From positions 124,001 to 188,000 of the forward strand of contig DATAUW010000012.1 of NCBI GenBank assembly GCA_036268055.1: a stretch of 64,000 nt of DNA, read 5' to 3'. The DNA is from Verrucomicrobiia bacterium. GTDB lineage: Bacteria; Verrucomicrobiota; Verrucomicrobiia; Limisphaerales; Pedosphaeraceae. Each line of letters opens with the position of its first letter. Within the stretch, counting starts at the first letter, position 1. The notes under the pieces are model-generated. The model was not told the origin of the DNA. It did not search any database and was given only the letters and a program-made list of their open reading frames with translations. Shown piece after piece: positions 1 through 64,000 of the stretch. The position numbers were made by a program, and so were the translations under genes.

Positions 1-2
1 CC

Positions 3-344
3 TCCACAGGCACGACTGCGAGTACCTACAGCGGCGGAGCGAACAATCTTCCGCGCTTGCTGGAAGATTGGGGCAACAGTGTTTCCGCAACGCTGACGTT
101 GAACACGTCGATCGTCTGTCTCTACAACAGCACCTGGGCGACCGGTCCGTTCGTTCTGCCCGGAACTTACTACTATGCACCGTCGCAACGTAATTTTAGC
201 TTCGATTTGAACTACACGCTCTCCTCGAAGATGCCGCCGGGCACGCCGAACATCTGCCGCCTGGTGCGCGCCGCCTGGTGCAATCCGCCGCCGCAAACCG
301 TCACCTTCGCGCCGTCGCCGACGCTGGATTTCGTTCCGCAATGA
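3..344 (+). CDS. C-terminal part of a secreted or pilus-associated hypothetical protein (truncated by window edge)
   Basis: The reading frame is open from the first bases of the window to a TGA at 342-344, so the gene begins upstream. The visible 113 residues are rich in Ser, Thr, Asn, Pro and aromatic residues, contain two Cys near the C-terminus and end in LDFVPQ. This composition fits an extracellular beta-rich domain. The next gene follows after 22 bases and could be co-transcribed. I do not recognise a family; a large pilus-associated or cell-surface protein is possible but only a guess. Confidence 0.6.
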   Translation, partial: STGTTASTYSGGANNLPRLLEDWGNSVSATLTLNTSIVCLYNSTWATGPFVLPGTYYYAPSQRNFSFDLNYTLSSKMPPGTPNICRLVRAAWCNPPPQTVTFAPSPTLDFVPQ

Positions 345-366
345 TTTGAATCATCCACCAGAACTT

Positions 367-987
367 ATGTTGCGCTTCACTCTTACTCTGGGCCTGCTTG
401 GCACGCTGGCGGCCGCTTCACAAGCCGGCACGCTCGTGCCGAGCGGCGAGGCGATCACAACCTCCGTCCAACGCGAACAGGTGGACACCGTCGAACCATT
501 CTATCGGGCTTATCTGACCACCGACGCGGAAAAATTCGCTTTTCTCATGCCGGACAAATACCGCCTGGGTGGCGATCCGGCCCACGGCAAGCTGCTCCTC
601 GAGAACATGGAAAAGGGGGGGATGATCTCGTTCACGTTCATGCGTTCCTCCGATTCCGATCCGGCGGAAACCGGTCGCGACGCCTACCGTCAATTACTGG
701 CGAGCCGTTATCCGAAGGCAAAATTTGTTGGTGAATTTTCCACCTCAGCGGGAGGCCATAGCGGAGATGGCTTTGAATTTCAATGGGTGGCGCCGAATGG
801 CCTGGTGGAAAAAACCCGCGCGGTTTATCTCCACACCAACGCGGGCCTGCTGGAATTGATTTCGACACGAAGCGCGACCAACGCTCCCGAAGCCCAGAAT
901 TCCCTCGATGAAATCATCCACACCTTCGCGGCCAGCGCGAGCGCGAATGGACAATTAGTTGTGCATCACATCGCCCGCTCCAATTAA
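367..987 (+). CDS. secreted hypothetical protein (about 206 aa)
   Basis: The start is set at the ATG at 367 because it opens directly into a signal peptide (MLRFTLTLGLLGTLAAASQA, cleavage likely before G). A TTG 21 bases upstream would put a non-hydrophobic tail in front. The mature part is a compact mixed alpha/beta protein of about 185 residues with no Cys and no obvious catalytic motif. It probably acts in the periplasm or outside the cell. It lies just downstream of the truncated first gene and is followed by a strong terminator, so the two may share a transcript. Function unknown. Confidence 0.7.
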   Translation: MLRFTLTLGLLGTLAAASQAGTLVPSGEAITTSVQREQVDTVEPFYRAYLTTDAEKFAFLMPDKYRLGGDPAHGKLLLENMEKGGMISFTFMRSSDSDPAETGRDAYRQLLASRYPKAKFVGEFSTSAGGHSGDGFEFQWVAPNGLVEKTRAVYLHTNAGLLELISTRSATNAPEAQNSLDEIIHTFAASASANGQLVVHHIARSN

Positions 988-1072
988 CGCGTCATTCGGC
1001 GGCCAGACACATCGCTTCAGAAAATATTTCAGAATCTAACGCATCACCGAAACTACAACACGGTTGATGCGG

Positions 1073-1097
1073 CCGGCCTGCGTGGGCCGGTTTTTTT
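1073..1097 (+). terminator. rho-independent terminator after the secreted hypothetical
   Basis: A perfect 6 bp GC stem (CCGGCC at 1073-1078 and GGCCGG at 1085-1090) with a 6 nt loop is followed directly by seven T. It lies 85 bases after the stop at 987 and ends the left-hand transcript. Confidence 0.8.
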
Positions 1098-1180
1098 ATT
1101 TTTGGAGAGAAAGCCGTGAATTGCGCCTTCAAAATGGGATAATGGAGAGCGGCGGTCTATGACCACCGAATCCGTTGGGA

Positions 1181-1349
1181 GCGCGGGTCTATGACCCGCA
1201 GCAACTCCCGCGAAGATTGCCGCTTTCGATTAGGCATAGGTTTTAAAAGTAACCGATCCGGGATGCGACAATTAAACATGTGGTGGGCTAAGCCGCAGAC
1301 GGCTTGACCTTATGGACCTTGCTGCGGGTCATAGACCCGCGGTCCGTTG
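1181..1349 (-). repeat. GCGGGTC-hairpin element, copy 1 (inverted orientation)
   Basis: Both ends carry the palindrome GCGGGTC-(TAT or ATA)-GACCCGC (1183-1199 and 1324-1340). Read on the minus strand it matches the copies at 17831-17950 and 32005-32176: hairpin, AGCAAGGT, a GGTCAAGCCG word with its own small hairpin, a variable middle, GCGGCAATCTT, TTGCT, hairpin, GGTCC. A degenerate extra word (GGCGGTC-TAT-GACC) lies at 1151. It contains no open frame of note. It fills most of the 370 base gap between 988 and 1359, just downstream of the greA-like stop. Confidence 0.75.
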
Positions 1350-1359
1350 AACATCAAAG

Positions 1360-3186
1360 TTACGCCTCCGGCTTTTTGTAGGCTTCAATCGTATCAATCC
1401 GGTAACGCTTCTTTGCGCCGTCCATTTCAAAGTCCACCATCTCGCCGGGTTTTTTGTTGAGCAAGGATTGGGCGACGGGCGTGAGGTAACTGATGATGCC
1501 GGTTTCGGGATCGGAATCCCACGCACCGAGGACGGCGAATTGTTCGACGTTGTTGGTGTTAAGGTCGGTGACCTTCACGGTCGTGCCGATGTTGACGGCG
1601 TCGGTCTTGACGTTGGCGAAGTCGGTTCCGCGCGCGCGGACGAGTTGCGCTTCCAATTCGGATTTGCGGCGCATCAGAAGCTTCTGCATTTCCTTCGCGG
1701 CCTTGTATTCGTGGTTTTCGCGCAAGTCGCCGTAGCTGCGGGCGATGGCGATTTCCTTCGAGTTGGCCGGGATTTTCTTTTGTACCAGCTCGGTATATTC
1801 GTCTTTGCGGCGTTCGAGACTTTCCCACGAAACGAGGTAATTCGCTTCCTGTTTGGTCGCCTCGCCGGAGATGAGCGATTGGATGGCGGGGTAACTCTTG
1901 ACGATGCGCGCGAGGAGCGAGCGTTTGTCCATGTCATCAAAGCACGGCGAAAGTTGCAGCGCGCGGGTCAAGTCCTTGATGACTTCCAGATCCGCGGAGC
2001 CGATGAGTTCGACGAGCAACTGCTGATCGTCGAGAATGAAATCGCGCAAACGGTTCGAGCGTTTTTCGTTGAACTGGTCGCGTTCCATCGCGCTCAGCAT
2101 CGCGCGGAAAACTTCCGGCCCGAGGATGTCCGCAAAGGCATCCGAGCGTTCCTTGGCGAGCCACAAAAGCAATTCGCTGCTGGCGGTATGCTGGCTGATC
2201 AGGCGAGCGAGGGTTTCCTTGAGCAAATCAATCTTGCCCTCGCTGATAAGCAACTGCGCGCACTCGCGGCAGAGCTTGGCGGGAACCACATTGAGGGTCG
2301 CGCGAACGATTTCGAGCCAGCGATCCGGATTGGCGTCCTTGAAAGAGTCGAGCGTGCGGCGATGCTTCACGGCGGGCATTTGCTCGACAAGCTGGCCGAG
2401 ACGGTTTTCCTGGGCCCAAATGCTTTTAGCGGTCAATTCGCCTTCGATCGGCGGAATTTTGGCGGCTTCGCGCAAATCGTCGCGGATGAAAATACCTTCG
2501 AGCGCAACGGGCGCCTGGGTGCGCTGATGCGTGAGGATCTCGGTGTTGAGTGTGGTGATGACTTCGGTCGCGGCGGCTTTGGGATCGCTAAGATCGGCGA
2601 CGCTCTTGAGAATTTCGCTGGCGACGGCAATGTGCGCTTTCAAACCTTTGGCCGCGCGATAATCACCGAGCAAACGGTCCTGCAAGGAGACTTCCTTGAC
2701 CTGGTAAATGATCGGGTCGGTCTTCTTGAGCGGCACCTGGAAATGGCCGTCCTTTTTCAACTCGCGTTTTGCTGCTTCCCACCATTTTTTCCAATCGTCC
2801 TTGATGACATCCGGCACGAGCACCGCCTGAATTTGATCCACCGTGGCGCGGCCGTTGTAACTCGTCAGCACAAGCTTGATGAGATCGAGATGATGCAACG
2901 CGGCCATCTGGCGCAGACCTTCGATATCCGCAGCTTTACGGGCGAGAATGTGATCCTTGGGAATCGGTTTCAGCGATTCAGCGGCGAAGGAAAGGTCCAT
3001 CGTGTGATTGGCCTTGCCGGGAAAATCAATCGTGAACCGCGCAAACACCGTGTCCACCGTCGTGATCTTTCCAAATCCCCAACTGCGGTGCATACAATAT
3101 CCGCTGGTGGTGAGCTGGACAAGCGGCTCGATCTGCTGCTTGTCGAGCTTGCCCGCGGCCGCCAATTTTTCGAACTCTTCTTTCAT
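1360..3186 (-). CDS. greA: long GreA/GreB-family transcript cleavage factor (608 aa)
   Basis: The last 160 residues are a GreA-type module. The coiled-coil hallmark ARSYGDLRENHEYKAAKE (near residue 480) precedes an FKBP-like C-terminal domain with GIISYLTPVAQSLLNKKPGE. Such factors bind the RNA polymerase secondary channel and stimulate cleavage of backtracked RNA. The protein is almost four times the usual GreA length (about 158 aa). Residues 1-450 form a mostly helical extension that starts with a small domain containing HRSWGFGKITTVD. Long GreA proteins are known in Chlamydia, another PVC member, so the fusion is probably ancestral. The gene is divergent from rsmB with only 28 bases between the start codons, so their promoters must overlap. 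The role of the extension is unknown. Confidence 0.85.
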   Translation of the reverse strand: MKEEFEKLAAAGKLDKQQIEPLVQLTTSGYCMHRSWGFGKITTVDTVFARFTIDFPGKANHTMDLSFAAESLKPIPKDHILARKAADIEGLRQMAALHHLDLIKLVLTSYNGRATVDQIQAVLVPDVIKDDWKKWWEAAKRELKKDGHFQVPLKKTDPIIYQVKEVSLQDRLLGDYRAAKGLKAHIAVASEILKSVADLSDPKAAATEVITTLNTEILTHQRTQAPVALEGIFIRDDLREAAKIPPIEGELTAKSIWAQENRLGQLVEQMPAVKHRRTLDSFKDANPDRWLEIVRATLNVVPAKLCRECAQLLISEGKIDLLKETLARLISQHTASSELLLWLAKERSDAFADILGPEVFRAMLSAMERDQFNEKRSNRLRDFILDDQQLLVELIGSADLEVIKDLTRALQLSPCFDDMDKRSLLARIVKSYPAIQSLISGEATKQEANYLVSWESLERRKDEYTELVQKKIPANSKEIAIARSYGDLRENHEYKAAKEMQKLLMRRKSELEAQLVRARGTDFANVKTDAVNIGTTVKVTDLNTNNVEQFAVLGAWDSDPETGIISYLTPVAQSLLNKKPGEMVDFEMDGAKKRYRIDTIEAYKKPEA

Positions 3187-3214
3187 AAATGTATCTTATT
3201 TCTCGCCTGCTGAC

Positions 3215-4543
3215 ATGACAATGGCATTATTAAAAGTCGTGAGCGAACAAAAACCAAGACAAATTGCCGTGCAGGTCCTCAGGCAACGGCTACTGGAACA
3301 GGACTATACTGAGAATTTATTTGAAAAAGAATTGTCGGCGCACCGGCTGACGTCGTCCGACCGGGGGCTTTGCCAGGAGTTGGTTTATGGCATCGCGCGC
3401 TGGCAAATGACGCTCGACTGGCTCATCGCGCGCAAGACGGAAGGGCGCACGCAGAAGGAGGAATTGCGGATTCTTTTGCAGTTGGGACTTTACCAGATGT
3501 TCTGGCTGGATCGCATTCCCAACCATGCGGCGGTGCACGAGACGGTGGAATTGGCGAAACATCTCGGGCTGGGGCCGCAGGCGGGTTTTGTGAATGCGGT
3601 GTTGCGCGGCTACACGCGCGAGCGGGTGGAAACGGAAACGCTGCTGGCGGATTTAAAAATCAACCAACCCGCGCTGGGGTATTCGCATCCCGAATGGATT
3701 TATCAACGATGGTTCGCCCGCTGGGGCGCGGAAAAGACGGCCCAGTTGATGCAGTTGAACAACACGCCGCCGCCGACTTTCGCGCGATTGAACACGCTCA
3801 AGGCGGACGCTACGAAACTCATGGCGCAGTGGGACACCGAGCGCGTGAAGTTCGCGAGGCGAAGTTTCGATTGGACGGGCGGTGGGCTGGTGTATCAGTT
3901 GGAGTCGCATCCGTCGCTGGCGGAAATGCGGAGTTTCAAGGACGGGTGGTTTTATGTGCAGGACCCAAGCACGCTGCTCGCGGTGCGGGAACTCGACCCG
4001 CAACCCGGCGAGGCCGTGCTGGATTTGTGCGCCGCGCCAGGGGGCAAGACGACGTTCATCGCCCAGCAAATGCAGAATCGCGGACGCATCACCGCGCAGG
4101 ACGCGCAACCGGATCGCCTGGATTTGATCCGGGAGAATTGCGCGCGATTGGGTGTGATCGTAGCGGAAATGTCCGTGGCGCCGAGCGGCGTGATTGCGAA
4201 CCCGGCAAAAAAATTCGACCGCGTGCTGGTGGATGCGCCGTGCTCGAACACGGGCGTGATGCGCCGACGCGTGGATTTGCGCTGGCGGATTCGCGCGGAG
4301 GAAATCGAGCGCCTGCGCGCGGAGCAATTACAACTGTTGCGCGCCGCCGCACCGCGAACCAAACCGGGCGGACGACTCGTCTATAGCACATGCAGCCTGG
4401 AGCCGGACGAAAACACTGAAGTGGTGAAGCAATTTTTGGGTGAACATCCGCAATTCAAATTGGAACACGAACGTGAATTGCTCCCCTTCGTTGAAGGCGT
4501 GGACGGCGCATATATAGCCGTGCTAAGCGCAGCCGGACTTTAA
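3215..4543 (+). CDS. rsmB: 16S rRNA m5C967 methyltransferase RsmB-like
   Basis: This 442 aa protein has the RsmB layout: an N-terminal NusB-like RNA-binding domain (about 1-145, with RQIAVQVLRQRLLEQ and IPNHAAVHETVELAK) and a Rossmann methyltransferase domain. The SAM site is LDLCAAPGGKT. The two catalytic Cys lie in VDAPCSNTG and STCSLEPDEN. It should methylate C967 of 16S rRNA with S-adenosylmethionine in the cytoplasm. The start is taken at the ATG at 3215 (MTMALLKVV). Upstream in-frame codons run into the divergent greA-like gene and are unlikely. A second ATG at 3221 is equally possible. Length matches the family (about 430 aa). Confidence 0.9.
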   Translation: MTMALLKVVSEQKPRQIAVQVLRQRLLEQDYTENLFEKELSAHRLTSSDRGLCQELVYGIARWQMTLDWLIARKTEGRTQKEELRILLQLGLYQMFWLDRIPNHAAVHETVELAKHLGLGPQAGFVNAVLRGYTRERVETETLLADLKINQPALGYSHPEWIYQRWFARWGAEKTAQLMQLNNTPPPTFARLNTLKADATKLMAQWDTERVKFARRSFDWTGGGLVYQLESHPSLAEMRSFKDGWFYVQDPSTLLAVRELDPQPGEAVLDLCAAPGGKTTFIAQQMQNRGRITAQDAQPDRLDLIRENCARLGVIVAEMSVAPSGVIANPAKKFDRVLVDAPCSNTGVMRRRVDLRWRIRAEEIERLRAEQLQLLRAAAPRTKPGGRLVYSTCSLEPDENTEVVKQFLGEHPQFKLEHERELLPFVEGVDGAYIAVLSAAGL

Positions 4544-4660
4544 TTGATTCGACACCACAGAGCGCCGCTAGCGGACGATTATGCAATGACACACCATTGA
4601 ATATTGGGAAGCCCTATGCTTTCAAATGTTTGATGGTATGATGACGGAAGGTGCGGGCCG

Positions 4661-6055
4661 ATGGTTCGGCGCGCTGGGATGACTGTTATGGACAACGATA
4701 AAAAAGCGGCGGCGGAACCGAAAACGGGTTTGGACAGAATCGTAGCGCCGGTCACGGAGACGTTTGGATTGAGTTGGGCACTGGCGGCGGCCTCGGTGCT
4801 TCTGTCAGTGGCATTGCTGGCGGCGGCGGTTTTTTATTTTTTTCATTCCGCGCCGCCGCGCACGTTGACGATCAGCAGCGGACCGCCCGGCAGTTCGTTT
4901 GAATCCTTTGCGACAAATTATCAAGCCATCCTCGCCAGCAACCATGTGACTTTGAAGATCGTGGAGTCACAAGGTTCCGAAGAAAATCTCGCGCGTCTGA
5001 ATGACAAAAAATCAAAGGTGGACGTGGGCTTTGTGCAGGGCGGCATCACGAATGGATTACAGGACAGCAAACTGGTTTCGCTGGGCAGCATCACGTATCA
5101 GCCGATGCTCATCTTTTACCACGGAACAAACGAGGTAAAGCTGTTGTCCGATTTTCGCGGCAAACGGCTCGCGCTCGGCCCGGCGGGCAGCGGCACGCGC
5201 GCATTGGCGACGACCTTGCTGAATCTCAACGGCGTGGACGTGGGTTCCAACGCGACGCTTGTGGACATTGACGCGACGAATTCACCGGAGGCATTGCAGA
5301 GCGGCAAAGTGGATGCGGTATTTCTCATGGGGGATTCGGCGTCGCCGCTGATCATGAAAAAATTATTGCTCTCGCCAGGCGTGCAGCTTTTCAACTTCGA
5401 GCAGGCGGATGGTTACGCGCGCAAAATCACCTACCTGGACAAACTCGAACTGCCGATGGGCTCGATTGATTTCGGCAAAAATATTCCGTCGCAGGACGTG
5501 TTTCTGCTGGGGCCGACGGTGGAGCTTTTGGCGCAGCCGAACTTGCATCCGGCGCTGGTGGATTTATTGCTGGAGGCCGCAAAAAGGGTGCATGGCTCAG
5601 CGAATTTGCTGCGGAAAAAAGATGAATTTCCCGCGCCGCTGGAACACGATTTTCCGATCAGCGCGGAAGCGGAACGATTTTATAAATCGGGAAAAGGATT
5701 TCTGTATAATATGCTGCCGTTCTGGCTGGCGAGCCTGGTGAATCGAATTTTAGTCGCGTTCGTCCCGCTGGTGGTACTGCTGATCCCAAGTGTGAAGGCG
5801 ATTCCGGCGGCTTATAAATGGCGGATACGCATGCTGATTTACCGGCGGTATCGGTTGTTGCTCGCGCTGGAACGCGAACTGGATGAGAACGGCTCGCCGA
5901 AGAAGATCGAAGAATTATTGGCGCGGCTGGACCGCATCGAAGCGACGGTCAATGGAATGAAAGTGCCGGCGTCGTTTGCGGATGCGTTTTATGGGCTGCG
6001 CGGGCACATCGGTTTTGTGCGCCAGCGGTTGACGGATCGCCAGGGGCAGAATTAG
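4661..6055 (+). CDS. membrane-anchored TAXI-family solute-binding protein
   Basis: A transmembrane segment near residues 40-60 is followed by a periplasmic domain starting LTISSGPPGSSFESFATNYQ and containing QGSEENLARLNDKKSKVDVGF and RGKRLALGPAGSGTRALA. This is typical of TAXI-type TRAP substrate-binding proteins. A second hydrophobic stretch (about 345-375) and a cytoplasmic coiled tail of about 80 residues follow. No TRAP permease gene is nearby, so it may sense rather than feed a transporter. A Shine-Dalgarno-like GGAAGG at 4647 sits 8 bases before the ATG at 4661; ATGs at 4679 and 4688 are alternatives. Ligand unknown. Confidence 0.75.
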   Translation: MVRRAGMTVMDNDKKAAAEPKTGLDRIVAPVTETFGLSWALAAASVLLSVALLAAAVFYFFHSAPPRTLTISSGPPGSSFESFATNYQAILASNHVTLKIVESQGSEENLARLNDKKSKVDVGFVQGGITNGLQDSKLVSLGSITYQPMLIFYHGTNEVKLLSDFRGKRLALGPAGSGTRALATTLLNLNGVDVGSNATLVDIDATNSPEALQSGKVDAVFLMGDSASPLIMKKLLLSPGVQLFNFEQADGYARKITYLDKLELPMGSIDFGKNIPSQDVFLLGPTVELLAQPNLHPALVDLLLEAAKRVHGSANLLRKKDEFPAPLEHDFPISAEAERFYKSGKGFLYNMLPFWLASLVNRILVAFVPLVVLLIPSVKAIPAAYKWRIRMLIYRRYRLLLALERELDENGSPKKIEELLARLDRIEATVNGMKVPASFADAFYGLRGHIGFVRQRLTDRQGQN

Positions 6056-6202
6056 CTGGCGTTCATTTATTTAACTCCGCCCGCGGTTTGACCAGTTCAA
6101 GCACTGGTGTTAGGATGAAATCGTTCCCTTCATTCGATTCAGATTCCTTCTGGATTACGAATTCCTTAATACAAAATCATTCAACACCGACTTGTTACTA
6201 TT

Positions 6203-6475
6203 ATGAGAAAGACACTTGCGATTATTTTTTCAGGCGCGGCGCTCGCCGGCACTTTGGCTTTCACCTTGCCTTCGGTTTTTGCGGAATCGAATATCGTGCC
6301 TACGCCGATGGCAGAAAATCGCCCAGCCATGCATCGCGCGATTGATGCGCTGGAAGCCGCGAAAACGGAAATGGAACACGCCGGCCACGATTTCGGCGGC
6401 CACAAGGCCGCAGCCATCGCCGAATGTGACAAGGCGATTGTCCAGTTGAAAGAGGCGCTGAAATACGACCGCTGA
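6203..6475 (+). CDS. small secreted His-containing helical protein (90 aa)
   Basis: A clear signal peptide (MRKTLAIIFSGAALAGTLAF, cleavage near VFA-E at residue 27) precedes a 62 residue mature chain. The mature chain is predicted helical, with regular His, Met and acidic residues (MHRAIDALEAAKTEMEHAG, then HDFGGHKAAA). Small periplasmic helical hairpins of this type are common in Verrucomicrobia. Metal or haem binding is possible from the His and Met content but not shown. It is a single gene, followed 19 bases later by the 178 bp palindromic element. Confidence 0.65.
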   Translation: MRKTLAIIFSGAALAGTLAFTLPSVFAESNIVPTPMAENRPAMHRAIDALEAAKTEMEHAGHDFGGHKAAAIAECDKAIVQLKEALKYDR

Positions 6476-6493
6476 TTCGCGAGTGCGGATTTG

Positions 6494-6671
6494 AACCGCG
6501 GAGGCACGGAGACGCGGAGGAAGAAGAAAGTTTTAGCCACGGATGGAACACGAAACAAACACTGATTGAGAACATTTTTCTGTGTTCAATCCGTGTTTCA
6601 TCTGTGGCTGGTACCTCCTTTTTCCCTTTGGCCGTTCGCAAGGACCTCCGCGTCTCCGTGCCTCCGCGGTT
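6494..6671. repeat. 178 bp nested-palindrome element with perfect 26 bp terminal inverted repeats
   Basis: The left arm 6494-6519 (AACCGCGGAGGCACGGAGAC and six more bases) is an exact reverse complement of the right arm 6646-6671. Inside lies a second inverted pair, AGCCACGGATGGAACACG against CGTGTTTCATCTGTGGCT (two mismatches), and inside that GATTGA/TCAATC. The whole element could fold into one long hairpin. It carries no gene. A related end occurs at 28859-28884. It resembles a MITE or a folded non-coding element. Confidence 0.75.
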
Positions 6672-6752
6672 AATTCTGATTTCCACGCACCATGTTTTGT
6701 GGACAAGGCGGAATTGCGGCTTATCATTGGGAAAAATTTAACGCGCAAAAAC

Positions 6753-7169
6753 ATGGCTAAGGAAAAATTGAAATCAGCGCCGATGCCGGTGGAGTTGCTG
6801 AACATGCAGGGCTTCACGGCGTCGCAGCAGGAGGCGCTGCTGGATCTGCTGGTTCTGGCGATGTATCTCGACGGCAATCTCGCCAAGGTCGAGGAGGCGC
6901 GCGTGCAACAACTTTTGACCGCGATGGGTTTTGCGACCGAGTATGATCGCAACCGCCAATTCGACGCATCAGTCACGCGCGTGCGGCGGGAATCGCAGAC
7001 GGCGGAGGCGGTGAAGGCCTGCAGCGGACGGCTCGCGGATAAATTCACGTTGCCGGACCAGCAGCGGCGGATTTACCGGATGTTGCGCGAGTTGACGGCG
7101 CTGGATGGAAATATTTCAAAAGAGGAAAGCCAGTTCTTATTGGCGATCAAAGAGAAGTTTGGGATCTGA
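6753..7169 (+). CDS. TerB-like (tellurite-resistance-like) domain protein
   Basis: This 138 aa acidic, all-helical protein shows the pattern of TerB-like domains: repeated helical units with LLVLAMYLDGNLAKVEE (residues 31-47) and ALDGNISKEESQFL near the C-terminus, each with an Asp-Gly-Asn turn that may bind a cation. It has no signal peptide and is probably cytoplasmic. The start is set at the ATG at 6753, because upstream in-frame sequence lies inside the palindromic element. TerB-like domains occur in stress and phage-related contexts, but no ter operon is present here. Precise role unknown. Confidence 0.65.
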   Translation: MAKEKLKSAPMPVELLNMQGFTASQQEALLDLLVLAMYLDGNLAKVEEARVQQLLTAMGFATEYDRNRQFDASVTRVRRESQTAEAVKACSGRLADKFTLPDQQRRIYRMLRELTALDGNISKEESQFLLAIKEKFGI

Positions 7170-7194
7170 ATAGAACGGAGTCGGGGGGCGCAAT

Positions 7195-7296
7195 GGGGGA
7201 GGTGAGCGTACTTGCGAGCCCCATATAGATCTACCGCGTTAATTTTCCATCAGGGGCAACAAATTAATCAGGGCTCGCGATAAGCTCGCCCCCCAT
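7195..7296. repeat. inverted-repeat element with GCTCGC words
   Basis: The left part (about 7195-7224, GGTGAGCGTACTTGCGAGCCCC) and the right part (7270-7296, GGGCTCGCGATAAGCTCGCC) are imperfect inverted repeats around an AT-rich centre. The reverse complement of the left word recurs at 59735-59758 as GGGGCTCGCGGGTACGCTCT with a C-rich tail, so this belongs to a dispersed family. It lies between the convergent TerB-like gene and the yqjDEK-like operon and may end both transcripts. Confidence 0.55.
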
Positions 7297-7307
7297 ATTA
7301 ATCGGAA

Positions 7308-7643
7308 TTATTCCGCCTGATCTTCTGACTGGCCGCGCATGCGTTTGAACATGCCTTTTACCTGGTTAAAGACGGAGATGCCGGACATGACCTTGGAGAT
7401 GATACCGCCTTTGCCGGGAGTTGCCGCGGCATTTTTTTTGGCCATGAACAATCCAGCCACCGATGCGCCGACGCTCAGCGCGACCGACGAAATTCCGAGA
7501 ATGGCAAAACGCTTTTGCAAATGGTCAAAAGCTTCATGCGCGGCGGCCATCTGGACGCGAAATGTCTGCCGATGGATTTCGCTTTGCATCAGCAACAGTT
7601 TCTTGCGTTGAGAAAATTCTTTTACTTCGAAGATTCTAACCAC
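7308..7643 (-). CDS. YqjK-like small membrane protein
   Basis: The protein has 111 aa: a charged helix (residues 1-45, rich in Gln, Arg and His), one transmembrane segment (about 48-68, AILGISSVALSVGASVAGLF) and a basic tail. It is the third gene of a yqjD-yqjE-yqjK-like operon and overlaps the end of the YqjE-like gene by 22 bases. It starts at GTG, with AGGA seven bases upstream inside that gene. By position and topology it corresponds to YqjK, though sequence likeness is weak. Role unknown; inner-membrane location likely. Confidence 0.6.
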   Translation of the reverse strand: MVRIFEVKEFSQRKKLLLMQSEIHRQTFRVQMAAAHEAFDHLQKRFAILGISSVALSVGASVAGLFMAKKNAAATPGKGGIISKVMSGISVFNQVKGMFKRMRGQSEDQAE

Positions 7644-8008
7644 TCGCGGTCCTTTTTCATTTCACCGATGGAACCCGCGAACGGCGGCGCCCCGGTTTTG
7701 AGAATGGATTTGAGGTTCAACAACGCCAGCAGCGCGCCCACGGCATAGATCACGCAGAATCCCACGAGCGCCCAGATGCGCAACGATTCGGGAAACAGCC
7801 ACACGATCAAACTGGTGAATACGATGAGAAACATCAACCCCAGCAGACCCACGGCCATCGCCCAGACGAGCAATTCCATCAGGTGCGTCTTCTCCTCCTC
7901 CACTTCAAGCAAGAAGAGTTCGCCGCGGTTTTGCAGCGCGGAAAAACCGGTGCTGACCAGTTGCCGGATCTGCGTGAGCAGGCCGACGGGATTGGACTCG
8001 GATTCCAC
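7622..8008 (-). CDS. YqjE-like / phage-holin superfamily III-type membrane protein
   Basis: The protein has 128 aa. An amphipathic N-terminal helix with FLLEVEEEKTHLMELL is followed by two transmembrane segments (about 47-70 and 77-98), typical of the YqjE/Actinobact_holin_X family (DUF1469). The name holin in that family reflects topology only. It starts at GTG (8006-8008), three bases after the stop of the upstream DUF883 gene, so translation is probably coupled. In Enterobacteria the equivalents are stress-induced inner-membrane proteins; a similar envelope role is inferred here. Confidence 0.75.
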   Translation of the reverse strand: MESESNPVGLLTQIRQLVSTGFSALQNRGELFLLEVEEEKTHLMELLVWAMAVGLLGLMFLIVFTSLIVWLFPESLRIWALVGFCVIYAVGALLALLNLKSILKTGAPPFAGSIGEMKKDREWLESSK

Positions 8009-8011
8009 GTT

Positions 8012-8323
8012 TTATTTGCGATTGACCAGGACGCCGATAAGCAGGCCCAAACCAAAGGCGATGCCGATGGATTGATAGGGATGATCGCGGATCACCCTGT
8101 CGGTGGCCTTGGCGCCGGCAACAGTTTTGTCCTGGAGTTTGCGGGCGGTTTCCTTGGCGGAATCGAGCGCAGCGGAAAGCTTGGCGCGCGCGGCCACGCT
8201 TTTTTCGCCAAGTTCACCAACCCCTGCGCGGAGAACTTCTTCGCCGTCCTGAACGACCTGGCGGAGATCGTGCAATAATTTCTGGGTGGAATCGTGCAAT
8301 TCACTGCTTGAATGGTCGTCCAT
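8012..8323 (-). CDS. YqjD/ElaB-type DUF883 protein
   Basis: The protein has 103 aa: a long amphipathic, Ala-rich helix with the DUF883 pattern (LLHDLRQVVQDGEEVLRAG, then KLSAALDSAKE) and a C-terminal transmembrane anchor ending GLGLLIGVLVNRK. Proteins of this family in E. coli are tail-anchored in the inner membrane and bind ribosomes in stationary phase. The DHPYQSIGIAFG motif just before the anchor is characteristic. It is first in a three-gene operon. Confidence 0.85.
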   Translation of the reverse strand: MDDHSSSELHDSTQKLLHDLRQVVQDGEEVLRAGVGELGEKSVAARAKLSAALDSAKETARKLQDKTVAGAKATDRVIRDHPYQSIGIAFGLGLLIGVLVNRK

Positions 8324-8470
8324 AATTTTATCTCTGGTTTGAATTTTGAAATGCTTTTAATGCCGCAACCCGCGGCATCTGACCGGACTTCGGTATGCTC
8401 ATTTTAACGAAGTCTGTCAACGGGATTGTAAACGAATAATGGGACCGGCGCAAATTTTTCTGCGGGAAGG

Positions 8471-8492
8471 TTTTTCAGCCGTGGCTGAAAAA
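8471..8492. terminator. perfect hairpin between the chitinase and the yqjD operon
   Basis: TTTTTCAGCC-GT-GGCTGAAAAA is a perfect 10 bp inverted repeat with a 2 base centre. It lies downstream of the GH18 gene (stop at 8530, minus strand). The T and A runs are part of the stem, so it could work in either direction, but there is no extra U tract. It may be a terminator or a short palindromic repeat. Confidence 0.4.
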
Positions 8493-8529
8493 AGGAATTT
8501 ATGAATCTTTGTGGATGTAGCAGGTCACC

Positions 8530-9945
8530 TCACGGCGGGGTCTTGACGCGGTAGAAACGCTGGGGGTCAATGGGCGGATTGGGATCGCTGATGCGGAGGA
8601 TGCCGCCAGTGCCGTTCACATTATTCGAGAGGGTGTTCCACGAGCCGTCCACGATGTTGCTGGTCCACATGACGCGATAGAGCGAGAGCGGCAGGCTGTT
8701 GAAACTGAGTTGAAGGCCTTTGCCCTGAAGTTGAATCTCAGTGAGTCCGGGCGTGGCGAGGGATTGTTTCAATGCGTCGAGCAGTGGCGCGCGCTGGGCG
8801 CCGGTTTGGGCCGGGAAAAAATCCAGACTGAGTTCCCAAATCATCACGCCGCCGAGGCCGCGATTGCGCGCATAACTGACTTTGACCTGGCAGGTGCGTT
8901 CGTCATCATAGGAAATAAATGCGGGCGAATTCGTTTTGCCCAGGTAAGCGGCCTGGGCGTTGGTGTCCCAATGATATTGATTGGACGCGTAATAGCTATT
9001 GATGATGTTCGCGTAGGAAGGCGTGGTGACGGTGGGCGCGTTGGTGGTCCATGATTGGCGCGGAATGGTCACGCCACCGGCAGGGACGGTGCCGCTGCCA
9101 CCCGTCCACACGTAGCCATAGAACGCCACGCCGATGCCGAGCCGATACGGCGCCACGCCGCTGGAGATGAAATTATTGACTGCGCCATCCACGGACGGTA
9201 GCAAACCGCCGGTGCTGGGAAAATGGTAACCGTCATCATAGAGCGGCGAGTTGAACCACGTGACCCAGCCGGCGTACGGGCCGGACAGATCGTAAGTCAT
9301 GATGTTGATCTGATCGAAATTCGTTTGGAGGGAAGCGAAGAGTTGATACTCGGCATTCACCGGATCGCGATAATCGGAATATGCACCCGCAGCGGCGGTG
9401 AGAAATTTGGGTTGGACGAAACCATTGAGATTCGTCCGCAGGCCGATGATAAAATTTGTGTATTGATTTGCGTCCGCTTGAAGCAGCGGTTCCCAATCCA
9501 CATCAATGCCATCGTATCCGCGGGACGACATGAAATTGATCAGGTTCGTAATAAATTTTGCGCGATTAGCGTTCGTCGTCGCGCCTTCAAAACCCGCTCC
9601 GCTCCCCGCGCCACCGACGCACACGAGCACTTTTTTTCCGGCGGCATGCGCGCGCGTGATGAGGTCGCTGGAATGCGACGCGCTCAGGCCGTTGCCGCTG
9701 GTGTTCAGCGAGCCGTCGGTGTTTGGAATGATGCTGAAATGGATGATGTGCGAGAGCGCGGAGAAATCGAGATTGGAGGCAACCATCGTGTCCTGCTGAT
9801 AACCGGCGTAATAGCCAGTGTTCCAGAGGTCGGCGCGCGCGGGTTGCGCGAACCAGCACGCGGCAGCGATGGCGATGAGAAAAAACGGCAGCGTCCAATT
9901 TTTTTGGCGAACGGCTTGGGCGCGGCCCGGTGTGGCGAACATCAT
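8530..9945 (-). CDS. secreted GH18 chitinase
   Basis: The GH18 catalytic signature DGIDVDWE is present with the acid/base Glu near residue 152. The preceding barrel strand KKVLVCVGGAG corresponds to the SxGG motif. The enzyme should hydrolyse beta-1,4-GlcNAc chains (chitin or similar). The start is set at the ATG pair 9940-9945, preceded by AGGAAA; an upstream TTG is less likely. A signal peptide (hydrophobic 18-35, AQPARA cleavage) sends it out of the cell. The last 70 residues form a beta-domain ending in QRFYRVKTPP, a C-terminal module common in secreted Verrucomicrobia proteins. Neighbouring MFS and GH20 genes suggest uptake and breakdown of the released sugars. Confidence 0.9.
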   Translation of the reverse strand: MMFATPGRAQAVRQKNWTLPFFLIAIAAACWFAQPARADLWNTGYYAGYQQDTMVASNLDFSALSHIIHFSIIPNTDGSLNTSGNGLSASHSSDLITRAHAAGKKVLVCVGGAGSGAGFEGATTNANRAKFITNLINFMSSRGYDGIDVDWEPLLQADANQYTNFIIGLRTNLNGFVQPKFLTAAAGAYSDYRDPVNAEYQLFASLQTNFDQINIMTYDLSGPYAGWVTWFNSPLYDDGYHFPSTGGLLPSVDGAVNNFISSGVAPYRLGIGVAFYGYVWTGGSGTVPAGGVTIPRQSWTTNAPTVTTPSYANIINSYYASNQYHWDTNAQAAYLGKTNSPAFISYDDERTCQVKVSYARNRGLGGVMIWELSLDFFPAQTGAQRAPLLDALKQSLATPGLTEIQLQGKGLQLSFNSLPLSLYRVMWTSNIVDGSWNTLSNNVNGTGGILRISDPNPPIDPQRFYRVKTPP

Positions 9946-10039
9946 AAAACTAATTTCCTGCAAATTCGGCGGTCACAGACTGGCGCTACAGGCGGAGGCG
10001 ATGACGCGGCCGGGGACTTCTAAATTCTTCACTTGGACT

Positions 10040-10071
10040 AAAAAGGCCGGGGTGTTGTGCTCACCCCGGCC
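10040..10071 (-). terminator. rho-independent terminator of the LamG/Ig gene
   Basis: The perfect 10 bp stem GGCCGGGGTG (10045-10054) and CACCCCGGCC (10062-10071) is followed, on the minus strand, by TTTTT (10040-10044). It lies 31 bases downstream of the stop at 10102. Confidence 0.85.
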
Positions 10072-10101
10072 CCTGGCTTGCGGCTCAAAGGCCAGCTTCA
10101 A

Positions 10102-12399
10102 CTATTGTGTCTGCACCTTGAAGAAGGTGTTCGTGCTGCCGATGCTATTTGTATAGGGCGAAGTCGCGCCAACGACCGGTGTATAAATGCCGTTAAGCGT
10201 GTGCGAGGAGAGCAGTGTGCCGACCGGCCAGCTCAACACCAGCTTGCCGCCCGACGTGCTCAACGGAGCCGCCGTTACCTTCACGGCATTATTGAAATGC
10301 GATACGACTTGTTGCGGGCTCAACGCGTAGTTGTAGAACGCGGTGTCATCCGCCGTGCCGACGAACGTGCCGAAAGTCGCGTCCGAGCGCTGGCCGATGA
10401 CCGTATCGCTAAAGCCGCCGACACCCAACTGGTTATTGGGCAGGATGCCCGCGCCGTTGGCGATGAACTGGTCCCCTGCAACCGAGAAGGACGTGCGCGC
10501 TTCACCGTTGATATACATGGTGAAGGTGGTGCCATCATCCGTCACGACCAGGTGATACCATTTGAAAGGTACGATCAGATTATTATTCGCCGGATCATCC
10601 GGGCCGGCGACGATGAAGCCATTGCCGGGTTGTGGCACGAAGGCGAAGTTAGCGCTCGGTTGCTGATAAATATACCAGCCGTTGTAAGGATTCGGGAACG
10701 AGTTGAATTGCGAGGAGAGCACAACGCGATAATCGCCGAGTGAATAGGGCTGTATCCAGGTTTCCGCCGACCACGCGACTTCGGGATTGAGTTCGGGCGC
10801 ATAGGCGATGTGAATCGAAGAACCGTTGGTCAGGCCGACGGCATCATTGGTTTCGTGCGGGATGCCCGTCGGAACGTCGAAGAGGAAACTGCCCAGGCCA
10901 TCCATATACACACCGTCGAAGCTGCCCACGGCATCCGTGGCCGTGCCGCCATCGGCATTGGTTTCATCGAGACGCCAGTAAGCGACCGGGCTGTCGGCCA
11001 CGACGATTCTGGCATATCCGGTAATCGGTACGGTGACCGCGCGCGGTTGAACCGTGAGGTTGACCATGAGCGGATCGTTCGTCATGAACGGATTGCTGAC
11101 GATGACGCCGTAAGTGGCATTGGTGAACAGGCCCTTGAACCAGACGGTGTCGTTGGTTGCGCCGGGGATGACCACGCCCGAACCGCTGGTGAAGTCTTCC
11201 CATTGATACTTGATAGGGCCCGCGCCGTTGGCGATCACGCGATAAGCGACCCAACTGTTGCTGCCGCTATTGCGAGTGCTGTCCGTGGGAGCGCCGACGA
11301 TGTTGAAGTTCGTAAGCACCGAGAGAGTGACGGCTGCGCTGTTGGTAACGCCGACGATGTTTGAGACCGAGAGGCTGAATGTGGAACCATCATCGGTCGG
11401 AGTGACGGCGAGCGAATAGGAATTGTTGGTCGCGCCGGTGATTTTAGTAGCGCCACGGAACCATTGATAAGACAGCGGCGCGGTGCCGGCGGCCAGGGCG
11501 CTGAAAGTGGCGGTCGTCCCGGCATAATTGGTTTGCGGCGCGGGAGCGGTCACGAAGGACGGCGCGATATTGGCGATCACGCGGAAAGAATTCGTGCCGA
11601 GTTGATAATGCGCGAGAATCTGGGCGGGCGTGAGCGCGTAACCGTAAATGGCGGCCTCATCGGCACCGCCGGTATAGGGTAATTGGCCGGTAGAGGCACC
11701 TGACCCGATAAACTCATCCGTGCCGGGATTTGCGATGTAACCTGTGCCCGGGCTGGTGCTGAAAGGAAGGCCATTGACGTAAAACACGAAGTTGGTGCCG
11801 TCGAAAGTGACTGCCAGATGATACCATTGGAGTAGTGAAATTGCACCGGTCTGCGAGAAAATTCCCTTCTGATGCACATTCAAAATCCATGCACTGGCCG
11901 GGCCAGGCGACTGATAAAAATTCCAGCCCGAGGTGTTGGGAAGGCCGAAACCGCCGAATTCGCTGAACGGGACAGTATAGTTGGGCGGCTGGGTGGTGGG
12001 AAACAACCAGACTTCCGCCGAGAACGGCGTGCCGGTGCCGTCGGGATTGGCGGGGTTGAGCAGTGTGCTGTAAGGAATATCCACATCGCCGAAGGTGTTG
12101 TCGGATTCCAATTTAAACGTCACGGAATTGGTATCAATGCCCGGCAAACCGAGCTGCGGGAAAGAACCATCCGCGCCGTCAGCAAAAAGGTACTCTCCGT
12201 CCAGGTGATTGGTGGTGGAGTCAAGCGCTGTCGTGCCATTGGTTTCTTCCAGCCGGTAGTAAGCCACCGGATTGTCGGAAAGGATTAACTGCGGATACGT
12301 CTGCGTTGCTTTCGCTTTCTGAGAGGAGAATAATGCGATTGCTGATACGCAAGTCATCAAAACACCCAAACTCAGGCCCGATCTTTTGATTAGTTTCAT
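10102..12399 (-). CDS. large secreted protein with two LamG domains around Ig-like domains
   Basis: This 765 aa protein starts at the ATG at 12399 with a signal peptide (MKLIKRSGLSLGVLMTCVSA, cleavage near KAKA-T). Two LamG/concanavalin-like lectin domains share the opening pattern (S)D(N/S)PVAY(Y/W)RL(E/D)ET, near residues 40 and 465. Between them lie Ig-like segments with LSYQWFRGATKITGATNN. The C-terminus is a short beta-domain (SGGKLVLSWPVG ... FFKVQTQ) of the type found at the ends of Verrucomicrobia secreted proteins. It probably binds glycans outside the cell, perhaps the same polymer as the chitinase. It is divergent from a pseudopilin gene. No catalytic residues seen. Confidence 0.85.
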   Translation of the reverse strand: MKLIKRSGLSLGVLMTCVSAIALFSSQKAKATQTYPQLILSDNPVAYYRLEETNGTTALDSTTNHLDGEYLFADGADGSFPQLGLPGIDTNSVTFKLESDNTFGDVDIPYSTLLNPANPDGTGTPFSAEVWLFPTTQPPNYTVPFSEFGGFGLPNTSGWNFYQSPGPASAWILNVHQKGIFSQTGAISLLQWYHLAVTFDGTNFVFYVNGLPFSTSPGTGYIANPGTDEFIGSGASTGQLPYTGGADEAAIYGYALTPAQILAHYQLGTNSFRVIANIAPSFVTAPAPQTNYAGTTATFSALAAGTAPLSYQWFRGATKITGATNNSYSLAVTPTDDGSTFSLSVSNIVGVTNSAAVTLSVLTNFNIVGAPTDSTRNSGSNSWVAYRVIANGAGPIKYQWEDFTSGSGVVIPGATNDTVWFKGLFTNATYGVIVSNPFMTNDPLMVNLTVQPRAVTVPITGYARIVVADSPVAYWRLDETNADGGTATDAVGSFDGVYMDGLGSFLFDVPTGIPHETNDAVGLTNGSSIHIAYAPELNPEVAWSAETWIQPYSLGDYRVVLSSQFNSFPNPYNGWYIYQQPSANFAFVPQPGNGFIVAGPDDPANNNLIVPFKWYHLVVTDDGTTFTMYINGEARTSFSVAGDQFIANGAGILPNNQLGVGGFSDTVIGQRSDATFGTFVGTADDTAFYNYALSPQQVVSHFNNAVKVTAAPLSTSGGKLVLSWPVGTLLSSHTLNGIYTPVVGATSPYTNSIGSTNTFFKVQTQ

Positions 12400-12480
12400 A
12401 GTTGTTTCAGTTGATTGGTTAGAACTAAGCGGCAGCATGAACGCCTTTGCCTGTCGCGCGGAATGACAAATACTGCGGGC

Positions 12481-12496
12481 ATCGTATCAATACGAT
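12481..12496. promoter_or_regulatory. operator-like perfect palindrome
   Basis: ATCGTAT-CA-ATACGAT is a perfect 7 bp inverted repeat in the AT-rich gap between the divergent LamG and pseudopilin genes. Its size and place fit a dimeric regulator site controlling one or both genes. The regulator is unknown. Confidence 0.4.
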
Positions 12497-12539
12497 TTAA
12501 AAAATCAATATAAATATTTAATAATCTAAATGCAATATG

Positions 12540-12554
12540 TATGATAGTATCATA
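12540..12554. promoter_or_regulatory. second operator-like palindrome
   Basis: TATGATA-G-TATCATA is a perfect 7 bp inverted repeat with one central base, 44 bases from the first palindrome and 18 bases upstream of a candidate -35 box. It may bind a regulator of the pseudopilin promoter. Confidence 0.4.
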
Positions 12555-12572
12555 TAAAGTATGATTTAATTC

Positions 12573-12600
12573 TTGACGTTTTGTGTATGGTTGGTATTTA
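12573..12600 (+). promoter_or_regulatory. candidate sigma-70-type promoter of the pseudopilin gene
   Basis: TTGACG (12573-12578) and TATTTA (12595-12600) are 16 bases apart in a region that is far more AT-rich than the rest of the window. A start site near 12607 would favour translation from the ATG at 12628 over the one at 12601. Confidence 0.4.
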
Positions 12601-12627
12601 ATGGCGACACCGTTCTCGGATACCCCT

Positions 12628-13485
12628 ATGAACTCGCCACGAATTTTACCTAAACGAAGCAAAAATGGATTCACCCTGATCGAACTGCTGGTCGTGATCG
12701 CCATCATTGCGATTTTGGCCGGCTTGCTTTTGCCCGCGCTGGCCCGCGCGAAGGTGCAGGCGCAAAAAGCCAAATGCGCCAGCAACCTCAAGCAGCTGCA
12801 ACTCGGCGCGATTATGTATACCGGGGATTACAATGGCTATCTCCTGCCCAATTCGCCCGACTCGCCAGCGTCGCTGGCCGGGCCGGGCAAAGCGTGGATT
12901 GACAGCGATACCGGGACGGAAGGCTGGGACATAGCGTCCACAGGCAATACCAATTATGCCATTTATACTGCCGGTCTGATGGCACCTTACATGGCCAACC
13001 AGATCGGTGTTTATAAATGTCCGGCCGATAGAATTCCTTCGGCGAATGGTGACCGTTTGCGCAGTGTTTCAATGAACGGGCAGATGGGCGCGGACTATCT
13101 GGTGAAAGTTAATTTCAATCTTGACGCTCCCGCAGTCCAATATGTTAAGGACACCGATGTGACCTGCCCAGATCCGTCATCGGCTTTTGTATTCTGTGAT
13201 GAAAGTCCCGATAGCATCCAAGATGGCTTTCTTGAAGTAGATACTCATGGGACGATGGGTTTCTTCCCGGATGTGCCTGCTTACTGGCACGGTGAGTCCT
13301 GCGGATTTTCCTTCTTTGACGGCCACGTCGAGGTGCATAAATGGCAGACGAGCGTGTTGAACATTCCCGTCAAGGTGAACAGCGACACCCACAATGTCAC
13401 ACCCTCCAACGGAGCGAAAAACGTGGACTGGATTTGGTTTCGTCAACATGCTGCGTGTGACCCGGGGCAGTCTCCCGGGAGTTGA
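12628..13485 (+). CDS. prepilin-like protein with H-x9-DG motif (pseudopilin 1)
   Basis: A short basic leader ([14 protein letters not shown]) ends at Gly before the class III prepilin motif [18 protein letters not shown], so prepilin peptidase should cleave G-F and methylate the Phe. A long N-terminal helix and a globular beta domain follow, with CPADR and the motif [12 protein letters not shown] (H-x9-DG) typical of the large Verrucomicrobia/Planctomycetes pseudopilin family. It should sit in the inner membrane or in a type II/IV pilus-like fibre. ATGs at 12601 and 12628 both fit; the second gives the usual short leader. It is divergent from the LamG/Ig gene. Confidence 0.85.
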
Positions 13486-13530
13486 GCCGTGCCATTGCAG
13501 GCCCGGCAATCATTCCACCAGAACTAACGT

Positions 13531-15327
13531 ATGAACGAGACCAGTGGCGGCGAAAAAGGTACGACGAAGAATGGTTATAATCGGTTTCTATTATTAGTGG
13601 CGGGGCTTGGGGGTTTGCTGTACGGCGTGGACGTGGGAATCATCGCGGGCGCGCTGCCGTACTTGGAGGCGACGTCTGGACTCAACGCCGGGCAACTTTC
13701 TTTCATCGTGGCGGCGGTGCTGCTCGGCAGCGTGATCTCAACCCTGTTCGCCGGCGCGCTAGCGGATTGGATGGGGCGAAAGCCGCTGATGGCGTCAAGC
13801 GGCGTTCTCTTCGTGGCCAGCATCCCCATTATCGCGCTTTCACACGGTTATGTCCCGCTGGTTTTGGGGCGCTTGCTGCAAGGCATCAGCGCGGGGTTGA
13901 TCGGCGTGGTCGTGCCGCTGTATTTGGCCGAATGTCTGGACGCGAAAAGCCGCGGCAAAGGCACGGGCATTTTTCAATGGCTGCTGACGCTCGGCATCGT
14001 GGCGGCGGCGTTCATCGGATTTTATTTCAGCTATCGCGTGGATGAAGTCGCGAAGCTCGGCGATCCCGCAAAATTACTCGCGTTCAAAGACACGGCGTGG
14101 CGCGGAATTTTTTGGGTGTCACTGCCGCCGGGAATTTTGTTCGTGATCGGCAGCTTCATGGTCGCGGAATCGCCGCGCTGGCTGTTCCGCCGCGGGCACA
14201 AACAAGCCGCGTATGCCGCGCTGTTGCGTTCGCGCACGGAATCGCAGGCGCAGGTTGAACTCAAGGAAATGGAAGAAACCGCCGCTGCCGCTTCGACCAC
14301 CGCCGTGAAGATCAAGGAATCGTTGCTGCGCCGCAAATACGTCCTGCCCTTCGTGCTCGCGTGCATTATCCTCGCGTGCAACCAGGCCACGGGCATCAAT
14401 TCCATTCTCGGCTACAACACGGCGATTCTTTTGCAGGGCGGCCTTTCCGATTTGCAGGCGCATTGGGGCTACCTGATTCTCACGCTCGTCAATTTCCTTA
14501 CGACCATCGGCGCGGTACTGCTGGTGGACCGCAAGGGCCGCAAATTTTTGCTCTCGCTCGGCACGGCGGGCATCATCGTTTCGCTGATCTGCGCGGGCGT
14601 TTTGTTTCGCGGCACGGAACAATATCGCGTGGATTGCAAGGACTCGCTGCAAGCGCTCGTGACCGCGGATCAAAAACTGACCGTGGATTTCAATGAGCCA
14701 ACCGCCGTGAAATTTCTCGCCGCGACCGGCGCCGCCCGCACCGCCATCAGCAGCCAGCCGACGACGCTCATCGTGATTTATTCCTATGGTGATTATCGCG
14801 CGGCCACGAAAGTTTTGCGCTCCGACGATGCTTCCGCGCAACCGCTGGTGATCACACGCGATAGCTGCGTGCCGCCCAACCGGGTTGTTTCCTTTTTCTC
14901 GAATCCATTCGCCGACTTGAAGGCCGCGCAAACCGCGCCGTTGAAAATCGAGAATGCCTTGATCACGCCGGTTCCGAGCACACGCAACGGCTGGCTCGTC
15001 GCCATTTCACTATTCGTGTTCATGGCGTTCTTCGCGGTCGGTCCGGGCGTTTGCGTGTGGCTGGCGTTGTCGGAATTGATGCCCACGCGCATCCGCTCCA
15101 ACGGCATGAGCATCGCGCTTCTCATCAACCAGGCGGTTTCGACGGGCATCGCCGCGACGTTTCTGCCGATGGTCGGCAAGCATGGTTACTCAACGGTGTT
15201 TTTTGCGTTCGCCGGCTGCACGGTGATTTATTTCATCACGGCGGCGTTCTTTTTGCCGGAGACGAAGGGCAAGACGCTCGAAGAAATCGAGGAGCACTTT
15301 GAAGGGCGCGACAAGGCGAAAACTTAA
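13531..15327 (+). CDS. sugar-porter family MFS transporter with a periplasmic insertion
   Basis: The 598 aa protein has 12 transmembrane segments and the sugar-porter signatures GRLLQGISAGLIG (about 113-125), ESPRWLFRRG (about 213-222), DRKGRKFL (about 333-340) and PETKGKTLEEIEEHF at the C-terminus. It should be a proton-coupled sugar symporter in the inner membrane. Unusually, about 125 residues (about 360-487) are inserted between TM9 and TM10, facing the periplasm, with two Cys (369 and 446) that could form a disulfide. It lies 40 bases upstream of the GH20 gene and likely imports the sugars freed by the chitinase and hexosaminidase. Confidence 0.88.
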   Translation: MNETSGGEKGTTKNGYNRFLLLVAGLGGLLYGVDVGIIAGALPYLEATSGLNAGQLSFIVAAVLLGSVISTLFAGALADWMGRKPLMASSGVLFVASIPIIALSHGYVPLVLGRLLQGISAGLIGVVVPLYLAECLDAKSRGKGTGIFQWLLTLGIVAAAFIGFYFSYRVDEVAKLGDPAKLLAFKDTAWRGIFWVSLPPGILFVIGSFMVAESPRWLFRRGHKQAAYAALLRSRTESQAQVELKEMEETAAAASTTAVKIKESLLRRKYVLPFVLACIILACNQATGINSILGYNTAILLQGGLSDLQAHWGYLILTLVNFLTTIGAVLLVDRKGRKFLLSLGTAGIIVSLICAGVLFRGTEQYRVDCKDSLQALVTADQKLTVDFNEPTAVKFLAATGAARTAISSQPTTLIVIYSYGDYRAATKVLRSDDASAQPLVITRDSCVPPNRVVSFFSNPFADLKAAQTAPLKIENALITPVPSTRNGWLVAISLFVFMAFFAVGPGVCVWLALSELMPTRIRSNGMSIALLINQAVSTGIAATFLPMVGKHGYSTVFFAFAGCTVIYFITAAFFLPETKGKTLEEIEEHFEGRDKAKT

Positions 15328-15367
15328 CCCGATTTAATCGCGAGGGGCGCGGAGAGAAAAAAAATTT

Positions 15368-17029
15368 ATGAAACATGTGAAGAAAATTTTGATGATGGCG
15401 GCGGTGATGTCAGTTGCAAGCGCGGGTCGCGCGGAAACGCCGAGCATCATTCCCGCGCCGGTGAAGATGGAAGTGCAGAGCGGCAGTTTCGTTTTGCCCA
15501 ATGGAGACTCGGCGAAAATTATTGCGACGCCGGGTGCTGAAGACACCGCGCATTATCTCGCCGATGAAGTGGCGCCGGCCCTTGGCTATAAAATAACTAT
15601 CGTCAACAACAACTCCTCGACGGCGGGCACTATTTTACTCACGACCAATGACGCCAAAGCTTCACTCGGCGAAGAAGGCTATGAACTCACGGTCACACCG
15701 GCGAATGTGATCATTCGTGCGCCGACATCGGCGGGTTTGTTTTATGGCGTGCAGTCGTTGTTGCAACTGTTACCGCCGGAAATTCTCTCGAAGACCAGCG
15801 TCAGCGGCGTGAAATGGGAAATCCCCTGTGTGCAAATCGAGGACCAGCCGCGTTTCCAATGGCGCGGCATGATGCTCGACGTGGTGCGGCATTTTTTCAA
15901 CAAGAACGAAGTGGAAGAATTTATTGATGGCATGGCCTTGCACAAGATGAACCGGTTTCACTGGCATCTCGTGGACGACCAGGGCTGGCGCATCGAGATC
16001 AAAAAATATCCGCAGCTCACCAAAATTGGCGCGTGGCGCAAGGGCATTGATTTCAAACTCGATCCGAAATTGAGCAAAGCTTACGGGCCCGACGGCCGTT
16101 ACGGTGGTTTTTATACGCAGGATGAAATCCGCGAAGTGATCGCCTACGCGCAAGCGCGACACATCGTGATTGTTCCTGAGATTGAAATGCCCGGGCACTC
16201 GACCGCGGCGTTGATGGTGTTTCCTGAATTGAGTTGTTTTGGCGGGCCTTACAACACGGACCTGCCGGGCGGCGTTTTCAACGGCGAGTTTTGCACCGGC
16301 AACGAGCAGGTGTACGTTTTTCTGAGCGATGTGCTTGCGGAAGTGAGTGATCTTTTCCCGGGCAAATATATTCACATCGGTGGCGATGAAGTGCCCACGA
16401 AGAATTGGGAAAAATGTCCCAAAGACCAGGCGGTCATCAAAGCGGAAGGTTTGAAAGGGCCGAAGGAATTGGAAAGTTATTTCATCCGGCGCATCGAAAA
16501 AATTGTGAACTCGCACAACAAAACTTTGATCGGTTGGAGCGAGATTCGCGAAGGCGGGCTGGCACAAAGCGCGGTCGTGATGGATTGGGTCGGCGGCGCG
16601 GTGGAAGCGGCCAGCGCGGGCCACGATGTCGTGATGTCACCGCTCAAGTATTCTTATTTCGACCATTATCAATCCACTAATCATACGACGGAGCCACACG
16701 CCATCGGCGGCTATCTGCCGATGAAAGAAGTTTATGAGTTTGAACCCATCCCGGCGAAACTTGATGCGCAGTACGCCTCGCACATTCTGGGCGCGCAGGC
16801 GAATATCTGGACCGAATACATGCCGAACATCGGGCACGTGGAATACATGGCGTATCCGCGTTTGTGCGCGTTATGTGAAGTTGTGTGGTCGCCGAAAGCC
16901 GCGCGCGATTGGAATAATTTTTCGACTCGCCTGCCCGCGGATTTGCGCCGCCTGGACGCGATGGGCCTCACCTATCGCCACGACCCGCCGCAACCGCTCC
17001 CCATCATGAAAACCGTCTCGGCGAACTAA
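15368..17029 (+). CDS. exported GH20 beta-N-acetylhexosaminidase
   Basis: The 553 aa enzyme has a signal peptide (1-22, cleavage near GRA-E), a GH20b-like N-domain (about 25-155) and a GH20 barrel. The substrate-binding segment FHWHLVDDQGWRIEIKKYP and the catalytic Asp-Glu pair (340-341, in HIGGDEVP) are intact. It should remove terminal GlcNAc or GalNAc by substrate-assisted catalysis, most likely in the periplasm. It is 40 bases downstream of the MFS gene and probably in one operon with it, forming with the GH18 gene a chitin-oligosaccharide pathway. Confidence 0.93.
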   Translation: MKHVKKILMMAAVMSVASAGRAETPSIIPAPVKMEVQSGSFVLPNGDSAKIIATPGAEDTAHYLADEVAPALGYKITIVNNNSSTAGTILLTTNDAKASLGEEGYELTVTPANVIIRAPTSAGLFYGVQSLLQLLPPEILSKTSVSGVKWEIPCVQIEDQPRFQWRGMMLDVVRHFFNKNEVEEFIDGMALHKMNRFHWHLVDDQGWRIEIKKYPQLTKIGAWRKGIDFKLDPKLSKAYGPDGRYGGFYTQDEIREVIAYAQARHIVIVPEIEMPGHSTAALMVFPELSCFGGPYNTDLPGGVFNGEFCTGNEQVYVFLSDVLAEVSDLFPGKYIHIGGDEVPTKNWEKCPKDQAVIKAEGLKGPKELESYFIRRIEKIVNSHNKTLIGWSEIREGGLAQSAVVMDWVGGAVEAASAGHDVVMSPLKYSYFDHYQSTNHTTEPHAIGGYLPMKEVYEFEPIPAKLDAQYASHILGAQANIWTEYMPNIGHVEYMAYPRLCALCEVVWSPKAARDWNNFSTRLPADLRRLDAMGLTYRHDPPQPLPIMKTVSAN

Positions 17030-17051
17030 ACAAGTAAAAGTGCAGAAAAGT

Positions 17052-17696
17052 TTATTTCCCGTTCACGGCTTCCAGGGCGCTGGCGCGCGCGAGCAGGATC
17101 CCCAACTGTTCGAGGCACAGCCGCGACCAGGATTCATAGCCGGACAAATCTTTGGTGGCTTCAGCGATGCGAATAAATTCCGGCGCGACAATCCCCGTGC
17201 GATTCGCCGCCACACTTTCGTCGGGCACGCGTAAAATGTGCACGACGCCGAAATGCACGTAGCCGACTTCGGTGCTGTCGTCGTTGATGGCGGCAACTGA
17301 GGGCTCGCTGCCGACGTCAATGCCCACTTCCTCGATCAATTCGCGCCGCATACCGGCCTGATAACCGCGGTCGCGCGAAAATTGCCCATTGTCCTCGTCG
17401 GAAATATGCCCGCCGATGCCGACGGAAAAAAGTCCGTGCAGGCGCGCCTCGCCGCCGGCTTTGCCGCGCCGATAGCGTAAAATTTTATCGCCGCAAACAA
17501 TCAACACGTAAGGGATAAGTTGTTTGTAACGCTTGTCGAGTTCGGCTTCGCTGCGATTCAGATAAACGAGGTGCGGCGTGGAAGTGACTACGGACATGTA
17601 TTTTTCCACGTCGGCATTGAGTCCTTGAAAGACGCCGAGTTTTTCGAGGAGTTTTCGTTCAAAACAAAGGACGCGTTCTTCGATGGCGGTGGGCAT
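17052..17696 (-). CDS. NUDIX-fold protein (predicted phosphoesterase)
   Basis: The 214 aa cytoplasmic protein has a NUDIX core: GGHISDED followed by MRRELIEEVGIDVG, which matches the RE-x2-EE-x-G part of the NUDIX box. The spacing between the GG and the RE motif is longer than in classic nucleotide hydrolases. The N-terminal 80 residues (with HLVYLNRSEAELDKRYKQLI) belong to a subfamily sometimes annotated as predicted phosphoesterases of the NUDIX family. Substrate unknown. It is convergent with the GH20 gene with 22 bases between the stops and so is not part of that operon. Confidence 0.75.
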   Translation of the reverse strand: MPTAIEERVLCFERKLLEKLGVFQGLNADVEKYMSVVTSTPHLVYLNRSEAELDKRYKQLIPYVLIVCGDKILRYRRGKAGGEARLHGLFSVGIGGHISDEDNGQFSRDRGYQAGMRRELIEEVGIDVGSEPSVAAINDDSTEVGYVHFGVVHILRVPDESVAANRTGIVAPEFIRIAEATKDLSGYESWSRLCLEQLGILLARASALEAVNGK

Positions 17697-17830
17697 TTTA
17701 ATTAGGCGGTTCAGGTTTGCGATCGCGGAAATGATGGCCAGCCACGCACAGCGTGACGAGATAAAATTGCTCGGATGCTATTAACCGTCAATGAACAGCT
17801 TATTCACAATACGGATGGAGTAAAATTCCG

Positions 17831-17950
17831 TGCGGACTGCGGGTCTATGACCCGCAGCAAGGTGCATACGGTCAAGCCGCCTTCGGCTCAGCCTGACGCG
17901 GCAATCTTCTTTTCGGATTGCTGTGGGTCATAGACTCGCGGTCCGTTGGA
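17831..17950 (+). repeat. GCGGGTC-hairpin element, copy 2
   Basis: This is the shortest copy (about 115-120 bp). The left end is the perfect hairpin GCGGGTC-TAT-GACCCGC at 17839-17855. Next come AGCAAGGT, GGTCAAGCCGCCTTCGGCT with a small hairpin, and GCGGCAATCTTC. The right end is decayed (GTGGGTCATAGACTCGC). The middle that varies between copies is almost absent. It occupies the 330 base gap between 17697 and 18030, which otherwise holds nothing recognised. Confidence 0.75.
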
Positions 17951-18030
17951 GAGGGAATTGTGCGCTGAAGAAAAACAGGTATGCTACTTTCAACATCAGG
18001 CAGTGGTGGGGCGAGGCCGTTAAAAATTTT

Positions 18031-18687
18031 ATGGACATCAAAGTTGAAGGCGCGGAGACGAAGTTGATTTATAATATGCTCATCGGCTTGGTCGCGCCGC
18101 GGCCGATCGCGTGGATCACGAGCTTGAACCTCGCGGGGCAACTGAATGCCGCGCCGTTCAGCGCGTTTAACTATATGGGCACGGACCCGCCCATCGTCGC
18201 GATTGGCGTCGGCAATCTTCCCGGGCCGGGAATTGTCGGCAAGGACACCGCGCAAAATATTCGCAACACGCGCGAGTTCGTGATCAATGTCGTGAATGAA
18301 GACGTGGCCGAGGCGATGGTAGTCACGGCGGTGGATTTTCCGCCGGACGTGAATGAACTGGAGATCGTGAGCTTGCGCACCGAGCCATCACTGGTGGTGA
18401 AAGTGCCGCGCATCGCCGCCGCGCCCGCGAGCCTGGAATGCCGCGAGATCACGACAATGGAGATCGGGCGTTCGCGCGTGGTGCTGGGCCAGGTGGTGGC
18501 CTTTCATGTGAAGGACGAATTTGTGGATCCCAAAGGGCCATACATCCTCGCGGAAAAAATGCACGCAATCGGCCGCATGAACGGTTTGGGTTCTTACGTC
18601 AAAACGCGGGATGCCTTCCTGCACATCGAGCGGATGAATTACGAGGATTGGAAAAAGAAGAATGGGAAGTCGGACGCGAAAGAGTAG
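18031..18687 (+). CDS. flavin reductase-like FMN-binding split-barrel protein
   Basis: The 218 aa protein has the flavin-reductase-like fold: YNMLIGLVAPRPIAWITSLN (residues about 14-33) forms the first strands, followed by NAAPFSAFNYMGTDPPIVAIG and the FVINVVNEDVAEAM segment. These are typical of DIM6/NTAB FMN-binding proteins, which reduce or carry flavin. No signal peptide; cytoplasmic. The start is taken at the ATG at 18031, because in-frame sequence further upstream lies in the hairpin element. It stands alone; partner enzyme unknown. Confidence 0.85.
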   Translation: MDIKVEGAETKLIYNMLIGLVAPRPIAWITSLNLAGQLNAAPFSAFNYMGTDPPIVAIGVGNLPGPGIVGKDTAQNIRNTREFVINVVNEDVAEAMVVTAVDFPPDVNELEIVSLRTEPSLVVKVPRIAAAPASLECREITTMEIGRSRVVLGQVVAFHVKDEFVDPKGPYILAEKMHAIGRMNGLGSYVKTRDAFLHIERMNYEDWKKKNGKSDAKE

Positions 18688-18705
18688 AGGCGATGCGTCC
18701 CCCCA

Positions 18706-18741
18706 AAAACAAAAGCCCCCGCCGGGGAGAACCGGCAGGGG
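18706..18741 (-). terminator. terminator of the porin gene
   Basis: A 10 bp stem with one mismatch (18716-18725 and 18732-18741, loop GGAGAA) is followed on the minus strand by CTTTTGTTTTT. It lies 26 bases downstream of the porin stop at 18767 and is only weakly suited to the plus strand. Confidence 0.75.
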
Positions 18742-18766
18742 TTGAGCAGAACTGAACTAACTTAAA

Positions 18767-20071
18767 TTAGAACTTATAGACCACGTTGGCGATCAGCTCG
18801 AAGGAATCCTTCTGAGTGCCAGGACCATTGATGCCCGTAGCCGTAGTGCCGCCGAAGGCGTCACGACCATCGAGCGCGTGATCCCAGCGGAATTCCGCGC
18901 GGGTCAGGACGTTCTTCCAGAGGTCATACTGAACGGTGCCGGTGAGCGCGAGGATCTTACTCGCGGTGCCGGTCGGCAGCCCAGTGGTCGGTTGTGCACC
19001 ACCGCCGGCGGGCGTGGGTCCGGTCGCGATACCAGCCGGGAAACCAAATGAAGCATATTCAATACGGCCACTGGTGCTCAATTTTTCCGTGGCCTGATAG
19101 GTCACGTAGCCGTCGAAGGCATTCGCGTAACCGTGGTGACCACCGATATTAGCAGGTGCTCCGCCGGGCGTTATTCCACCGGTCAAGCCCTGGTCGCGGA
19201 CGTCTGCGTAGTCAAACGAGGCGCCAACTTTGAGGGCGGTGAGGGGAGTATTCATCGTCAGGCCGACATAATAGCTGGTTTGGTCAGCAGCGATTCCATC
19301 TGCCGCAGGTGAACCACTATTGAAGCCGTTGATGATGCAAGCCGAGAGGGTCGAACCACCGATCCAGCCCCAGTTCGTGGAAGCCGTAAAGGTCGCTGCG
19401 GCCATATAAGCTTTGTAGGATTCGCGAGTATTGCCGGAAATATCCGTGGCGCGGCCATTGATGGCCGGTCCAAAAGTATCCGCAACACCGGCGGAGACGC
19501 TCAGCATTTCGTTGACGGTATAGCTGGCCAACACACCAGTGTGAGTGGTGGGTTCGATGCTAAAGCCGTAGGAGCGGGTGAAGTTGGGGTTGTTCGGGGA
19601 GTCAGCGACTTCGTAACCGATCGGGGTGTCGAACACGCCGACTTTGAAGTCAATGCCGTTGCCGACGGGAGCCTTGAGGTCCACATAGGCGTTCTTGACC
19701 GAAAGATCGCCTTGACCACCACCAACACCGGCAGCATGGGTTCCGAGGGTATCAGCATCCGGTCCGAGCCAGAGTTCAACGCGATAGCCAGCGCCCCAGC
19801 CGTCAGCGGCATCAGCGTCTTTTTCGAGGTTGAGGTCAACGACGTTCAGGTTGAAACCGTCAGCCTTGCTAGGTCCACCGAAGCCGTAGGCCGGGGCATG
19901 CGAGGTTCCGCTGCCGAGGTTCCACTGGGCTGAGGTATCCACATAGCCGCTGAGCGTGGTTGAAGAAAGCGCCGTCATCACAGCGCTGGGTTTTTCGTCC
20001 GCGCGAGCTGCGGAGGTCAGACTGACCAATCCGAGAGCCGCCAATCCCAATGTCCATTGATTAAACTTCAT
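18767..20071 (-). CDS. outer-membrane beta-barrel porin (BBP2/OmpL-like)
   Basis: The 434 aa protein has a signal peptide (MKFNQWTLGLAALGLVSLTS, cleavage near ARA-D), a sequence of alternating amphipathic strands rich in Gly, aromatic residues and Asn, and the C-terminal signature ELIANVVYKF ending in Phe, needed for assembly by BamA. Segments such as VGVFDTPIGYEVADSPNNPN and FTRSYGFSIEPTTHTG match the BBP2 family of putative porins in Verrucomicrobia. It should form a diffusion pore. It is preceded by a long AT-rich leader region and has its own terminator, so it is probably a strongly expressed single gene. Confidence 0.85.
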   Translation of the reverse strand: MKFNQWTLGLAALGLVSLTSAARADEKPSAVMTALSSTTLSGYVDTSAQWNLGSGTSHAPAYGFGGPSKADGFNLNVVDLNLEKDADAADGWGAGYRVELWLGPDADTLGTHAAGVGGGQGDLSVKNAYVDLKAPVGNGIDFKVGVFDTPIGYEVADSPNNPNFTRSYGFSIEPTTHTGVLASYTVNEMLSVSAGVADTFGPAINGRATDISGNTRESYKAYMAAATFTASTNWGWIGGSTLSACIINGFNSGSPAADGIAADQTSYYVGLTMNTPLTALKVGASFDYADVRDQGLTGGITPGGAPANIGGHHGYANAFDGYVTYQATEKLSTSGRIEYASFGFPAGIATGPTPAGGGAQPTTGLPTGTASKILALTGTVQYDLWKNVLTRAEFRWDHALDGRDAFGGTTATGINGPGTQKDSFELIANVVYKF

Positions 20072-20590
20072 TTTTTTTAATTCCTATGGTTAGTTAGTTA
20101 GTTTGTTGTTCTGCGTTATTTACTTTTCCGTTCCTGCCGACACAAACAGATTTGACATGAGTCCCCGCATGGCACAAGCACAAAAATTGCAGGAAACTCG
20201 ATGGCAAAACGATTTCCGCCGACCGATATGGCATTTGTTATGCCAAGGTTTCCGGCTATTGCAAGCGATTTGTTACAAGCAAATTACAGTTTGGCGACCC
20301 TTACGTAACCTCAAAATTCATGAGTTCAATTAAGCAAACTGGTCAAAATACGCCAGTGATATTTATTTCGATAAATTACTTTCCTTGTGAAATTTAACGG
20401 GTGAATTCGTTCCACAAGGCAGCGGTTTTCGACGAAACCCACCCCACAATTTCGTCCCATCAACGAGTGTGGAGGTCCGTTTATCAGAAATTCGACCAGA
20501 AATAAAAATTAGGGCTCAAACAGCCGAAAAGGTAATCCAAGCCGCGAAGATTCCCGACCATATCTATATATACAGTCTCGCATTGCTAAA
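20072..20590. other. 520 base intergenic region upstream of the porin
   Basis: No convincing gene. The region is less GC-rich than its surroundings, as expected for promoter and leader DNA of the minus-strand porin gene. Short open frames in it lack start signals and homology. The segment next to 20560-20590 precedes the terminator of the oxidoreductase gene. I see no tRNA, riboswitch or repeat here. Confidence 0.4.
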
Positions 20591-20595
20591 AGAAA

Positions 20596-20628
20596 AAGGC
20601 CGGCACAGGTAATACCCATGCCGGCCTT
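20596..20628 (-). terminator. rho-independent terminator of the Gfo/Idh gene
   Basis: A perfect 10 bp stem, AAGGCCGGCA (20596-20605) and TGCCGGCCTT (20619-20628), continues on the minus strand into TTTCTTTT. It lies 14 bases after the stop at 20642. Confidence 0.85.
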
Positions 20629-20641
20629 TGAAGACAGCTTT

Positions 20642-22156
20642 TTAGGCTTCCCAGCCCGCGCGGTTGTTCCGCTTCACGAATGCGGCGGATTCCGGCAGGT
20701 TCGGCGAGGTCATGTTCGGGCCATCCCATTCCATGCGGCGGCCTTCACCGCAACGCAGGGCGACGCAGCCGAGCAGGATGACTTCCGCCAGGTAGCCGGC
20801 GATCTCAAAGTTCGAATAGGACGGTGTGCCGGTGCGCATCATAATGAACCATTCATTCATGTGGCGCGTGGTGATGCCGCCGCCGCGGGGCAGACCCTGA
20901 ATATCGGGGATCGTTACCGGCTGGACGCGGGGGATGGTTTCCGGCACGGCCTTGGCAGCTTCGTGCGTGTCGCCCGGGGTGAATTCCTGGCCGTTCATGG
21001 CGATGTAGAATTTTTCGCCGTAATCGCTCGGAGAGAAAATCTTGCCTTTTTCGCCGATAATCAAAGCGCCGCTGCCCGGGAGGCGGTCCTGCATATTGAC
21101 GATTTCACGAACGGTATCAGCCGAGGGACGCAATGGGGCGAGGCTTGTGTCCGACGGATTGCCGTCATACCACCAGAATTTCATCGGCGGCAGGCCTTCG
21201 CGTTCGGGGAATTCAAAGCGGATGCGCGAGGTCTTGGGATACGATTCGGCGAACGTGCGGGAAGCCAATTCGAGTTCCACGACATTAGGGTAGCCGAGCT
21301 TGCAAGCGCGGAAGGGCATGTTGACCGTATGGCAGGCCATATCGCCGAGCGCGCCGGTGCCGAAATCCGACCAACCGCGCCAGCTAAAGGGATGATAGAC
21401 ATGTCCACCAGCCTGGTAGCCGACGAAGGTCGAAGGCGGATATTTATCCTTGAAGGGGCGCGGCTGCGTGGGGCCGAGCCACAAGTCCCAATTCAAATTT
21501 CCCGGGACGGGATCTTCACCCTCGGGACGGGGCATGCCTTGAGGCCAGATCGGGCGATTGGACCAAACGTGCAATTCGCGCGGCGCGCCGATCACACCGG
21601 CCTGAATGACTTCGACCGCGCGGCGCAGACCCGGTTCGGCGCTGCCTTGGTTGCCCATCTGCGTGGCCAATTTCTTTTCGCGGGCCAATGCGCGGACGAT
21701 GCGCGCTTCATTCACGGTTTGAACCAGGGGTTTCTGGCAGAAAGCATGTTTGCCGAGCTTCATCGCGCGGATGGCCGCGACGCCGTGATGATGGTCGGGG
21801 GTGGAAACCGTGACGGCATCGAATTCACTATTAATCTTATCAATCATCTCGCGGTAATCGCTGAACTGCTTCGGCTTCTGGGAGAAGTGTTCGAGCTGGC
21901 GGGCCTTGCGTTCGAGGGCATTGCTGTCCACATCGCAGATCGCCACGATGTTCGCGCCGCAAAGCGCGGCGTCCAGGCTGTCCTGATCGCCCTTGCCGCC
22001 CACGCCGATGCACGCCACGTTGATGCGGTCATTGGCGCCGAGGACATTCCCGACATACGGGAAATATATCGCCGCCGCGCCGGTGGCGAGGGTGGTGCGT
22101 TTGATAAAATTGCGGCGGGAAAGTGCCGAAGACATTTTCAGTTTCTTTTTTTGCAT
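20642..22156 (-). CDS. Tat-exported Gfo/Idh/MocA-family oxidoreductase
   Basis: A twin-arginine signal (SRRNFIK, then TTLATGAAAIYFPYVGNVLG) leads a Rossmann domain starting INVACIGVGGKGDQ with AICDVDS, then TVSTPDHHHGVAAIRAMKLG and the catalytic-region motif CQKPLVQTVNEAR (EKP is CQKP here). The C-terminal alpha/beta domain is the Gfo/Idh dimerisation and substrate domain. It should oxidise or isomerise a sugar with bound NAD(P) in the periplasm. ATGs at 22156 and 22135 are both possible; the second begins directly at MSSALSRRNF. Exported members are greatly expanded in Verrucomicrobia and Planctomycetes. Single gene with its own terminator; substrate unknown. Confidence 0.88.
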   Translation of the reverse strand: MQKKKLKMSSALSRRNFIKRTTLATGAAAIYFPYVGNVLGANDRINVACIGVGGKGDQDSLDAALCGANIVAICDVDSNALERKARQLEHFSQKPKQFSDYREMIDKINSEFDAVTVSTPDHHHGVAAIRAMKLGKHAFCQKPLVQTVNEARIVRALAREKKLATQMGNQGSAEPGLRRAVEVIQAGVIGAPRELHVWSNRPIWPQGMPRPEGEDPVPGNLNWDLWLGPTQPRPFKDKYPPSTFVGYQAGGHVYHPFSWRGWSDFGTGALGDMACHTVNMPFRACKLGYPNVVELELASRTFAESYPKTSRIRFEFPEREGLPPMKFWWYDGNPSDTSLAPLRPSADTVREIVNMQDRLPGSGALIIGEKGKIFSPSDYGEKFYIAMNGQEFTPGDTHEAAKAVPETIPRVQPVTIPDIQGLPRGGGITTRHMNEWFIMMRTGTPSYSNFEIAGYLAEVILLGCVALRCGEGRRMEWDGPNMTSPNLPESAAFVKRNNRAGWEA

Positions 22157-22308
22157 CGCTAATAACTTTCTGTTTTGGGCGGTTGAAAATTTTGGCTCGA
22201 CCGAGTAAACCGCCAACTGCTGGTCAGGTCAAGAGTGGTTTATGTACTCTGATTTGACGACAAGACGGGGGCGATGATTCATCCACGCCGTCAAAACCGC
22301 CGGCAAAA

Positions 22309-24384
22309 TCAAAGCGAAAAGAATTTCATCACGATCAATTCCTCCCGGAACTGGATGAGTATCCAATTATTTTGCATCTCGGTTTTGAAGATATGTTCGT
22401 TGCCCCGATGGATGGACCAAATGTCGTGGCCATTCTTCGGATCGAGCAAATTCAAATAATAGTGGCGATCAGGCCCGTCCTCGAGATGCAGCGCGGCCAT
22501 GGCGGTCGAGGCCATCGTGGAATACAAAAATTTTCCCGAGACGTAACAGGTATCGCCGACGGAAATCAGGTTCCAATCCACTTTGCCGGTGTCAGGATTG
22601 AGCCTCGCGATGACCGGATGGATTTTGTCCTTGATGTTCACCTCCTGCGAATACGTGATGGATTCGGGCCCGGCGGTGGTGGTGTCAATATAGATCGCGC
22701 CGCTGCGGTCGGTCTGGATTTTGGAAATGCCCACGGTGTTGTAACGCCAGCGGACATTGCCGGTTTGAAGATCGAAGCGTGTAAGCACTCCAAGATCGGC
22801 AAAATAGAGTGCGTCCTTGGTTTCAAGACAAGGATCGCCCTTGAAACGGTTCGCCACGGAAAAAGTGAGCTTGGCGTCCCACAATTTTTTATTGTTCTTA
22901 TCGAAGACATAAATGCTCTGGCCGGCGCAAATAATATCCACCGTCTTGAGCGCGTAAAAACGCGGTGGCCCGATGATCTCGCCGGTCCAATCCGCAACGC
23001 CGGGCGCGAAGTAACGATGCAACGTCACTTGATAACGGCTGACATCCTCAATCTCCACGCCGCCCGTCGCTTCGCGATGCGAGTCATTCATCATTTCCTG
23101 CGCGACATCGAGCCCTTGGCTGGCGGTGACCTCGCCGCTATCGAGGATGGATTTTCCCTTGGCCTTCATGGCGACGTGCGAAATGGTTTTGTGTTCGAGA
23201 ACTTTGGTTTCCATTTGCACGACGCTCGTGCCGTCCGGGATAAATGGATTTTCGCCCGCGTCTGATTCGTCTGAGGCGGTGTTGTCCGCGGCGGGTGCGG
23301 CTTGGGATTGAGTCACAAGATTTTTGATGCCGCCAATGGGAACTTTATCCACCGACGCATCCGGCCTGATGGAGCGGCCTTTGGTTGCGCTTGCGATGCC
23401 GGAAGGCGTCATGGATTTCAAGGATTCGTTCTGAACCTCGCCGCCCGCCATGGAGATCCGGTTAAGCGTTTCGCCGCCGTCCGAGTTTTCGGAGACTGCG
23501 ATAATGGCGTCGCCGTTGCCACTCACATTTTCGATTTTGCCTTTGATGGGAACTTCGCGCGTCGAGCCAGTCGCGCGATCAAAGCGGCTAATGCGATCAG
23601 GGAAATAAATCCAAATGTCATTGGTCGTGGCGATGATGTGCGGGTCGCTGGACAAATTGTCCGCAAGCAAGTTCGCGGTCCAAATGGTTTTGTTTTGCGT
23701 CGTGTCGAAAAGAGAGAGTTTTTTGTCATCCGCCAGAACCAGGTGCCCCGGCCCGATCAATTCATAAAACGGCGGCGGTACATATTTGTCGCCTACAGGC
23801 GCGAGAAATTTGACCGAATAAACAATCTTCGGATCGCGCGCGAACCACGCGTACCAAAACCAAAAACCCAGCAACGCCACGACGACGAATGAAATCGCGT
23901 AAGTAAGCCGTTTCACAAGCGCATCTGATTTTCCCGCGACGATGGTTTTTTGATAGGCATAAACCGGCACGTCAATCCGGCGGCGCTCGGCTTGCTGGCG
24001 GCAATAAACGCTGCACACGTAACCGAATTGTTCCATGCACTTGAGACAAATCGGTTTTCCACACACGCGGCAGTTTTCGACCGCAGGTTCGGTTTTATGT
24101 TTCGGGCAAAGCGGCGCGGCGGGAGTTTCTTCGGCTGACGCGCTGGGCGCAGAGCTTTGGGCAGGTGCGGCATGACCTTTGTTGATTCTCAAACCGGAGA
24201 CGGAAACTGGAATCGGCGGAGCGGGCGCGGCGGCGGGTGATTGACGCTGGATGACTTCGTTGGCGAGGGCGGTGGCGTCCGCACCGCAAGTCGGACAACT
24301 GATGGCCACGGGCATGCGGCCATTGACCGGCTCGACTTCAAATTCAAACTTCGACCCGCACGGACATTGGACTTTGACTTTCAT
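22309..24384 (-). CDS. zinc-ribbon membrane protein with a PQQ-like beta-propeller
   Basis: The 691 aa protein begins with a zinc ribbon (CPCGSKF, then CPTCGAD), a Pro/Ala linker, a second Cys/His cluster resembling a B-box (CPKHK, CRVCGKPICLKCME, CSVYC, about residues 92-132) and a single transmembrane segment (about 165-185, with GFWFWYAWFA). The large C-terminal part has repeated blades (LSLFDTTQNKTIWTANLL, YVFDKNNKKLWDAKLTF, LTRFDLQTGNVRWRYNT) typical of PQQ-like propellers. The cytoplasmic zinc domains are thus joined to an extracytoplasmic propeller. It follows a pseudopilin gene after 3 bases, so the two are surely co-transcribed. Function unknown; an envelope sensor or secretion-linked scaffold is possible. 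Confidence 0.7.
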   Translation of the reverse strand: MKVKVQCPCGSKFEFEVEPVNGRMPVAISCPTCGADATALANEVIQRQSPAAAPAPPIPVSVSGLRINKGHAAPAQSSAPSASAEETPAAPLCPKHKTEPAVENCRVCGKPICLKCMEQFGYVCSVYCRQQAERRRIDVPVYAYQKTIVAGKSDALVKRLTYAISFVVVALLGFWFWYAWFARDPKIVYSVKFLAPVGDKYVPPPFYELIGPGHLVLADDKKLSLFDTTQNKTIWTANLLADNLSSDPHIIATTNDIWIYFPDRISRFDRATGSTREVPIKGKIENVSGNGDAIIAVSENSDGGETLNRISMAGGEVQNESLKSMTPSGIASATKGRSIRPDASVDKVPIGGIKNLVTQSQAAPAADNTASDESDAGENPFIPDGTSVVQMETKVLEHKTISHVAMKAKGKSILDSGEVTASQGLDVAQEMMNDSHREATGGVEIEDVSRYQVTLHRYFAPGVADWTGEIIGPPRFYALKTVDIICAGQSIYVFDKNNKKLWDAKLTFSVANRFKGDPCLETKDALYFADLGVLTRFDLQTGNVRWRYNTVGISKIQTDRSGAIYIDTTTAGPESITYSQEVNIKDKIHPVIARLNPDTGKVDWNLISVGDTCYVSGKFLYSTMASTAMAALHLEDGPDRHYYLNLLDPKNGHDIWSIHRGNEHIFKTEMQNNWILIQFREELIVMKFFSL

Positions 24385-24387
24385 GGA

Positions 24388-25035
24388 TCAAGGTTTCGGA
24401 TTCAGGAGCGTGACGTTCGTGGGAAACGTCAAATTGAAATCCGCGCCCGGCGAACTTCTTTGCACGTTGCCATCGCAGAACATGACATTGCCGCCATATT
24501 TATTATGGTTATTGCCGGGTTTATTGCCATCGGTGGAAAACAGCGGCTGGCCCGCGCTTTTGGAACTCGTATTCACCTGGCGGTCGGAAAGGAGCGGTTG
24601 CGTGGCGCCATCGTTCAACGTGTGCCCCATATAATAGGCGTAACTGATGCGGCGATCCGCGAACGGCTGCGCTTCCGGCAACGCGCTATCGTGAGTGCCG
24701 GGGCAGATGAAAAATTCGGTCTGCGTGGTGTCGCGCGGAATCAGCAGACTCAACACCGGCTCGGAAGTTTCCGCGTTGGTCAGCGCGGGAAGCTGATCGT
24801 GATTATCCAGGGAAAACGTCCGCAGTGCGACGTAAAGATTTTGCAGGTTGCGTTCGCACTTGGACATCTGCCGAGCCTGAAAAGACCTTGAGCCGCCGCT
24901 CCAATACATCGTGAACAGGATGACGATGATGGCCATGACGACGAGCAATTCGACGAGCGAGAAAGCGCGCAGCGCCGGCGTGGCATGGCCGCGAGGATGA
25001 AGTTGCGAATCTTTGAAAGCGCCGTCCGGAGTCAC
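24388..25035 (-). CDS. prepilin-like protein (pseudopilin 2)
   Basis: The 215 aa protein has an N-terminal prepilin segment FSLVELLVVMAIIVILFTMY preceded by Ala (LRA-F) instead of the usual Gly, which may slow or prevent prepilin peptidase cleavage. The globular part has only the late motif H-NKYGGNVMFC-DG (x10 rather than x9). The start is GTG at 25035 with a 25 residue leader, longer than usual. It is first in a two-gene operon with the zinc-ribbon/propeller protein. Confidence 0.75.
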   Translation of the reverse strand: MTPDGAFKDSQLHPRGHATPALRAFSLVELLVVMAIIVILFTMYWSGGSRSFQARQMSKCERNLQNLYVALRTFSLDNHDQLPALTNAETSEPVLSLLIPRDTTQTEFFICPGTHDSALPEAQPFADRRISYAYYMGHTLNDGATQPLLSDRQVNTSSKSAGQPLFSTDGNKPGNNHNKYGGNVMFCDGNVQRSSPGADFNLTFPTNVTLLNPKP

Positions 25036-25209
25036 GATGTAATATGGAACATCGGGGGGAAATAAGGAATTAAAAATTTAAAATGCAAAAGGTAAAATGA
25101 GAACGAGCGCCCCAGGATCATTTGAAAGTTCGATATGCAACCACCGCATCCCCGCGATAGACCTGTGAAAGTGCCGCGATGCTGTGGTATCGTCGGGAAT
25201 TAATTCGCC

Positions 25210-26148
25210 ATGAGAAAGCGCCGGGTCATCGTGGGTTGCGGGTTGATTGCTGTGATTGCGGCGGTCGCCATGTGGATCTTTCATCCGCGCGAACCGGTGG
25301 TTGAAGGCAGGCGGCTGGGCGATTGGATCGAAATGATGCAGACCGACCGTTCGCGAGTGATGCGCGATCAGGCGCGCATGGTCGTTCGCCAGCTTGATAC
25401 GAATAACGTCGCCGTCCTGCTCAAATGGCGCGATGAAGAACCCACGGACAAAATCAACTTCAAGGAACGCATCGCCAGTTGGTATGGCCGGTTGAGTGTT
25501 TTGATCGCGCGGCACGGTTTCGGAAGGGGATTGCCAAGTTGGGCGATCACCCGGCCTTACGCGCGGATGGATCATAGCAGTCTCGCGATGTGGGCGTTGC
25601 CGGAACTGGGGCCGGCCGCGCGGGAATTTGCCATCCGCGGTTTAATTGAGCGTTTGCCCAATACGAACGAATGGATCATGGGCAGCGCATGGCTCTCGCT
25701 GGAAAAGCTGGCGCCCGATTCCATCCCGCCGTTGCACGAGTGTCTCGCCAATACCAACGCCCAGGTGCTCGCGCTCGCGGTCAGCGCGCTCGGCGACATC
25801 GGCGATTTGTCCGCCGTCCCGCTGGCCACGCGCCTGCTTCAAGACACGAACATGGAAGTCGCCATCACCGCCGCGGAAACACTTGGCAAACTCGGCACTC
25901 CACCGTCACTGTTCCTGCCCGTCGTCGTTCGCGGCTTGAAAAATTCGACCGACCCCGAGGAAATATCCTACGAATTGCAAATCCTCACGCGTTATCCCGA
26001 CGCCGCGCAATCAGCCGTGCCCGTGCTGAGAGAAATCCTGGATCGCACCCACAAATCCACCAACGGCGCCGAGGTCCGCGAATACGGCGAAACGTCCGAA
26101 GCCCTGCGCATCTTGAATTCCACCAACTCCATGCCAACGCCAAAGTAA
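25210..26148 (+). CDS. membrane-anchored HEAT-repeat protein A
   Basis: The 312 aa protein has an N-terminal signal-anchor (VIVGCGLIAVIAAVAMWIF) followed by GRRLGDWIEMMQ, which resembles the GKPLSEWL-type motif often found at the start of verrucomicrobial HEAT proteins. Helical repeats follow, with LALAVSALGDIGD and VAITAAETLGKLG. It is anchored with the repeats outside the membrane and probably serves protein-protein contacts. The next gene is a paralogue with the same layout, 63 bases downstream, so this is a tandem duplication and possible operon. No catalytic motif seen. Confidence 0.75.
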   Translation: MRKRRVIVGCGLIAVIAAVAMWIFHPREPVVEGRRLGDWIEMMQTDRSRVMRDQARMVVRQLDTNNVAVLLKWRDEEPTDKINFKERIASWYGRLSVLIARHGFGRGLPSWAITRPYARMDHSSLAMWALPELGPAAREFAIRGLIERLPNTNEWIMGSAWLSLEKLAPDSIPPLHECLANTNAQVLALAVSALGDIGDLSAVPLATRLLQDTNMEVAITAAETLGKLGTPPSLFLPVVVRGLKNSTDPEEISYELQILTRYPDAAQSAVPVLREILDRTHKSTNGAEVREYGETSEALRILNSTNSMPTPK

Positions 26149-26211
26149 TATGGAAAGACCAGCCGCGTTAAAAAACTTTAGGCTTAGTGCACGACCGAGA
26201 ATTGTCTCACC

Positions 26212-27138
26212 ATGAACAAACGCTGGTTCATCAATATTTGCCTGCTGATCATCGCCATCGGCGTGGGCGTTTATTGGGTTCTTCAGACACGCGATCCATA
26301 TATAAATGGCAAACCATTGAGCAAATGGATCGAGCTTGCCAATACCGGGTCACCCGAGCCGTTACGAGAAACAGCGCGGTCGGTGATTCGCAATTTAAGC
26401 ACTAATCACGTGCTGGTTTTGTCGAAGTGGCTTAAAGAGCCGCCGATCTCGCTGCGCCAGCGATTGACCGGATGGCTGGTGCAGCATAAATATATTAGAG
26501 ACCGAGGAGACCCGTTGTGGATAAACCAACTTTCGGGACATCGCACCGATCCATTTTTGGCCTTTTGGGCTTTGAGATATCTTGGACATGACGCACGCGT
26601 AATCGTAGCTCAAAGCCTCATTCCAGATTTAAGTTTGAAAAGAGAAAGAGAAAGGGTTTCAGCTCAACTGGCTTTAAAATTTATAGCGCCTGAATCTGTG
26701 CCGCTGCTCATCGAGTGCCTTTCAAGTCCCAATCCTGAAGTCCGCAAGGCGGCCGTTGAAGTGCTGGGTGATATCGGTTCCCCGGCAATCGCGGCGGTTC
26801 CCGCATTGAAAAAAATAATTGATGGCTCCGATGCCACCGCCGCATTGACCGCTGCCGACAGTGTGGCGGAGATTGGCGGTGAGCCGGCTATTTACATGCC
26901 GCTGGTGCTTCGTGGATTGGAGACTTCAAAGGATTTCACTTATGTGAATTCTTTGCTGGGCATACTCAGCCACAACTATGCCGATTTTCAACTGGCTGCT
27001 CCTTTACTTCAACAGATCGCAGATCAAACCGCCGATTCAAAAGATAAAAACGATTTCATGATTCATCAGCGCGTAAGCGAAGTGATGCGTTCCATGAATC
27101 CAGGGCCGGAAATGAGGACGCCAGGGCGTGGTTTTTAG
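26212..27138 (+). CDS. membrane-anchored HEAT-repeat protein B
   Basis: The 308 aa paralogue of the preceding gene has the same order: signal-anchor (FINICLLIIAIGVGVYWVL), a GKPLSKWIELAN motif near residue 33, then HEAT repeats (VRKAAVEVLGDIGSPAIAAV, ALTAADSVAEIGGEPAI). The middle part (about 90-150) has diverged strongly and is less GC-rich than the first copy, suggesting an old duplication or a different selective regime. Likely an extracytoplasmic scaffold; partner unknown. Confidence 0.75.
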   Translation: MNKRWFINICLLIIAIGVGVYWVLQTRDPYINGKPLSKWIELANTGSPEPLRETARSVIRNLSTNHVLVLSKWLKEPPISLRQRLTGWLVQHKYIRDRGDPLWINQLSGHRTDPFLAFWALRYLGHDARVIVAQSLIPDLSLKRERERVSAQLALKFIAPESVPLLIECLSSPNPEVRKAAVEVLGDIGSPAIAAVPALKKIIDGSDATAALTAADSVAEIGGEPAIYMPLVLRGLETSKDFTYVNSLLGILSHNYADFQLAAPLLQQIADQTADSKDKNDFMIHQRVSEVMRSMNPGPEMRTPGRGF

Positions 27139-27278
27139 CGAAAAGATACGTTTTTCGTTACATTTCACCGACGCAATCCGTCTATTTAAATGTGAACTTG
27201 AATTTGGCTCATCGTAATTTATAGTGAGTTGTGTGGTCGCCGATACGGCTACCGTTTCGCGGCACACTTGACCAACCC

Positions 27279-27998
27279 ATGTCAACCAACCAAACAAGCT
27301 GGCAATCCTTTGAGGATATCAAAAGAGCCGCTGAAGCCGGAGATCCGGCTTCGCAATGCTACATCGGCATCTGCTACCAGACCGGCCAGGGCGTGCCGCT
27401 GGATTATACCCAGGCAGTGATTTGGTTGCGCAAAGCCGCGGAACAAAACGATTCCTCCGCGCAATGTTATCTCGGCGTTTGCTATCTCAACGGCTGGGGT
27501 GTGCCGCAGGAATTCGGCGAAGCGGCCAAGTGGTTCCGCGAAGCCGCCGAGCAGGATGATCCCGCCGCGCAATTCAATTTGGGTGTGCTTTACGAAACCG
27601 GCCAGGGCGTGACGCAAAATTATGCCGAAGCCGTCAAATGGTATCACGCCGCCGCCGACCAGGGCGAACCCCAGGCGCAATTCAATCTCGGCGTGTTTTA
27701 CGAGATGGGCCAGGTTGTGCCGCAGGATTATGCTGAAGCCGTGAAATGGTATCTGGCTGCCGCTGACCAGGAAGTAGGCCCGGCGCAATGCAATTTGGGT
27801 TTGTGTTACCAGACCGGTCGCGGAGTTCCGCAAAGCAATTCCGAAGCGGTGAAATGGTTTTGCCGCGCCGCCAAGCAGGGCGACAAAACCGCCCAACACA
27901 ATCTTGGTCTTTATTACGCAAGTCTTGAAGCCAAGCAAGCCGCTGCCGCAGAAGCGGCTGCCGCTGCTGCTGAAGCCGGCACTGAAACCGCCGCGTAA
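27279..27998 (+). CDS. Sel1-repeat (TPR-like) protein
   Basis: The protein has 239 aa with six consecutive 36 residue Sel1 units, each with the core (A/S)Q-x2-(L/I)G-x-x-Y-x2-G-x-(G/V)V-x-x-(D/N)-(Y/F)-x-EA-x-KW. The track ends in an Ala/Glu-rich tail (about 215-239). No signal peptide is visible from the ATG at 27279, so a cytoplasmic interaction protein is likely. The near-identical repeats at the DNA level (27400-27850) suggest recent internal duplication. It is convergent with the next gene, with 14 bases between the stops. Confidence 0.85.
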   Translation: MSTNQTSWQSFEDIKRAAEAGDPASQCYIGICYQTGQGVPLDYTQAVIWLRKAAEQNDSSAQCYLGVCYLNGWGVPQEFGEAAKWFREAAEQDDPAAQFNLGVLYETGQGVTQNYAEAVKWYHAAADQGEPQAQFNLGVFYEMGQVVPQDYAEAVKWYLAAADQEVGPAQCNLGLCYQTGRGVPQSNSEAVKWFCRAAKQGDKTAQHNLGLYYASLEAKQAAAAEAAAAAAEAGTETAA

Positions 27999-28012
27999 TT
28001 AGCCAAACAGGA

Positions 28013-28783
28013 CTAAACGCCCTTTCGCTTTTTCCGAAGCTCCTTCACTTTATCAATTCGTGCCCGCACGCGGCCATGCAGGCGAGCCTTCAATCCACCC
28101 GATTTTTTCTCCGGCTGCTCGCGTCGTAAAATATATGTCACATGCGGCACGGAGGTGCGTGAGATGTCTTCCGGCGTGGTGTTTTTTCCCGCGATGCCCG
28201 GCACGAGATCCAGGCCCGCTTTGCCGAACAAATGTTGGACGAATGCCGAGCAATAAATCGAACTTTCGCGCGCCAATAAATTTTCCTTCGCGCGCAATTT
28301 CGGCTCGCGCAGCGCGATCAGCGTGCCGATCAGTTCTCGCAGCGAATATCGCGTGCGCGCGGCCACCAGTTCCAGGCCTTCATGCAGCAACTTCGCCACC
28401 GACGTTTCGGGCAAAGCGAAATCCAGCACCGCCAGCGTCGTGTAAAAATTCTCGTCGAAATATTTCGCGATGCGATTTTCCTGCACGCCGAGCCGGATAT
28501 GTTTGCGATTGATCTGGATGTCCGATTCGATCACCCAATGATGGCCGTCGTGGCGCGAACCCTGGAAAAGAAATGCATGTGACCACGCGCCCCACTCGCC
28601 AAGGGGATCAATGTGCCGCTCGGCGCGAAGGATGGCCTTGTCCACGAGCGTGCTGCCGCCGCAAAGCCCGACGCGGCCGGGACGCGCGTATTGCTCCAGA
28701 AATTCGCGATTGGAAATCCCCGTGACCACGACAACTTGATTTTGTGCCGCGCCCGTTTGCTTTTCTGCGTTTGAATTATCCAT
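28013..28783 (-). CDS. YiiX-type papain-like (permuted NlpC/P60) protein
   Basis: The 256 aa protein shows a plausible permuted NlpC/P60 layout. WGAWSHAFLFQG with a conserved His (about residue 70) comes early, and SSIYCSAFVQHLF with the likely catalytic Cys comes late, followed by LDLVPGIAGKNTTPEDI. YiiX-like enzymes act as amidases or esterases on cell-wall or lipid-linked substrates. No signal peptide. The start is taken at the ATG at 28783, with AAAAGG just before it; an upstream in-frame start would add a hydrophobic-basic tail. A basic C-terminal tail (KELRKKRKGV) may contact membranes. Substrate unknown. Confidence 0.6.
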   Translation of the reverse strand: MDNSNAEKQTGAAQNQVVVVTGISNREFLEQYARPGRVGLCGGSTLVDKAILRAERHIDPLGEWGAWSHAFLFQGSRHDGHHWVIESDIQINRKHIRLGVQENRIAKYFDENFYTTLAVLDFALPETSVAKLLHEGLELVAARTRYSLRELIGTLIALREPKLRAKENLLARESSIYCSAFVQHLFGKAGLDLVPGIAGKNTTPEDISRTSVPHVTYILRREQPEKKSGGLKARLHGRVRARIDKVKELRKKRKGV

Positions 28784-28858
28784 GCCTTTTCGAGAAAGTA
28801 ATAATTTGAGGAAGAGAAGGCCACCCAAAATTTTTGTCTCTTGCTCCTTCTGTTTTTT

Positions 28859-28884
28859 CTCCGCGCCTCCGCGTCTCCGCGGTT
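28859..28884. repeat. solo end of the 178 bp palindromic element
   Basis: CTCCGCGCCTCCGCGTCTCC plus GCGGTT resembles the right arm at 6646-6671, built from the same words (CTCCGCG, GTCTCCG, CCTCCGC, CGGTT) in a slightly different order. No matching left arm is present within 300 bases, so this is a remnant or solo end. It lies in the gap between the YiiX-like gene and tgt. Confidence 0.5.
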
Positions 28885-28907
28885 AAACAAGGTTTCGACT
28901 CACGTAA

Positions 28908-30958
<2,051 letters not shown>

Positions 30959-31048
30959 TGAAAAACTATAGTCGCGCCGCTATCGCGCACCAATAAATTT
31001 TACGAAATGCCTTGCGCCCTAAAAAACCGTTTTCCATGATAGATTAGG

Positions 31049-31993
31049 ATGAGTAAAGAAAATCCAATCGAAGAAAACCAGACGTCCGCGAAGTCCGCCC
31101 CGGGTCCGCGCAAAGACAAACTCGACATCTACCTTGATGCCGTAAAGACGCTTCCGCCCACGCCCTCGCTCATGCTGAAATTGATGGCGATTTTCAAACA
31201 GGCGAATCCGGACATTGACGAGGTCGCCACGCTCATCAGCCGCGATCCTTCGCTGACTTCGGAAGTTTTAAAGTGCTGCAATTCGCCGCGTTATCGTGGT
31301 GAAAAAAATGTGGCGGACATGTTCGAGGCGATTGCACGGCTCGGGTTTTACGAAGTCTATCGCATCGTCATGATGATTTCAGCGACGCGCAGCATTTCGC
31401 TGGATAACATCGAGTCGGTGCTGGTGGTCGAAGCGCTTTGCCGGCATTCCAAAGCGACCGCCGTGGCGGCAAGTGTGGTGGCCAAGGCGACGGGAGAGGA
31501 TTCCGACGCGGCGTTCATCGCCGGCTTGCTGCATGATATTGGCAAAATCGTTTTGGCCTCGGCGGAAGGCATGCGCTACCGGATGCTGTTCCAGAAATTC
31601 AAGACTTCAGGCGGCTCCATTTCGCAATCGGAAAAAGAGGATTTCGGATTTGATCACAGCGAGATCGGCGGACGTTTGCTGGATCGCTGGGGATTGGCCC
31701 CGGAAATTGTGATCGCGGTTCGTTATCATCATGACGTAGCCGCCGCAGTGGCTTCGGCGGAACTGACGGCGGTGGTCACCCTCGCGGACATGATCGCGAA
31801 CGGCTGGAAAAAACGGTCGGCCAGCGACCCGGCCAGCCTGAATAATTTCACGAAAGCGATTGAAGCGCTCAATTTGGATGCCGACGCCGTCGCGGCGATC
31901 ACCGTGCAGGTGGATGATCAATTAAAACTCGAAGCCGCGCTTTTAGCCACGCCCACCAAGGGGAAATCCACCTCGCCCGCGGCAAAAAAATAG
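31049..31993 (+). CDS. HDOD-domain protein
   Basis: The 314 aa protein starts with a charged tail, then an HDOD domain (about 25-225): VKTLPPTPSLMLKLMAIF, ATLISRDPSLTSEVLKCCNS, and LLHDIGKIVLA with the HD pair of the HD superfamily. HDOD proteins usually lack phosphohydrolase activity and act as signalling scaffolds, often in chemotaxis, c-di-GMP or pilus control. A C-terminal basic tail (TPTKGKSTSPAAKK) follows. Cytoplasmic. It stands alone; regulation of the neighbouring surface systems is conceivable but not shown. Confidence 0.85.
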   Translation: MSKENPIEENQTSAKSAPGPRKDKLDIYLDAVKTLPPTPSLMLKLMAIFKQANPDIDEVATLISRDPSLTSEVLKCCNSPRYRGEKNVADMFEAIARLGFYEVYRIVMMISATRSISLDNIESVLVVEALCRHSKATAVAASVVAKATGEDSDAAFIAGLLHDIGKIVLASAEGMRYRMLFQKFKTSGGSISQSEKEDFGFDHSEIGGRLLDRWGLAPEIVIAVRYHHDVAAAVASAELTAVVTLADMIANGWKKRSASDPASLNNFTKAIEALNLDADAVAAITVQVDDQLKLEAALLATPTKGKSTSPAAKK

Positions 31994-32004
31994 TCCGATC
32001 CCCA

Positions 32005-32176
32005 TGGACCGCGGGTCTGCGATCCGCAGCAAGGTCAATAGGGTCAAGCGGCTTATGGCTCCGCCCGCATCGTTCTATATGCAAGAACCAAACAGTTGGT
32101 TTTTTAAATGATTTCCAAATCGTGAGCGGCAATCTTCACGGGAATTGCTGCGGGTCATAGACCCGCGGTCCGTGGG
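32005..32176 (+). repeat. GCGGGTC-hairpin element, copy 3
   Basis: The left hairpin is slightly decayed (GCGGGTC-TGC-GATCCGC, 32011-32027). The right hairpin GCGGGTC-ATA-GACCCGC (32150-32166) is perfect and followed by GGTCC. Between them are AGCAAGGTCAATAGGGTCAA, a variable AT-richer core (32070-32120), and GCGGCAATCTTCACGGGAAT. It has the same orientation as copy 2. It fills the 220 base gap between the HDOD gene and the convergent GH2 gene and may act as a bidirectional terminator. Confidence 0.75.
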
Positions 32177-32214
32177 GGAAGTGAAATGCCGCTGCTTACG
32201 AACCCGATAATCTA

Positions 32215-35145
32215 TCACTGCACGAAAGGCCGGACGCTGACCGCAACGGCCTTCAATTTCAACACTCCATCCGCCACTTGCGGCGAATGCGCGGTCAGCA
32301 CGATTTGACCAGGCTCGCCGGTGGATTGCACGATGACTTGCGCGAGGCCGCTGAAGAGACTTCGTTTCCATGGGCCGCAAGGTTTTGTCACGCACACTAG
32401 GCCCGGCTCGCCGGTGATTGGATTGCGCCGTGAGTCCCGCGAATTTTTCAGCGCAACCGCGATGATGTTTTTTCCATCTCGTAAATTTTCCGGTGGCAAT
32501 TCAAAAGCCACGTTGCCGTCATTCCAGTTCGCGCCATGCGCCAGCGGACGCCCGTTGAGACACACTGATTCTTCATCACCCGTCGCGCGCCAGACCAGTG
32601 TGAGGGCCGCATCGCCCGCATTGGCCGGTCGCTCGAAACTTGCGCGATACACGAGGGGTTGCGCATTTTGATTTCGATTGCCGCGCCCATCGCCGGGCTT
32701 GAACGACACCGTTTGCCAATTCGAATCATCCACCTCGAAGGCCATCTCCGGGCGGTTTGTTAGCGACTCCACCGTTTTCATCCGCCAATTCTCCAGCGGC
32801 AACGCGCTCGTGGTCTCGACAAATTTATCCGGCTCATGCGACGAGGGATCGCCGTTGCCCACGCCGATGATCCGACCCGGCCCGGTGATGGAAAAAGTGA
32901 TTTCGTTCGTGGCGTTGGGAACGAGGCGGCCTTGCGCGTCGTTCACTTGAGTGGTGATGACCGAAACATCTTCGCGGTCAGCGCGAAGATTTTCGCGATG
33001 CGGCGTGAGTTGGATCGCGGCGGGCGCGCCGGTCGTTTCCCGCTGGTCGGCGAGAATTTCCTTTCCGCCATTGAAGCCGCGCGCGAGCAGCGTGCCCGGC
33101 GCATATTTCACTTTCCATTCGAGATGCGAATTGCGCGGCATCTTTTTGCGGCCCTGGCTTTGACCGTTGAGGAACAACTCGACTTCCTCGCAATTACTCT
33201 GCACCCACACGTCAATGTCTTCGCCCTCGCGCCCCGGCCAATTCCAGTGCGGAAACAAATGCAGCACTGGCGCATCCGACCACCACGCCTGGTAATAATA
33301 AAAATTGTCCTTGGGAAAACCGCAGACGTCCATGATGCCGAATTGCGAACTGATCGCGGGCCAGCCGAACGGCGTTTCCTCGCCGCGATAATCAAAGCCG
33401 GTCCATTGAAAAGTTCCGGCGATGTACGGCCGCTCGACATAATGCGTCCACGCGGGTTCCGCGAGTTCGCCCCAATCAGGTTTGTTTACGTCGTAGGCGC
33501 TCAAATGTTGATGGTCGCGGTCGGTGACATAAATCCCGCGAGTGGAAAAAGTGCTGGCTTCCTCCGTCGCGACCATCGGCTTGCCGGGAAATTTCGCGTG
33601 AAACTGGTCTTCGCTGCCGTGGCTGAAATAATTGAGGCCCATCACATCCACAATCGTGGACGCGCCGTAACCCCAGCCGCCGCTGATTGCCGAAGTCACG
33701 CGCCGCGTCGGGTCAAGGCGCTGCACAAGCGACTGCATCGCCTCGGTGATGCGACGCCCGCGCTCATTGCCCTCGAGGTTCCATTCCTCATTGCCGAGCG
33801 ACCAGATAATGACACTGGGATGATTGCGATCACGGCGGATGAAACTTTCCAGTTCGCTGAGAACTTCCAGGCTTGCGCCCATCCGGCGATTCTCGTCCAT
33901 CACAAGCAAGCCGAGGCGGTCGCAAGCGTCGAGCAACTCCGGCGTCGGCGGATTGTGGCTGGTGCGAATGGCGTTCGAGCCCATCTTCTTGAGTTGCGTG
34001 AGGCGAAACATATTCAATTCATCCGGCACCGCCGCGCCGACGCCAGCATGGTCTTCGTGGTCGCACGTGCCCTTGAGTTCAACGTGCTTGCCATTGAGGA
34101 AAAAACCTTCGTTCGCATCCCAGCGCACCGTGCGAATGCCGAAGGAAGTTTCGTAACGATCCACGACCGCGTTTTCGGTGCGAATGGTGGTGACCAGCTT
34201 ATGCAGATACGGTGATTCGCATGACCAAAGCGCGGGATTTGTGACGGTGAGCGATGACGAAAATTCACCAGGCGTGCCAGCAGCCAGCGACAGTGATTTT
34301 GATACGCCGCTCGCGAGCGGCTGCCCGTTGGCATCGAGAATCGTCTGCTCAATTTCAAATGGAACTGAATTGGTGTCATCGTTGTTCACGGTGACGCGCG
34401 CGGTAATGGTGGCGAGGTTATTCGTGACTTCGCTGCTGACGAAAGTTCCGTGATCGGCCACATGCAGCGGCGCGGTTTTTTCCAGCCACACATGACGGTA
34501 AATCCCCGCGCCCTCATAAAACCAGCCTTCCTCCAGCGAGGCATCCGCACGCACGGCAATGACATTTTCGCCGCCGTAATTAAGCACGGAGGTCAGGTCA
34601 TAATTGAAACCAGTGTAGCCGCTGGCCTCGCGGCCCAGATAAAAACCATTCACCCAAACTGTCGAATCGCGGAAGACGCCGTCGAATTCCACACTGATGC
34701 GCCGCCCGGCATCGCTCGCGGGAATGAAAAAAGTTTTGCGATACCATCCGACGGAGGTCGCGGGAAAATTCCGGCCAATGGCTTTGTAACCGTGACTCGC
34801 GCTGCCCGCACGGTCGAACGGAACCTCCACGGCCCAATCATGCGGCAGGTCAAGCAAGCGCCAGCCGCGGTCGTCGAAATCAACCGCCGCCGCGCCCGCG
34901 CCGTTGCCGGCCTTGGCGTAGTAAGAAAAATAATTTCCGGCGGGATCGAAATCCTTGCCAGGCTCGCGCGCGTGGCCGAAGGCGAACCGCCAGTTGAAAT
35001 CCATCAGCAAGCGTTCGCGCACGGCGCCATTGGTGGCTTGATCTTCCGCGTGCGCCACGCCCAGCACGGCCAGGCTAATCAACACAGCGGCGCAGAAAAA
35101 AATTCTGCCGCCGCGAATAATCTTTGCGCGATTGACGCTCATCAT
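32215..35145 (-). CDS. exported GH2 beta-galactosidase-like enzyme
   Basis: The protein (976 aa from the ATG at 35145) has a signal peptide (RIFFCAAVLISLAVLGVAHA), a sugar-binding jelly roll with LPHDWAVEVPF and VWVNGFYLGREASGYTGF, an Ig-like middle domain, and a GH2 barrel with RTSHNPP, WSLGNEEWN (acid/base Glu near residue 453) and VATEEAS (nucleophile Glu). Further Ig and beta domains at the C-terminus (about 720-976) include a second binding module. It should cleave beta-galactosides or related glycans in the periplasm or outside. It is divergent from the sensor kinase gene, 195 bases apart, which probably controls it. Confidence 0.9.
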   Translation of the reverse strand: MMSVNRAKIIRGGRIFFCAAVLISLAVLGVAHAEDQATNGAVRERLLMDFNWRFAFGHAREPGKDFDPAGNYFSYYAKAGNGAGAAAVDFDDRGWRLLDLPHDWAVEVPFDRAGSASHGYKAIGRNFPATSVGWYRKTFFIPASDAGRRISVEFDGVFRDSTVWVNGFYLGREASGYTGFNYDLTSVLNYGGENVIAVRADASLEEGWFYEGAGIYRHVWLEKTAPLHVADHGTFVSSEVTNNLATITARVTVNNDDTNSVPFEIEQTILDANGQPLASGVSKSLSLAAGTPGEFSSSLTVTNPALWSCESPYLHKLVTTIRTENAVVDRYETSFGIRTVRWDANEGFFLNGKHVELKGTCDHEDHAGVGAAVPDELNMFRLTQLKKMGSNAIRTSHNPPTPELLDACDRLGLLVMDENRRMGASLEVLSELESFIRRDRNHPSVIIWSLGNEEWNLEGNERGRRITEAMQSLVQRLDPTRRVTSAISGGWGYGASTIVDVMGLNYFSHGSEDQFHAKFPGKPMVATEEASTFSTRGIYVTDRDHQHLSAYDVNKPDWGELAEPAWTHYVERPYIAGTFQWTGFDYRGEETPFGWPAISSQFGIMDVCGFPKDNFYYYQAWWSDAPVLHLFPHWNWPGREGEDIDVWVQSNCEEVELFLNGQSQGRKKMPRNSHLEWKVKYAPGTLLARGFNGGKEILADQRETTGAPAAIQLTPHRENLRADREDVSVITTQVNDAQGRLVPNATNEITFSITGPGRIIGVGNGDPSSHEPDKFVETTSALPLENWRMKTVESLTNRPEMAFEVDDSNWQTVSFKPGDGRGNRNQNAQPLVYRASFERPANAGDAALTLVWRATGDEESVCLNGRPLAHGANWNDGNVAFELPPENLRDGKNIIAVALKNSRDSRRNPITGEPGLVCVTKPCGPWKRSLFSGLAQVIVQSTGEPGQIVLTAHSPQVADGVLKLKAVAVSVRPFVQ

Positions 35146-35340
35146 TTTCCCGAGCAGGGGTTTTGAAATTTCGCGGGCAAACCAAATTCCCGTGAGCGAA
35201 CGCAAAACGATCCGATGCTGGACGGACAGTTTAGGCCAACGGGCGCGTCCTTGGCTTGTCGTTAAAAATTACGAGGGAAACCGGGGGAGGAAACTTTTAA
35301 GCTGGCACCTGAATTGACGTTATTTGGATATTCCTTGCGC

Positions 35341-38300
35341 ATGGTGGCGGGCTGCAACAAAATCTCGCGTGTGTTCACCCCGCGTCCAGTTTCGAAATGT
35401 CCGCGACCGCGCGCTGGCGCATGCATCCGAAGCGGGCGAACATTTTTCTCGCCGCAAATCCAAATCGTTTTCGCGCTGCTGATAATATTGGCACCATTTT
35501 TCCACGCCTTAGCCACCACACCCATGGCGACCAATGGCATGGATTATTTTATTCGCCTGTGGCAGATGGGCGACAACGGGCTTCCCGAAAACAATGTCAC
35601 CGCCGTCATTCAGGCCAGCGACGGATTTCTTTGGCTCGGCACGCGCAGCGGCCTGGCGCGTTTCGACGGCACAAGCTTCGAGGTCTTCAACAGCGGCAAC
35701 GCCCCGGAGATGCGCAGCAGCCATGTCACGTGTTTGTTTGAAGGGACGAACGGCACGCTGTGGATCGGCCACGACAACGGGGATGTCACGACTTACCAGG
35801 CGGGAAAATTTTCGGCGGTGCCGGTGCTGGCGCATTGGCTGGGCGGGAAAATTTTTGCGATCTGCTCGGATGCGGCGGGCGATGTTTGGCTGTTGAACCA
35901 GCACGGCGAACTCGGACGCGTGAAAGACGGCGCGGTGATCGAATGTTCCAACGACCGCCCGGTGCATCTGCTCGCGGTGGCGAAAAATCCGCGCGGCGGT
36001 TTTTGGATCCAGCGCGATACGGATGTTTCCTTTCTCGACGGGGGCAAGTTGCATCCGATTTTGACCAACACGACGACGAACACTTATGTGCAGGGAATTT
36101 GCGCGACGCACGACGGCGGGCTTTGGGTGATGATGGAGCATCACATCAAGCTCTGGAAAAATGGCGAGTGGGCCGCCGATTTTGAACCCGCGCCGTCGGA
36201 TTGGGCGCCTTCGCCCGCGATGATCGAGACGCGCTCGGGATATTTGGCGGTGGCGACTTCGGACCACGGGTTGTATATCGCGTTGCCGGGGCACGATTCG
36301 ATGCGATTTTGCCGCACGAACGGCTTGTCGAGTGATTGGATCAATTCGATGTGCGAAGATCGCGAAGGCAATTTGTGGGTGGGAACCGGCAACGGCGGGC
36401 TGGCAATGTTGCGGGCGGTGAGTGTGAAAAAAATGGCGCCGCCCGATGCGTGGGAGGGCCGCGCCGTGCTGGCGGTGGATGCCGGAAAAGACGGGCGATT
36501 GTGGATGGGCACGGAAGGCGCGGGACTGTATTCGTTCGATGGCGAGACTTGGACAAATTTCACCGAGGCGGTGGGGCTTGAGCATCGGTATGTGTGGTCG
36601 GTCGCGCCGGATGCGCCCGGCGGAATTTGGGCGGGCACGTGGGGCGGCGGGGTTTACGCGCAGACGAACGGACGTTTTGAGCGTCCCGCCGGTCTCGCGA
36701 ATTTATTTGTCGCGGCGATCTGCCGCTCGCGAACGGGGGCGATGCTTGTAGGCACGAGTGAGGGTTTGTTGTGCGTGAGTGGCGACAGAACAAATTGGTT
36801 CGCGGGAAAACCGGATTTGGTTTCGCCGGACGTGCGCGCGGTTTGCGAAGCTGCGGATGGGACGGTGTGGTTCGGGATGTCGGGCGGCGGGCTTGGTTGC
36901 CGGCAGAATGGCAAGGTGCGGCAATATCGGCGCGGCGATGGGCTATCGAGTGATTTTGTCCAGTGCCTTCATTTGGACGAAGACGGCGGCTTGTGGATCG
37001 GAACTTTGGGCGGCGGTTTGAATCGCTTCAAGGACGGACGTTTTGCCTCCATCACAAAAAAGCAGGGACTCAATGACGAGGTTATTTGCGACATTGAGGA
37101 CGACGGGCAGGGAAACTTCTGGATCAGTTCGCACGACGGCATCATGCGCGTCAATAAAAGCGAGCTGGCCAGTTGCGCCAATGGGACGCGCAGCAAAGTG
37201 CTGTGCCTGAATTTTGGCTTGAGCGACGGCTTGCCTTCACTGGAATGCTCGGGCGGATTTCAACCGGCGGGTTGCAAAACCGCGGACGGCAACCTTTGGT
37301 TTCCCACGGCGAAAGGATTGGCGTGCGTGAATCCGAACACGATTCGCATCAATCCAAAGCCACCACCGGTGGTGATCGAAGAAATGCGCGTGGACGGATT
37401 GGCGGTGGCGAATCTTTTCGCGCTGACGAACGAGCTTAAAATTCCGCCGGGGCATCACCGGCTAGAATTCGATTACGCGGGGCTAAGTTATATGGCGCCC
37501 GAACGCGTACGGTTTCGGTATCGCCTGGACGGCCTTGATCACGAATGGGGTGAAACGTCGCAGAAGCGGCTGGCGGATTTCAGTTATATTCCGCCGGGCT
37601 CGTACGTGTTTCGCGTGACGGCCTGCAACAACGACGGCGTGTGGAGCGAAGACGGGGCATCGCTCGCATTCAATGTGCTTCCCTATTTCTGGCAGACGTG
37701 GTGGTTTTTTGGGCTGACCGGATTGGTCGCGGCGGCGGCGGTTGGTGGAAGCGTGCTGGTGGCGACGCGGCGGCGCATGCGGTTGAAACTCGACCGGCTC
37801 GAACACCAGCGCGCCATTGAGCGCGAGCGCACGCGCATCGCCAAGGACATCCACGACGACCTCGGCGCGAGCCTGACGCGCATCTCCATGCTGAGCCAGT
37901 CCGCGCGCAGCGATTTGACCAACGCGCCCGAAGCGGCGGCGCAGGTGGACCAGATCTGCGGCATGGCGCGCGAACTCACGCGGGCGATGGACGAAATTGT
38001 GTGGGCGGTGAATCCCGAACACGACTCGCTCGACAGCCTGGCGATCTACATGGGAAAATACGCGCAGGATTATTTGCGTTCGGCAGGCGTCCGTTCGCGC
38101 CTGGATATTCCCGAAGAATTGCCGCCGTGGCGCGTCACCGCCGAAGTGCGGCATAATATATTTCTCGCGTTCAAGGAAGCATTGAACAATGTGGTGAAAC
38201 ATTCCGGCGCATCCGAAGTGCGCGTGACGCTGACGCTCGGCCTCAAGGCGTTCGTATTGTCAGCGCAAGATAATGGGCGCGGGTTCACGCCAGGGTTAAT

Positions 38301-38505
38301 GCTGCACGCAAATTCGAGCGACCCCGACCGCGTGGAAGGCGGCCACGGACTGGCGAACATGAAATTACGGCTGGAAGAAATCGGCGGCAGTTTTGAGATT
38401 CAAAGCGCACCACAAGCAGGCACGACCGGGACTTTTTCCGTGCCGTTGAAGGCATCGCGGTTTGAGGATTTGAAAATGGCGGCGACGATGCCTCGTAAAA
38501 AATGA
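35341..38505 (+). CDS. Reg_prop/Y_Y_Y two-component sensor histidine kinase
   Basis: The 1054 aa kinase has an N-terminal hydrophobic signal/anchor (IVFALLIILAPFFHALA), then about 14 Reg_prop propeller blades (such as IQASDGFLWLGTRSGLARFD, EDREGNLWVGTGNGGLA), a Y_Y_Y domain (HHRLEFDYAGLSYMAPERV, then RVTACNNDGVWSEDG), a transmembrane helix (about 785-810), and a NarL-type HisKA_3 domain with the phospho-acceptor His near 838 (IHDDLGASLTR). The ATPase follows with DNGRGF and GGHGLANMKLRLEEIGG. Periplasmic propellers of this type sense oligosaccharides. The start is uncertain; the ATG at 35341 was chosen over an upstream TTG. The response regulator follows 10 bases later. Confidence 0.9.
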   Translation: MVAGCNKISRVFTPRPVSKCPRPRAGACIRSGRTFFSPQIQIVFALLIILAPFFHALATTPMATNGMDYFIRLWQMGDNGLPENNVTAVIQASDGFLWLGTRSGLARFDGTSFEVFNSGNAPEMRSSHVTCLFEGTNGTLWIGHDNGDVTTYQAGKFSAVPVLAHWLGGKIFAICSDAAGDVWLLNQHGELGRVKDGAVIECSNDRPVHLLAVAKNPRGGFWIQRDTDVSFLDGGKLHPILTNTTTNTYVQGICATHDGGLWVMMEHHIKLWKNGEWAADFEPAPSDWAPSPAMIETRSGYLAVATSDHGLYIALPGHDSMRFCRTNGLSSDWINSMCEDREGNLWVGTGNGGLAMLRAVSVKKMAPPDAWEGRAVLAVDAGKDGRLWMGTEGAGLYSFDGETWTNFTEAVGLEHRYVWSVAPDAPGGIWAGTWGGGVYAQTNGRFERPAGLANLFVAAICRSRTGAMLVGTSEGLLCVSGDRTNWFAGKPDLVSPDVRAVCEAADGTVWFGMSGGGLGCRQNGKVRQYRRGDGLSSDFVQCLHLDEDGGLWIGTLGGGLNRFKDGRFASITKKQGLNDEVICDIEDDGQGNFWISSHDGIMRVNKSELASCANGTRSKVLCLNFGLSDGLPSLECSGGFQPAGCKTADGNLWFPTAKGLACVNPNTIRINPKPPPVVIEEMRVDGLAVANLFALTNELKIPPGHHRLEFDYAGLSYMAPERVRFRYRLDGLDHEWGETSQKRLADFSYIPPGSYVFRVTACNNDGVWSEDGASLAFNVLPYFWQTWWFFGLTGLVAAAAVGGSVLVATRRRMRLKLDRLEHQRAIERERTRIAKDIHDDLGASLTRISMLSQSARSDLTNAPEAAAQVDQICGMARELTRAMDEIVWAVNPEHDSLDSLAIYMGKYAQDYLRSAGVRSRLDIPEELPPWRVTAEVRHNIFLAFKEALNNVVKHSGASEVRVTLTLGLKAFVLSAQDNGRGFTPGLMLHANSSDPDRVEGGHGLANMKLRLEEIGGSFEIQSAPQAGTTGTFSVPLKASRFEDLKMAATMPRKK

Positions 38506-38515
38506 CGAGAGCAAT

Positions 38516-39205
38516 GTGCTGGCGGGCGGGTGGAAAATTGGCGATAAGAATTTTGTGAGCATAGGCGTTTCGATTATTGAAGATGACGAGCCCACGCGGG
38601 AAATCCTGATGGGCTGGATCAAGCGTTCGCGGGATTTTCATCTCGTGAGCAACCACGGCAGCGCCGAGCGCGCGTTGCTGCGGCTGCCCGCGGAGAAGCC
38701 GGAAGTCGTGCTGATGGACATCAACCTGCCGCGCATGAGCGGCATCGAATGTGTGCGGCAGTTGAAAACGCTCATGCCCGACACGCAATTTCTCATGCTC
38801 ACCGTTTATGAGGACTCCGACCATTTGTTCAACGCGCTCGCCGGCGGCGCGAGCGGTTATCTGCTCAAGCGCACCTTGCGCGAGGAATTGATCGAGGCGC
38901 TCAAGGATGTCCACTCCGGCGGTTCGCCGATGAGCAGCAACATCGCGCGCAAATTGGTGCAATCCTTTCGCCGCACTCCCGAGCAGGTGGACGGGGTGGA
39001 AGACTTGACGCCGCGCGAGCGCGAAGTATTGCGGCTGCTGGCGGCGGGAGATTTGTACAAGGAAATCGCCGACCATTTGCGCATCAGCATCACGACGGTG
39101 AATGCGCACGTGCGGCGCATCTACGAAAAATTGCACGTCCGTTCGCGCGCGCAGGCATTGGCAAAATTTCCCCACCTCGCCATGCCGGAAGCGCCGCGGG
39201 AGTAG
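38516..39205 (+). CDS. NarL/LuxR-type response regulator
   Basis: The receiver domain (about 14-130) has IIEDDEPTREI, the phospho-acceptor Asp near residue 68 (VLMDINLPRMSG) and the conserved Thr and Lys positions (LMLTVYED, YLLKRTLREE). The LuxR helix-turn-helix at the C-terminus is LTPREREVLRLLAAGDLYKE with ITTVNAHVRRIYEKL. It should bind DNA when phosphorylated by the adjacent kinase. Translation probably starts at GTG 38516; GTG 38555 directly before the receiver is an alternative. A likely target is the divergent GH2 gene. Confidence 0.92.
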   Translation: MLAGGWKIGDKNFVSIGVSIIEDDEPTREILMGWIKRSRDFHLVSNHGSAERALLRLPAEKPEVVLMDINLPRMSGIECVRQLKTLMPDTQFLMLTVYEDSDHLFNALAGGASGYLLKRTLREELIEALKDVHSGGSPMSSNIARKLVQSFRRTPEQVDGVEDLTPREREVLRLLAAGDLYKEIADHLRISITTVNAHVRRIYEKLHVRSRAQALAKFPHLAMPEAPRE

Positions 39206-39240
39206 TTAAAATTCACTAGACAAGGGCTAGTTAATTTTAA
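39206..39240. terminator. 14 bp inverted repeat after the response regulator
   Basis: TTAAAATTCACTAG (39206-39219) and CTAGTTAATTTTAA (39227-39240) pair with one mismatch around a 7 base loop. The repeat starts at the base after the stop codon. AT-rich arms make a weak terminator, and it could also be an operator for the next gene. Confidence 0.45.
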
Positions 39241-39419
39241 CGACCTGCTTTTTCTTCACTTCAAAAACTTCACGGCTAACATGGCAGGATGAAAGCCATC
39301 GCCCCGTCTTGCACGACCACGTTCCTGCGCGGATTTATGCCCGCGTTTGGAAACCCGCAAATGGCTTGTGTAATTTGATCGTTTACCGTCAACCAACAGA
39401 AGACCCTCAACCACCTACT

Positions 39420-42400
39420 ATGAAAAAACTACTCCTCACGATGATTGGCCTCGGTGCCCTCGCGGCTCCACTGGCTCAAGCTCAGTTGCTGAACTCCTGG
39501 GAGAATTCCCAGGAAGGCTGGGTGATAGACGAAGGCAACTGGACCAGCCAGGGATTCAGCACGACTAATGGAGTAACTCTCGGCACTTATAGCTGGGTGT
39601 TGGCGGCGGCGAGCGGCCCGGATTACGGCGCAGCTTTCACGGGGCCATCTTCGACGACGCTCACTTATCAACTCGCGCATGGCGCATCGGTCAGTGTGGA
39701 CGTGCTCGCGGATGCTGGCCCGGCTTTCGGTTTTTTCATGCAGTGGGATCTCGCCATCAATCAACCGGGGTCGCTGGGCGCGGGTTTTCAATCGCTGGAT
39801 GGTTTTACCTATTCGCAGAGTCCGAATTTGGGCAGCGAATCCACTTTGACCTGGACCATTCCTCCGGCCATTCGCCAGGCGTTGCTGGATAATCCCTCGC
39901 TGGCGACTTCGCTGACGTTTCAGGTCGGCGGCGGCGGGGGCGGGACGATCCGCATGGATAATCTGCGAGTCACGCCGCTGGCATCGCCACCCGCGCCGGT
40001 GGCGGCAAACTTGAACGTGCGCGAAACGTGGGATGACTATAACAAGATCGGCGACCTCTATCCCGCGAAGCAGACCGTGACGAACAACGTGTCTTCCCTC
40101 GGTTTCGTGGCGACCGCGCCGTGGCTTACGAATCCGCTGGAAAGCGGCCTTAACGGCACGCCGACGAACACGACGATCATGAGCATCCGCAGCTTTTTTG
40201 CCGAGCCGTTGCTGATGGGTTTGCCGGCGAATCTGGACGGCACGACGGTGGCGCTGGTGGAGGACAACAGCGGCGGGCCCGGCGGCTTGACGACGTTGTG
40301 GTCGAGTGGCGACTGGATGGTGCGCCCGCTCGCGCAGACCAACGCGATTGATTTCAACGCTGAAGGCGAATACTGGTTTTCGATGACGGTGGGGCAACTG
40401 TTCGACGCGCAATTTTCCGGTGACATCTCGGCCTCGGGCGCGGGCGGCATCGGTTTCTCGGACGGCGCGAATCCAAATGCGGGCTTCGTTGCCATCGGCA
40501 TCACAGGCACGAACCTGTTCCTCGGGCCGCCGGATGACGCAGACCCTTTCGGCACCATCAACGCCAGCAAGTCCGTTTATATTTCGCAGGGAACTTTGGG
40601 CCAGGCGGGCAATACAAATTCGCTCATCTATAATCCGATCAACGATCCGGCTTACGGGCCGACTTTCGTCGCGTCGAATCCGCAGTCGCTCACGAACTTC
40701 ACCGGCGGACCTTATTTCGTCAACGCGTTCGGCACGAACCGCCAGGGCATGGCGCAGGGCGAAGGCATCGTCGTGCTGGGCCATTTAGTAACTCACTCGA
40801 ATGGCAACGCCACCATAGACGCGAAGTTCTATAACGCCGGAAATGGCGATCAGTTGGACTTGACGCCCACGGGCATCACGTGGGATTGCAGTTATTCGTT
40901 CCATTACACGAACACGATGGCGAACATGCTGGTGTTTGAGAACGGCGAGTTTCCGTTTTATATCTATGCGTTCCGCGCGGGCACGACCCTCGCGAGTGTG
41001 GTGGGCATGGATGCGGGTTATGTCACCGTCGCGCCGCTGGCGAATACCTTCACCGGTTTTCCCATCAACATGACCAACACCGCCGCCGTGGCCACGCCGC
41101 TGTCGAACAACCAGCTCTTGAACATCCAGAACTACGGCACGATCAATTATCAGTGGTATCAAAATGGCATCGCGATCCCGGACGCGACGGCCCGCGCATT
41201 GAACATCGCCTCCGCCGCGACCAACGATCCAGCCATGCCGGCGGGCACGGATGCGGGTATTTATACCTCGGTGGCCACGGATGCTTCGGGCACGTGGGGT
41301 TCTGTTACTACTGCGCCGGTCACGATCACCGTCACGCAGTTGCAACCGCCGCACCTCGTCGGATTCAATCTGATCCATGATGGCTCGACGATTCAACTGA
41401 CCTATGACGAGCCGAATCTTACCGGCGCGGACCAGGCGACGAATTACACCCTTAACGACGGCGTGGTGGTGACGAATGTCATCATGGTAGCGATCAATGG
41501 CGGCACGGAAACGGCGGCGCAATTACAGACTACATTGCAACCGCAATCGGCCCTGCTGACATTGACCATCAATAACATCATCAATCAGACCGGCGGCAAA
41601 ATCGCGACGAATACGAAGACGAATTTTTGGAGCGATAGTCTCAATCCCGGAATCGCGGTGATGGATATTTGGAGCGCGCCCTCGAGCTTCGACCAGAACT
41701 CCTATTACAATGTGTTCCTGGTCGCGACGCCGCATCCTTATATTGAAACCAACGTCATCTTCACACGTTGGGACCAGGGTCCGCCGCAGAACCTGAACCT
41801 GCTGCTCTATGGCGTCGGCAACAATCAGTTTGGCGGACGCCAATACGGCTGGTTCACGCCGGCGGTGACCACGAATTATGTGTTCTTCTGCTGCGCGGAC
41901 GATGGCTGCCGTCTCTCGCTCAGCACGGATGAAGATCCGGCGAACTTGAAAGTCATCGCCGCGGAAAGCCAATGGTCGAACGGAGATTCGTGGACGAATT
42001 TTTCCATCGTATCCCCGGCTGGCGACCATCGCGGTGATGGCACGGCGACTGGCGTGATCAACGCGAATGTCGGTTTTGATAATTCAGCCGCCGAAGCTTC
42101 GCCCGCGACGGCCGATCTGCAAAATCGTTCGGACCAATTCCTCGTGGCATATAACGACAGCCTGGATGGCGTGGGCAACTGGCCCGCGGCGATCTCGCAA
42201 GTGACGTCGGTCGTGGCGGCGGATGCCATGAACTTCTGGCCCACGGTGGATGCGAACGGCCAAGCGTTGATTCATCTTGTGGCGGGCCATCGTTACTTCA
42301 TGCAGGCGGAGTATCAACAGGGTTTCGGCGGCACGGACCTCGGCGTGACTTATAAGTTCGCCGGTGATCTTGACCCGGCTTCGCCTTCGGTGACGGTGAT

Positions 42401-42632
42401 GAATGCGGCGAGCAATCCGACAGTTTATGGCACGATCTCTTCGCTGGGGCCGTTCACGCCTTCGGTGTCCATCGGCCAGAACGCGGTGATCACCTATACC
42501 GGCATCCTGCAAAGCTCGACGAATGTCGCGGGACCTTACAGTGATATTGCGAACGCGACGTCCACGAATGGCCCGGCGACCTTCACTCCGTCCGCCAGTT
42601 CGGGAGCGAAGTTCTTCCGCTCACATCGTTAA
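39420..42632 (+). CDS. giant secreted multi-domain beta protein (1070 aa)
   Basis: The ATG at 39420 opens a signal peptide ([20 protein letters not shown], cleavage AQA-Q). The N-terminal domain (about 20-190) resembles a PEP-CTERM-type carbohydrate-binding fold ([35 protein letters not shown]). An Ig-like segment ([20 protein letters not shown], about 580-640) and a PA14-like part ([20 protein letters not shown], about 820-860) follow, and the protein ends in a Verrucomicrobia-type C-terminal beta-domain ([11 protein letters not shown]). Such domains bind glycans. No catalytic site seen. It is followed by two pseudopilin genes in the same direction, the second such association in this window. 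Confidence 0.8.
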
Positions 42633-42643
42633 TGAGTATCATC

Positions 42644-42671
42644 GGCGCCGGGGGGGAATTCCCCGGGCGCC
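42644..42671 (+). terminator. GC-rich hairpin between the giant secreted protein and pseudopilin 3
   Basis: GGCGCCGGGG and CCCCGGGCGCC form an imperfect 10 bp GC stem around GGGAATT. There is no U tract after it, so it may reduce read-through or protect the 3' end of the upstream mRNA rather than stop transcription. Expression of the pseudopilins at a different level from the giant protein would fit. Confidence 0.4.
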
Positions 42672-42712
42672 AGCGGCGGTTGCGGGTTGTTAAGTTGAAA
42701 GCCGAGAAAATT

Positions 42713-43558
42713 ATGCGTTACCACAAATCACAGCGCGCGGTGCCGGGTTCAGCCGCCCGCGCGGGCTTTACGCTGATTGAGTTGCTCGTGGTCATTGCCA
42801 TCATCGCGATTCTGGCGGGGTTGTTGCTGCCGGCATTGACGGCCGCGAAGGCGAAGGGGAAAGCCATCGGCTGCATGAACAATCAAAAACAAATCGTGCT
42901 CGCCTACATCATGTATTCCGGCGACAACGCCGATTTTATCGTGCAGACGGGCGGTTCTTCTGTCCTCGCGCCCAACCCTTACGCCGCCGGTTATCAACCC
43001 AGCGAAACTGATGCGAACTGGGTGCTCGGCAGTGTGTCCAGTGGCATCACCTCGACGAATCAGGATTGGATCCGCCACGGTTTGCTTTATCCGTATCTCA
43101 AGAACATCAATGTCTATAAATGTCCGGCTGACTCGCGCACCGCGAATTATCCTTCTCCGCTGGGCGCGCCTACCATTCGCAGCATGTCCATGAACGCGTG
43201 GATGAATCCGATTGCCACCGAATCATTGCTGACGACGACGGTGTTTACCGTTTTCAAAAAACAAGTGGACCTTTCAGTGCCTTCGCAGACGTGGGTGACG
43301 ATTGACGAATCGCCGGGCACGATCAATGACGGATGGTTTGTCGAAGATCCCGGTTCGCATTCCACGGATTGGGTGGACATCCCCGCGAGCTATCATCTCA
43401 AGGGCTGCGATCTCTCGTGGGCGGACGGCCATGCCTCCATCAGAAAATGGACCGACCCGGCCATCCTCAGTTCGCCGCCGCCCGGCAATAATACTCCTGC
43501 CACAGCCGGCAACGGCGACCTTGCGTGGCTGCTCGCCAGCACGACGCAGCGCAAATAA
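42713..43558 (+). CDS. prepilin-like protein with H-x9-DG motif (pseudopilin 3)
   Basis: The 281 aa protein starts at the ATG at 42713, with GAGAAAA just upstream. The leader ([18 protein letters not shown]) is followed by [20 protein letters not shown], so cleavage G-F is expected. The globular part contains YKCPADSR and [13 protein letters not shown]. It is closely related in layout to pseudopilin 4, 38 bases downstream, and both are probably in one operon with the giant secreted protein. It should be processed by prepilin peptidase encoded elsewhere. Confidence 0.88.
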
Positions 43559-43596
43559 ATCGGCGGCGGCTTGCGCGCCTCCAAGGATTTTGTTTC

Positions 43597-44472
43597 ATGA
43601 AAAATTTTCGCGCGGGCTTTACGCTGATTGAATTGCTCGTGGTCATTGCCATCATTGCGATCCTGGCGGGATTGTTATTGCCCGCGTTGAACCGCGCCAA
43701 GTTGAAGGCCACCCAGGCCGCGTGCATTAATAATGAGAAGCAGCTGGCGTACGCGTATTCGCTTTACGCGGATGACAACACCGACTTCATCCTGCCGATG
43801 GACAAGGGCGTGGCGAATTCCACGCTCTATCCGGCGGGCGGTTATTGGAGCGGGCCGAACAACGGCCTGGGGCCGAATCCCATTTCGGTCATTCCCAATC
43901 CCAGCATGTCCGATGCGCAGGTGCAGGCTTATGTGGGCGATGGTTTCGCGTCCGCGCCGCTTGGCAAATATATTCCGGGCGTGGGTGTGTATCATTGTCC
44001 CGGCGATCTGCGCGCGAAGATCATCAAGATCGGCGGACCCGGCTGGGCTTACGATAGCTATTCCAAAACGCAAAATGCCGGCGGCGAATCCTACGACAAC
44101 TTTTGGGGCGCGGGCGCGGTCTATACGAAGCTCATCACCATGGCCGATGCTTCGTCCACTTTCATTTTCATGGAGGACTCGGATTCCGCCACGACGCCGT
44201 ATAATAACGGCACATGGGTGCAGACGTGGTCACTGCCCGCGAAACGATTCACGTGGACGGATCCGCCGGTGATGTATCATGGCAATGTCAGCACGTGCGC
44301 CTTCGCGGACAGCCATGCTGAATCCCACAAGTGGAACGATCCCGCGCTCATCGCGGCCGGGCAGAGTGAAGCGCATGGCATCCACGCGGCGTATCCCGCG
44401 GCGGCGATCACGGGGCCGGATTATCAATACGTTTACGATCACTATCGGCATCCGAATTGGCAGGCGAATTGA
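43597..44472 (+). CDS. prepilin-like protein with H-x9-DS motif (pseudopilin 4)
   Basis: The 291 aa protein has a very short leader (MKNFRAG) before [20 protein letters not shown], an AAGGA-type ribosome site nine bases before the [11 protein letters not shown] and [13 protein letters not shown], where the usual Gly of the H-x9-DG motif is Ser. The N-terminal 90 bases of the mature part are nearly identical to those of pseudopilin 3, while the globular domains differ, as expected for a pair of major and minor pilins or for gene conversion of the conserved start. Confidence 0.88.
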
Positions 44473-44640
44473 AGGGGTGATTTACAGTGCTTATGTGGAG
44501 TAAAGCGTCATAAAGACAATTCCGCCAATATTCCCGTATTGGTATAAATGACTCGGTTTCGCCAGCTGGAATCATCTTGTTTTCGGACGTTTAACATTTT
44601 AAAAGAAGGCTGTGAATATATTGAATCGTTGGGTGGATTT

Positions 44641-45236
44641 ATGACGGTTGAGCCGACTGACCCATTGCGGTATGCCGGATTCTGGCCACGCCTTGGCGCA
44701 ATATTGCTGGATATGGTATTTATGCTGCTTCCCGCTGCCATAGCGGTATGGGGCTGGAGACATTATCGTTTATTTGGCCTATATTATTTAATTCTCGGCA
44801 TATTGTTCGGCCTGTTTTATGGCGTCTATCTGGTGAAGCGCTTGGCGGCACCCCCGGCAAATTAATAGTGGGAATTCGGATTAGGAAAGTTAGTGGAGAA
44901 CCGGTCGGCTATCGTGAGGCGTTTTTGAGATACCTTCCGGATTGTATTTTTGGGATCTTAATGTCGGTGGCCTTGTTGATATCGGCGTTACACATGTCCG
45001 ACGCGGAATACGATGCGATCCCGGCCAAGCTTCGTTTGCAGCAAATCCTTGAGCGCGCACCATCCTGGCACAAACCAGAACAGGTTGTGGAGAATATTTG
45101 GGTATGGAGTGAGCTGGTTGTCCTGCTCACGAATCGGAAGCGGAGGGCATTGCACGATTTCATCGCGGGCACGGTGGTGATCAAGGTTGCCGCAAAAGAA
45201 CCGCCGATGATCTCAGCCACGATTCCGGCTGGTTGA
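44641..45236 (+). pseudogene. RDD-family membrane protein, frameshifted
   Basis: The first part (ATG at 44641) reads RYAGFWPRLGAILLDMVFML, the typical RDD start with the conserved Arg and Asp, and continues into a second transmembrane segment (GILFGLFYGVYLVK). The expected GGTPGKLIVGIRI continues in the next frame from about 44845, with two more hydrophobic segments and RRALHDFIAGTVVI, the RDD C-terminus. A one-base loss near 44830-44850 separates them. It is either a recent pseudogene or a sequencing error. RDD proteins are multi-pass membrane proteins of uncertain role. The coding DNA is less GC-rich than the pseudopilin genes upstream, and the accessory region begins here. Confidence 0.75.
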
Positions 45237-45405
45237 TCGCTGGTGAGAATCGCTGTTATTGGATTAATTTTTGGTCATATAATTCTCGCGAACCACGAAG
45301 ACTTCAGGCTGACTTTGTTTCTTTTCGACGGCCAAAAGTTTTCCTAAATCTTCTTTGTCAATCTGCCGATGAGTTGTCGTGGGTATTTACCAATCCAGAC
45401 AACTA

Positions 45406-46011
45406 ATGATGAATCAAAATACTTTCGCGGCGAAATTTAATTTCTTTACCGGCATTTTTAAATCTAACCGTACAGTGCGGCTCGTGGCGGTGGCGCTGAT
45501 CGGGTTTGCGGGTTCGGCTCGGGCGGATGATAATTTGCTTACGAATCCTGGATTTGAGACTGGCAGTTTCAGTGGCTGGAATGTGGTGGGGCCGTTCCTC
45601 GGAATTCAAGGCGGCCATAATAGCACGTATTCCGCCTACTGTGGCGCGGGTCCCGGTGATAATGGCACGACGGGGGATTTATTTTCTCAAACTATTCCGA
45701 CGACGGTCGGATTGAATTATGATGTTTCGTTGTGGGTGGTCGGCACGAGCGGCGGGAATGGGAATAATTATATCCTCTGGGACGGCGCGCGGGTGCTTGA
45801 CGAGGTCAATCAGAATTTCGGCGATTGGACGCAAATCGAGGTGAGGGTGGAAGCCACTTCTTCCAGTTCGACGGTGGGTTTCGGATTTGTCTCGAATAAT
45901 TCCTATAACTTCGACGACGCTTCCGTGGCGCTGGCCACTCCGGAACCTTCGACGTTGGCGATCGGCGGCCTGCCGGTGGCGGGTTTGGCTTTTTGGCGTC
46001 GGAAGAAGTAA
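45406..46011 (+). CDS. PEP-CTERM sorted secreted protein
   Basis: This protein of about 201 aa has a long N-terminal signal (hydrophobic LVAVALIGFAGSARA) and a carbohydrate-binding-like domain starting NLLTNPGFETGSFSGW, typical of CBM_4_9-like modules. It ends with a PEP-CTERM tail: TPEPSTLAIGGLPVAGLAFW followed by RRKK. The tail is recognised by an exosortase encoded elsewhere, which removes it for export or anchoring in the exopolysaccharide layer. ATGs at 45406 and 45409 are equivalent starts. It is a single gene. Confidence 0.85.
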   Translation: MMNQNTFAAKFNFFTGIFKSNRTVRLVAVALIGFAGSARADDNLLTNPGFETGSFSGWNVVGPFLGIQGGHNSTYSAYCGAGPGDNGTTGDLFSQTIPTTVGLNYDVSLWVVGTSGGNGNNYILWDGARVLDEVNQNFGDWTQIEVRVEATSSSSTVGFGFVSNNSYNFDDASVALATPEPSTLAIGGLPVAGLAFWRRKK

Positions 46012-46054
46012 CTCCATCCTTGTCCCGTAGCGGGCGATTTGCAATCGTGCCCGC

Positions 46055-46537
46055 ATGACCATCAGCAATATTGTCGTCGTCATTACGCGGATTTATGGTT
46101 TGCAGTGGTGTATAAGCGGTGCCGTCGGTTTGATCGAAATTTTTTCCGTAATACACGGCTCCAAATCTTTTAGCGGTCTGCTTCCATCAATGCTCATTGG
46201 CTTGTGGGGCGTCGTAGCGTGGCTGCTCGCGCCGGTTCTCGCTCGGTTTATCACTCGCGGTTATGATGGACCGGTTTCAATCAACGGCTTGACTCTGGCC
46301 GATCTCTACACGTTCGCGTTTATATTTCTGGGTCTGTATTTCATGCTGGGTAATCTGGCCAATTTATTGACCTACCTATATTACGCTCTCAGAGTAATCA
46401 TTTCCAGAGACTACGATTCCGTAATAAACAGTTCGCTCTACTCTCTTTCGCAACCGCTGATCACGTTTGCCGCCGGTGCGGCGTGTCTCTTTAATGGCCG
46501 GCGCTGGGCGGGCAGGCTTTCGGCACGAGACATGTAA
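46055..46537 (+). CDS. four-helix hypothetical membrane protein
   Basis: The 160 aa protein has four predicted transmembrane segments (about 5-30, 45-65, 85-110 and 130-150) joined by short charged loops. No Cys-rich or catalytic motif. No homologue is recognised. It begins a run of small same-strand orphan genes (46055-51176) that lack recognisable families and vary in base composition, which suggests acquired cargo. Confidence 0.6.
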   Translation: MTISNIVVVITRIYGLQWCISGAVGLIEIFSVIHGSKSFSGLLPSMLIGLWGVVAWLLAPVLARFITRGYDGPVSINGLTLADLYTFAFIFLGLYFMLGNLANLLTYLYYALRVIISRDYDSVINSSLYSLSQPLITFAAGAACLFNGRRWAGRLSARDM

Positions 46538-46555
46538 ATCTGATTCACTTTTACT

Positions 46556-46978
46556 ATGAATATGCGCTCGAATTTTGTCACTCTTTTGAAGGAGGATCGG
46601 CACTGGCACGTCCTGAACATTAATTCGGCCTCGATGGGTTATCTTAATCTTCGCCTTCACCTCGTCATCTTTCACGCGATGAAGATGCCTTATCCAAAAA
46701 GCGTCATTCTGCACTGTATCAATGCCGTCGAGTATTCCATCAAACCTAAGGATCCGGCGACGATGGAGGGCGGTCCGCCGATCCAATATCATGAGCAACA
46801 TTTGCTACTCGATCAACCCGGCCTTCAATGCGAGCCGGGCGGCGATGGCGAAGTCTTTAATCCGCCATTAAAACTCAGTCTTCTCATTCTCGACCAAAGC
46901 CACATCATCGCTGAAAAATTTGAGATCGAAATGCCGCCGCCCAAATCGGCTGTGACTCAACCCGCGGTGGCCCAATGA
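46556..46978 (+). CDS. hypothetical protein (140 aa) coupled to the next gene
   Basis: No signal peptide. A mixed alpha/beta sequence (LLKEDRHWHVLNINSASMGY, then LRLHLVIFHAMKMPYPKSV) ends in a proline-rich tail. It starts 18 bases after the four-helix membrane protein and overlaps the following 443 aa gene by the four bases ATGA (46975-46978), so translational coupling is likely and the three may act together. Family unknown. Confidence 0.6.
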   Translation: MNMRSNFVTLLKEDRHWHVLNINSASMGYLNLRLHLVIFHAMKMPYPKSVILHCINAVEYSIKPKDPATMEGGPPIQYHEQHLLLDQPGLQCEPGGDGEVFNPPLKLSLLILDQSHIIAEKFEIEMPPPKSAVTQPAVAQ

Positions 46979-48306
46979 AAAAACTGCTCGCGGCGATACT
47001 GGTTGTGGTGGTGATTGCACTGGTGTGCTGGCTGGCGCTGGCGGATAGAAAATCGCCGCCGCTTGCTTCGTTCGTCAGGTTGCCGGATGGGTCGCTGGTG
47101 CGCATTGTGGCTGTGACTTATGGAACGAATCATGTCATTGGGAGTCCGGTGGCGCGGGTGGCGAGCCGGTTGCCGCTGTTTTTGCGGGATATTTTGAGCG
47201 AGATGTTCGGCGCGCGGGTTCAGCTTGTGGGAAGCACGGCGACGGCCACGCCGCAGTTGCTGGTGTGGCTTGATCAACGGACGAATGGCCCTTCGCTGCC
47301 TCCGCTCAATGGGTATTGCGAAGCGGTGCTGGGCGATGGGAATGATTTCAGTTCTGGCGGGCAAATGGGACTTAATTCCATGCCGATGTCGCAGGTTTAC
47401 CCGCTTTATTTTGACGCGTTTCCCCGGCGTGACCGGCAGATGACGTTGAATATTTTTTATCATGATGCCAAGGGAATCGCTCATCTGACCAACCGGCTTT
47501 TTTTCAACAATCCGTTGTCTCAGACTTATCCCCAATGGCAGGCCGAGCCTTTGCCAGCGACTCATCGCGCGGGGGATGTGGAGGTGACGTTGCTGGGTAT
47601 GGAGACGGGTCACGATGGCAGTGTGAGTTTCATAGATGGCGGGGCGCTCTATGGCACCAATCGGTCGGATGGAAGAAACAGCACGGCGGTGAATTTGAAA
47701 TTGCGCTCGCTCTCCAACTCCAATGAAATCTGGCAGGTGGCGGGCGTAGAGATTTCCGACGCCACGGGCAATCATATCAATAGTTCGAGCATGACCTGGA
47801 GCGGGCAAAGCGCATCGTTCGCCTTTTCGCCGAGCCTTTGGCCAAGTGAGGCCGCGTGGAAAATAAAGTTCGAAGTGAAAAAAAGCGGAGGTTTTAGCCC
47901 GGAAGAAATGTTCGTTTTCAAAAACGTGCCACTGGGTGAATTGGACCGCACCAATGTGCTTGAGTGGACGACCAATGCCGCGGGCATCTCGGCGACGCTT
48001 GAGAGCATCAGCCGGCGCGCGCCGATCAAGAATGGAGCGTGGTCCAGTTCGCAAGTATCCACTGTCAGTTTCCATTTCGGCGGACTGTCGCCGGGGACGC
48101 AGTTGGACTTGCTGCAAATGGTTTGTGACAGCGGGAAAACCAACCATAGCGAATCGTGGAGTTCCAGCGGCAGCGAGCGCAGCTATTCGTTTCGGGAAAT
48201 TCCGCTGAAGGCGAAGACGGCGGATTTTACTTTTGCAGTGCAGCGGAGCCGGACGGTGGAATTTATTGCGAAGCCGGAATTGCCGAAGGCGCAAGTGAAG
48301 AAGTAG
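46975..48306 (+). CDS. exported hypothetical protein (443 aa)
   Basis: A signal peptide or membrane anchor (KKLLAAILVVVVIALVCWLA) precedes a large beta-rich extracytoplasmic part without Cys clusters or catalytic motifs. It includes LPDGSLVRIVAVTYGTNHVI near residue 37 and several Ser/Thr-rich strands such as VEISDATGNHINSSSM. This resembles uncharacterised exported proteins of Verrucomicrobia. It is translationally coupled to the 140 aa gene. Role unknown. Confidence 0.65.
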   Translation: MKKLLAAILVVVVIALVCWLALADRKSPPLASFVRLPDGSLVRIVAVTYGTNHVIGSPVARVASRLPLFLRDILSEMFGARVQLVGSTATATPQLLVWLDQRTNGPSLPPLNGYCEAVLGDGNDFSSGGQMGLNSMPMSQVYPLYFDAFPRRDRQMTLNIFYHDAKGIAHLTNRLFFNNPLSQTYPQWQAEPLPATHRAGDVEVTLLGMETGHDGSVSFIDGGALYGTNRSDGRNSTAVNLKLRSLSNSNEIWQVAGVEISDATGNHINSSSMTWSGQSASFAFSPSLWPSEAAWKIKFEVKKSGGFSPEEMFVFKNVPLGELDRTNVLEWTTNAAGISATLESISRRAPIKNGAWSSSQVSTVSFHFGGLSPGTQLDLLQMVCDSGKTNHSESWSSSGSERSYSFREIPLKAKTADFTFAVQRSRTVEFIAKPELPKAQVKK

Positions 48307-48350
48307 ATTGGGCGCGTTGTATAAGTATAGATTAGTTCAGACTATATTTT

Positions 48351-48620
48351 ATGAGTTCAAGCACCAAGCGAGCATTGATAGCGGCAGTGGTGATGAGCAT
48401 GGTTGCTGGTCTGCTCACGACGCCGGACGTTATTACTGTGGTTGCGATGGCGGTGGTTTCGTCCGTGATGATTTTTGGTGTTTTGCTGGTTGGTTTGAGG
48501 TTTTTGCCAGTGGCAAGTTGGCCGGTTGCCAAGCAGCGCACTTTTATTTGGCTGGTCGCGGTGGGGATTGGCGCCGGGGTGACGTTTCTGCCTTGGATGA
48601 TTCATTCATCGAGCAGATGA
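48351..48620 (+). CDS. small three-helix membrane protein (89 aa)
   Basis: Three hydrophobic segments (about 8-25, 27-50 and 65-84) fill almost the whole protein, with a short basic loop (PVAKQRT) between the second and third. The AT-rich upstream segment contains TATATTT just before the ATG. No family recognised. A small immunity-like or holin-like membrane protein is possible only by size. Confidence 0.55.
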   Translation: MSSSTKRALIAAVVMSMVAGLLTTPDVITVVAMAVVSSVMIFGVLLVGLRFLPVASWPVAKQRTFIWLVAVGIGAGVTFLPWMIHSSSR

Positions 48621-48713
48621 CGACCCGATCTAATAGAACTTTGCGAAGTTGAAAACGCCTTATTATCAGTCTATTTTTGGGGATGCGTTATCACGGAAGC
48701 GCTGCGTAAAATA

Positions 48714-49091
48714 ATGAAAATAATGGAAAAGCTTTTGGCGGGTAAAAGAAACCTGAGCTTTTTTAATTTGTTATTGGTGGCGCTGTTTTCAGCGTGTTTG
48801 TGCGGCTGCGGGCGGCAGCATTTGGGCTCGCAATATTATAAGCAGTGGACAGTTCAAGTGGTGGATAGCACGACTAAGGAACCGGTTGCTGGAGCCAAGC
48901 TAAACCCGCTTTGCATGGGCGGAACTCCGTTTGAAACGAATACGTATGAAACTGATTCCAAAGGAATAGCGAGTATCTGGTCGAATCCCGCTATGGTCGC
49001 TCTCAGAATTCAAAAAGAAGGTTATCAGACTAACTTTCCTTGCATCACCATCAGCAATTACGTCGTGAGCCTAAATCGGTTATCCAAATAA
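48714..49091 (+). CDS. putative lipoprotein with carboxypeptidase-regulatory-like domain
   Basis: The hydrophobic start (NLLLVALFSACLCGC) contains several Cys; the one after FSA (residue 28) or the one after LCG (residue 32) may be lipidated, so a lipoprotein is likely but the site is ambiguous. The rest (about 45-125) reads VQVVDSTTKEPVAGAKLNPL with TDSKGIASIW and LRIQKEGYQTNF, the pattern of a carboxypeptidase regulatory-like (transthyretin-like) beta domain. Probably anchored to a membrane. ATGs at 48714 and 48723 are both possible. Confidence 0.6.
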   Translation: MKIMEKLLAGKRNLSFFNLLLVALFSACLCGCGRQHLGSQYYKQWTVQVVDSTTKEPVAGAKLNPLCMGGTPFETNTYETDSKGIASIWSNPAMVALRIQKEGYQTNFPCITISNYVVSLNRLSK

Positions 49092-49150
49092 ATTTGCAGG
49101 CTGTTTATGGGAGTCAATTATTATCGCGCGGTCGCAATGTTTTCGCGTAT

Positions 49151-49214
49151 GGGGACGGAGACTCACAAGTGAAGCATCGTTTATGTCCCGGCTCCGGGCG
49201 CGAAAGTCTCAATG
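49151..49214 (+). repeat. 64 bp direct repeat, copy 1
   Basis: GGGGACGGAGACTCACAAGT begins a 64 base block that matches 50307-50370 at 60 of 64 positions. The block contains TCAC-AA-GTGA and GGGAC/GTCCC short complementary words. It lies between the lipoprotein gene and the SUKH gene and has no recognisable gene. Confidence 0.7.
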
Positions 49215-49285
49215 TCTTGGGGGAGAATCGCCTTGTTTTCTTAGTGCGCGCACGTTCACAGTATAATAATTATTCAATGTAAACA

Positions 49286-49774
49286 ATGTTGCGTGAGGAA
49301 ATTCATAGTAGTTTTGCTAAGCGATTTTCTGCCCCACGCACCACACCTTTGGTGGCAGTCAACGCCGGGGATTTGCGTCGGGTTGAAGACGAACTCAAGG
49401 TTACATTTCCCGCGTCTTACATTTGCTTCCTCACGCAGCAAGGGCCGGCCTTCACACCCGGGATTCTTGAGTTGGTGACGGGCGGCCAGCCGGAGCACCG
49501 GCCAGAGGGAGCGGGTTTCGATGTTCAGGAGTTCTTCGAGCCCGATGAAATCATCGAGACGCATCGGCTCTACTCAAGCGGTGGAATGGAGGACTGGTTG
49601 GTTCCGATTGCTATGGACAGTATGGGCAACGTGTTCGGCTTCAAGCGGGAGGAGCATCACCCGCGTCCCGACGACAGCGCACTATTCTTTTTCGATCACG
49701 AATTCTGCGAGGTCCATCTGCAGAAGGATTCTTTCGACGCTTGGTTAGAATCATTCCTGCAGCTTGGAAAATGA
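49286..49774 (+). CDS. SMI1/KNR4 (SUKH) family protein
   Basis: The 162 aa protein matches the SUKH fold: an N-terminal helix pair, VEDELKVTFPASYICFLTQQ (residues about 34-53), a middle segment with DVQEFFEPDEIIETHRLYSS, then VPIAMDSMGNVFGFKREE and FFDHEFCEVHLQKDSFDAW. SUKH proteins are usually immunity proteins that bind and neutralise polymorphic toxins. No toxin gene is visible next to it, so this is an orphan immunity candidate, as often found in cargo regions. Cytoplasmic. Confidence 0.8.
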   Translation: MLREEIHSSFAKRFSAPRTTPLVAVNAGDLRRVEDELKVTFPASYICFLTQQGPAFTPGILELVTGGQPEHRPEGAGFDVQEFFEPDEIIETHRLYSSGGMEDWLVPIAMDSMGNVFGFKREEHHPRPDDSALFFFDHEFCEVHLQKDSFDAWLESFLQLGK

Positions 49775-49848
49775 AAATGCTGAACGAGCTAAAACCGGCG
49801 ATGGCGGCTTGGTTTCTGCTGTACGATAGCGGCGCGGCATTGCTCCGG

Positions 49849-49911
49849 TCAAAATGCGACTTTAAGCGCCTGCGCCTGGCTGTGGTCGTCCGGCAAGTGC
49901 TGAAGGTGTAG
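49849..49911 (-). pseudogene. remnant of a tyrosine recombinase C-terminus (63 bp)
   Basis: On the minus strand the last codons read HLPDDHSQAQALKVAF and a TGA stop. This matches HLRDEHSHAQALKVAF at the end of the larger remnant at 51212-51500. Upstream of this short stretch similarity is lost and a frameshift is likely. A recombinase gene must once have ended here. A 46 codon plus-strand frame covering the same bases is not convincing. Confidence 0.6.
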
Positions 49912-49926
49912 ATTACGTTATCTGGT

Positions 49927-50235
49927 ATGGATATTGATTCTGATAATCCGCTTGCGATGGAAATCCGGCAGGAGATGGCGGAGGTCTATTTCGCCGCGTG
50001 CAAAAAGATGGTTGATTCTTTTGAGGCGCTGAAGGCCTTTGATCGTGCGGTTGTTTCGTCAATTCTGGACAGAGAGCAAATCACGCGCAGGGCTGGACTG
50101 CTCGAAGAGGCGTGTGAACGGGTTTTCTTCGTCGTGATCCAACGTGAGGCGATGTCGTTCTCGTGTTTCGAGGAGTTTTTCAAAGATTACGAAATTCCGA
50201 ACGAGGTGAGAATACGGTTGGGGCCGAGGCGGTAG
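49927..50235 (+). CDS. hypothetical helical protein (102 aa)
   Basis: An acidic, all-helical protein without signal peptide (MEIRQEMAEVYFAACKKMVD, then EEACERVFFVVIQREAMSF). No homologue recognised. Its size and its place after a SUKH gene and a recombinase remnant would suit a small cargo or immunity gene. The region after its stop leads into copy 2 of the 64 bp repeat. Confidence 0.5.
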   Translation: MDIDSDNPLAMEIRQEMAEVYFAACKKMVDSFEALKAFDRAVVSSILDREQITRRAGLLEEACERVFFVVIQREAMSFSCFEEFFKDYEIPNEVRIRLGPRR

Positions 50236-50306
50236 AGGTAGCTTCAAATCGTTTACCACGGATTAATTGTTCGTGGCTCGATAATTATGGGTATTCTTTC
50301 ACGCCT

Positions 50307-50370
50307 GGGGACGGAGACTCACAAGTGAAATATCGTTTATGTCCTGGCTCCGGGCGCGAAATTCTCAATG
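50307..50370 (+). repeat. 64 bp direct repeat, copy 2
   Basis: Same orientation as copy 1 at 49151-49214, with four substitutions. It is followed by 90 bases of AT-richer DNA and the next exported protein gene. The two copies bracket the SUKH gene, the recombinase remnant and the 102 aa gene. Confidence 0.7.
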
Positions 50371-50462
50371 CCTTTAGTCATGCTTTAACCGCTACCCTGA
50401 TTTGGTCTGGGCAATTGGTTGACTCTGGATAGTACAGGCATATGCTGGCCCACGGATTTTTC

Positions 50463-51176
50463 ATGTTGCGCACAAGGTTTTATCTTATTTGCGCCATTGC
50501 ATGGCTTTGCCGCACGGTGGGCGCGATGGCTTCTCCTTTGGCTCCGTGTCCGTTGCCTTTGGAAAAGGGGATGCAATGGACGTACGAAGGCAAGGTAGAA
50601 TGGACGGAGGCGAATTCAACAGTTGTTCTTACCACAAACGTGCATTGGGTCATGGAAGTCGTTGATGTAATGGAACAGGGTGAAGTCCGGGCGTCTGTTG
50701 TTCGTGGGATGCCCGAAGAACTCGCTTGGTATGAGCCGAAGCAGCAACCGGGATTCAATGTACTACTCGCCATTAGCAATCGCGTTTACCGTATTCTGGT
50801 CAACAGCGAAAAGGAAGGAGAGAGCGTCGGTCGCACGCTCACGAAGGATTATTCCAAGATGCCTCCAACAGCAGAGGAATGGCTAGCCCTGCCTCTCGCA
50901 AAAGGCCAACATTGGGGACGGGACACCGAGCGCGACGACAATAAATATTGTTGGTATGTTGAAGACGGGAGCGTAAAAAATCCGAAAGTCGAGGGTTTTC
51001 AGGCCGATAGCCGCGTAACATCTTGGACTCTTGCCTACCGCACTAACCCGGATTATCAAATCATGGAAATCGTGGATGGACTTGGCGTTACGCGTTATTC
51101 GTACGTCCATCACGGAACTGTTGCCTCGGCAGATGTGCGATTGGTCTCATTCAAAAGACCAAACACGACCAAGTAG
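50463..51176 (+). CDS. exported hypothetical protein (237 aa)
   Basis: A signal peptide (LRTRFYLICAIAWLCRTVGA) is followed by PCPLPLEKGMQWTYEGKVEW, a pattern seen in Verrucomicrobia and Planctomycetes exported beta proteins that begin with PLxxGxxWxY. The remaining sequence is beta-rich with KGQHWGRDTERDDNKYCWYV. Such proteins resemble lipoprotein-like or DUF-type beta-barrels of unknown role. The ATG at 50463 is preferred; an in-frame ATG at 50442 would add seven residues. Confidence 0.6.
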   Translation: MLRTRFYLICAIAWLCRTVGAMASPLAPCPLPLEKGMQWTYEGKVEWTEANSTVVLTTNVHWVMEVVDVMEQGEVRASVVRGMPEELAWYEPKQQPGFNVLLAISNRVYRILVNSEKEGESVGRTLTKDYSKMPPTAEEWLALPLAKGQHWGRDTERDDNKYCWYVEDGSVKNPKVEGFQADSRVTSWTLAYRTNPDYQIMEIVDGLGVTRYSYVHHGTVASADVRLVSFKRPNTTK

Positions 51177-51211
51177 AAAATGTGTATTAACACGTCTTCG
51201 CTTTTATAGAT

Positions 51212-51500
51212 TCAGAACGCAACTTTAAGCGCCTGTGCATGGCTGTGTTCGTCTCGTAAGTGTCCATAGGTTTTCATGCAGAGTGCGCCGCCGTCCTGAT
51301 GGCCAAGCCAGCGTGAAACCGTTGGAATATCCACACCCTCCAGAGAACGCCAGAAAGCGGAACAAGTTCGCGCAGTCGTGGGCCTGTCCTGCGCCGGATG
51401 TTTCGATGTGCTCGGCCATCGCCCGGAACTGGTCCTGAGCGGGAGGGTTCAACCGCTTCGATTTAACTCCTAGCCGGCTGACGGCGGTGGCGGGGTTATT
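51212..51500 (-). pseudogene. degraded phage-type tyrosine recombinase (integrase)
   Basis: Two minus-strand frames together give integrase pieces. One has DQFRAMAEHIE and LFRFLAFSGGCG, the start of the catalytic domain. The other has VDIPTVSRWLGHQDGGALCM and KTYGHLRDEHSHAQALKVAF plus a TGA stop (51212-51214), the integrase C-terminus with the catalytic His and Tyr (GHQDG, KTYGHL). The block between the first catalytic Arg region and the C-terminal box is deleted and the join is frameshifted. The gene is dead. Its 5' side touches the truncated tRNA-Thr at 51530. Confidence 0.75.
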
Positions 51501-51529
51501 CGGGCGCGAATAATATAAACGAGCGACAT

Positions 51530-51565
51530 GCCAATGTAGCTCAGTGGTAGAGCAACGGTTTCGTA
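51530..51565 (+). pseudogene. duplicated 5' half of tRNA-Thr(CGT)
   Basis: Positions 1-36 of the intact tRNA at 53135-53209 are repeated here (GCCAATGTAGCTCAGTGGTA, then GAGCAACGGTTTCGTA). Identity stops inside the anticodon loop, so no functional tRNA can form. A TATAAA at 51514-51519 lies 10 bases upstream and may be the old -10 box. This is the footprint of site-specific integration or duplication at the tRNA gene. Confidence 0.85.
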
Positions 51566-51668
51566 TCTCAGAACGGAGTTTTTCACTCAATTTCCTTCAA
51601 CCGCACTTGATTGAATTTGATTTGATGAATAAAGGGCGAAATAGCGTTTTAAAAACTTCGCGAGTGCA

Positions 51669-51745
51669 TTCGATTGAACTCAAATACCCGCAAAAAATCG
51701 GCTACGGGATACAAAAGAGGGATACAAATGAGGGATACAATGGTC
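51669..51745 (+). repeat. att-like block with three 13 bp tandem repeats
   Basis: GGGATACAAA occurs at 51706, 51719 and 51732, that is, exactly every 13 bases, like arm-type integrase sites. The preceding 45 bases (GAACTCAAATACCCGCAAAA, then AATCGGCTACGGGATACAAA) recur in inverted orientation at 56660-56711. Together with the tRNA half this looks like an attachment-site region of a former island. Confidence 0.6.
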
Positions 51746-51829
51746 GAAAAGCTGCTTGAACTTGTCGGTGGGAAATCGCTTTGTTTTATCGCTGGATGGA
51801 ACTTACTCTGCTAGGCAGGTACAGGCGCT

Positions 51830-52240
51830 ATGAAATCCTTCTCCGGACACAACATCTCCAGATTATTGGCCAGTGTTGTGGTGTTCAGCGTAATGCTAAT
51901 GCTGATGATATTTTTTTGCACGTGGGGCTGGGACGCATTTGTAAATGGTAAAGTTTACTATTGCACTGATGGCGGAACTCTTGACTTCTGGTTTGTTGGA
52001 GATTGGGTTCACCATCCCGAATCGGTCGCTCACGTCGTCCCTCGTTCCATGAGTGAGCCGGATGAAATAAAAGCTGGGTGGAGCCTTGCGGGATTGTGGA
52101 TTCTCTGGGCCGGGTTCATTGCGGTTTCGGTCTGTATCAGCGGCGTAGCTGCCCGGATAATTTGGCTGACCGGCATTGACGTACGTAACGATAAAAGCTC
52201 TCCGCTCAAGTCCTCCCAAGTGGACTCAATTCCTCGCTGA
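51830..52240 (+). CDS. hypothetical membrane protein inside the tRNA-Thr interval
   Basis: The 136 aa protein has two transmembrane segments (about 11-32 with VVVFSVMLMLMIFFCTWGW, and 85-112 with LWILWAGFIAVSVCISGVAA), a periplasmic loop with two Cys-free turns, and a charged tail. A weak AGGCAGG ribosome site precedes the ATG. No family recognised. It is cargo between the duplicated tRNA half and the intact tRNA. Confidence 0.55.
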   Translation: MKSFSGHNISRLLASVVVFSVMLMLMIFFCTWGWDAFVNGKVYYCTDGGTLDFWFVGDWVHHPESVAHVVPRSMSEPDEIKAGWSLAGLWILWAGFIAVSVCISGVAARIIWLTGIDVRNDKSSPLKSSQVDSIPR

Positions 52241-52381
52241 GATTTTCTTTCAGGTTTTTTGAAACTTTTCCTGGGCTTCGGAGTCTATTCAAGTGGAGGG
52301 GAATGAATTTCCTCCCGTGTGTGAGGTTCTTTGAAAAACTGATTTTGTGGGAGTTGTTTCCAATGATTGGAATGGTTGCCC

Positions 52382-52410
52382 TTGACATGGGTTTAAGTAA
52401 AACTTAGTTT
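52382..52410 (+). promoter_or_regulatory. candidate promoter of the AbrB-Doc module
   Basis: A perfect TTGACA (52382-52387), a 17 base spacer and TAGTTT (52405-52410, three of six matches) would place the start of transcription at or next to the GTG start codon at 52417. The module could therefore be translated from a leaderless mRNA. Confidence 0.45.
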
Positions 52411-52416
52411 GACAGC

Positions 52417-52644
52417 GTGACCAAAACGATCACAAAAATCGGAAATTCCCAGGGGTTGATGCTCGATAATCCGCTGATGGATCTGGCGCGCCTCAAAGTG
52501 GGCGACCAGGTCACCATCACCGTTCATGAAAGCGGTTCGATTATTTTGACACCTCTGCGCCCGGTGGTGACGCCGGAAAAAGCGGCTTCGACGGCGAAGC
52601 GATTGATCAAGAAAAATTCCGAGCTTTTCCGGCGTTTGTCGTGA
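52417..52644 (+). CDS. AbrB/MazE-type antitoxin
   Basis: The 75 aa protein starts at GTG and has the SpoVT-AbrB DNA-binding fold: TKTITKIGNSQGLMLDNPLM with the KIGNSQG turn, LKVGDQVTITVHESGSIIL, and a disordered tail (about 50-75) that should bind the toxin. It would repress its own operon and neutralise the Doc toxin encoded next, with which it overlaps by four bases (GTGA). Doc toxins are usually paired with Phd antitoxins; an AbrB-type partner is less common. Confidence 0.85.
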   Translation: MTKTITKIGNSQGLMLDNPLMDLARLKVGDQVTITVHESGSIILTPLRPVVTPEKAASTAKRLIKKNSELFRRLS

Positions 52645-53045
52645 AGCGCCCACTTGCGCACCTTACAATCGGGGCGGTAAAGGCGATTCACGTGGAAGTG
52701 CTGGCGGCGCACGGCGGCTCCGGGGGTTTGCGTGATGAAGCGCTATTGGCGTCGGCGGTGGCGGCGCCACAAGCCACAATGATGGGCGAACCGATATTCA
52801 CCAAGCCGGTCGAAATCGCAGCGGCATACCTTTTTTATCTTTGTCGTAATCATCCTTTTGTGGATGGCAACAAGAGGACCGCACTGGCAACTTGTCTGGT
52901 TTTTTTGAGCGAGAATGAATTGTTGCCGGAAGAGGTGCTTGATATTGAGGCATGGGAAAAATTGACTTTGGAGGTTGCCGCCAGCCGGATTGACAGGGAG
53001 CAGACAACAAGACGACTGCGAAAATTACTCAGCCTTGGCAAGTGA
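52641..53045 (+). CDS. doc: Doc-type (Fic fold) toxin
   Basis: The 134 aa protein carries the Fic/Doc motif HPFVDGNKRT (residues 71-80), with the catalytic His, Asp and the Lys-Arg pair all intact, and the family start LTIGAVKAIHVEVLAAHGGS. Doc phosphorylates elongation factor Tu and stops translation. The start is the GTG overlapping the antitoxin stop, so synthesis is coupled. Length fits the family (about 125-135 aa). The pair is cargo of the tRNA-Thr interval and may stabilise it. Confidence 0.92.
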   Translation: MKRPLAHLTIGAVKAIHVEVLAAHGGSGGLRDEALLASAVAAPQATMMGEPIFTKPVEIAAAYLFYLCRNHPFVDGNKRTALATCLVFLSENELLPEEVLDIEAWEKLTLEVAASRIDREQTTRRLRKLLSLGK

Positions 53046-53089
53046 GCAAACAAACCGCGCGTTTCTTGCGTGTGTGCCGATAAAATCCG

Positions 53090-53118
53090 CTTTCAATTTT
53101 CCGTTGATGCGCTATATT
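53090..53118 (+). promoter_or_regulatory. candidate promoter of tRNA-Thr(CGT)
   Basis: CTTTCA (53090-53095), a 17 base spacer and TATATT (53113-53118) lie so that transcription would begin about 10 bases before the mature tRNA. The segment lies just after the doc stop, so this promoter may have been brought in with the island. Confidence 0.4.
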
Positions 53119-53134
53119 CGTGGGCCGATTAGTT

Positions 53135-53209
53135 GCCAATGTAGCTCAGTGGTAGAGCAACGGTTTCGTAAACCGTCGGTCGCCGGTTCAATCCCGGCCA
53201 TTGGCTCCA
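53135..53209 (+). tRNA. tRNA-Thr(CGT)
   Basis: The acceptor stem GCCAATG/CATTGGC, the D arm (GCTC AGTGGTA GAGC), the anticodon stem ACGGT/ACCGT with the 7 base loop TTCGTAA (anticodon CGT, reading ACG) and the T arm CGCCGGTTCAATCCCGGC-type stem-loop are complete. The 3' CCA is encoded (53207-53209). A second copy of the 5' half lies 1.6 kb upstream at 51530-51565. Confidence 0.95.
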
Positions 53210-53286
53210 TGTTTTGGCGGTGGTTCCGAATGTCTGGCTGGTCTCTTGCGCTGCCGCGCGGGTTGAATTGACCGTTCAGGGCTTGT

Positions 53287-55154
53287 ATGGCTTTTGCTTC
53301 GTTACGTTTGGGTGGTGACTCGAGGCTAATTCTTCCTTCGCGAAATTTTTCCATTGGGCTTGCGCTGGCTTTGATGTTGATGGTGATGGGGGTTTATTTT
53401 CCGGCGGCGAGGTTCGGGTTTATCAATTTTGATGATGATCTTTATGTGACGGCGAATCCGCAGGTTCAGGCGGGGATATCGGTGCGGAATATCGAGTGGG
53501 CGTTCACGCATGCGGTGGCTTCGAATTGGCAGCCGGTAACGGTGTTGTCTCATGCGCTGGACTGCCAGCTTTTTGGCGCGAATGCGGGGATGGCGCATGC
53601 GGAGAATGTGTTTATTCACGCGCTGAATGCGGCGCTGGTTTTTGTTTTGTTTCTCGAATTGACGGGGGCGGCGTGGCCGAGCTGGTTTATCGCATTGCTG
53701 TTTGCGATTCATCCGTTGCGCATCGAATCGGTGGCGTGGATATCGGAACGCAAGGATGTGTTGAGCGGGTTCTGGGGGTTGGTTCGCTGATCTTTTATGT
53801 TCGTTATGCGCGGAAGCGAGACGCGTTGTCTGCGGAGGTAATTTCTATTTCGCCGAAGCGTGATTATGGGCTGGCGGTGATTTTTTTGGCGCTGGGGTTG
53901 ATGAGCAAGGCGATGCTGGTGACGTGGCCGTTGGTGATGTTGCTTTTGGATTATTGGCCGATGAACCGATTTCAATCGCGGTCAGTAAAGTTTTTGCTGC
54001 ACGAAAAAATTCCGTTCTTTGGGCTGGCGGCGATGGCGAGTGGCGTCACTTTTGCGGTGCAACATTTTGCGGGGGCGATGGCATCGGTGGAGAAGCTTTC
54101 CATGCTGGCGCGTTTCGAAAACGGTTTGGTTTCTTATGCCCGTTATCTCGGCAAATTATTTTGGCCGGAAAAATTGTCGGTGTTTTATCCTTATCCGGGT
54201 TCGTGGCCGGTGGGGGAAATTGTTTTGGTGGCGCTTTTGATCATCGCGATTTCGGGAATCGCTTTGGGGAAAAGGCGGGCGTATCCATTTTTGATAATGG
54301 GGTGGTTATGGTTTCTTGGCACGCTGGTTCCGGTGATTGGGCTGGTGCAGGTGGGAGATCAAGCGATGGCGGATCGTTATACTTACATTCCGTCGCTGGG
54401 GATTTTAATTATCGTGGTTGGGGGCGCGGTGGAATTGGCGCGGCGGTGGAGGTTCGCGGTGGTTCCGTTGGGCGTGTTGGGCGGGGTGGTGATTATTTTG
54501 TGCGTGGTCTCGACCCGACGGCAACTTGGTTATTGGCGGGACAGCGAAACACTTTTTCAACGCGCGCTCGCGGTGACGGAAAATAATTATGTGGCGCATA
54601 ATAATCTAGGGGCGGTTTTGGAAAGCCGCGGACAAATTGATGAGGCGATGGCGCATTACGCGGAGGCGTTTCGCTTGCGGGCGGATGATGAGCCGGCGCA
54701 TTATAATTTGGGTAATGCGCTTTATAAAAAAGGCCAGTTCGACGAGGCCATCGCGGAATATCAAAATGCGCTTCGCCTGAATCCGAAGGACGCGGCGGCG
54801 TTGAAAAATTTGGGCAATGCGTTTCTCAAAGACGGGCGCGCGGATGAGGCGATTGTTGAATATCAGGCGGCGATGCGGTTGCAACCGGGCAATGGGTTTA
54901 TTTGCTATGATCTGGCCAAGGCTTTTTTGCAAAACGGGCGCGCGGACGAGGCGATCAAGGAGTATCGGCAAGCGATTTTGTTAAAACCGGATTATGCCGA
55001 GGCGCATAATAATCTGGGTTCCTTGTTGCAGGCGCAGGGGCGGCTCGACGAGGCGATTGCTGAATATCAGGAGGCGATTCGGTTGAAGCCGGATTATTCC
55101 CTGGCGGAGAATAATCTTGCGGAAGCGATGCGGTCGAAGAATTCGCGCAGGTAA
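53287..55154 (+). pseudogene. multi-pass membrane protein with C-terminal TPR repeats, frameshifted
   Basis: The N-terminal part (from the ATG at 53287) matches the family with FINFDDDLYVTANPQVQAG, WQPVTVLSHALDCQLFG and ESVAWISERKDVLSG. It should continue with GLGSLIFYVRYARKRDALSA, but that is in another frame; one base is missing in the G-run near 53770-53785. After the shift come LGLMSKAMLVTWPLVMLLLD, more membrane segments, and about five TPR units (such as EPAHYNLGNALYKKGQFDEA and IAEYQNALRLNPKD). The intact family is a large 12-helix protein with TPRs, related in layout to PMT-type or O-antigen enzymes. Either a recent pseudogene or an assembly error. Confidence 0.8.
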
Positions 55155-55864
55155 TCGAGGTCGGTTTCGACGACGTTTTTTTCAAAGGGGTGCAGGCGGT
55201 TGGTGGTTTTTTCTCGGGTCCAATCGCAGAAGGGATGGCTTTGGCCGGTGAAAAGTTGGGTGGTGTGGGCGGCGATGGTTGGGAGTTCTTCGCGGCAATC
55301 AATCGCGGTGGAGTTTCCAAAATTTCCTTGAGCCCAGCCGGCGGGCATGCCGACGAAGCCCAAATGCGGATGGACGGCGAACCAGATGAGCCGCACGAGC
55401 ACGCCGCGCAGGACGATGGCGCTGGCGCCGGTGGGGCCGAAGTTTTGCCATGGTTCGACGGGCGATTCGGTGACGCTTAATTCGAATTTTTCATGGATGG
55501 TGCGCCAGTTTAGGAAGCGGGGTTTGGCGGGCCAGGTTCCGGCGCGGTTGAATTTGGGTTTGAGGGAGCGCAGCAGTTCGGCTTCGCGGGCGAGGGCGGA
55601 GATTTCGTCGGGACATTCCTGGAGTTCGATGCGTTCGACGGCGCGGAGTAAGCGCAAATGGCGGCGGGCGAGGCGGTCGGGATTGGCGACGCGGTAGCTG
55701 CCCAGGCGTTTGCGCAGGTTTTTGGCTTTGCCGACGTAGAGGACGGTGTCGAGGGCGTCGCGCATGAGATAGACGCCGGGGCGGTCGGGGAGGTGGCGGA
55801 AAAAGTCGCGGCCGAGGCGTTCGACGAGCGGGCGCGGGTCGGGGAAGAGTAAGGCTTGCGACAT
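55094..55864 (-). CDS. GIY-YIG nuclease domain protein (UvrC N-terminal-like)
   Basis: The 256 aa protein has the GIY-YIG motif in variant form: PGVYLMRD and TVLYVGKAKNLRKRLGSYRV (residues about 27-57), followed by the conserved Glu region of UvrC-like nucleases (AREAELLRSLKPKFNRAGTW). The C-terminal 130 residues are variable and lack the UvrC RNase H domain, so this is a single-domain nuclease-like protein such as those linked to DNA repair. The start at the ATG at 55864 gives MSQALLFPDPRP. Its 3' end overlaps the convergent TPR gene by 61 bases. Confidence 0.8.
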   Translation of the reverse strand: MSQALLFPDPRPLVERLGRDFFRHLPDRPGVYLMRDALDTVLYVGKAKNLRKRLGSYRVANPDRLARRHLRLLRAVERIELQECPDEISALAREAELLRSLKPKFNRAGTWPAKPRFLNWRTIHEKFELSVTESPVEPWQNFGPTGASAIVLRGVLVRLIWFAVHPHLGFVGMPAGWAQGNFGNSTAIDCREELPTIAAHTTQLFTGQSHPFCDWTREKTTNRLHPFEKNVVETDLDYLREFFDRIASARLFSARE

Positions 55865-56041
55865 GACGGGGTTATTAAAACGTCTGGCGGGAGGGATGCC
55901 AATGCTGAATGGGGAAGTTTTCAGTTTCAAGTTTTCAGTTTTCAGTGGGGATGGTGGTGGGGGCGCGGTGGTGGATTCTTTAGCTATGGGTTTATGGATG
56001 GGGTGGGGAGATGCTCGCTTGGGCTCGCCTCGCGTTGCCGT

Positions 56042-56557
56042 TCATCCGTGTGTGTTCGCGAATTGTTCGGCGAATCTCTCTCGATCTTTACGCGTCAGGT
56101 TCTGGGTATCTAAATGATGCCCAATTTCGTGCATTAAAACATTGCGCAGATAAAATCGTCGTAGCGAGGTGAGTTCAGCTCGTCCAAATGGGCAGGCGTG
56201 AAGAAAGACACAGCGGTTCCAATAATGGCCGTAAAAAGTCGTCGCGCTTCCCCAACTCTTTAATTGCTTCTGAGTGCCCGATAAAATGAAGATTGCGCGG
56301 AGACCTTTCAGGAATTCGGGCGAACAGTTGGTTAATTGGGCTTCCACCTCGCCCGCCGAGCACGGTCTAATAAAACCTTCCAAAGCCGGGAATTCAATAA
56401 TCTTTGGAAACGCCGGACGTTTGGCAATCTTTCCATCAAAACGCTTGAAAACTGCCTGGATTTCAAGCCACCAAGGCTCATACTCGGACCAGTTGGTAAA
56501 CCGATTTTCCGAATAGCTATTGGAGCGCGGTCCCGAACCATGGCTGTGCGCACTCAT
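56042..56557 (-). CDS. zincin-like hypothetical protein with HEIGH motif
   Basis: The 171 aa protein has a metalloprotease-type zinc motif in VLMHEIGHHLDTQ (HExxH near residues 143-147), followed by KDRERFAEQFANTHG, whose Glu residues could give a third ligand. The first half is basic and aromatic-rich, without signal peptide. The start is taken at the ATG at 56557; a TTG at 56620 would add 21 residues. It is probably a cytoplasmic metallopeptidase-like protein or an inactive relative; substrate unknown. A zinc-ribbon remnant lies close upstream in the same orientation. Confidence 0.55.
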   Translation of the reverse strand: MSAHSHGSGPRSNSYSENRFTNWSEYEPWWLEIQAVFKRFDGKIAKRPAFPKIIEFPALEGFIRPCSAGEVEAQLTNCSPEFLKGLRAIFILSGTQKQLKSWGSATTFYGHYWNRCVFLHACPFGRAELTSLRRFYLRNVLMHEIGHHLDTQNLTRKDRERFAEQFANTHG

Positions 56558-56659
56558 GTGATGCCATTCAATTTCTACGACCGTCAGCCGGATGGCAAGA
56601 TGATTGCAAATGTGAAACAAGGCGAATTCCCGTCAAACATAGTTGTGCATTCTTCAGCA

Positions 56660-56711
56660 TTTGTATCCCGTAAGCGATTTTTTGCGGAGGATTTGAGTTC
56701 CGTTGGATGCG
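56660..56711 (-). repeat. att-like block, inverted partner of 51669-51715
   Basis: Read on the minus strand, the bases GGAACTCAAATCCTCCGCAA then AAAATCGCTTACGGGATACA match 51669-51715 closely (about 80 percent by eye). Only one GGGATACAAA copy is present here, against three at the other end. The blocks are 5 kb apart in inverted orientation. Confidence 0.55.
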
Positions 56712-56721
56712 CTGGGACTGA

Positions 56722-56886
56722 TCACCGACCTCTTGTCCGCTTTCGAATAATCTTCTCGACCTTTTCTTTCATTGCACTCAGATGATAAACCTCGACCTTC
56801 CCGCAATCTGAACAAGGAAACTCGTGCAACTGTTCGCTGGTGAGGACAACGTCATAGGCCTTTCCGCACTTGGAAGCAGCGAACCG
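56722..56886 (-). pseudogene. zinc-ribbon protein remnant without start codon
   Basis: A minus-strand frame gives SKCGKAYDVVLTSEQLHEFP, CSDCGKVEVYHLSAMKEKVE and KIIRKRTRGR before a stop. The CG pair at the start and CSDCG make a plausible zinc ribbon followed by a basic helix. An in-frame stop lies directly upstream and there is no usable start, so the 5' end is lost. The rest of the 400 base gap 56558-57026 holds only the att-like block. Confidence 0.5.
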
Positions 56887-57026
56887 TCAGCGGCATGAGG
56901 AAGTGCCATTTCCGGACCATAAGCAGGTATTCTTTGCGGCTTGATAATAATATACGACTGGCTGTTGCATATTAAAAAATATCCAAGCTGTTAATGATGG
57001 ATTGAGCCATTCGCAACTGCGCATGG

Positions 57027-57749
57027 TCAGGTTGCGTTGTCTGGTTTCTTGCAATCCTGGGCGCGCCGGCCATACAGAATATCTTTTACCATCTCATTTT
57101 CATAGTGCGGACCGCGAAACGCAATCGCCAGCAGCAACGCGATCACTTCCCAGGGACCCACCACCGCGAGCTTTCTCCCCGAAGTGACGACCCTGGGCTT
57201 CGGCACAACAAAGCGCCCGATTTTCTTGAGGGCCTGCACGAACGCGATGTCTTCACCCGCATACAAGCGCTCGGAAAATCCGCCGGTCGCGTCGTACGCC
57301 TCCCGCGTGCAAAAGAGGAAACAACCTCCCACCAATCGGATAAGCCGGCCAACCACGACGGCAAAGAAAGTGATGGCGCGTCCCCACAGGGGCGACCGGC
57401 TGTCGAGTTCGGGAGCGCATCCGCCACCGACGGCGCCAGACCGGAGCGCGGCAAGAGCGGTGCTGACAGCGCGTTCATTTACCTGCGTGTCCGCATCCAC
57501 GAAGAAAAAGATTTCACCACACGCCGCGCGGGCGCCGGCATTGCGCACGGCGGAGATTTTGCGATACTCGACGCGAATAGTGCGGGCGCCCAGTTGCTGC
57601 GCTATCCGGGGAGTCGCATCGGTGGAGGCGTCATCTACCACGATCACTTCGTACGGCTGGGCGAGTTTCGCCATGGTCATGCGGAGGCTGCCCAGGCACT
57701 TGCCGAGCCACAATTCTTCGTTATGGGCTGGTACAATGAACGAGATCAT
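57027..57749 (-). CDS. family 2 glycosyltransferase
   Basis: The 240 aa protein starts ISFIVPAHNEELWLGKCL, has VIVVDDASTDATP (nucleotide-binding Asp) and the DXD-type FFFVDADTQVNE (about 85-97), then GGFSERLYAGEDIAFVQAL with the ED pair of GT-A enzymes. A hydrophobic segment (about 200-218) may attach it to the membrane. It transfers a sugar from a nucleotide donor to an unknown acceptor. The ATG at 57749 is preferred; an in-frame TTG lies 9 bases upstream. Single gene. Confidence 0.88.
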   Translation of the reverse strand: MISFIVPAHNEELWLGKCLGSLRMTMAKLAQPYEVIVVDDASTDATPRIAQQLGARTIRVEYRKISAVRNAGARAACGEIFFFVDADTQVNERAVSTALAALRSGAVGGGCAPELDSRSPLWGRAITFFAVVVGRLIRLVGGCFLFCTREAYDATGGFSERLYAGEDIAFVQALKKIGRFVVPKPRVVTSGRKLAVVGPWEVIALLLAIAFRGPHYENEMVKDILYGRRAQDCKKPDNAT

Positions 57750-57962
57750 GTCAGTCAAGGGGGCTCAACTCGCAGAATTTGGAAAATGTTGGTTCGCTCT
57801 TTGTTCATCGAATCAAATTCAATGCAATCCACTGAATAGACTTCAAAGCTCAGGAAAAGCTTCAGAAATTGTGGAAGATTTTTTCAGTTCTTTCACCGTG
57901 AGGAATTGAGTCTGCGTAGAAGAATGTGAGAGCACAATCAGTTTAGTCTTCTTCCTTCAATT

Positions 57963-58151
57963 TCATTTGTTGAGCACTTTTCCCCAGACATTTGTCAGGG
58001 GCACCGCACCATACTGGCGGCTATCCAACGAATTTGCCCAATTATCGCCGATGACAAAATATTGTTTCGCCGGAACGGTGTATGGAAATGTCACGCCGCC
58101 CGCGTCCGCCAGTGGGAGTTTACTTAAAGGAAAGGAAGCGTTGGGCGAGTA
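57963..58151 (-). pseudogene. C-terminal remnant of signal peptidase I
   Basis: The minus-strand frame reads FPYTVPAKQYFVIGDNWANS then LDSRQYGAVPLTNVWGKVL and a stop at 57963. This is the conserved box of signal peptidase I (YFVxGDNxxNSxDSRxxGxVP). The part with the catalytic Ser and Lys is absent: an in-frame stop occurs at 58152-58154 and hairpin-repeat DNA takes over. So the gene was cut by the repeat array or by a deletion. A functional copy must exist elsewhere. The 213 bases between 57750 and 57962 hold nothing recognised. Confidence 0.7.
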
Positions 58152-58182
58152 TTAAGGGGTTTATTCCAAGTGATTGATTCTT

Positions 58183-58403
58183 TCGTCCCGGTCGGGACTT
58201 GGTTTGAAGGGGGATTTCGACCCAGCAATAAATTGCTGGGCTAAGGTCGGGCGTCCCTGGCGGGACTTGCGAGGGAGGTTGGATGGGCAACTTCGTTGAA
58301 GTTGCAGATTGTTTTTTTTGGTTTTTCCCAGGGTAGGTTTGAACCAACCCTGGGCTTTGTAGGCACAACATCGTTTATGTTGCCGGAGGAGACGGCGGAG
58401 CGG
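58183..58403. repeat. hairpin-word array R1
   Basis: Six short inverted repeats with small loops follow one another: GTCCC/GGGAC (58185-58198), CCCAGCAAT/ATTGCTGGG (58221-58240), GTCCC/GGGAC (58253-58266), GCAACTTC-GTT-GAAGTTGC (58287-58305), CCCAGGGT...ACCCTGGG with an inner GGTTTGAACC (58327-58354), and GGCACAACAT...ATGTTGCC (58362-58384). Positions 58283-58403 are repeated in the same orientation at 59376-59493. No gene is encoded. Confidence 0.75.
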
Positions 58404-58469
58404 CAGCACTATCCTGCGGCGATGGTCTGCGGCAGGTGAGGATACCGAGACTCAATTCGTCGGAGGCAG

Positions 58470-58868
58470 CTAAGAAGCGGTCGAGGATGGAGAGGGAGCC
58501 AATTTCAATCCGTGCGGCACAAAGACCTTGAAATCCGATTGGTTGACTGTGGCCACTTCCGCTTGCGCGAGGATCGCCGTTGCTGCAATCAGACAGTCGA
58601 ATCGCGATCCGCGGCGGCGTCCAGTCTGGTTAAATAAACCGGCGGCGAAAACCGCTTCCGGTTGGCCGAACGGGGTAATTTGCGATTGCAAGACTGCTTC
58701 GGCACGGCTGACTTCGAGCGGCGTGACTGGGCCGTTCAGAAATTCCGTCCACGTGATGGCACTCGCGGCTATCGTTTGACCGGCGGTCAGCCAGCGGTCC
58801 ACATCCCGCGCCTGCGGCGACCCCTTAACCAACAAACCGATAAGATAATTCGTGTCGAGGTGAATCAT
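58470..58868 (-). CDS. vapC: VapC-type PIN-domain toxin
   Basis: The 132 aa PIN-domain protein has the four acidic active-site residues: D5 (IHLDTNYLIGLL), E42 (ITWTEFLNG), D91 (SRFDCLIAATA) and D112 (VNQSDFKVF). It should be a Mg-dependent ribonuclease that cleaves RNA (often tRNA) when free of antitoxin. Its start overlaps the antitoxin stop by four bases (ATGA at 58865-58868), so the two are coupled. The Pro/Ser-rich end (APSPSSTAS) is unremarkable. The module lies between hairpin arrays R1 and R2. Confidence 0.9.
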   Translation of the reverse strand: MIHLDTNYLIGLLVKGSPQARDVDRWLTAGQTIAASAITWTEFLNGPVTPLEVSRAEAVLQSQITPFGQPEAVFAAGLFNQTGRRRGSRFDCLIAATAILAQAEVATVNQSDFKVFVPHGLKLAPSPSSTAS

Positions 58869-59140
58869 GTCCGGGGCTGATTTTCAGCCGCCAGCCGTTC
58901 CTCGCGCACCTCGTCCAAATATCGTTCCGCTTGCTGCGGTGACAAGCGGGCTTCCTCCTGCAAACATCTCAGGGCTTCGCGTGGGGTTAACTTTTCCTCC
59001 GCGACGGACTGGAATGGCTGCGCGGGTCGCAACTCCACTATTCCATTTCCCTTGCGGATTTGGATTTGTTCACCGGCTAGCGCCAGTTCCACCAACCGGT
59101 CCAAGCTCGGAGTCGCTTCTTCCACGGTCAATGTTTTCAT
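58865..59140 (-). CDS. antitoxin of the VapC pair (Phd/YefM-like)
   Basis: The 91 aa protein starts at the ATG at 59140 with MKTLTVEEATPSLDRLVELA, the Phd/YefM-like opening, then GEQIQIRKGNGIVELRPAQP, and a helical tail (about 55-91, QQAERYLDEVREERLAAE) that should wrap the toxin. It would repress the operon by binding its promoter, which must lie in or next to hairpin array R2 upstream. The reading frame stays open far upstream through the repeats, but that part is not coding. Confidence 0.85.
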   Translation of the reverse strand: MKTLTVEEATPSLDRLVELALAGEQIQIRKGNGIVELRPAQPFQSVAEEKLTPREALRCLQEEARLSPQQAERYLDEVREERLAAENQPRT

Positions 59141-59245
59141 GCGAGCAAAACCTACTCCAATAATGGAGCTTCGCCAAGAACTCATTACCCAAGGGTTCGC
59201 GCTCGCAAATGATCTAAATTGGCGCGGAATAGGAGGTATATCGAA

Positions 59246-59493
59246 GATACGACTCACGGGGGTGAGTCGCGCTCGCGCATAGGTTTTTATAGGGGGGTTG
59301 GGGTTATAAACGTGTCGGGCCGATGGCCCTTGGGATGCGGCTTGGGTTCCGGGCGGGAATTGGGACGGAGATTGAATGGGCAACTTCTTTGAAGTTGCAG
59401 ATTGGGTTTTTTGGTTTTTACCAGTTGGTTTGAACCAACCTGGGCTTTGTAGGCACAACATCGTTGATGTTGCCGGAGGGGACGGTGGAGCGG
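59246..59493. repeat. hairpin-word array R2
   Basis: CGACTCAC-GGGG-GTGAGTCG (59250-59269), GGGCC-GAT-GGCCC (59317-59329), GCAACTTC-TTT-GAAGTTGC (59380-59398), CCAGTTGGTT...AACCAACCTGG (59421-59443) and GGCACAACAT...ATGTTGCC (59452-59474). The last three are the same words, in the same order, as in R1, with changes in both arms or loops that keep pairing. The array is upstream of the antitoxin gene. Confidence 0.75.
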
Positions 59494-59564
59494 TGATTCC
59501 GACTTACCAGATTAGAGGGTAGGACGGTGCGAGAGATAGATATCGGTCGTTCCAAGGCGTTCTT

Positions 59565-59656
59565 CCGCCGTCCCTGCCGGGACGGATTATTTTGTTGGGG
59601 CGTTTTCCGGGGATGTTATCCCGGGCTAAGGTCCGGCAACCCTCCGGGTTGCGGGA
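59565..59656. repeat. hairpin-word array R3
   Basis: CCGTCCC-TGCC-GGGACGG (59568-59585), CCGGGGAT-GTT-ATCCCGGG (59607-59624, one mismatch) and CCGGCAACCC-TCC-GGGTTGCGGG (59632-59654). Same style as R1 and R2 but with other words. The open frame that crosses it is not a gene. Confidence 0.65.
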
Positions 59657-59730
59657 TGGTATGCGTCTGGCGTGGCGGGTTTTTTGAGTCATCTTGGACG
59701 GTATTTTTTTTCGTGGGGTGTGAGGAAATT

Positions 59731-59895
59731 GGGGCTCGCGGGTACGCTCTCCCTCCCATTTTTTGGGCGGTTGGTTGGTGGGGACGGTGGTGGAGGGGTT
59801 TAGTTTTTCTTTTGTTCGGGCGCAGGAGTTGGGACGGCTGCGCGGCAGCGCAGCCCTACCAAGTTAAAGGGTTTGGGGCGGCGCTTTGCGCCGCT
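59731..59895. repeat. hairpin-word array R4 with the GGGGCTCGC word
   Basis: GGGGCTCGCGGGTACGCTCT (about 59735) matches the reverse complement of the left word of the 7195-7296 element. Next come GGCTGCGC-GGCA-GCGCAGCC (59836-59855) and GCGGCGC-TTT-GCGCCGC (59878-59894). Together with R2 and R3 this fills the 900 base gene-free stretch 59141-60040. I see no RNA gene or promoter beyond these. Confidence 0.6.
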
Positions 59896-60040
59896 TGGTG
59901 GTGTGGTGTGAAATATTGGTTGGGCGATTGTTTGAATTTTGGCGAGGGCATTTGGGAACTGAAAAGTTGATGCGGAATGGGTTGAACGGCTAGTGATAAG
60001 CGGGGGTTTGCCATTCGGCTTGAATGTTGGGGGGTGAATC

Positions 60041-60811
60041 TTGAAACTGCTTCCCATGTTGTCGGAAAAAAATTGGACGGCGATGGGGATGCTCTGGCTG
60101 ATTGCGTGTATCTTTGTCTGTATTTTTTTTGTGACGATCTGGCAGGGGGTGGTGCAGCATTTCGCAAGCAAGGGGACTTTTGATGAGGGGACGCTGCCGT
60201 TTTTGGTGTTTTCTTCTTTGGCGTTGCATGGGTCTATTTTGTTTGGGACGGGGTTTTATCTTTGGATCAATGAGTGGTCGTGGTCGGAGACGTTTGGGTT
60301 TAATTCGCCGCATAAATTGTATGCGTTGTTGCTGGGGGTGGTGGCGGCTCTTTTGTTTTTGCCGGTGGGGATGGTGTTGCTGGATGTGATGACGAAGGTG
60401 CTGAGTTTGATGCACATCGAATCGCCGCCGCAGGCGGCGGTGGAGGAGTTTTCTAAAACGGTTTCGCTTGGCAGTCGCATTTATTTGATTGTGTTCGCGA
60501 CGGTGATTGCGCCGGTGGCGGAGGAGGTTTTTTTTCGCGGGGTGTTGTATCGCGGGCTCAAGCAGATTGGGTATCCGCGGGTGGCGTTGTGGGGGACGGC
60601 GCTGGCGTTCGCGGCGATTCATAAGAGCCTGGCGATTTTTGTGCCGCTGTTTATCCTGAGTTTGTTGCTGTCGTGGCTTTATGATAAGACGCGGAATTTA
60701 TTGGCGTCCATTGCGGCGCATTCGGTTTTCAATACGTTGAATGTGATTCTTTTGTCGCAGGGGGATTCGATTCAGGATTTTTTTGACCGGCATTTTCATC
60801 ATTTTTCATGA
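60041..60811 (+). CDS. CPBP-family intramembrane metalloprotease
   Basis: The 256 aa protein has about eight transmembrane segments and the Abi/CPBP motifs: EEVFFRG (EE at 161-162, R166), FAAIHKS (H194) and a third-motif His (H227, AAHSVFN). These residues form the intramembrane metalloprotease site of the CAAX/Rce1-related family. Substrates in bacteria are mostly unknown. The start is TTG at 60041, preceded at a good distance by GGGGGGTGA; the ATG 15 bases later is too far from that site. It overlaps thiL by ATGA, so it is the first gene of the operon. Confidence 0.85.
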   Translation: MKLLPMLSEKNWTAMGMLWLIACIFVCIFFVTIWQGVVQHFASKGTFDEGTLPFLVFSSLALHGSILFGTGFYLWINEWSWSETFGFNSPHKLYALLLGVVAALLFLPVGMVLLDVMTKVLSLMHIESPPQAAVEEFSKTVSLGSRIYLIVFATVIAPVAEEVFFRGVLYRGLKQIGYPRVALWGTALAFAAIHKSLAIFVPLFILSLLLSWLYDKTRNLLASIAAHSVFNTLNVILLSQGDSIQDFFDRHFHHFS

Positions 60812-61740
60812 AGGAATTTGAACTTATCGGACGGTTGATAAAATCGCTGCCGGGCAATGAATCGCTGGTGGTAGGCGCGGGGGATGATTGCGCGGTGCTG
60901 GACGTGGGGATGGCGGATCGGGTGCTGCTGTTCAAGACGGATGCGGTGGTGGAGGGGGTGCATTTCACCGCGGAGACGCCGCCGGAAAAGATCGGGCGCA
61001 AGGCGCTGGCGCGCTGCTTGAGCGATATCGCGGCGATGGCGGGCGTGCCGACGGCGGCGGTGGTGACGCTGGGGTTGCCGCGCGATTTCGACGCGGAGCG
61101 GGTGGAGAAAATTTATGCGGGTCTGAATGCGCTGGCGCTTGAGAATGGCGTGGCGATTGCGGGGGGTGAGACGGTGTTGAACCCGGAGCGGGTGTTGCTA
61201 TCGGTGGCGCTGATCGGCACGGCGGGGCGGGGGAAGTGTGTGTTGCGAACGGGCGCGCGGGCGGGGGATGCGATTTTTGTGACGGGGGAATTGGGCGGTT
61301 CGATCACGGGGCATCATTTGGATTTTTTGCCGCGATTGGCGGAGGCGCGCTGGCTGGCGGAACATTTTTCGGTGCATGCGATGATTGATGTGAGCGACGG
61401 GCTGGCGGGGGATTTGCGGCATTTGCTTAACGCGGGGCGCGTGGGCGCGGAACTTTTGGGCACGGCGATTCCGGTGCGGCGCAGCGCGAAATTGGCGTCG
61501 AAGGCGGAGTCGTCCGCGAAACCGCCGTTGCTGGCGGCGTTGACGGACGGGGAAGATTTTGAGTTGTTGTTCACGGTGGCGAGCCGGGATGCGGTTCCGC
61601 TGCTGGATGCGTGGAAGACGCAGTTTCCAGAGGTGAAATTGAGTTGCATTGGGAAGATCACGGCGGAGGAAGGGTTGAGGATTCGCCAGCACAATGGGGT
61701 TCGACCTTTTACGGCGCATGGCTACGAACATTTCGCATAG
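60808..61740 (+). CDS. thiL: thiamine-monophosphate kinase
   Basis: The 310 aa protein has the ThiL/AIR-synthase-like fold: VVGAGDDCAVLD, LLFKTDAVVEGVHF, ARCLSDIAAMAG, ENGVAIAGGETV, IFVTGELGGSITGHH and IDVSDGLAGDLRHL, with the Asp residues for Mg-ATP. It phosphorylates thiamine monophosphate to the diphosphate. It overlaps the protease gene by four bases and tsaE by 23 bases. Length fits the family (about 320 aa). Confidence 0.93.
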   Translation: MKEFELIGRLIKSLPGNESLVVGAGDDCAVLDVGMADRVLLFKTDAVVEGVHFTAETPPEKIGRKALARCLSDIAAMAGVPTAAVVTLGLPRDFDAERVEKIYAGLNALALENGVAIAGGETVLNPERVLLSVALIGTAGRGKCVLRTGARAGDAIFVTGELGGSITGHHLDFLPRLAEARWLAEHFSVHAMIDVSDGLAGDLRHLLNAGRVGAELLGTAIPVRRSAKLASKAESSAKPPLLAALTDGEDFELLFTVASRDAVPLLDAWKTQFPEVKLSCIGKITAEEGLRIRQHNGVRPFTAHGYEHFA

Positions 61741-62173
61741 CGCGGAGGAGACGCAATCGCTGGGCGAGTCGTGGGGTCGCGCGGCCGGAAGCGGGCTGGT
61801 GATCGCGGTGAGCGGCGACCTGGGCGCGGGCAAGACGCAACTGGCGAAGGGCGTGGCGCGCGGGCTGGGCGTGACGGGGCGGATTCAATCGCCGACGTTC
61901 GCGCTGGTGAATCATTATGAGGGTGGGCGGCTGCCGTTTTTTCATGTGGATTTGTATCGGCTGGAGACGGCGGAACAGATTTTCGCGGCGGGTCTGGAGG
62001 AATATTTTCATCCGGCGGGGGTGTCGCTGATCGAGTGGGCGGAACGCTGGCTGGGGGACGATGCGTCGGCGGAGATAAAAAATGTGAAGCGGGGAATTAT
62101 TTTTCGCCGGGTGCGGATTGAGGTGGTGAGCGAGACGGAGCGGCGGATTATTTATGAAGATTTTGGCGGTTGA
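61718..62173 (+). CDS. tsaE: tRNA t6A biosynthesis ATPase TsaE
   Basis: The 151 aa protein has the Walker A motif GDLGAGKT (residues 33-40), the switch-like IQSPTFALVNHYEG, FFHVDLYRLE and IEWAERW motifs typical of TsaE/YjeE. It works with TsaB, TsaC and TsaD to make t6A-37 in ANN-decoding tRNAs. The ATG at 61718 is inside the end of thiL; an upstream ATG (61694) would add eight residues. The next gene is tsaB, which strengthens the call. Confidence 0.93.
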   Translation: MATNISHSAEETQSLGESWGRAAGSGLVIAVSGDLGAGKTQLAKGVARGLGVTGRIQSPTFALVNHYEGGRLPFFHVDLYRLETAEQIFAAGLEEYFHPAGVSLIEWAERWLGDDASAEIKNVKRGIIFRRVRIEVVSETERRIIYEDFGG

Positions 62174-62813
62174 ATTTTCGTCGGAGCAACGGAGCGTGGC
62201 GATCGCGGTGGATGGCCGGGTGGTGGCGTCGGCGAGCGAAATCGCGACGCGGGCGACGCATGCGTTTGGGTTGATCGAGCGGGCGTTGGGGGAGGCGAAA
62301 TTGGAGCGGGAGGAGATCGAGGGAATCGCGGTGGGAATTGGGCCGGGGTCTTACACGGGGATACGGAGCGCGCTGGCGCTGGCGCAGGGGTGGCAACTGG
62401 CGGCGGGGGTGAAGCTGGTGGGAATCGCGAGTGTGGAGTGCCTGGCGGCGGGGGCGCAAGCGGCGGGGTGGTTCGGCGTGGTGAATGTGGTGATTGACGC
62501 GCAACGGAATGAATTTTATCTGGCGAGGTATGAGGTGGGGGGATCGGGGTATAGAGAGGTGGGGGAATTGAGGCTGGTGCGCGCGGATGAGGTGGGGTTG
62601 CGCGCGAATGTGGGAGAAATAATCGTGGGACCGGAGGTGACGCGATGGTTTGGCGGGGGGAAGATTTTATTTCCGGAGGCGAGGGTGTTGGGGGAGTTGG
62701 CGGAGGGGAGAAATAATTTTGTGAGCGGGGAAAAGTTGGAGCCGATTTATTTGCGCGAGACGAATTTTGTGAAGGCGCCGCCGTTGAGGGTGTTGCCGGG
62801 AGAGAAGGGATAA
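62154..62813 (+). CDS. tsaB: tRNA t6A biosynthesis protein TsaB
   Basis: The 219 aa ASKHA-fold protein starts KILAVEFSSEQRSVAIAVDG, has THAFGLIERALGEAKLERE and IAVGIGPGSYTGIRSALALA, the classic TsaB/YeaZ signature. It is the scaffold partner of TsaD in the t6A complex. It overlaps tsaE by 20 bases. The coding strand is strikingly G-rich compared with other parts of the window, as are thiL and tsaE. Confidence 0.93.
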   Translation: MKILAVEFSSEQRSVAIAVDGRVVASASEIATRATHAFGLIERALGEAKLEREEIEGIAVGIGPGSYTGIRSALALAQGWQLAAGVKLVGIASVECLAAGAQAAGWFGVVNVVIDAQRNEFYLARYEVGGSGYREVGELRLVRADEVGLRANVGEIIVGPEVTRWFGGGKILFPEARVLGELAEGRNNFVSGEKLEPIYLRETNFVKAPPLRVLPGEKG

Positions 62814-62855
62814 ACATTCCATTGGCGGTGGCGGGATTTGATGGCATAAAGGGGC

Positions 62856-63887
62856 ATGCGCGCGGCAGTTTTATATGGGCAGGAGCGAATCAAAATTGAG
62901 CAGATTGCGCCCAAGGCGCTATTGCCGGGAGAGGTGCGCGTCGCGGTCGAAGCGGCGTTGACGTGCGGCACGGATCTGAAAGTTTACAAGCGGGGTTATC
63001 ACGCACGGATGATCGTGCCGCCGGCGGTCTTCGGGCATGAACTCGCGGGCATCATCAGCGAAGTGACGCCGCAGGCGGGCGAATGGAAAGTTGGCGAGCG
63101 CGTGGTCGTGGCGAATTCCGCGCCGTGCGGCAAATGTTTTTATTGCCACAACCAGCAGGAAAATCTTTGCGACGATTTATTATTTCTCAATGGCGCTTAC
63201 GCGGAATCCATCGTTATCCCGGCGCGGCTGGTGGAGAAAAATCTTTTGCGGCTGAAACCGGAAACGGAATTTCTCGATGCGGCGCTCGTCGAACCGCTGG
63301 CGTGCGTGGTGCAGGGCGTGGCGGATTTGCAACTGCGCGCGGGACAAAATGTATTGGTGATCGGCGCGGGACCGATTGGCTTGATGTTCGTGGCGCTGGC
63401 GAAGCATTTGGGTTGCTCGGTGACGGCGGTGGGACGCGGCGATGCGCGGTTGAAGACGGCGCATGATCTGGGCGCGGAGAAGGTGATTGACCTGGCGGGC
63501 CACTCGAATTTGATGCGGGCGATCCAGGGCGAGCCGAATCCGCCGTTCGATGTGGTCATCGAAGCCGTGGGCAAAACGGAAGTGTGGGAGGCGGCGACGC
63601 GGCTGGTGCGCAAGGGCGGCAAGGTGAATTTCTTTGGCGGCTGCCCGTCGGGCTCGGCGGTTTCGCTGGACACGGGATTGATCCATTATTCGAACCTGGC
63701 ATTGCTCGCGAGTTTTCATCATACGCCGCGGACGATCCGGCGCGCTCTGGAACTGGTGGAGAGCGGAGTCATTCGCGCGAAGAATTTTGTGGATGGCGAG
63801 TGCCCGCTGTCGGAGTTGCCGGAGCTTTTCAAATCCATGACGGCGGGAAATCGCGTGGTCAAGACGCTCGTGCGCGTGCGGGAGTAA
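62856..63887 (+). CDS. zinc-dependent medium-chain dehydrogenase
   Basis: The 343 aa protein has the MDR zinc sites: catalytic C37 (LTCGTDLKVYKRG) with H61-E62 (FGHELAGII), structural C91, C94, C97 and C105 (CGKCFYCHNQQENLC), and the NAD-binding VLVIGAGPIGLMFVALAKHL. It resembles sorbitol/threonine dehydrogenase-type enzymes; the alcohol substrate cannot be told from sequence. The ATG at 62856 follows GGGG by a short distance. It is 42 bases downstream of tsaB and may be read from the same transcript. Confidence 0.88.
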   Translation: MRAAVLYGQERIKIEQIAPKALLPGEVRVAVEAALTCGTDLKVYKRGYHARMIVPPAVFGHELAGIISEVTPQAGEWKVGERVVVANSAPCGKCFYCHNQQENLCDDLLFLNGAYAESIVIPARLVEKNLLRLKPETEFLDAALVEPLACVVQGVADLQLRAGQNVLVIGAGPIGLMFVALAKHLGCSVTAVGRGDARLKTAHDLGAEKVIDLAGHSNLMRAIQGEPNPPFDVVIEAVGKTEVWEAATRLVRKGGKVNFFGGCPSGSAVSLDTGLIHYSNLALLASFHHTPRTIRRALELVESGVIRAKNFVDGECPLSELPELFKSMTAGNRVVKTLVRVRE

Positions 63888-63918
63888 AAGCGCGCGATTG
63901 CCGGCGTGCTGTTTGAAG

Positions 63919-64000
63919 ATGCGGGTCGGCTTTATCTTTTCTGTCCTCATATTTTTTCTAGCCAATTTTCTCCCCTTAAATCAGAATCGCGCCGCTCTTG
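63919..64000 (+). CDS. start of an exported protein (truncated by window edge)
   Basis: An ATG at 63919 opens a frame reading MRVGFIFSVLIFFLANFLPL and continuing to the window edge without a stop. Two basic-to-hydrophobic segments look like a signal peptide or membrane anchor. Only 27 codons are visible, so the product cannot be named, and the start itself is only probable. Confidence 0.45.
   Translation, partial: MRVGFIFSVLIFFLANFLPLNQNRAAL

Follow-up and report, generated by a model that had tools for sequence, protein, structure and literature searches.

A mosaic intergenic repeat with inverted tandem-octamer arms and a patchy distribution across bacterial phyla

Is the 178-bp sequence at positions 6494–6671 of this DNA a mobile element, an array of protein-binding sites or a folded RNA? 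The initial annotation of the window (the whole 64,000-nucleotide stretch of a Verrucomicrobiia genome that was analysed) had described perfect 26-bp terminal repeats, an inner 18-bp pair with two mismatches and a single hairpin running the length of the element, and had proposed a MITE or a folded RNA. The terminal repeats were confirmed as the arms 6494–6520 and 6645–6671, which are in fact 27 bp long, 100% complementary and separated by 124 nt. The inner pair is imperfect as described, with four mismatches in its first 21 nt and not two. The features to which the text refers are as follows.

6203–6475, + strand: upstream gene of 90 aa, its stop codon 18 bp before the element
6494–6520, + strand: left arm A, AACC followed by three tandem 8-bp units generalised as CGCGGAGR, one unit being CACGGAGA
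6535–6562, + strand: left arm of inner module C, AGCCACGGATGGAACACG..., with units of about 11 bp
6582–6609, − strand: right arm of the inner module, C′, imperfect complement of C
6622–6646, − strand: module B′, a GGTCCTTGCGGACGGCC-like short hairpin
6645–6671, − strand: right arm A′, complementary to the left arm at every position
6753–7169, + strand: downstream TerB-like gene (PF05099, E 1.7e-7)
28859–28884, − strand: solo A arm; the divergent gene 28013–28783 has its predicted start 75 bp away

Read in order, the right arm is CCTCCGCG TCTCCGTG CCTCCGCG GTT. Because module B′ is present on one side only, the element has an orientation. The 178-nt + strand RNA folds at −108.9 kcal/mol (z −14.7), and none of 200 shuffles folded as stably. 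A Pfam search with the 90-aa upstream protein gave no match at E 0.01; on the other side, 81 bp separate the end of the element from the ATG of the TerB-like gene, or 27 bp if the start given by our hexamer finder is used. The lone related end reported at 28859–28884 is real, with 3 mismatches over 20 nt, and is followed 68 bp later by the start of tgt (28953); the 20-mer given in the initial annotation matched three times in the window at up to 3 mismatches and never in 100 shuffles.

The genome-wide search proposed at the outset revealed many copies. A 196-bp query against the 5.1-Mb own genome (41 contigs) yielded 68 HSPs, the query site included. A-like sites at up to 3 mismatches numbered 71 against 29 for the reversed pattern, a control that is high because the motif is repetitive; with a stricter degenerate A pattern, 75 matches stood against 2 in the reversed control, and module C at up to 3 mismatches gave 52 sites against 0. 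Module B was matched 28 times across 80 own-genome stretches. The copies follow the order A-(B)-C-loop-C′-(B′)-A′ and are mosaics from which modules are often missing, and the arm logo, TTAACCGCRGAG R CGCRGAG R CGCRGAG, is an array of 8-bp units. Arms are mostly solitary: the own-genome stretches hold 10 inward-facing pairs (inner distance 69–164 bp) and 66 unpaired arms, and loci from two Verrucomicrobiales metagenome-assembled genomes (MAGs) hold 12 pairs (14–100 bp) and 45 unpaired arms. The element in the window thus belongs to a mosaic intergenic repeat family of about a hundred copies.

To place the copies relative to genes, we used the 80 stretches fetched of 90 planned (10 were left out) and called genes with a home-made hexamer finder, so start positions are rough. 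None of the 99 clusters in these stretches falls inside a predicted gene; 60 lie in tandem, 24 in divergent and 12 in convergent gaps, and 3 have one neighbour missing. The outer A end lies a median of 10.5 bp from a stop codon (30 ends, of which 25 are within 20 bp) and a median of 68 bp from a start (39 ends, 23 of them at 59–84 bp). In the 51 tandem gaps with both distances at most 400 bp, the position of the element is biased towards the stop codon, at a mean fraction of 0.29 (P<1/20000). The element comes closer than 40 bp to the start in 6 gaps where 17.5 were expected. This skew fits survival only outside genes and promoters. Across 20 loci of the Rhodocyclaceae genomes G060 and G516, the medians were 21.5 bp to stops (18 ends) and 25.5 bp to starts, and the 68-bp start spacing was not seen among the 18 start-facing ends.

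The arm recurs far beyond the own genome. Within the named genome collection, 44 stretches contain the exact 26-mer. The two Verrucomicrobiales MAGs (Gx481_bin192 and Gx485_bin111) account for 40 of these stretches, and the other four come from one Rhodocyclaceae, one Phycisphaerae, one Nitrospinota and one unclassified MAG. With a degenerate arm (up to 2 mismatches), the two Verrucomicrobiales MAGs gave 176 and 176 copies (reversed controls 0 and 3), the Rhodocyclaceae MAG 194 (5), the Phycisphaerae MAG 25 (1), the Nitrospinota MAG 75 (2) and the unclassified MAG 11 (0). Binning errors could account for single stretches, hardly for 75–194 copies. In the own phylum, the degenerate arm matched in 77 of 387 genomes, several by one match and at most 120 copies, and the reversed control gave 8 matches in 7 genomes. 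Three congeners carry 120, 21 and 4 arm copies; within the own family, one genome (G003) has 41 arms, six others have 0–7, and G006, of the genus of G003 and 75% complete, has 0. Arms occur in 7 of 81 genomes of the family to which the Rhodocyclaceae MAG belongs, that MAG included. An exact 23-mer was present in 30 IMG/VR stretches on putatively viral contigs, and a search of phages and plasmids with blastn at distant settings (E 1e-5) gave no match to the element. The tgt protein had no match in a scan of the viral contigs, which is uninformative on the element. The intergenic position of the repeat, its many copies and its patchy occurrence across phyla are well supported.

On balance, and with confidence a little better than even, we take the element to be a non-autonomous, non-coding interspersed repeat, an inverted pair of tandem-octamer arms that spread horizontally and whose arms are putative protein recognition sites. 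Spread as a passive mobile element is probable, and we infer both this mobility and the recognition of the arms by a putative protein. In favour of this reading are the modular, multicopy make-up, the placement of copies relative to genes, the sporadic occurrence across taxa, and, as set out below, the inward-facing arms, the sites with swapped or absent elements and, as a suggestion, gene ends occupied in both G003 and the own genome. Against it stand the lack of a target duplication, the age of most sites, a lone clear presence/absence site that could be a deletion, the lack of an enzyme in the search of the Y1 family, the lack of a match on phages or plasmids, arms that are not clearly more constrained than flanks, the weak control of the G003 comparison, and the start spacing not seen in Rhodocyclaceae. 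The arms would serve as recognition sites of a trans-acting protein, putatively a transposase, recombinase or nucleoid protein, and insertion or exchange would happen in units of inverted pairs. Insertions would persist only in the gap from a stop codon to the next promoter, and the hairpin would be a harmless by-product of paired recognition sites, perhaps useful as a 3′-end structure or terminator. The exact arm shared across phyla, the erratic copy number, the intergenic position of all own-genome copies read and the exchangeable interiors described below make it testable what recognises and moves these elements. If the arms bind one protein, it would be a new mobiliser or a new nucleoid factor of environmental bacteria of several phyla.

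The alternative that survives best, although we think it unlikely, makes the arms regulatory or architectural sites of the host, octamer arrays bound by an IHF/HU-like or other nucleoid protein and serving as a chromosome landmark and not a parasite. The tandem-octamer design and the pairing of sites speak for it, and both have a published precedent in the class 2 'predicted global regulator binding sites' of Geobacter metallireducens, described by Aklujkar et al. (2009, PMC2700814) as three tandem 8–9-bp repeats, TCTCCGTS[Y]. According to the site descriptions in that paper, there are 21 paired class 2 sites on opposite strands at variable distance, with one site unpaired and possibly vestigial; class 1 sites have four octanucleotides and insertion sequences at a fixed distance, and IHF/HU binding was proposed for the site classes (PMC2700814). 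In G. bemidjiensis, multicopy sequences are reported to occupy 12% of intergenic regions (PMC2996986).

Compared through the published consensus alone, the window arm resembles class 2 in its three 8-bp units. In the right arm, the middle unit with its next base, TCTCCGTGC, fits the consensus, and the outer two units, CCTCCGCG, fit it loosely. Opposite-strand pairs at variable distance, as in the published account of class 2, are likewise found in the own genome, the two MAGs and G060 (36 pairs). Compared with that account, the window element differs by its nested modules B and C, its units are mostly CGCGGAG where those of Geobacter are ACGGAGA, and unpaired arms are common in the own genome. 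Literature searches with arm motif strings gave no match, and the only otherwise relevant papers among those returned were on Geobacter/Pelobacter and on REP sequences (PMC2700814, PMC2996986, PMC3543383, PMC3733652). By analogy, then, the G. metallireducens class 2 sites appear to be the closest precedent, of which the window element may be a new mosaic variant in kind.

Host sites would also account for solo arms that retain their sequence, such as the 66 unpaired A arms of the own stretches, and for gene ends occupied in more than one genus. When G003 was compared with the own genome (18 of its 41 listed sites were used), 5 of 20 gene ends adjoining elements had orthologues (52–89% identity) that adjoin own elements; a sixth match reached 24% identity and was left out of the orthologues. 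Of 98 control genes taken from these own stretches none matched, but with 166 test ends the chance that five matches all fall on the test side is about 0.1; the expected number of matches, about 0.8 (20 ends, 166 own ends, about 4,200 genes), rests on a guessed gene number. The shared occupation is suggestive and goes no further because the 0/98 control is weak. One such gene, at L071/L103, is followed by module A-B in one genome and by C in the other, 9 and 7 bp after the stop.

Several observations weigh against host sites: the patchiness within the phylum (77 of 387 genomes), the disparity among congeners (120, 21 and 4 copies), the exact arm common to several phyla, and arm change that is similar to flank change in close genomes once the choice of sites is allowed for. 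This last point comes from the two Verrucomicrobiales MAGs, which are about 92–97% identical at shared loci. We compared 20 sites, six of them (P1–P6) picked as both loci hold the exact arm and most others as one does; a site that is arm-like in one MAG only, with no gap (L262/L168), was excluded, and 8 of 12 flanks queried for an orthologous place gave one. Differences numbered 24/364 in arms against 62/973 in flanks, counts that include L203, where the second arm is misaligned, and L196, which holds an insert in the arm; without these two rows they were 9/312 and 49/839. Selecting sites by an exact arm in one of the genomes is expected to produce a gap of about a factor of 2, and the arms are not clearly more constrained than the flanks between the two MAGs.

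Most element sites are old: 18 of the 20 were occupied in both MAGs, and 12 of the 14 chosen without an exact arm in both (that is, excluding P1–P6) are common to both. Presence against absence is clear at one site, L176/L309, where one MAG has nothing of the element and the junction shows no clean duplication; the difference could be a deletion. At L165/L310 the element is absent from one MAG and synteny is broken, and at L189/L200 the difference is one 33-bp arm. At L196/L308 about 54 bp of another repeat is inserted within the arm, and in L193 and L204 the sequence of this insert follows the interrupted arm. In L308, L193 (6698–6723) and L204 (1159–1184), the repeat GATTCGCTTCGCTAGTGTCGTTAGAGCGGGC breaks into or adjoins octamer arms, each time at a similar position, as if the octamer arm were its target.

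At 4 of the 20 sites (P3, P6, L181/L303 and L182/L305), the left arm and both flanks are conserved and the interior has been swapped for a different module; orthology is less sure at L181/L303 because its far flank falls in a repeated gene family. P1 was not counted because agreement stops at the arm and the far flank was not found, and it may be either a swap or a rearrangement. DNA of a repeated gene family recurs in the two MAGs (L163, L172, L175, L178, L188, L193 and L198; pairs mostly 76–91% identical), and L172 carries an 879-aa frame that looks autotransporter-like by eye; the nearness of this family to arms is uninformative because the loci were fetched for their arms.

Variable interiors are also seen in the Rhodocyclaceae genomes G060 and G516, where the elements read are A-interior-A′ hairpins of about 70–150 bp beside stop codons. 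Neighbouring arms faced inward in all 38 G060 cases, with about 10 of the 49 stretches chosen as pairs. G060 (loci L362–L408) has 36 distinct interiors, 30 of them 58–76 bp long and 9 exactly 75 bp. At E 0.01, only 3 of 630 interior pairs were similar, and four interiors have a relative in another stretch; one interior searched against phages gave no match. Compared in register, the 14 interiors of 73–77 bp share 33.4% identity where shuffles give 28.2 ± 0.5%, an excess that makes very old copies more likely than random captures. Arms that stay alike while such interiors drift again fit nucleoid sites, and the cause could be selection on the arms, conversion or exchange.

Exchange leads to a bolder scheme that we rate a shade below the host sites and regard as doubtful. 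The octamer arms would be docking sites of a putative site-specific exchange system, in which an 8-mer-binding protein would swap or insert interiors between two arms that face inward and leave no target duplication. Such a system would have spread across Verrucomicrobiota, Betaproteobacteria, Planctomycetota and Nitrospinota.

Returning to the preferred reading of a passive interspersed repeat, the hairpin raises the question of whether the element acts mainly as RNA, as a bidirectional transcription terminator or a stabiliser of mRNA 3′ ends. We consider this quite improbable. The very stable fold, ends about 10 bp past stop codons and some convergent gene pairs with nothing but the element between their stops agree with such a role. 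So do some IMG/VR arm pairs that enclose an apparent terminator: by eye, L214, L216, L224 and L233 show an arm, then an apparent intrinsic terminator hairpin and T-run, then an inverted arm, and in L214 and L216 a stop codon shortly precedes the first arm. Against a primary terminator role, divergent copies (24) outnumber convergent ones (12) among the 96 clusters with both neighbours, and solo arms are not terminator-like. Distances between the two arms of C pairs were not below those of shuffles (p=0.18), and folding energy was slightly better with the own arm than with exchanged arms (p=0.025), so arm co-variation is not convincing. Rfam at gathering thresholds gave no match at the window element or at the elements of eight element-bearing loci.

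A classical MITE derived from a DDE transposon is about equally improbable. The element is short and non-coding, with terminal inverted repeats and multiple dispersed copies, and to this extent (inverted arms, many copies, intergenic spread) the MITE proposal was borne out. It failed on target site duplication, which was not detected above shuffled flanks in 10 own pairs (p=0.26) or 12 MAG pairs (p=0.38). A MITE also differs in that the arm here is a tandem array and solo arms are more frequent than pairs (66 unpaired arms against 10 pairs in the own stretches). The initial annotation had named a lack of target duplication, a lack of other copies and arms not conserved in relatives as evidence against it; the first is what we observed, and both copies and arms in relatives were found. 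Its equation of perfect arms with recent movement or conversion does not hold in general: within one element, the two arms differ by a mean of 3.9 positions. They were not significantly closer to each other than to shuffled partners (p=0.07 and 0.27), and homogenisation of arms by conversion was rejected on this ground.

Last, we considered a REPIN or TIRtron mobilised in trans by a Y1 (HUH) transposase. REPINs (or BIMEs) with their RAYT are likewise inverted short repeats, intergenic, high in copy number and mosaic in make-up, and TIRtrons with TIRYT (Di Nocera et al. 2013, PMC3733652) are described as long-TIR repeat families in dimers or clusters. As outlined in the same paper, REP stem-loops of 8–9 bp are tagged by GTAG or CGTC, the latter marking one REP superfamily (PMC3733652). 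Scanned by eye, the element contains no GTAG-tagged palindrome and indeed no GTAG; CGTC does occur in the arm's complementary strand (CCGCGTCTCC), where it belongs to the array and has no 8–9-bp tagged stem-loop.

A Y1_Tnp profile gave five hits in the own genome, four of them clear and a weak fifth within a 1117-aa frame. The clear Y1 genes adjoin repeats or palindromes of their own (90, 75, 37 and 34 bp), unrelated to A, B and C and unlike the arrangement expected of TIRtrons; the 37-bp repeat (L062) is itself weak. Among the 30 Y1 loci read, of 35 listed, in eight other arm-rich genomes, an arm-like site lay near 3 and none was bracketed by arms. One genome (G291) has 38 arms and no Y1 hit, and at 97% completeness a missed gene is possible. 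No associated transposase that uses A ends was found in this search, which covered the Y1 family. An origin from RAYT or TIRtron systems, the least probable reading of all, is mostly refuted and was rejected, as the Y1 loci have repeats of a different kind beside them and none has arms on both sides. A complete element is found 1.1 kb from the weak fifth hit (L065, G000:C19:52190-52358, 53441-53791), on one side of it.

Other repeats were noted in the window. An Rfam match to 'Acido-Lenti-1 RNA' (58221–58267) sits in the repeat 58178–58267, which resembles (75–76%) the TIRs of a Y1 transposase gene (L061 1300–1387 and 1936–2025); RF01687 hits the outer end of both of these TIRs and a place near the Y1 gene of L064. 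Judged from these sequence matches, the Acido-Lenti-1 'small RNA' family may represent the end of a transposon. Three places (1171–1347, 17827–17946 and 31999–32177) belong to another family of interspersed inverted repeats, with GCGGGTCTATGACCCGCAGCAA arms and, where these are paired, an interior of about 110 nt. Finally, the 5′-end 37 nt of the tRNA gene 53135–53206 (53134–53170) are duplicated exactly 1.6 kb upstream (51529–51565), which could be the attachment-site duplication of an integrated element.
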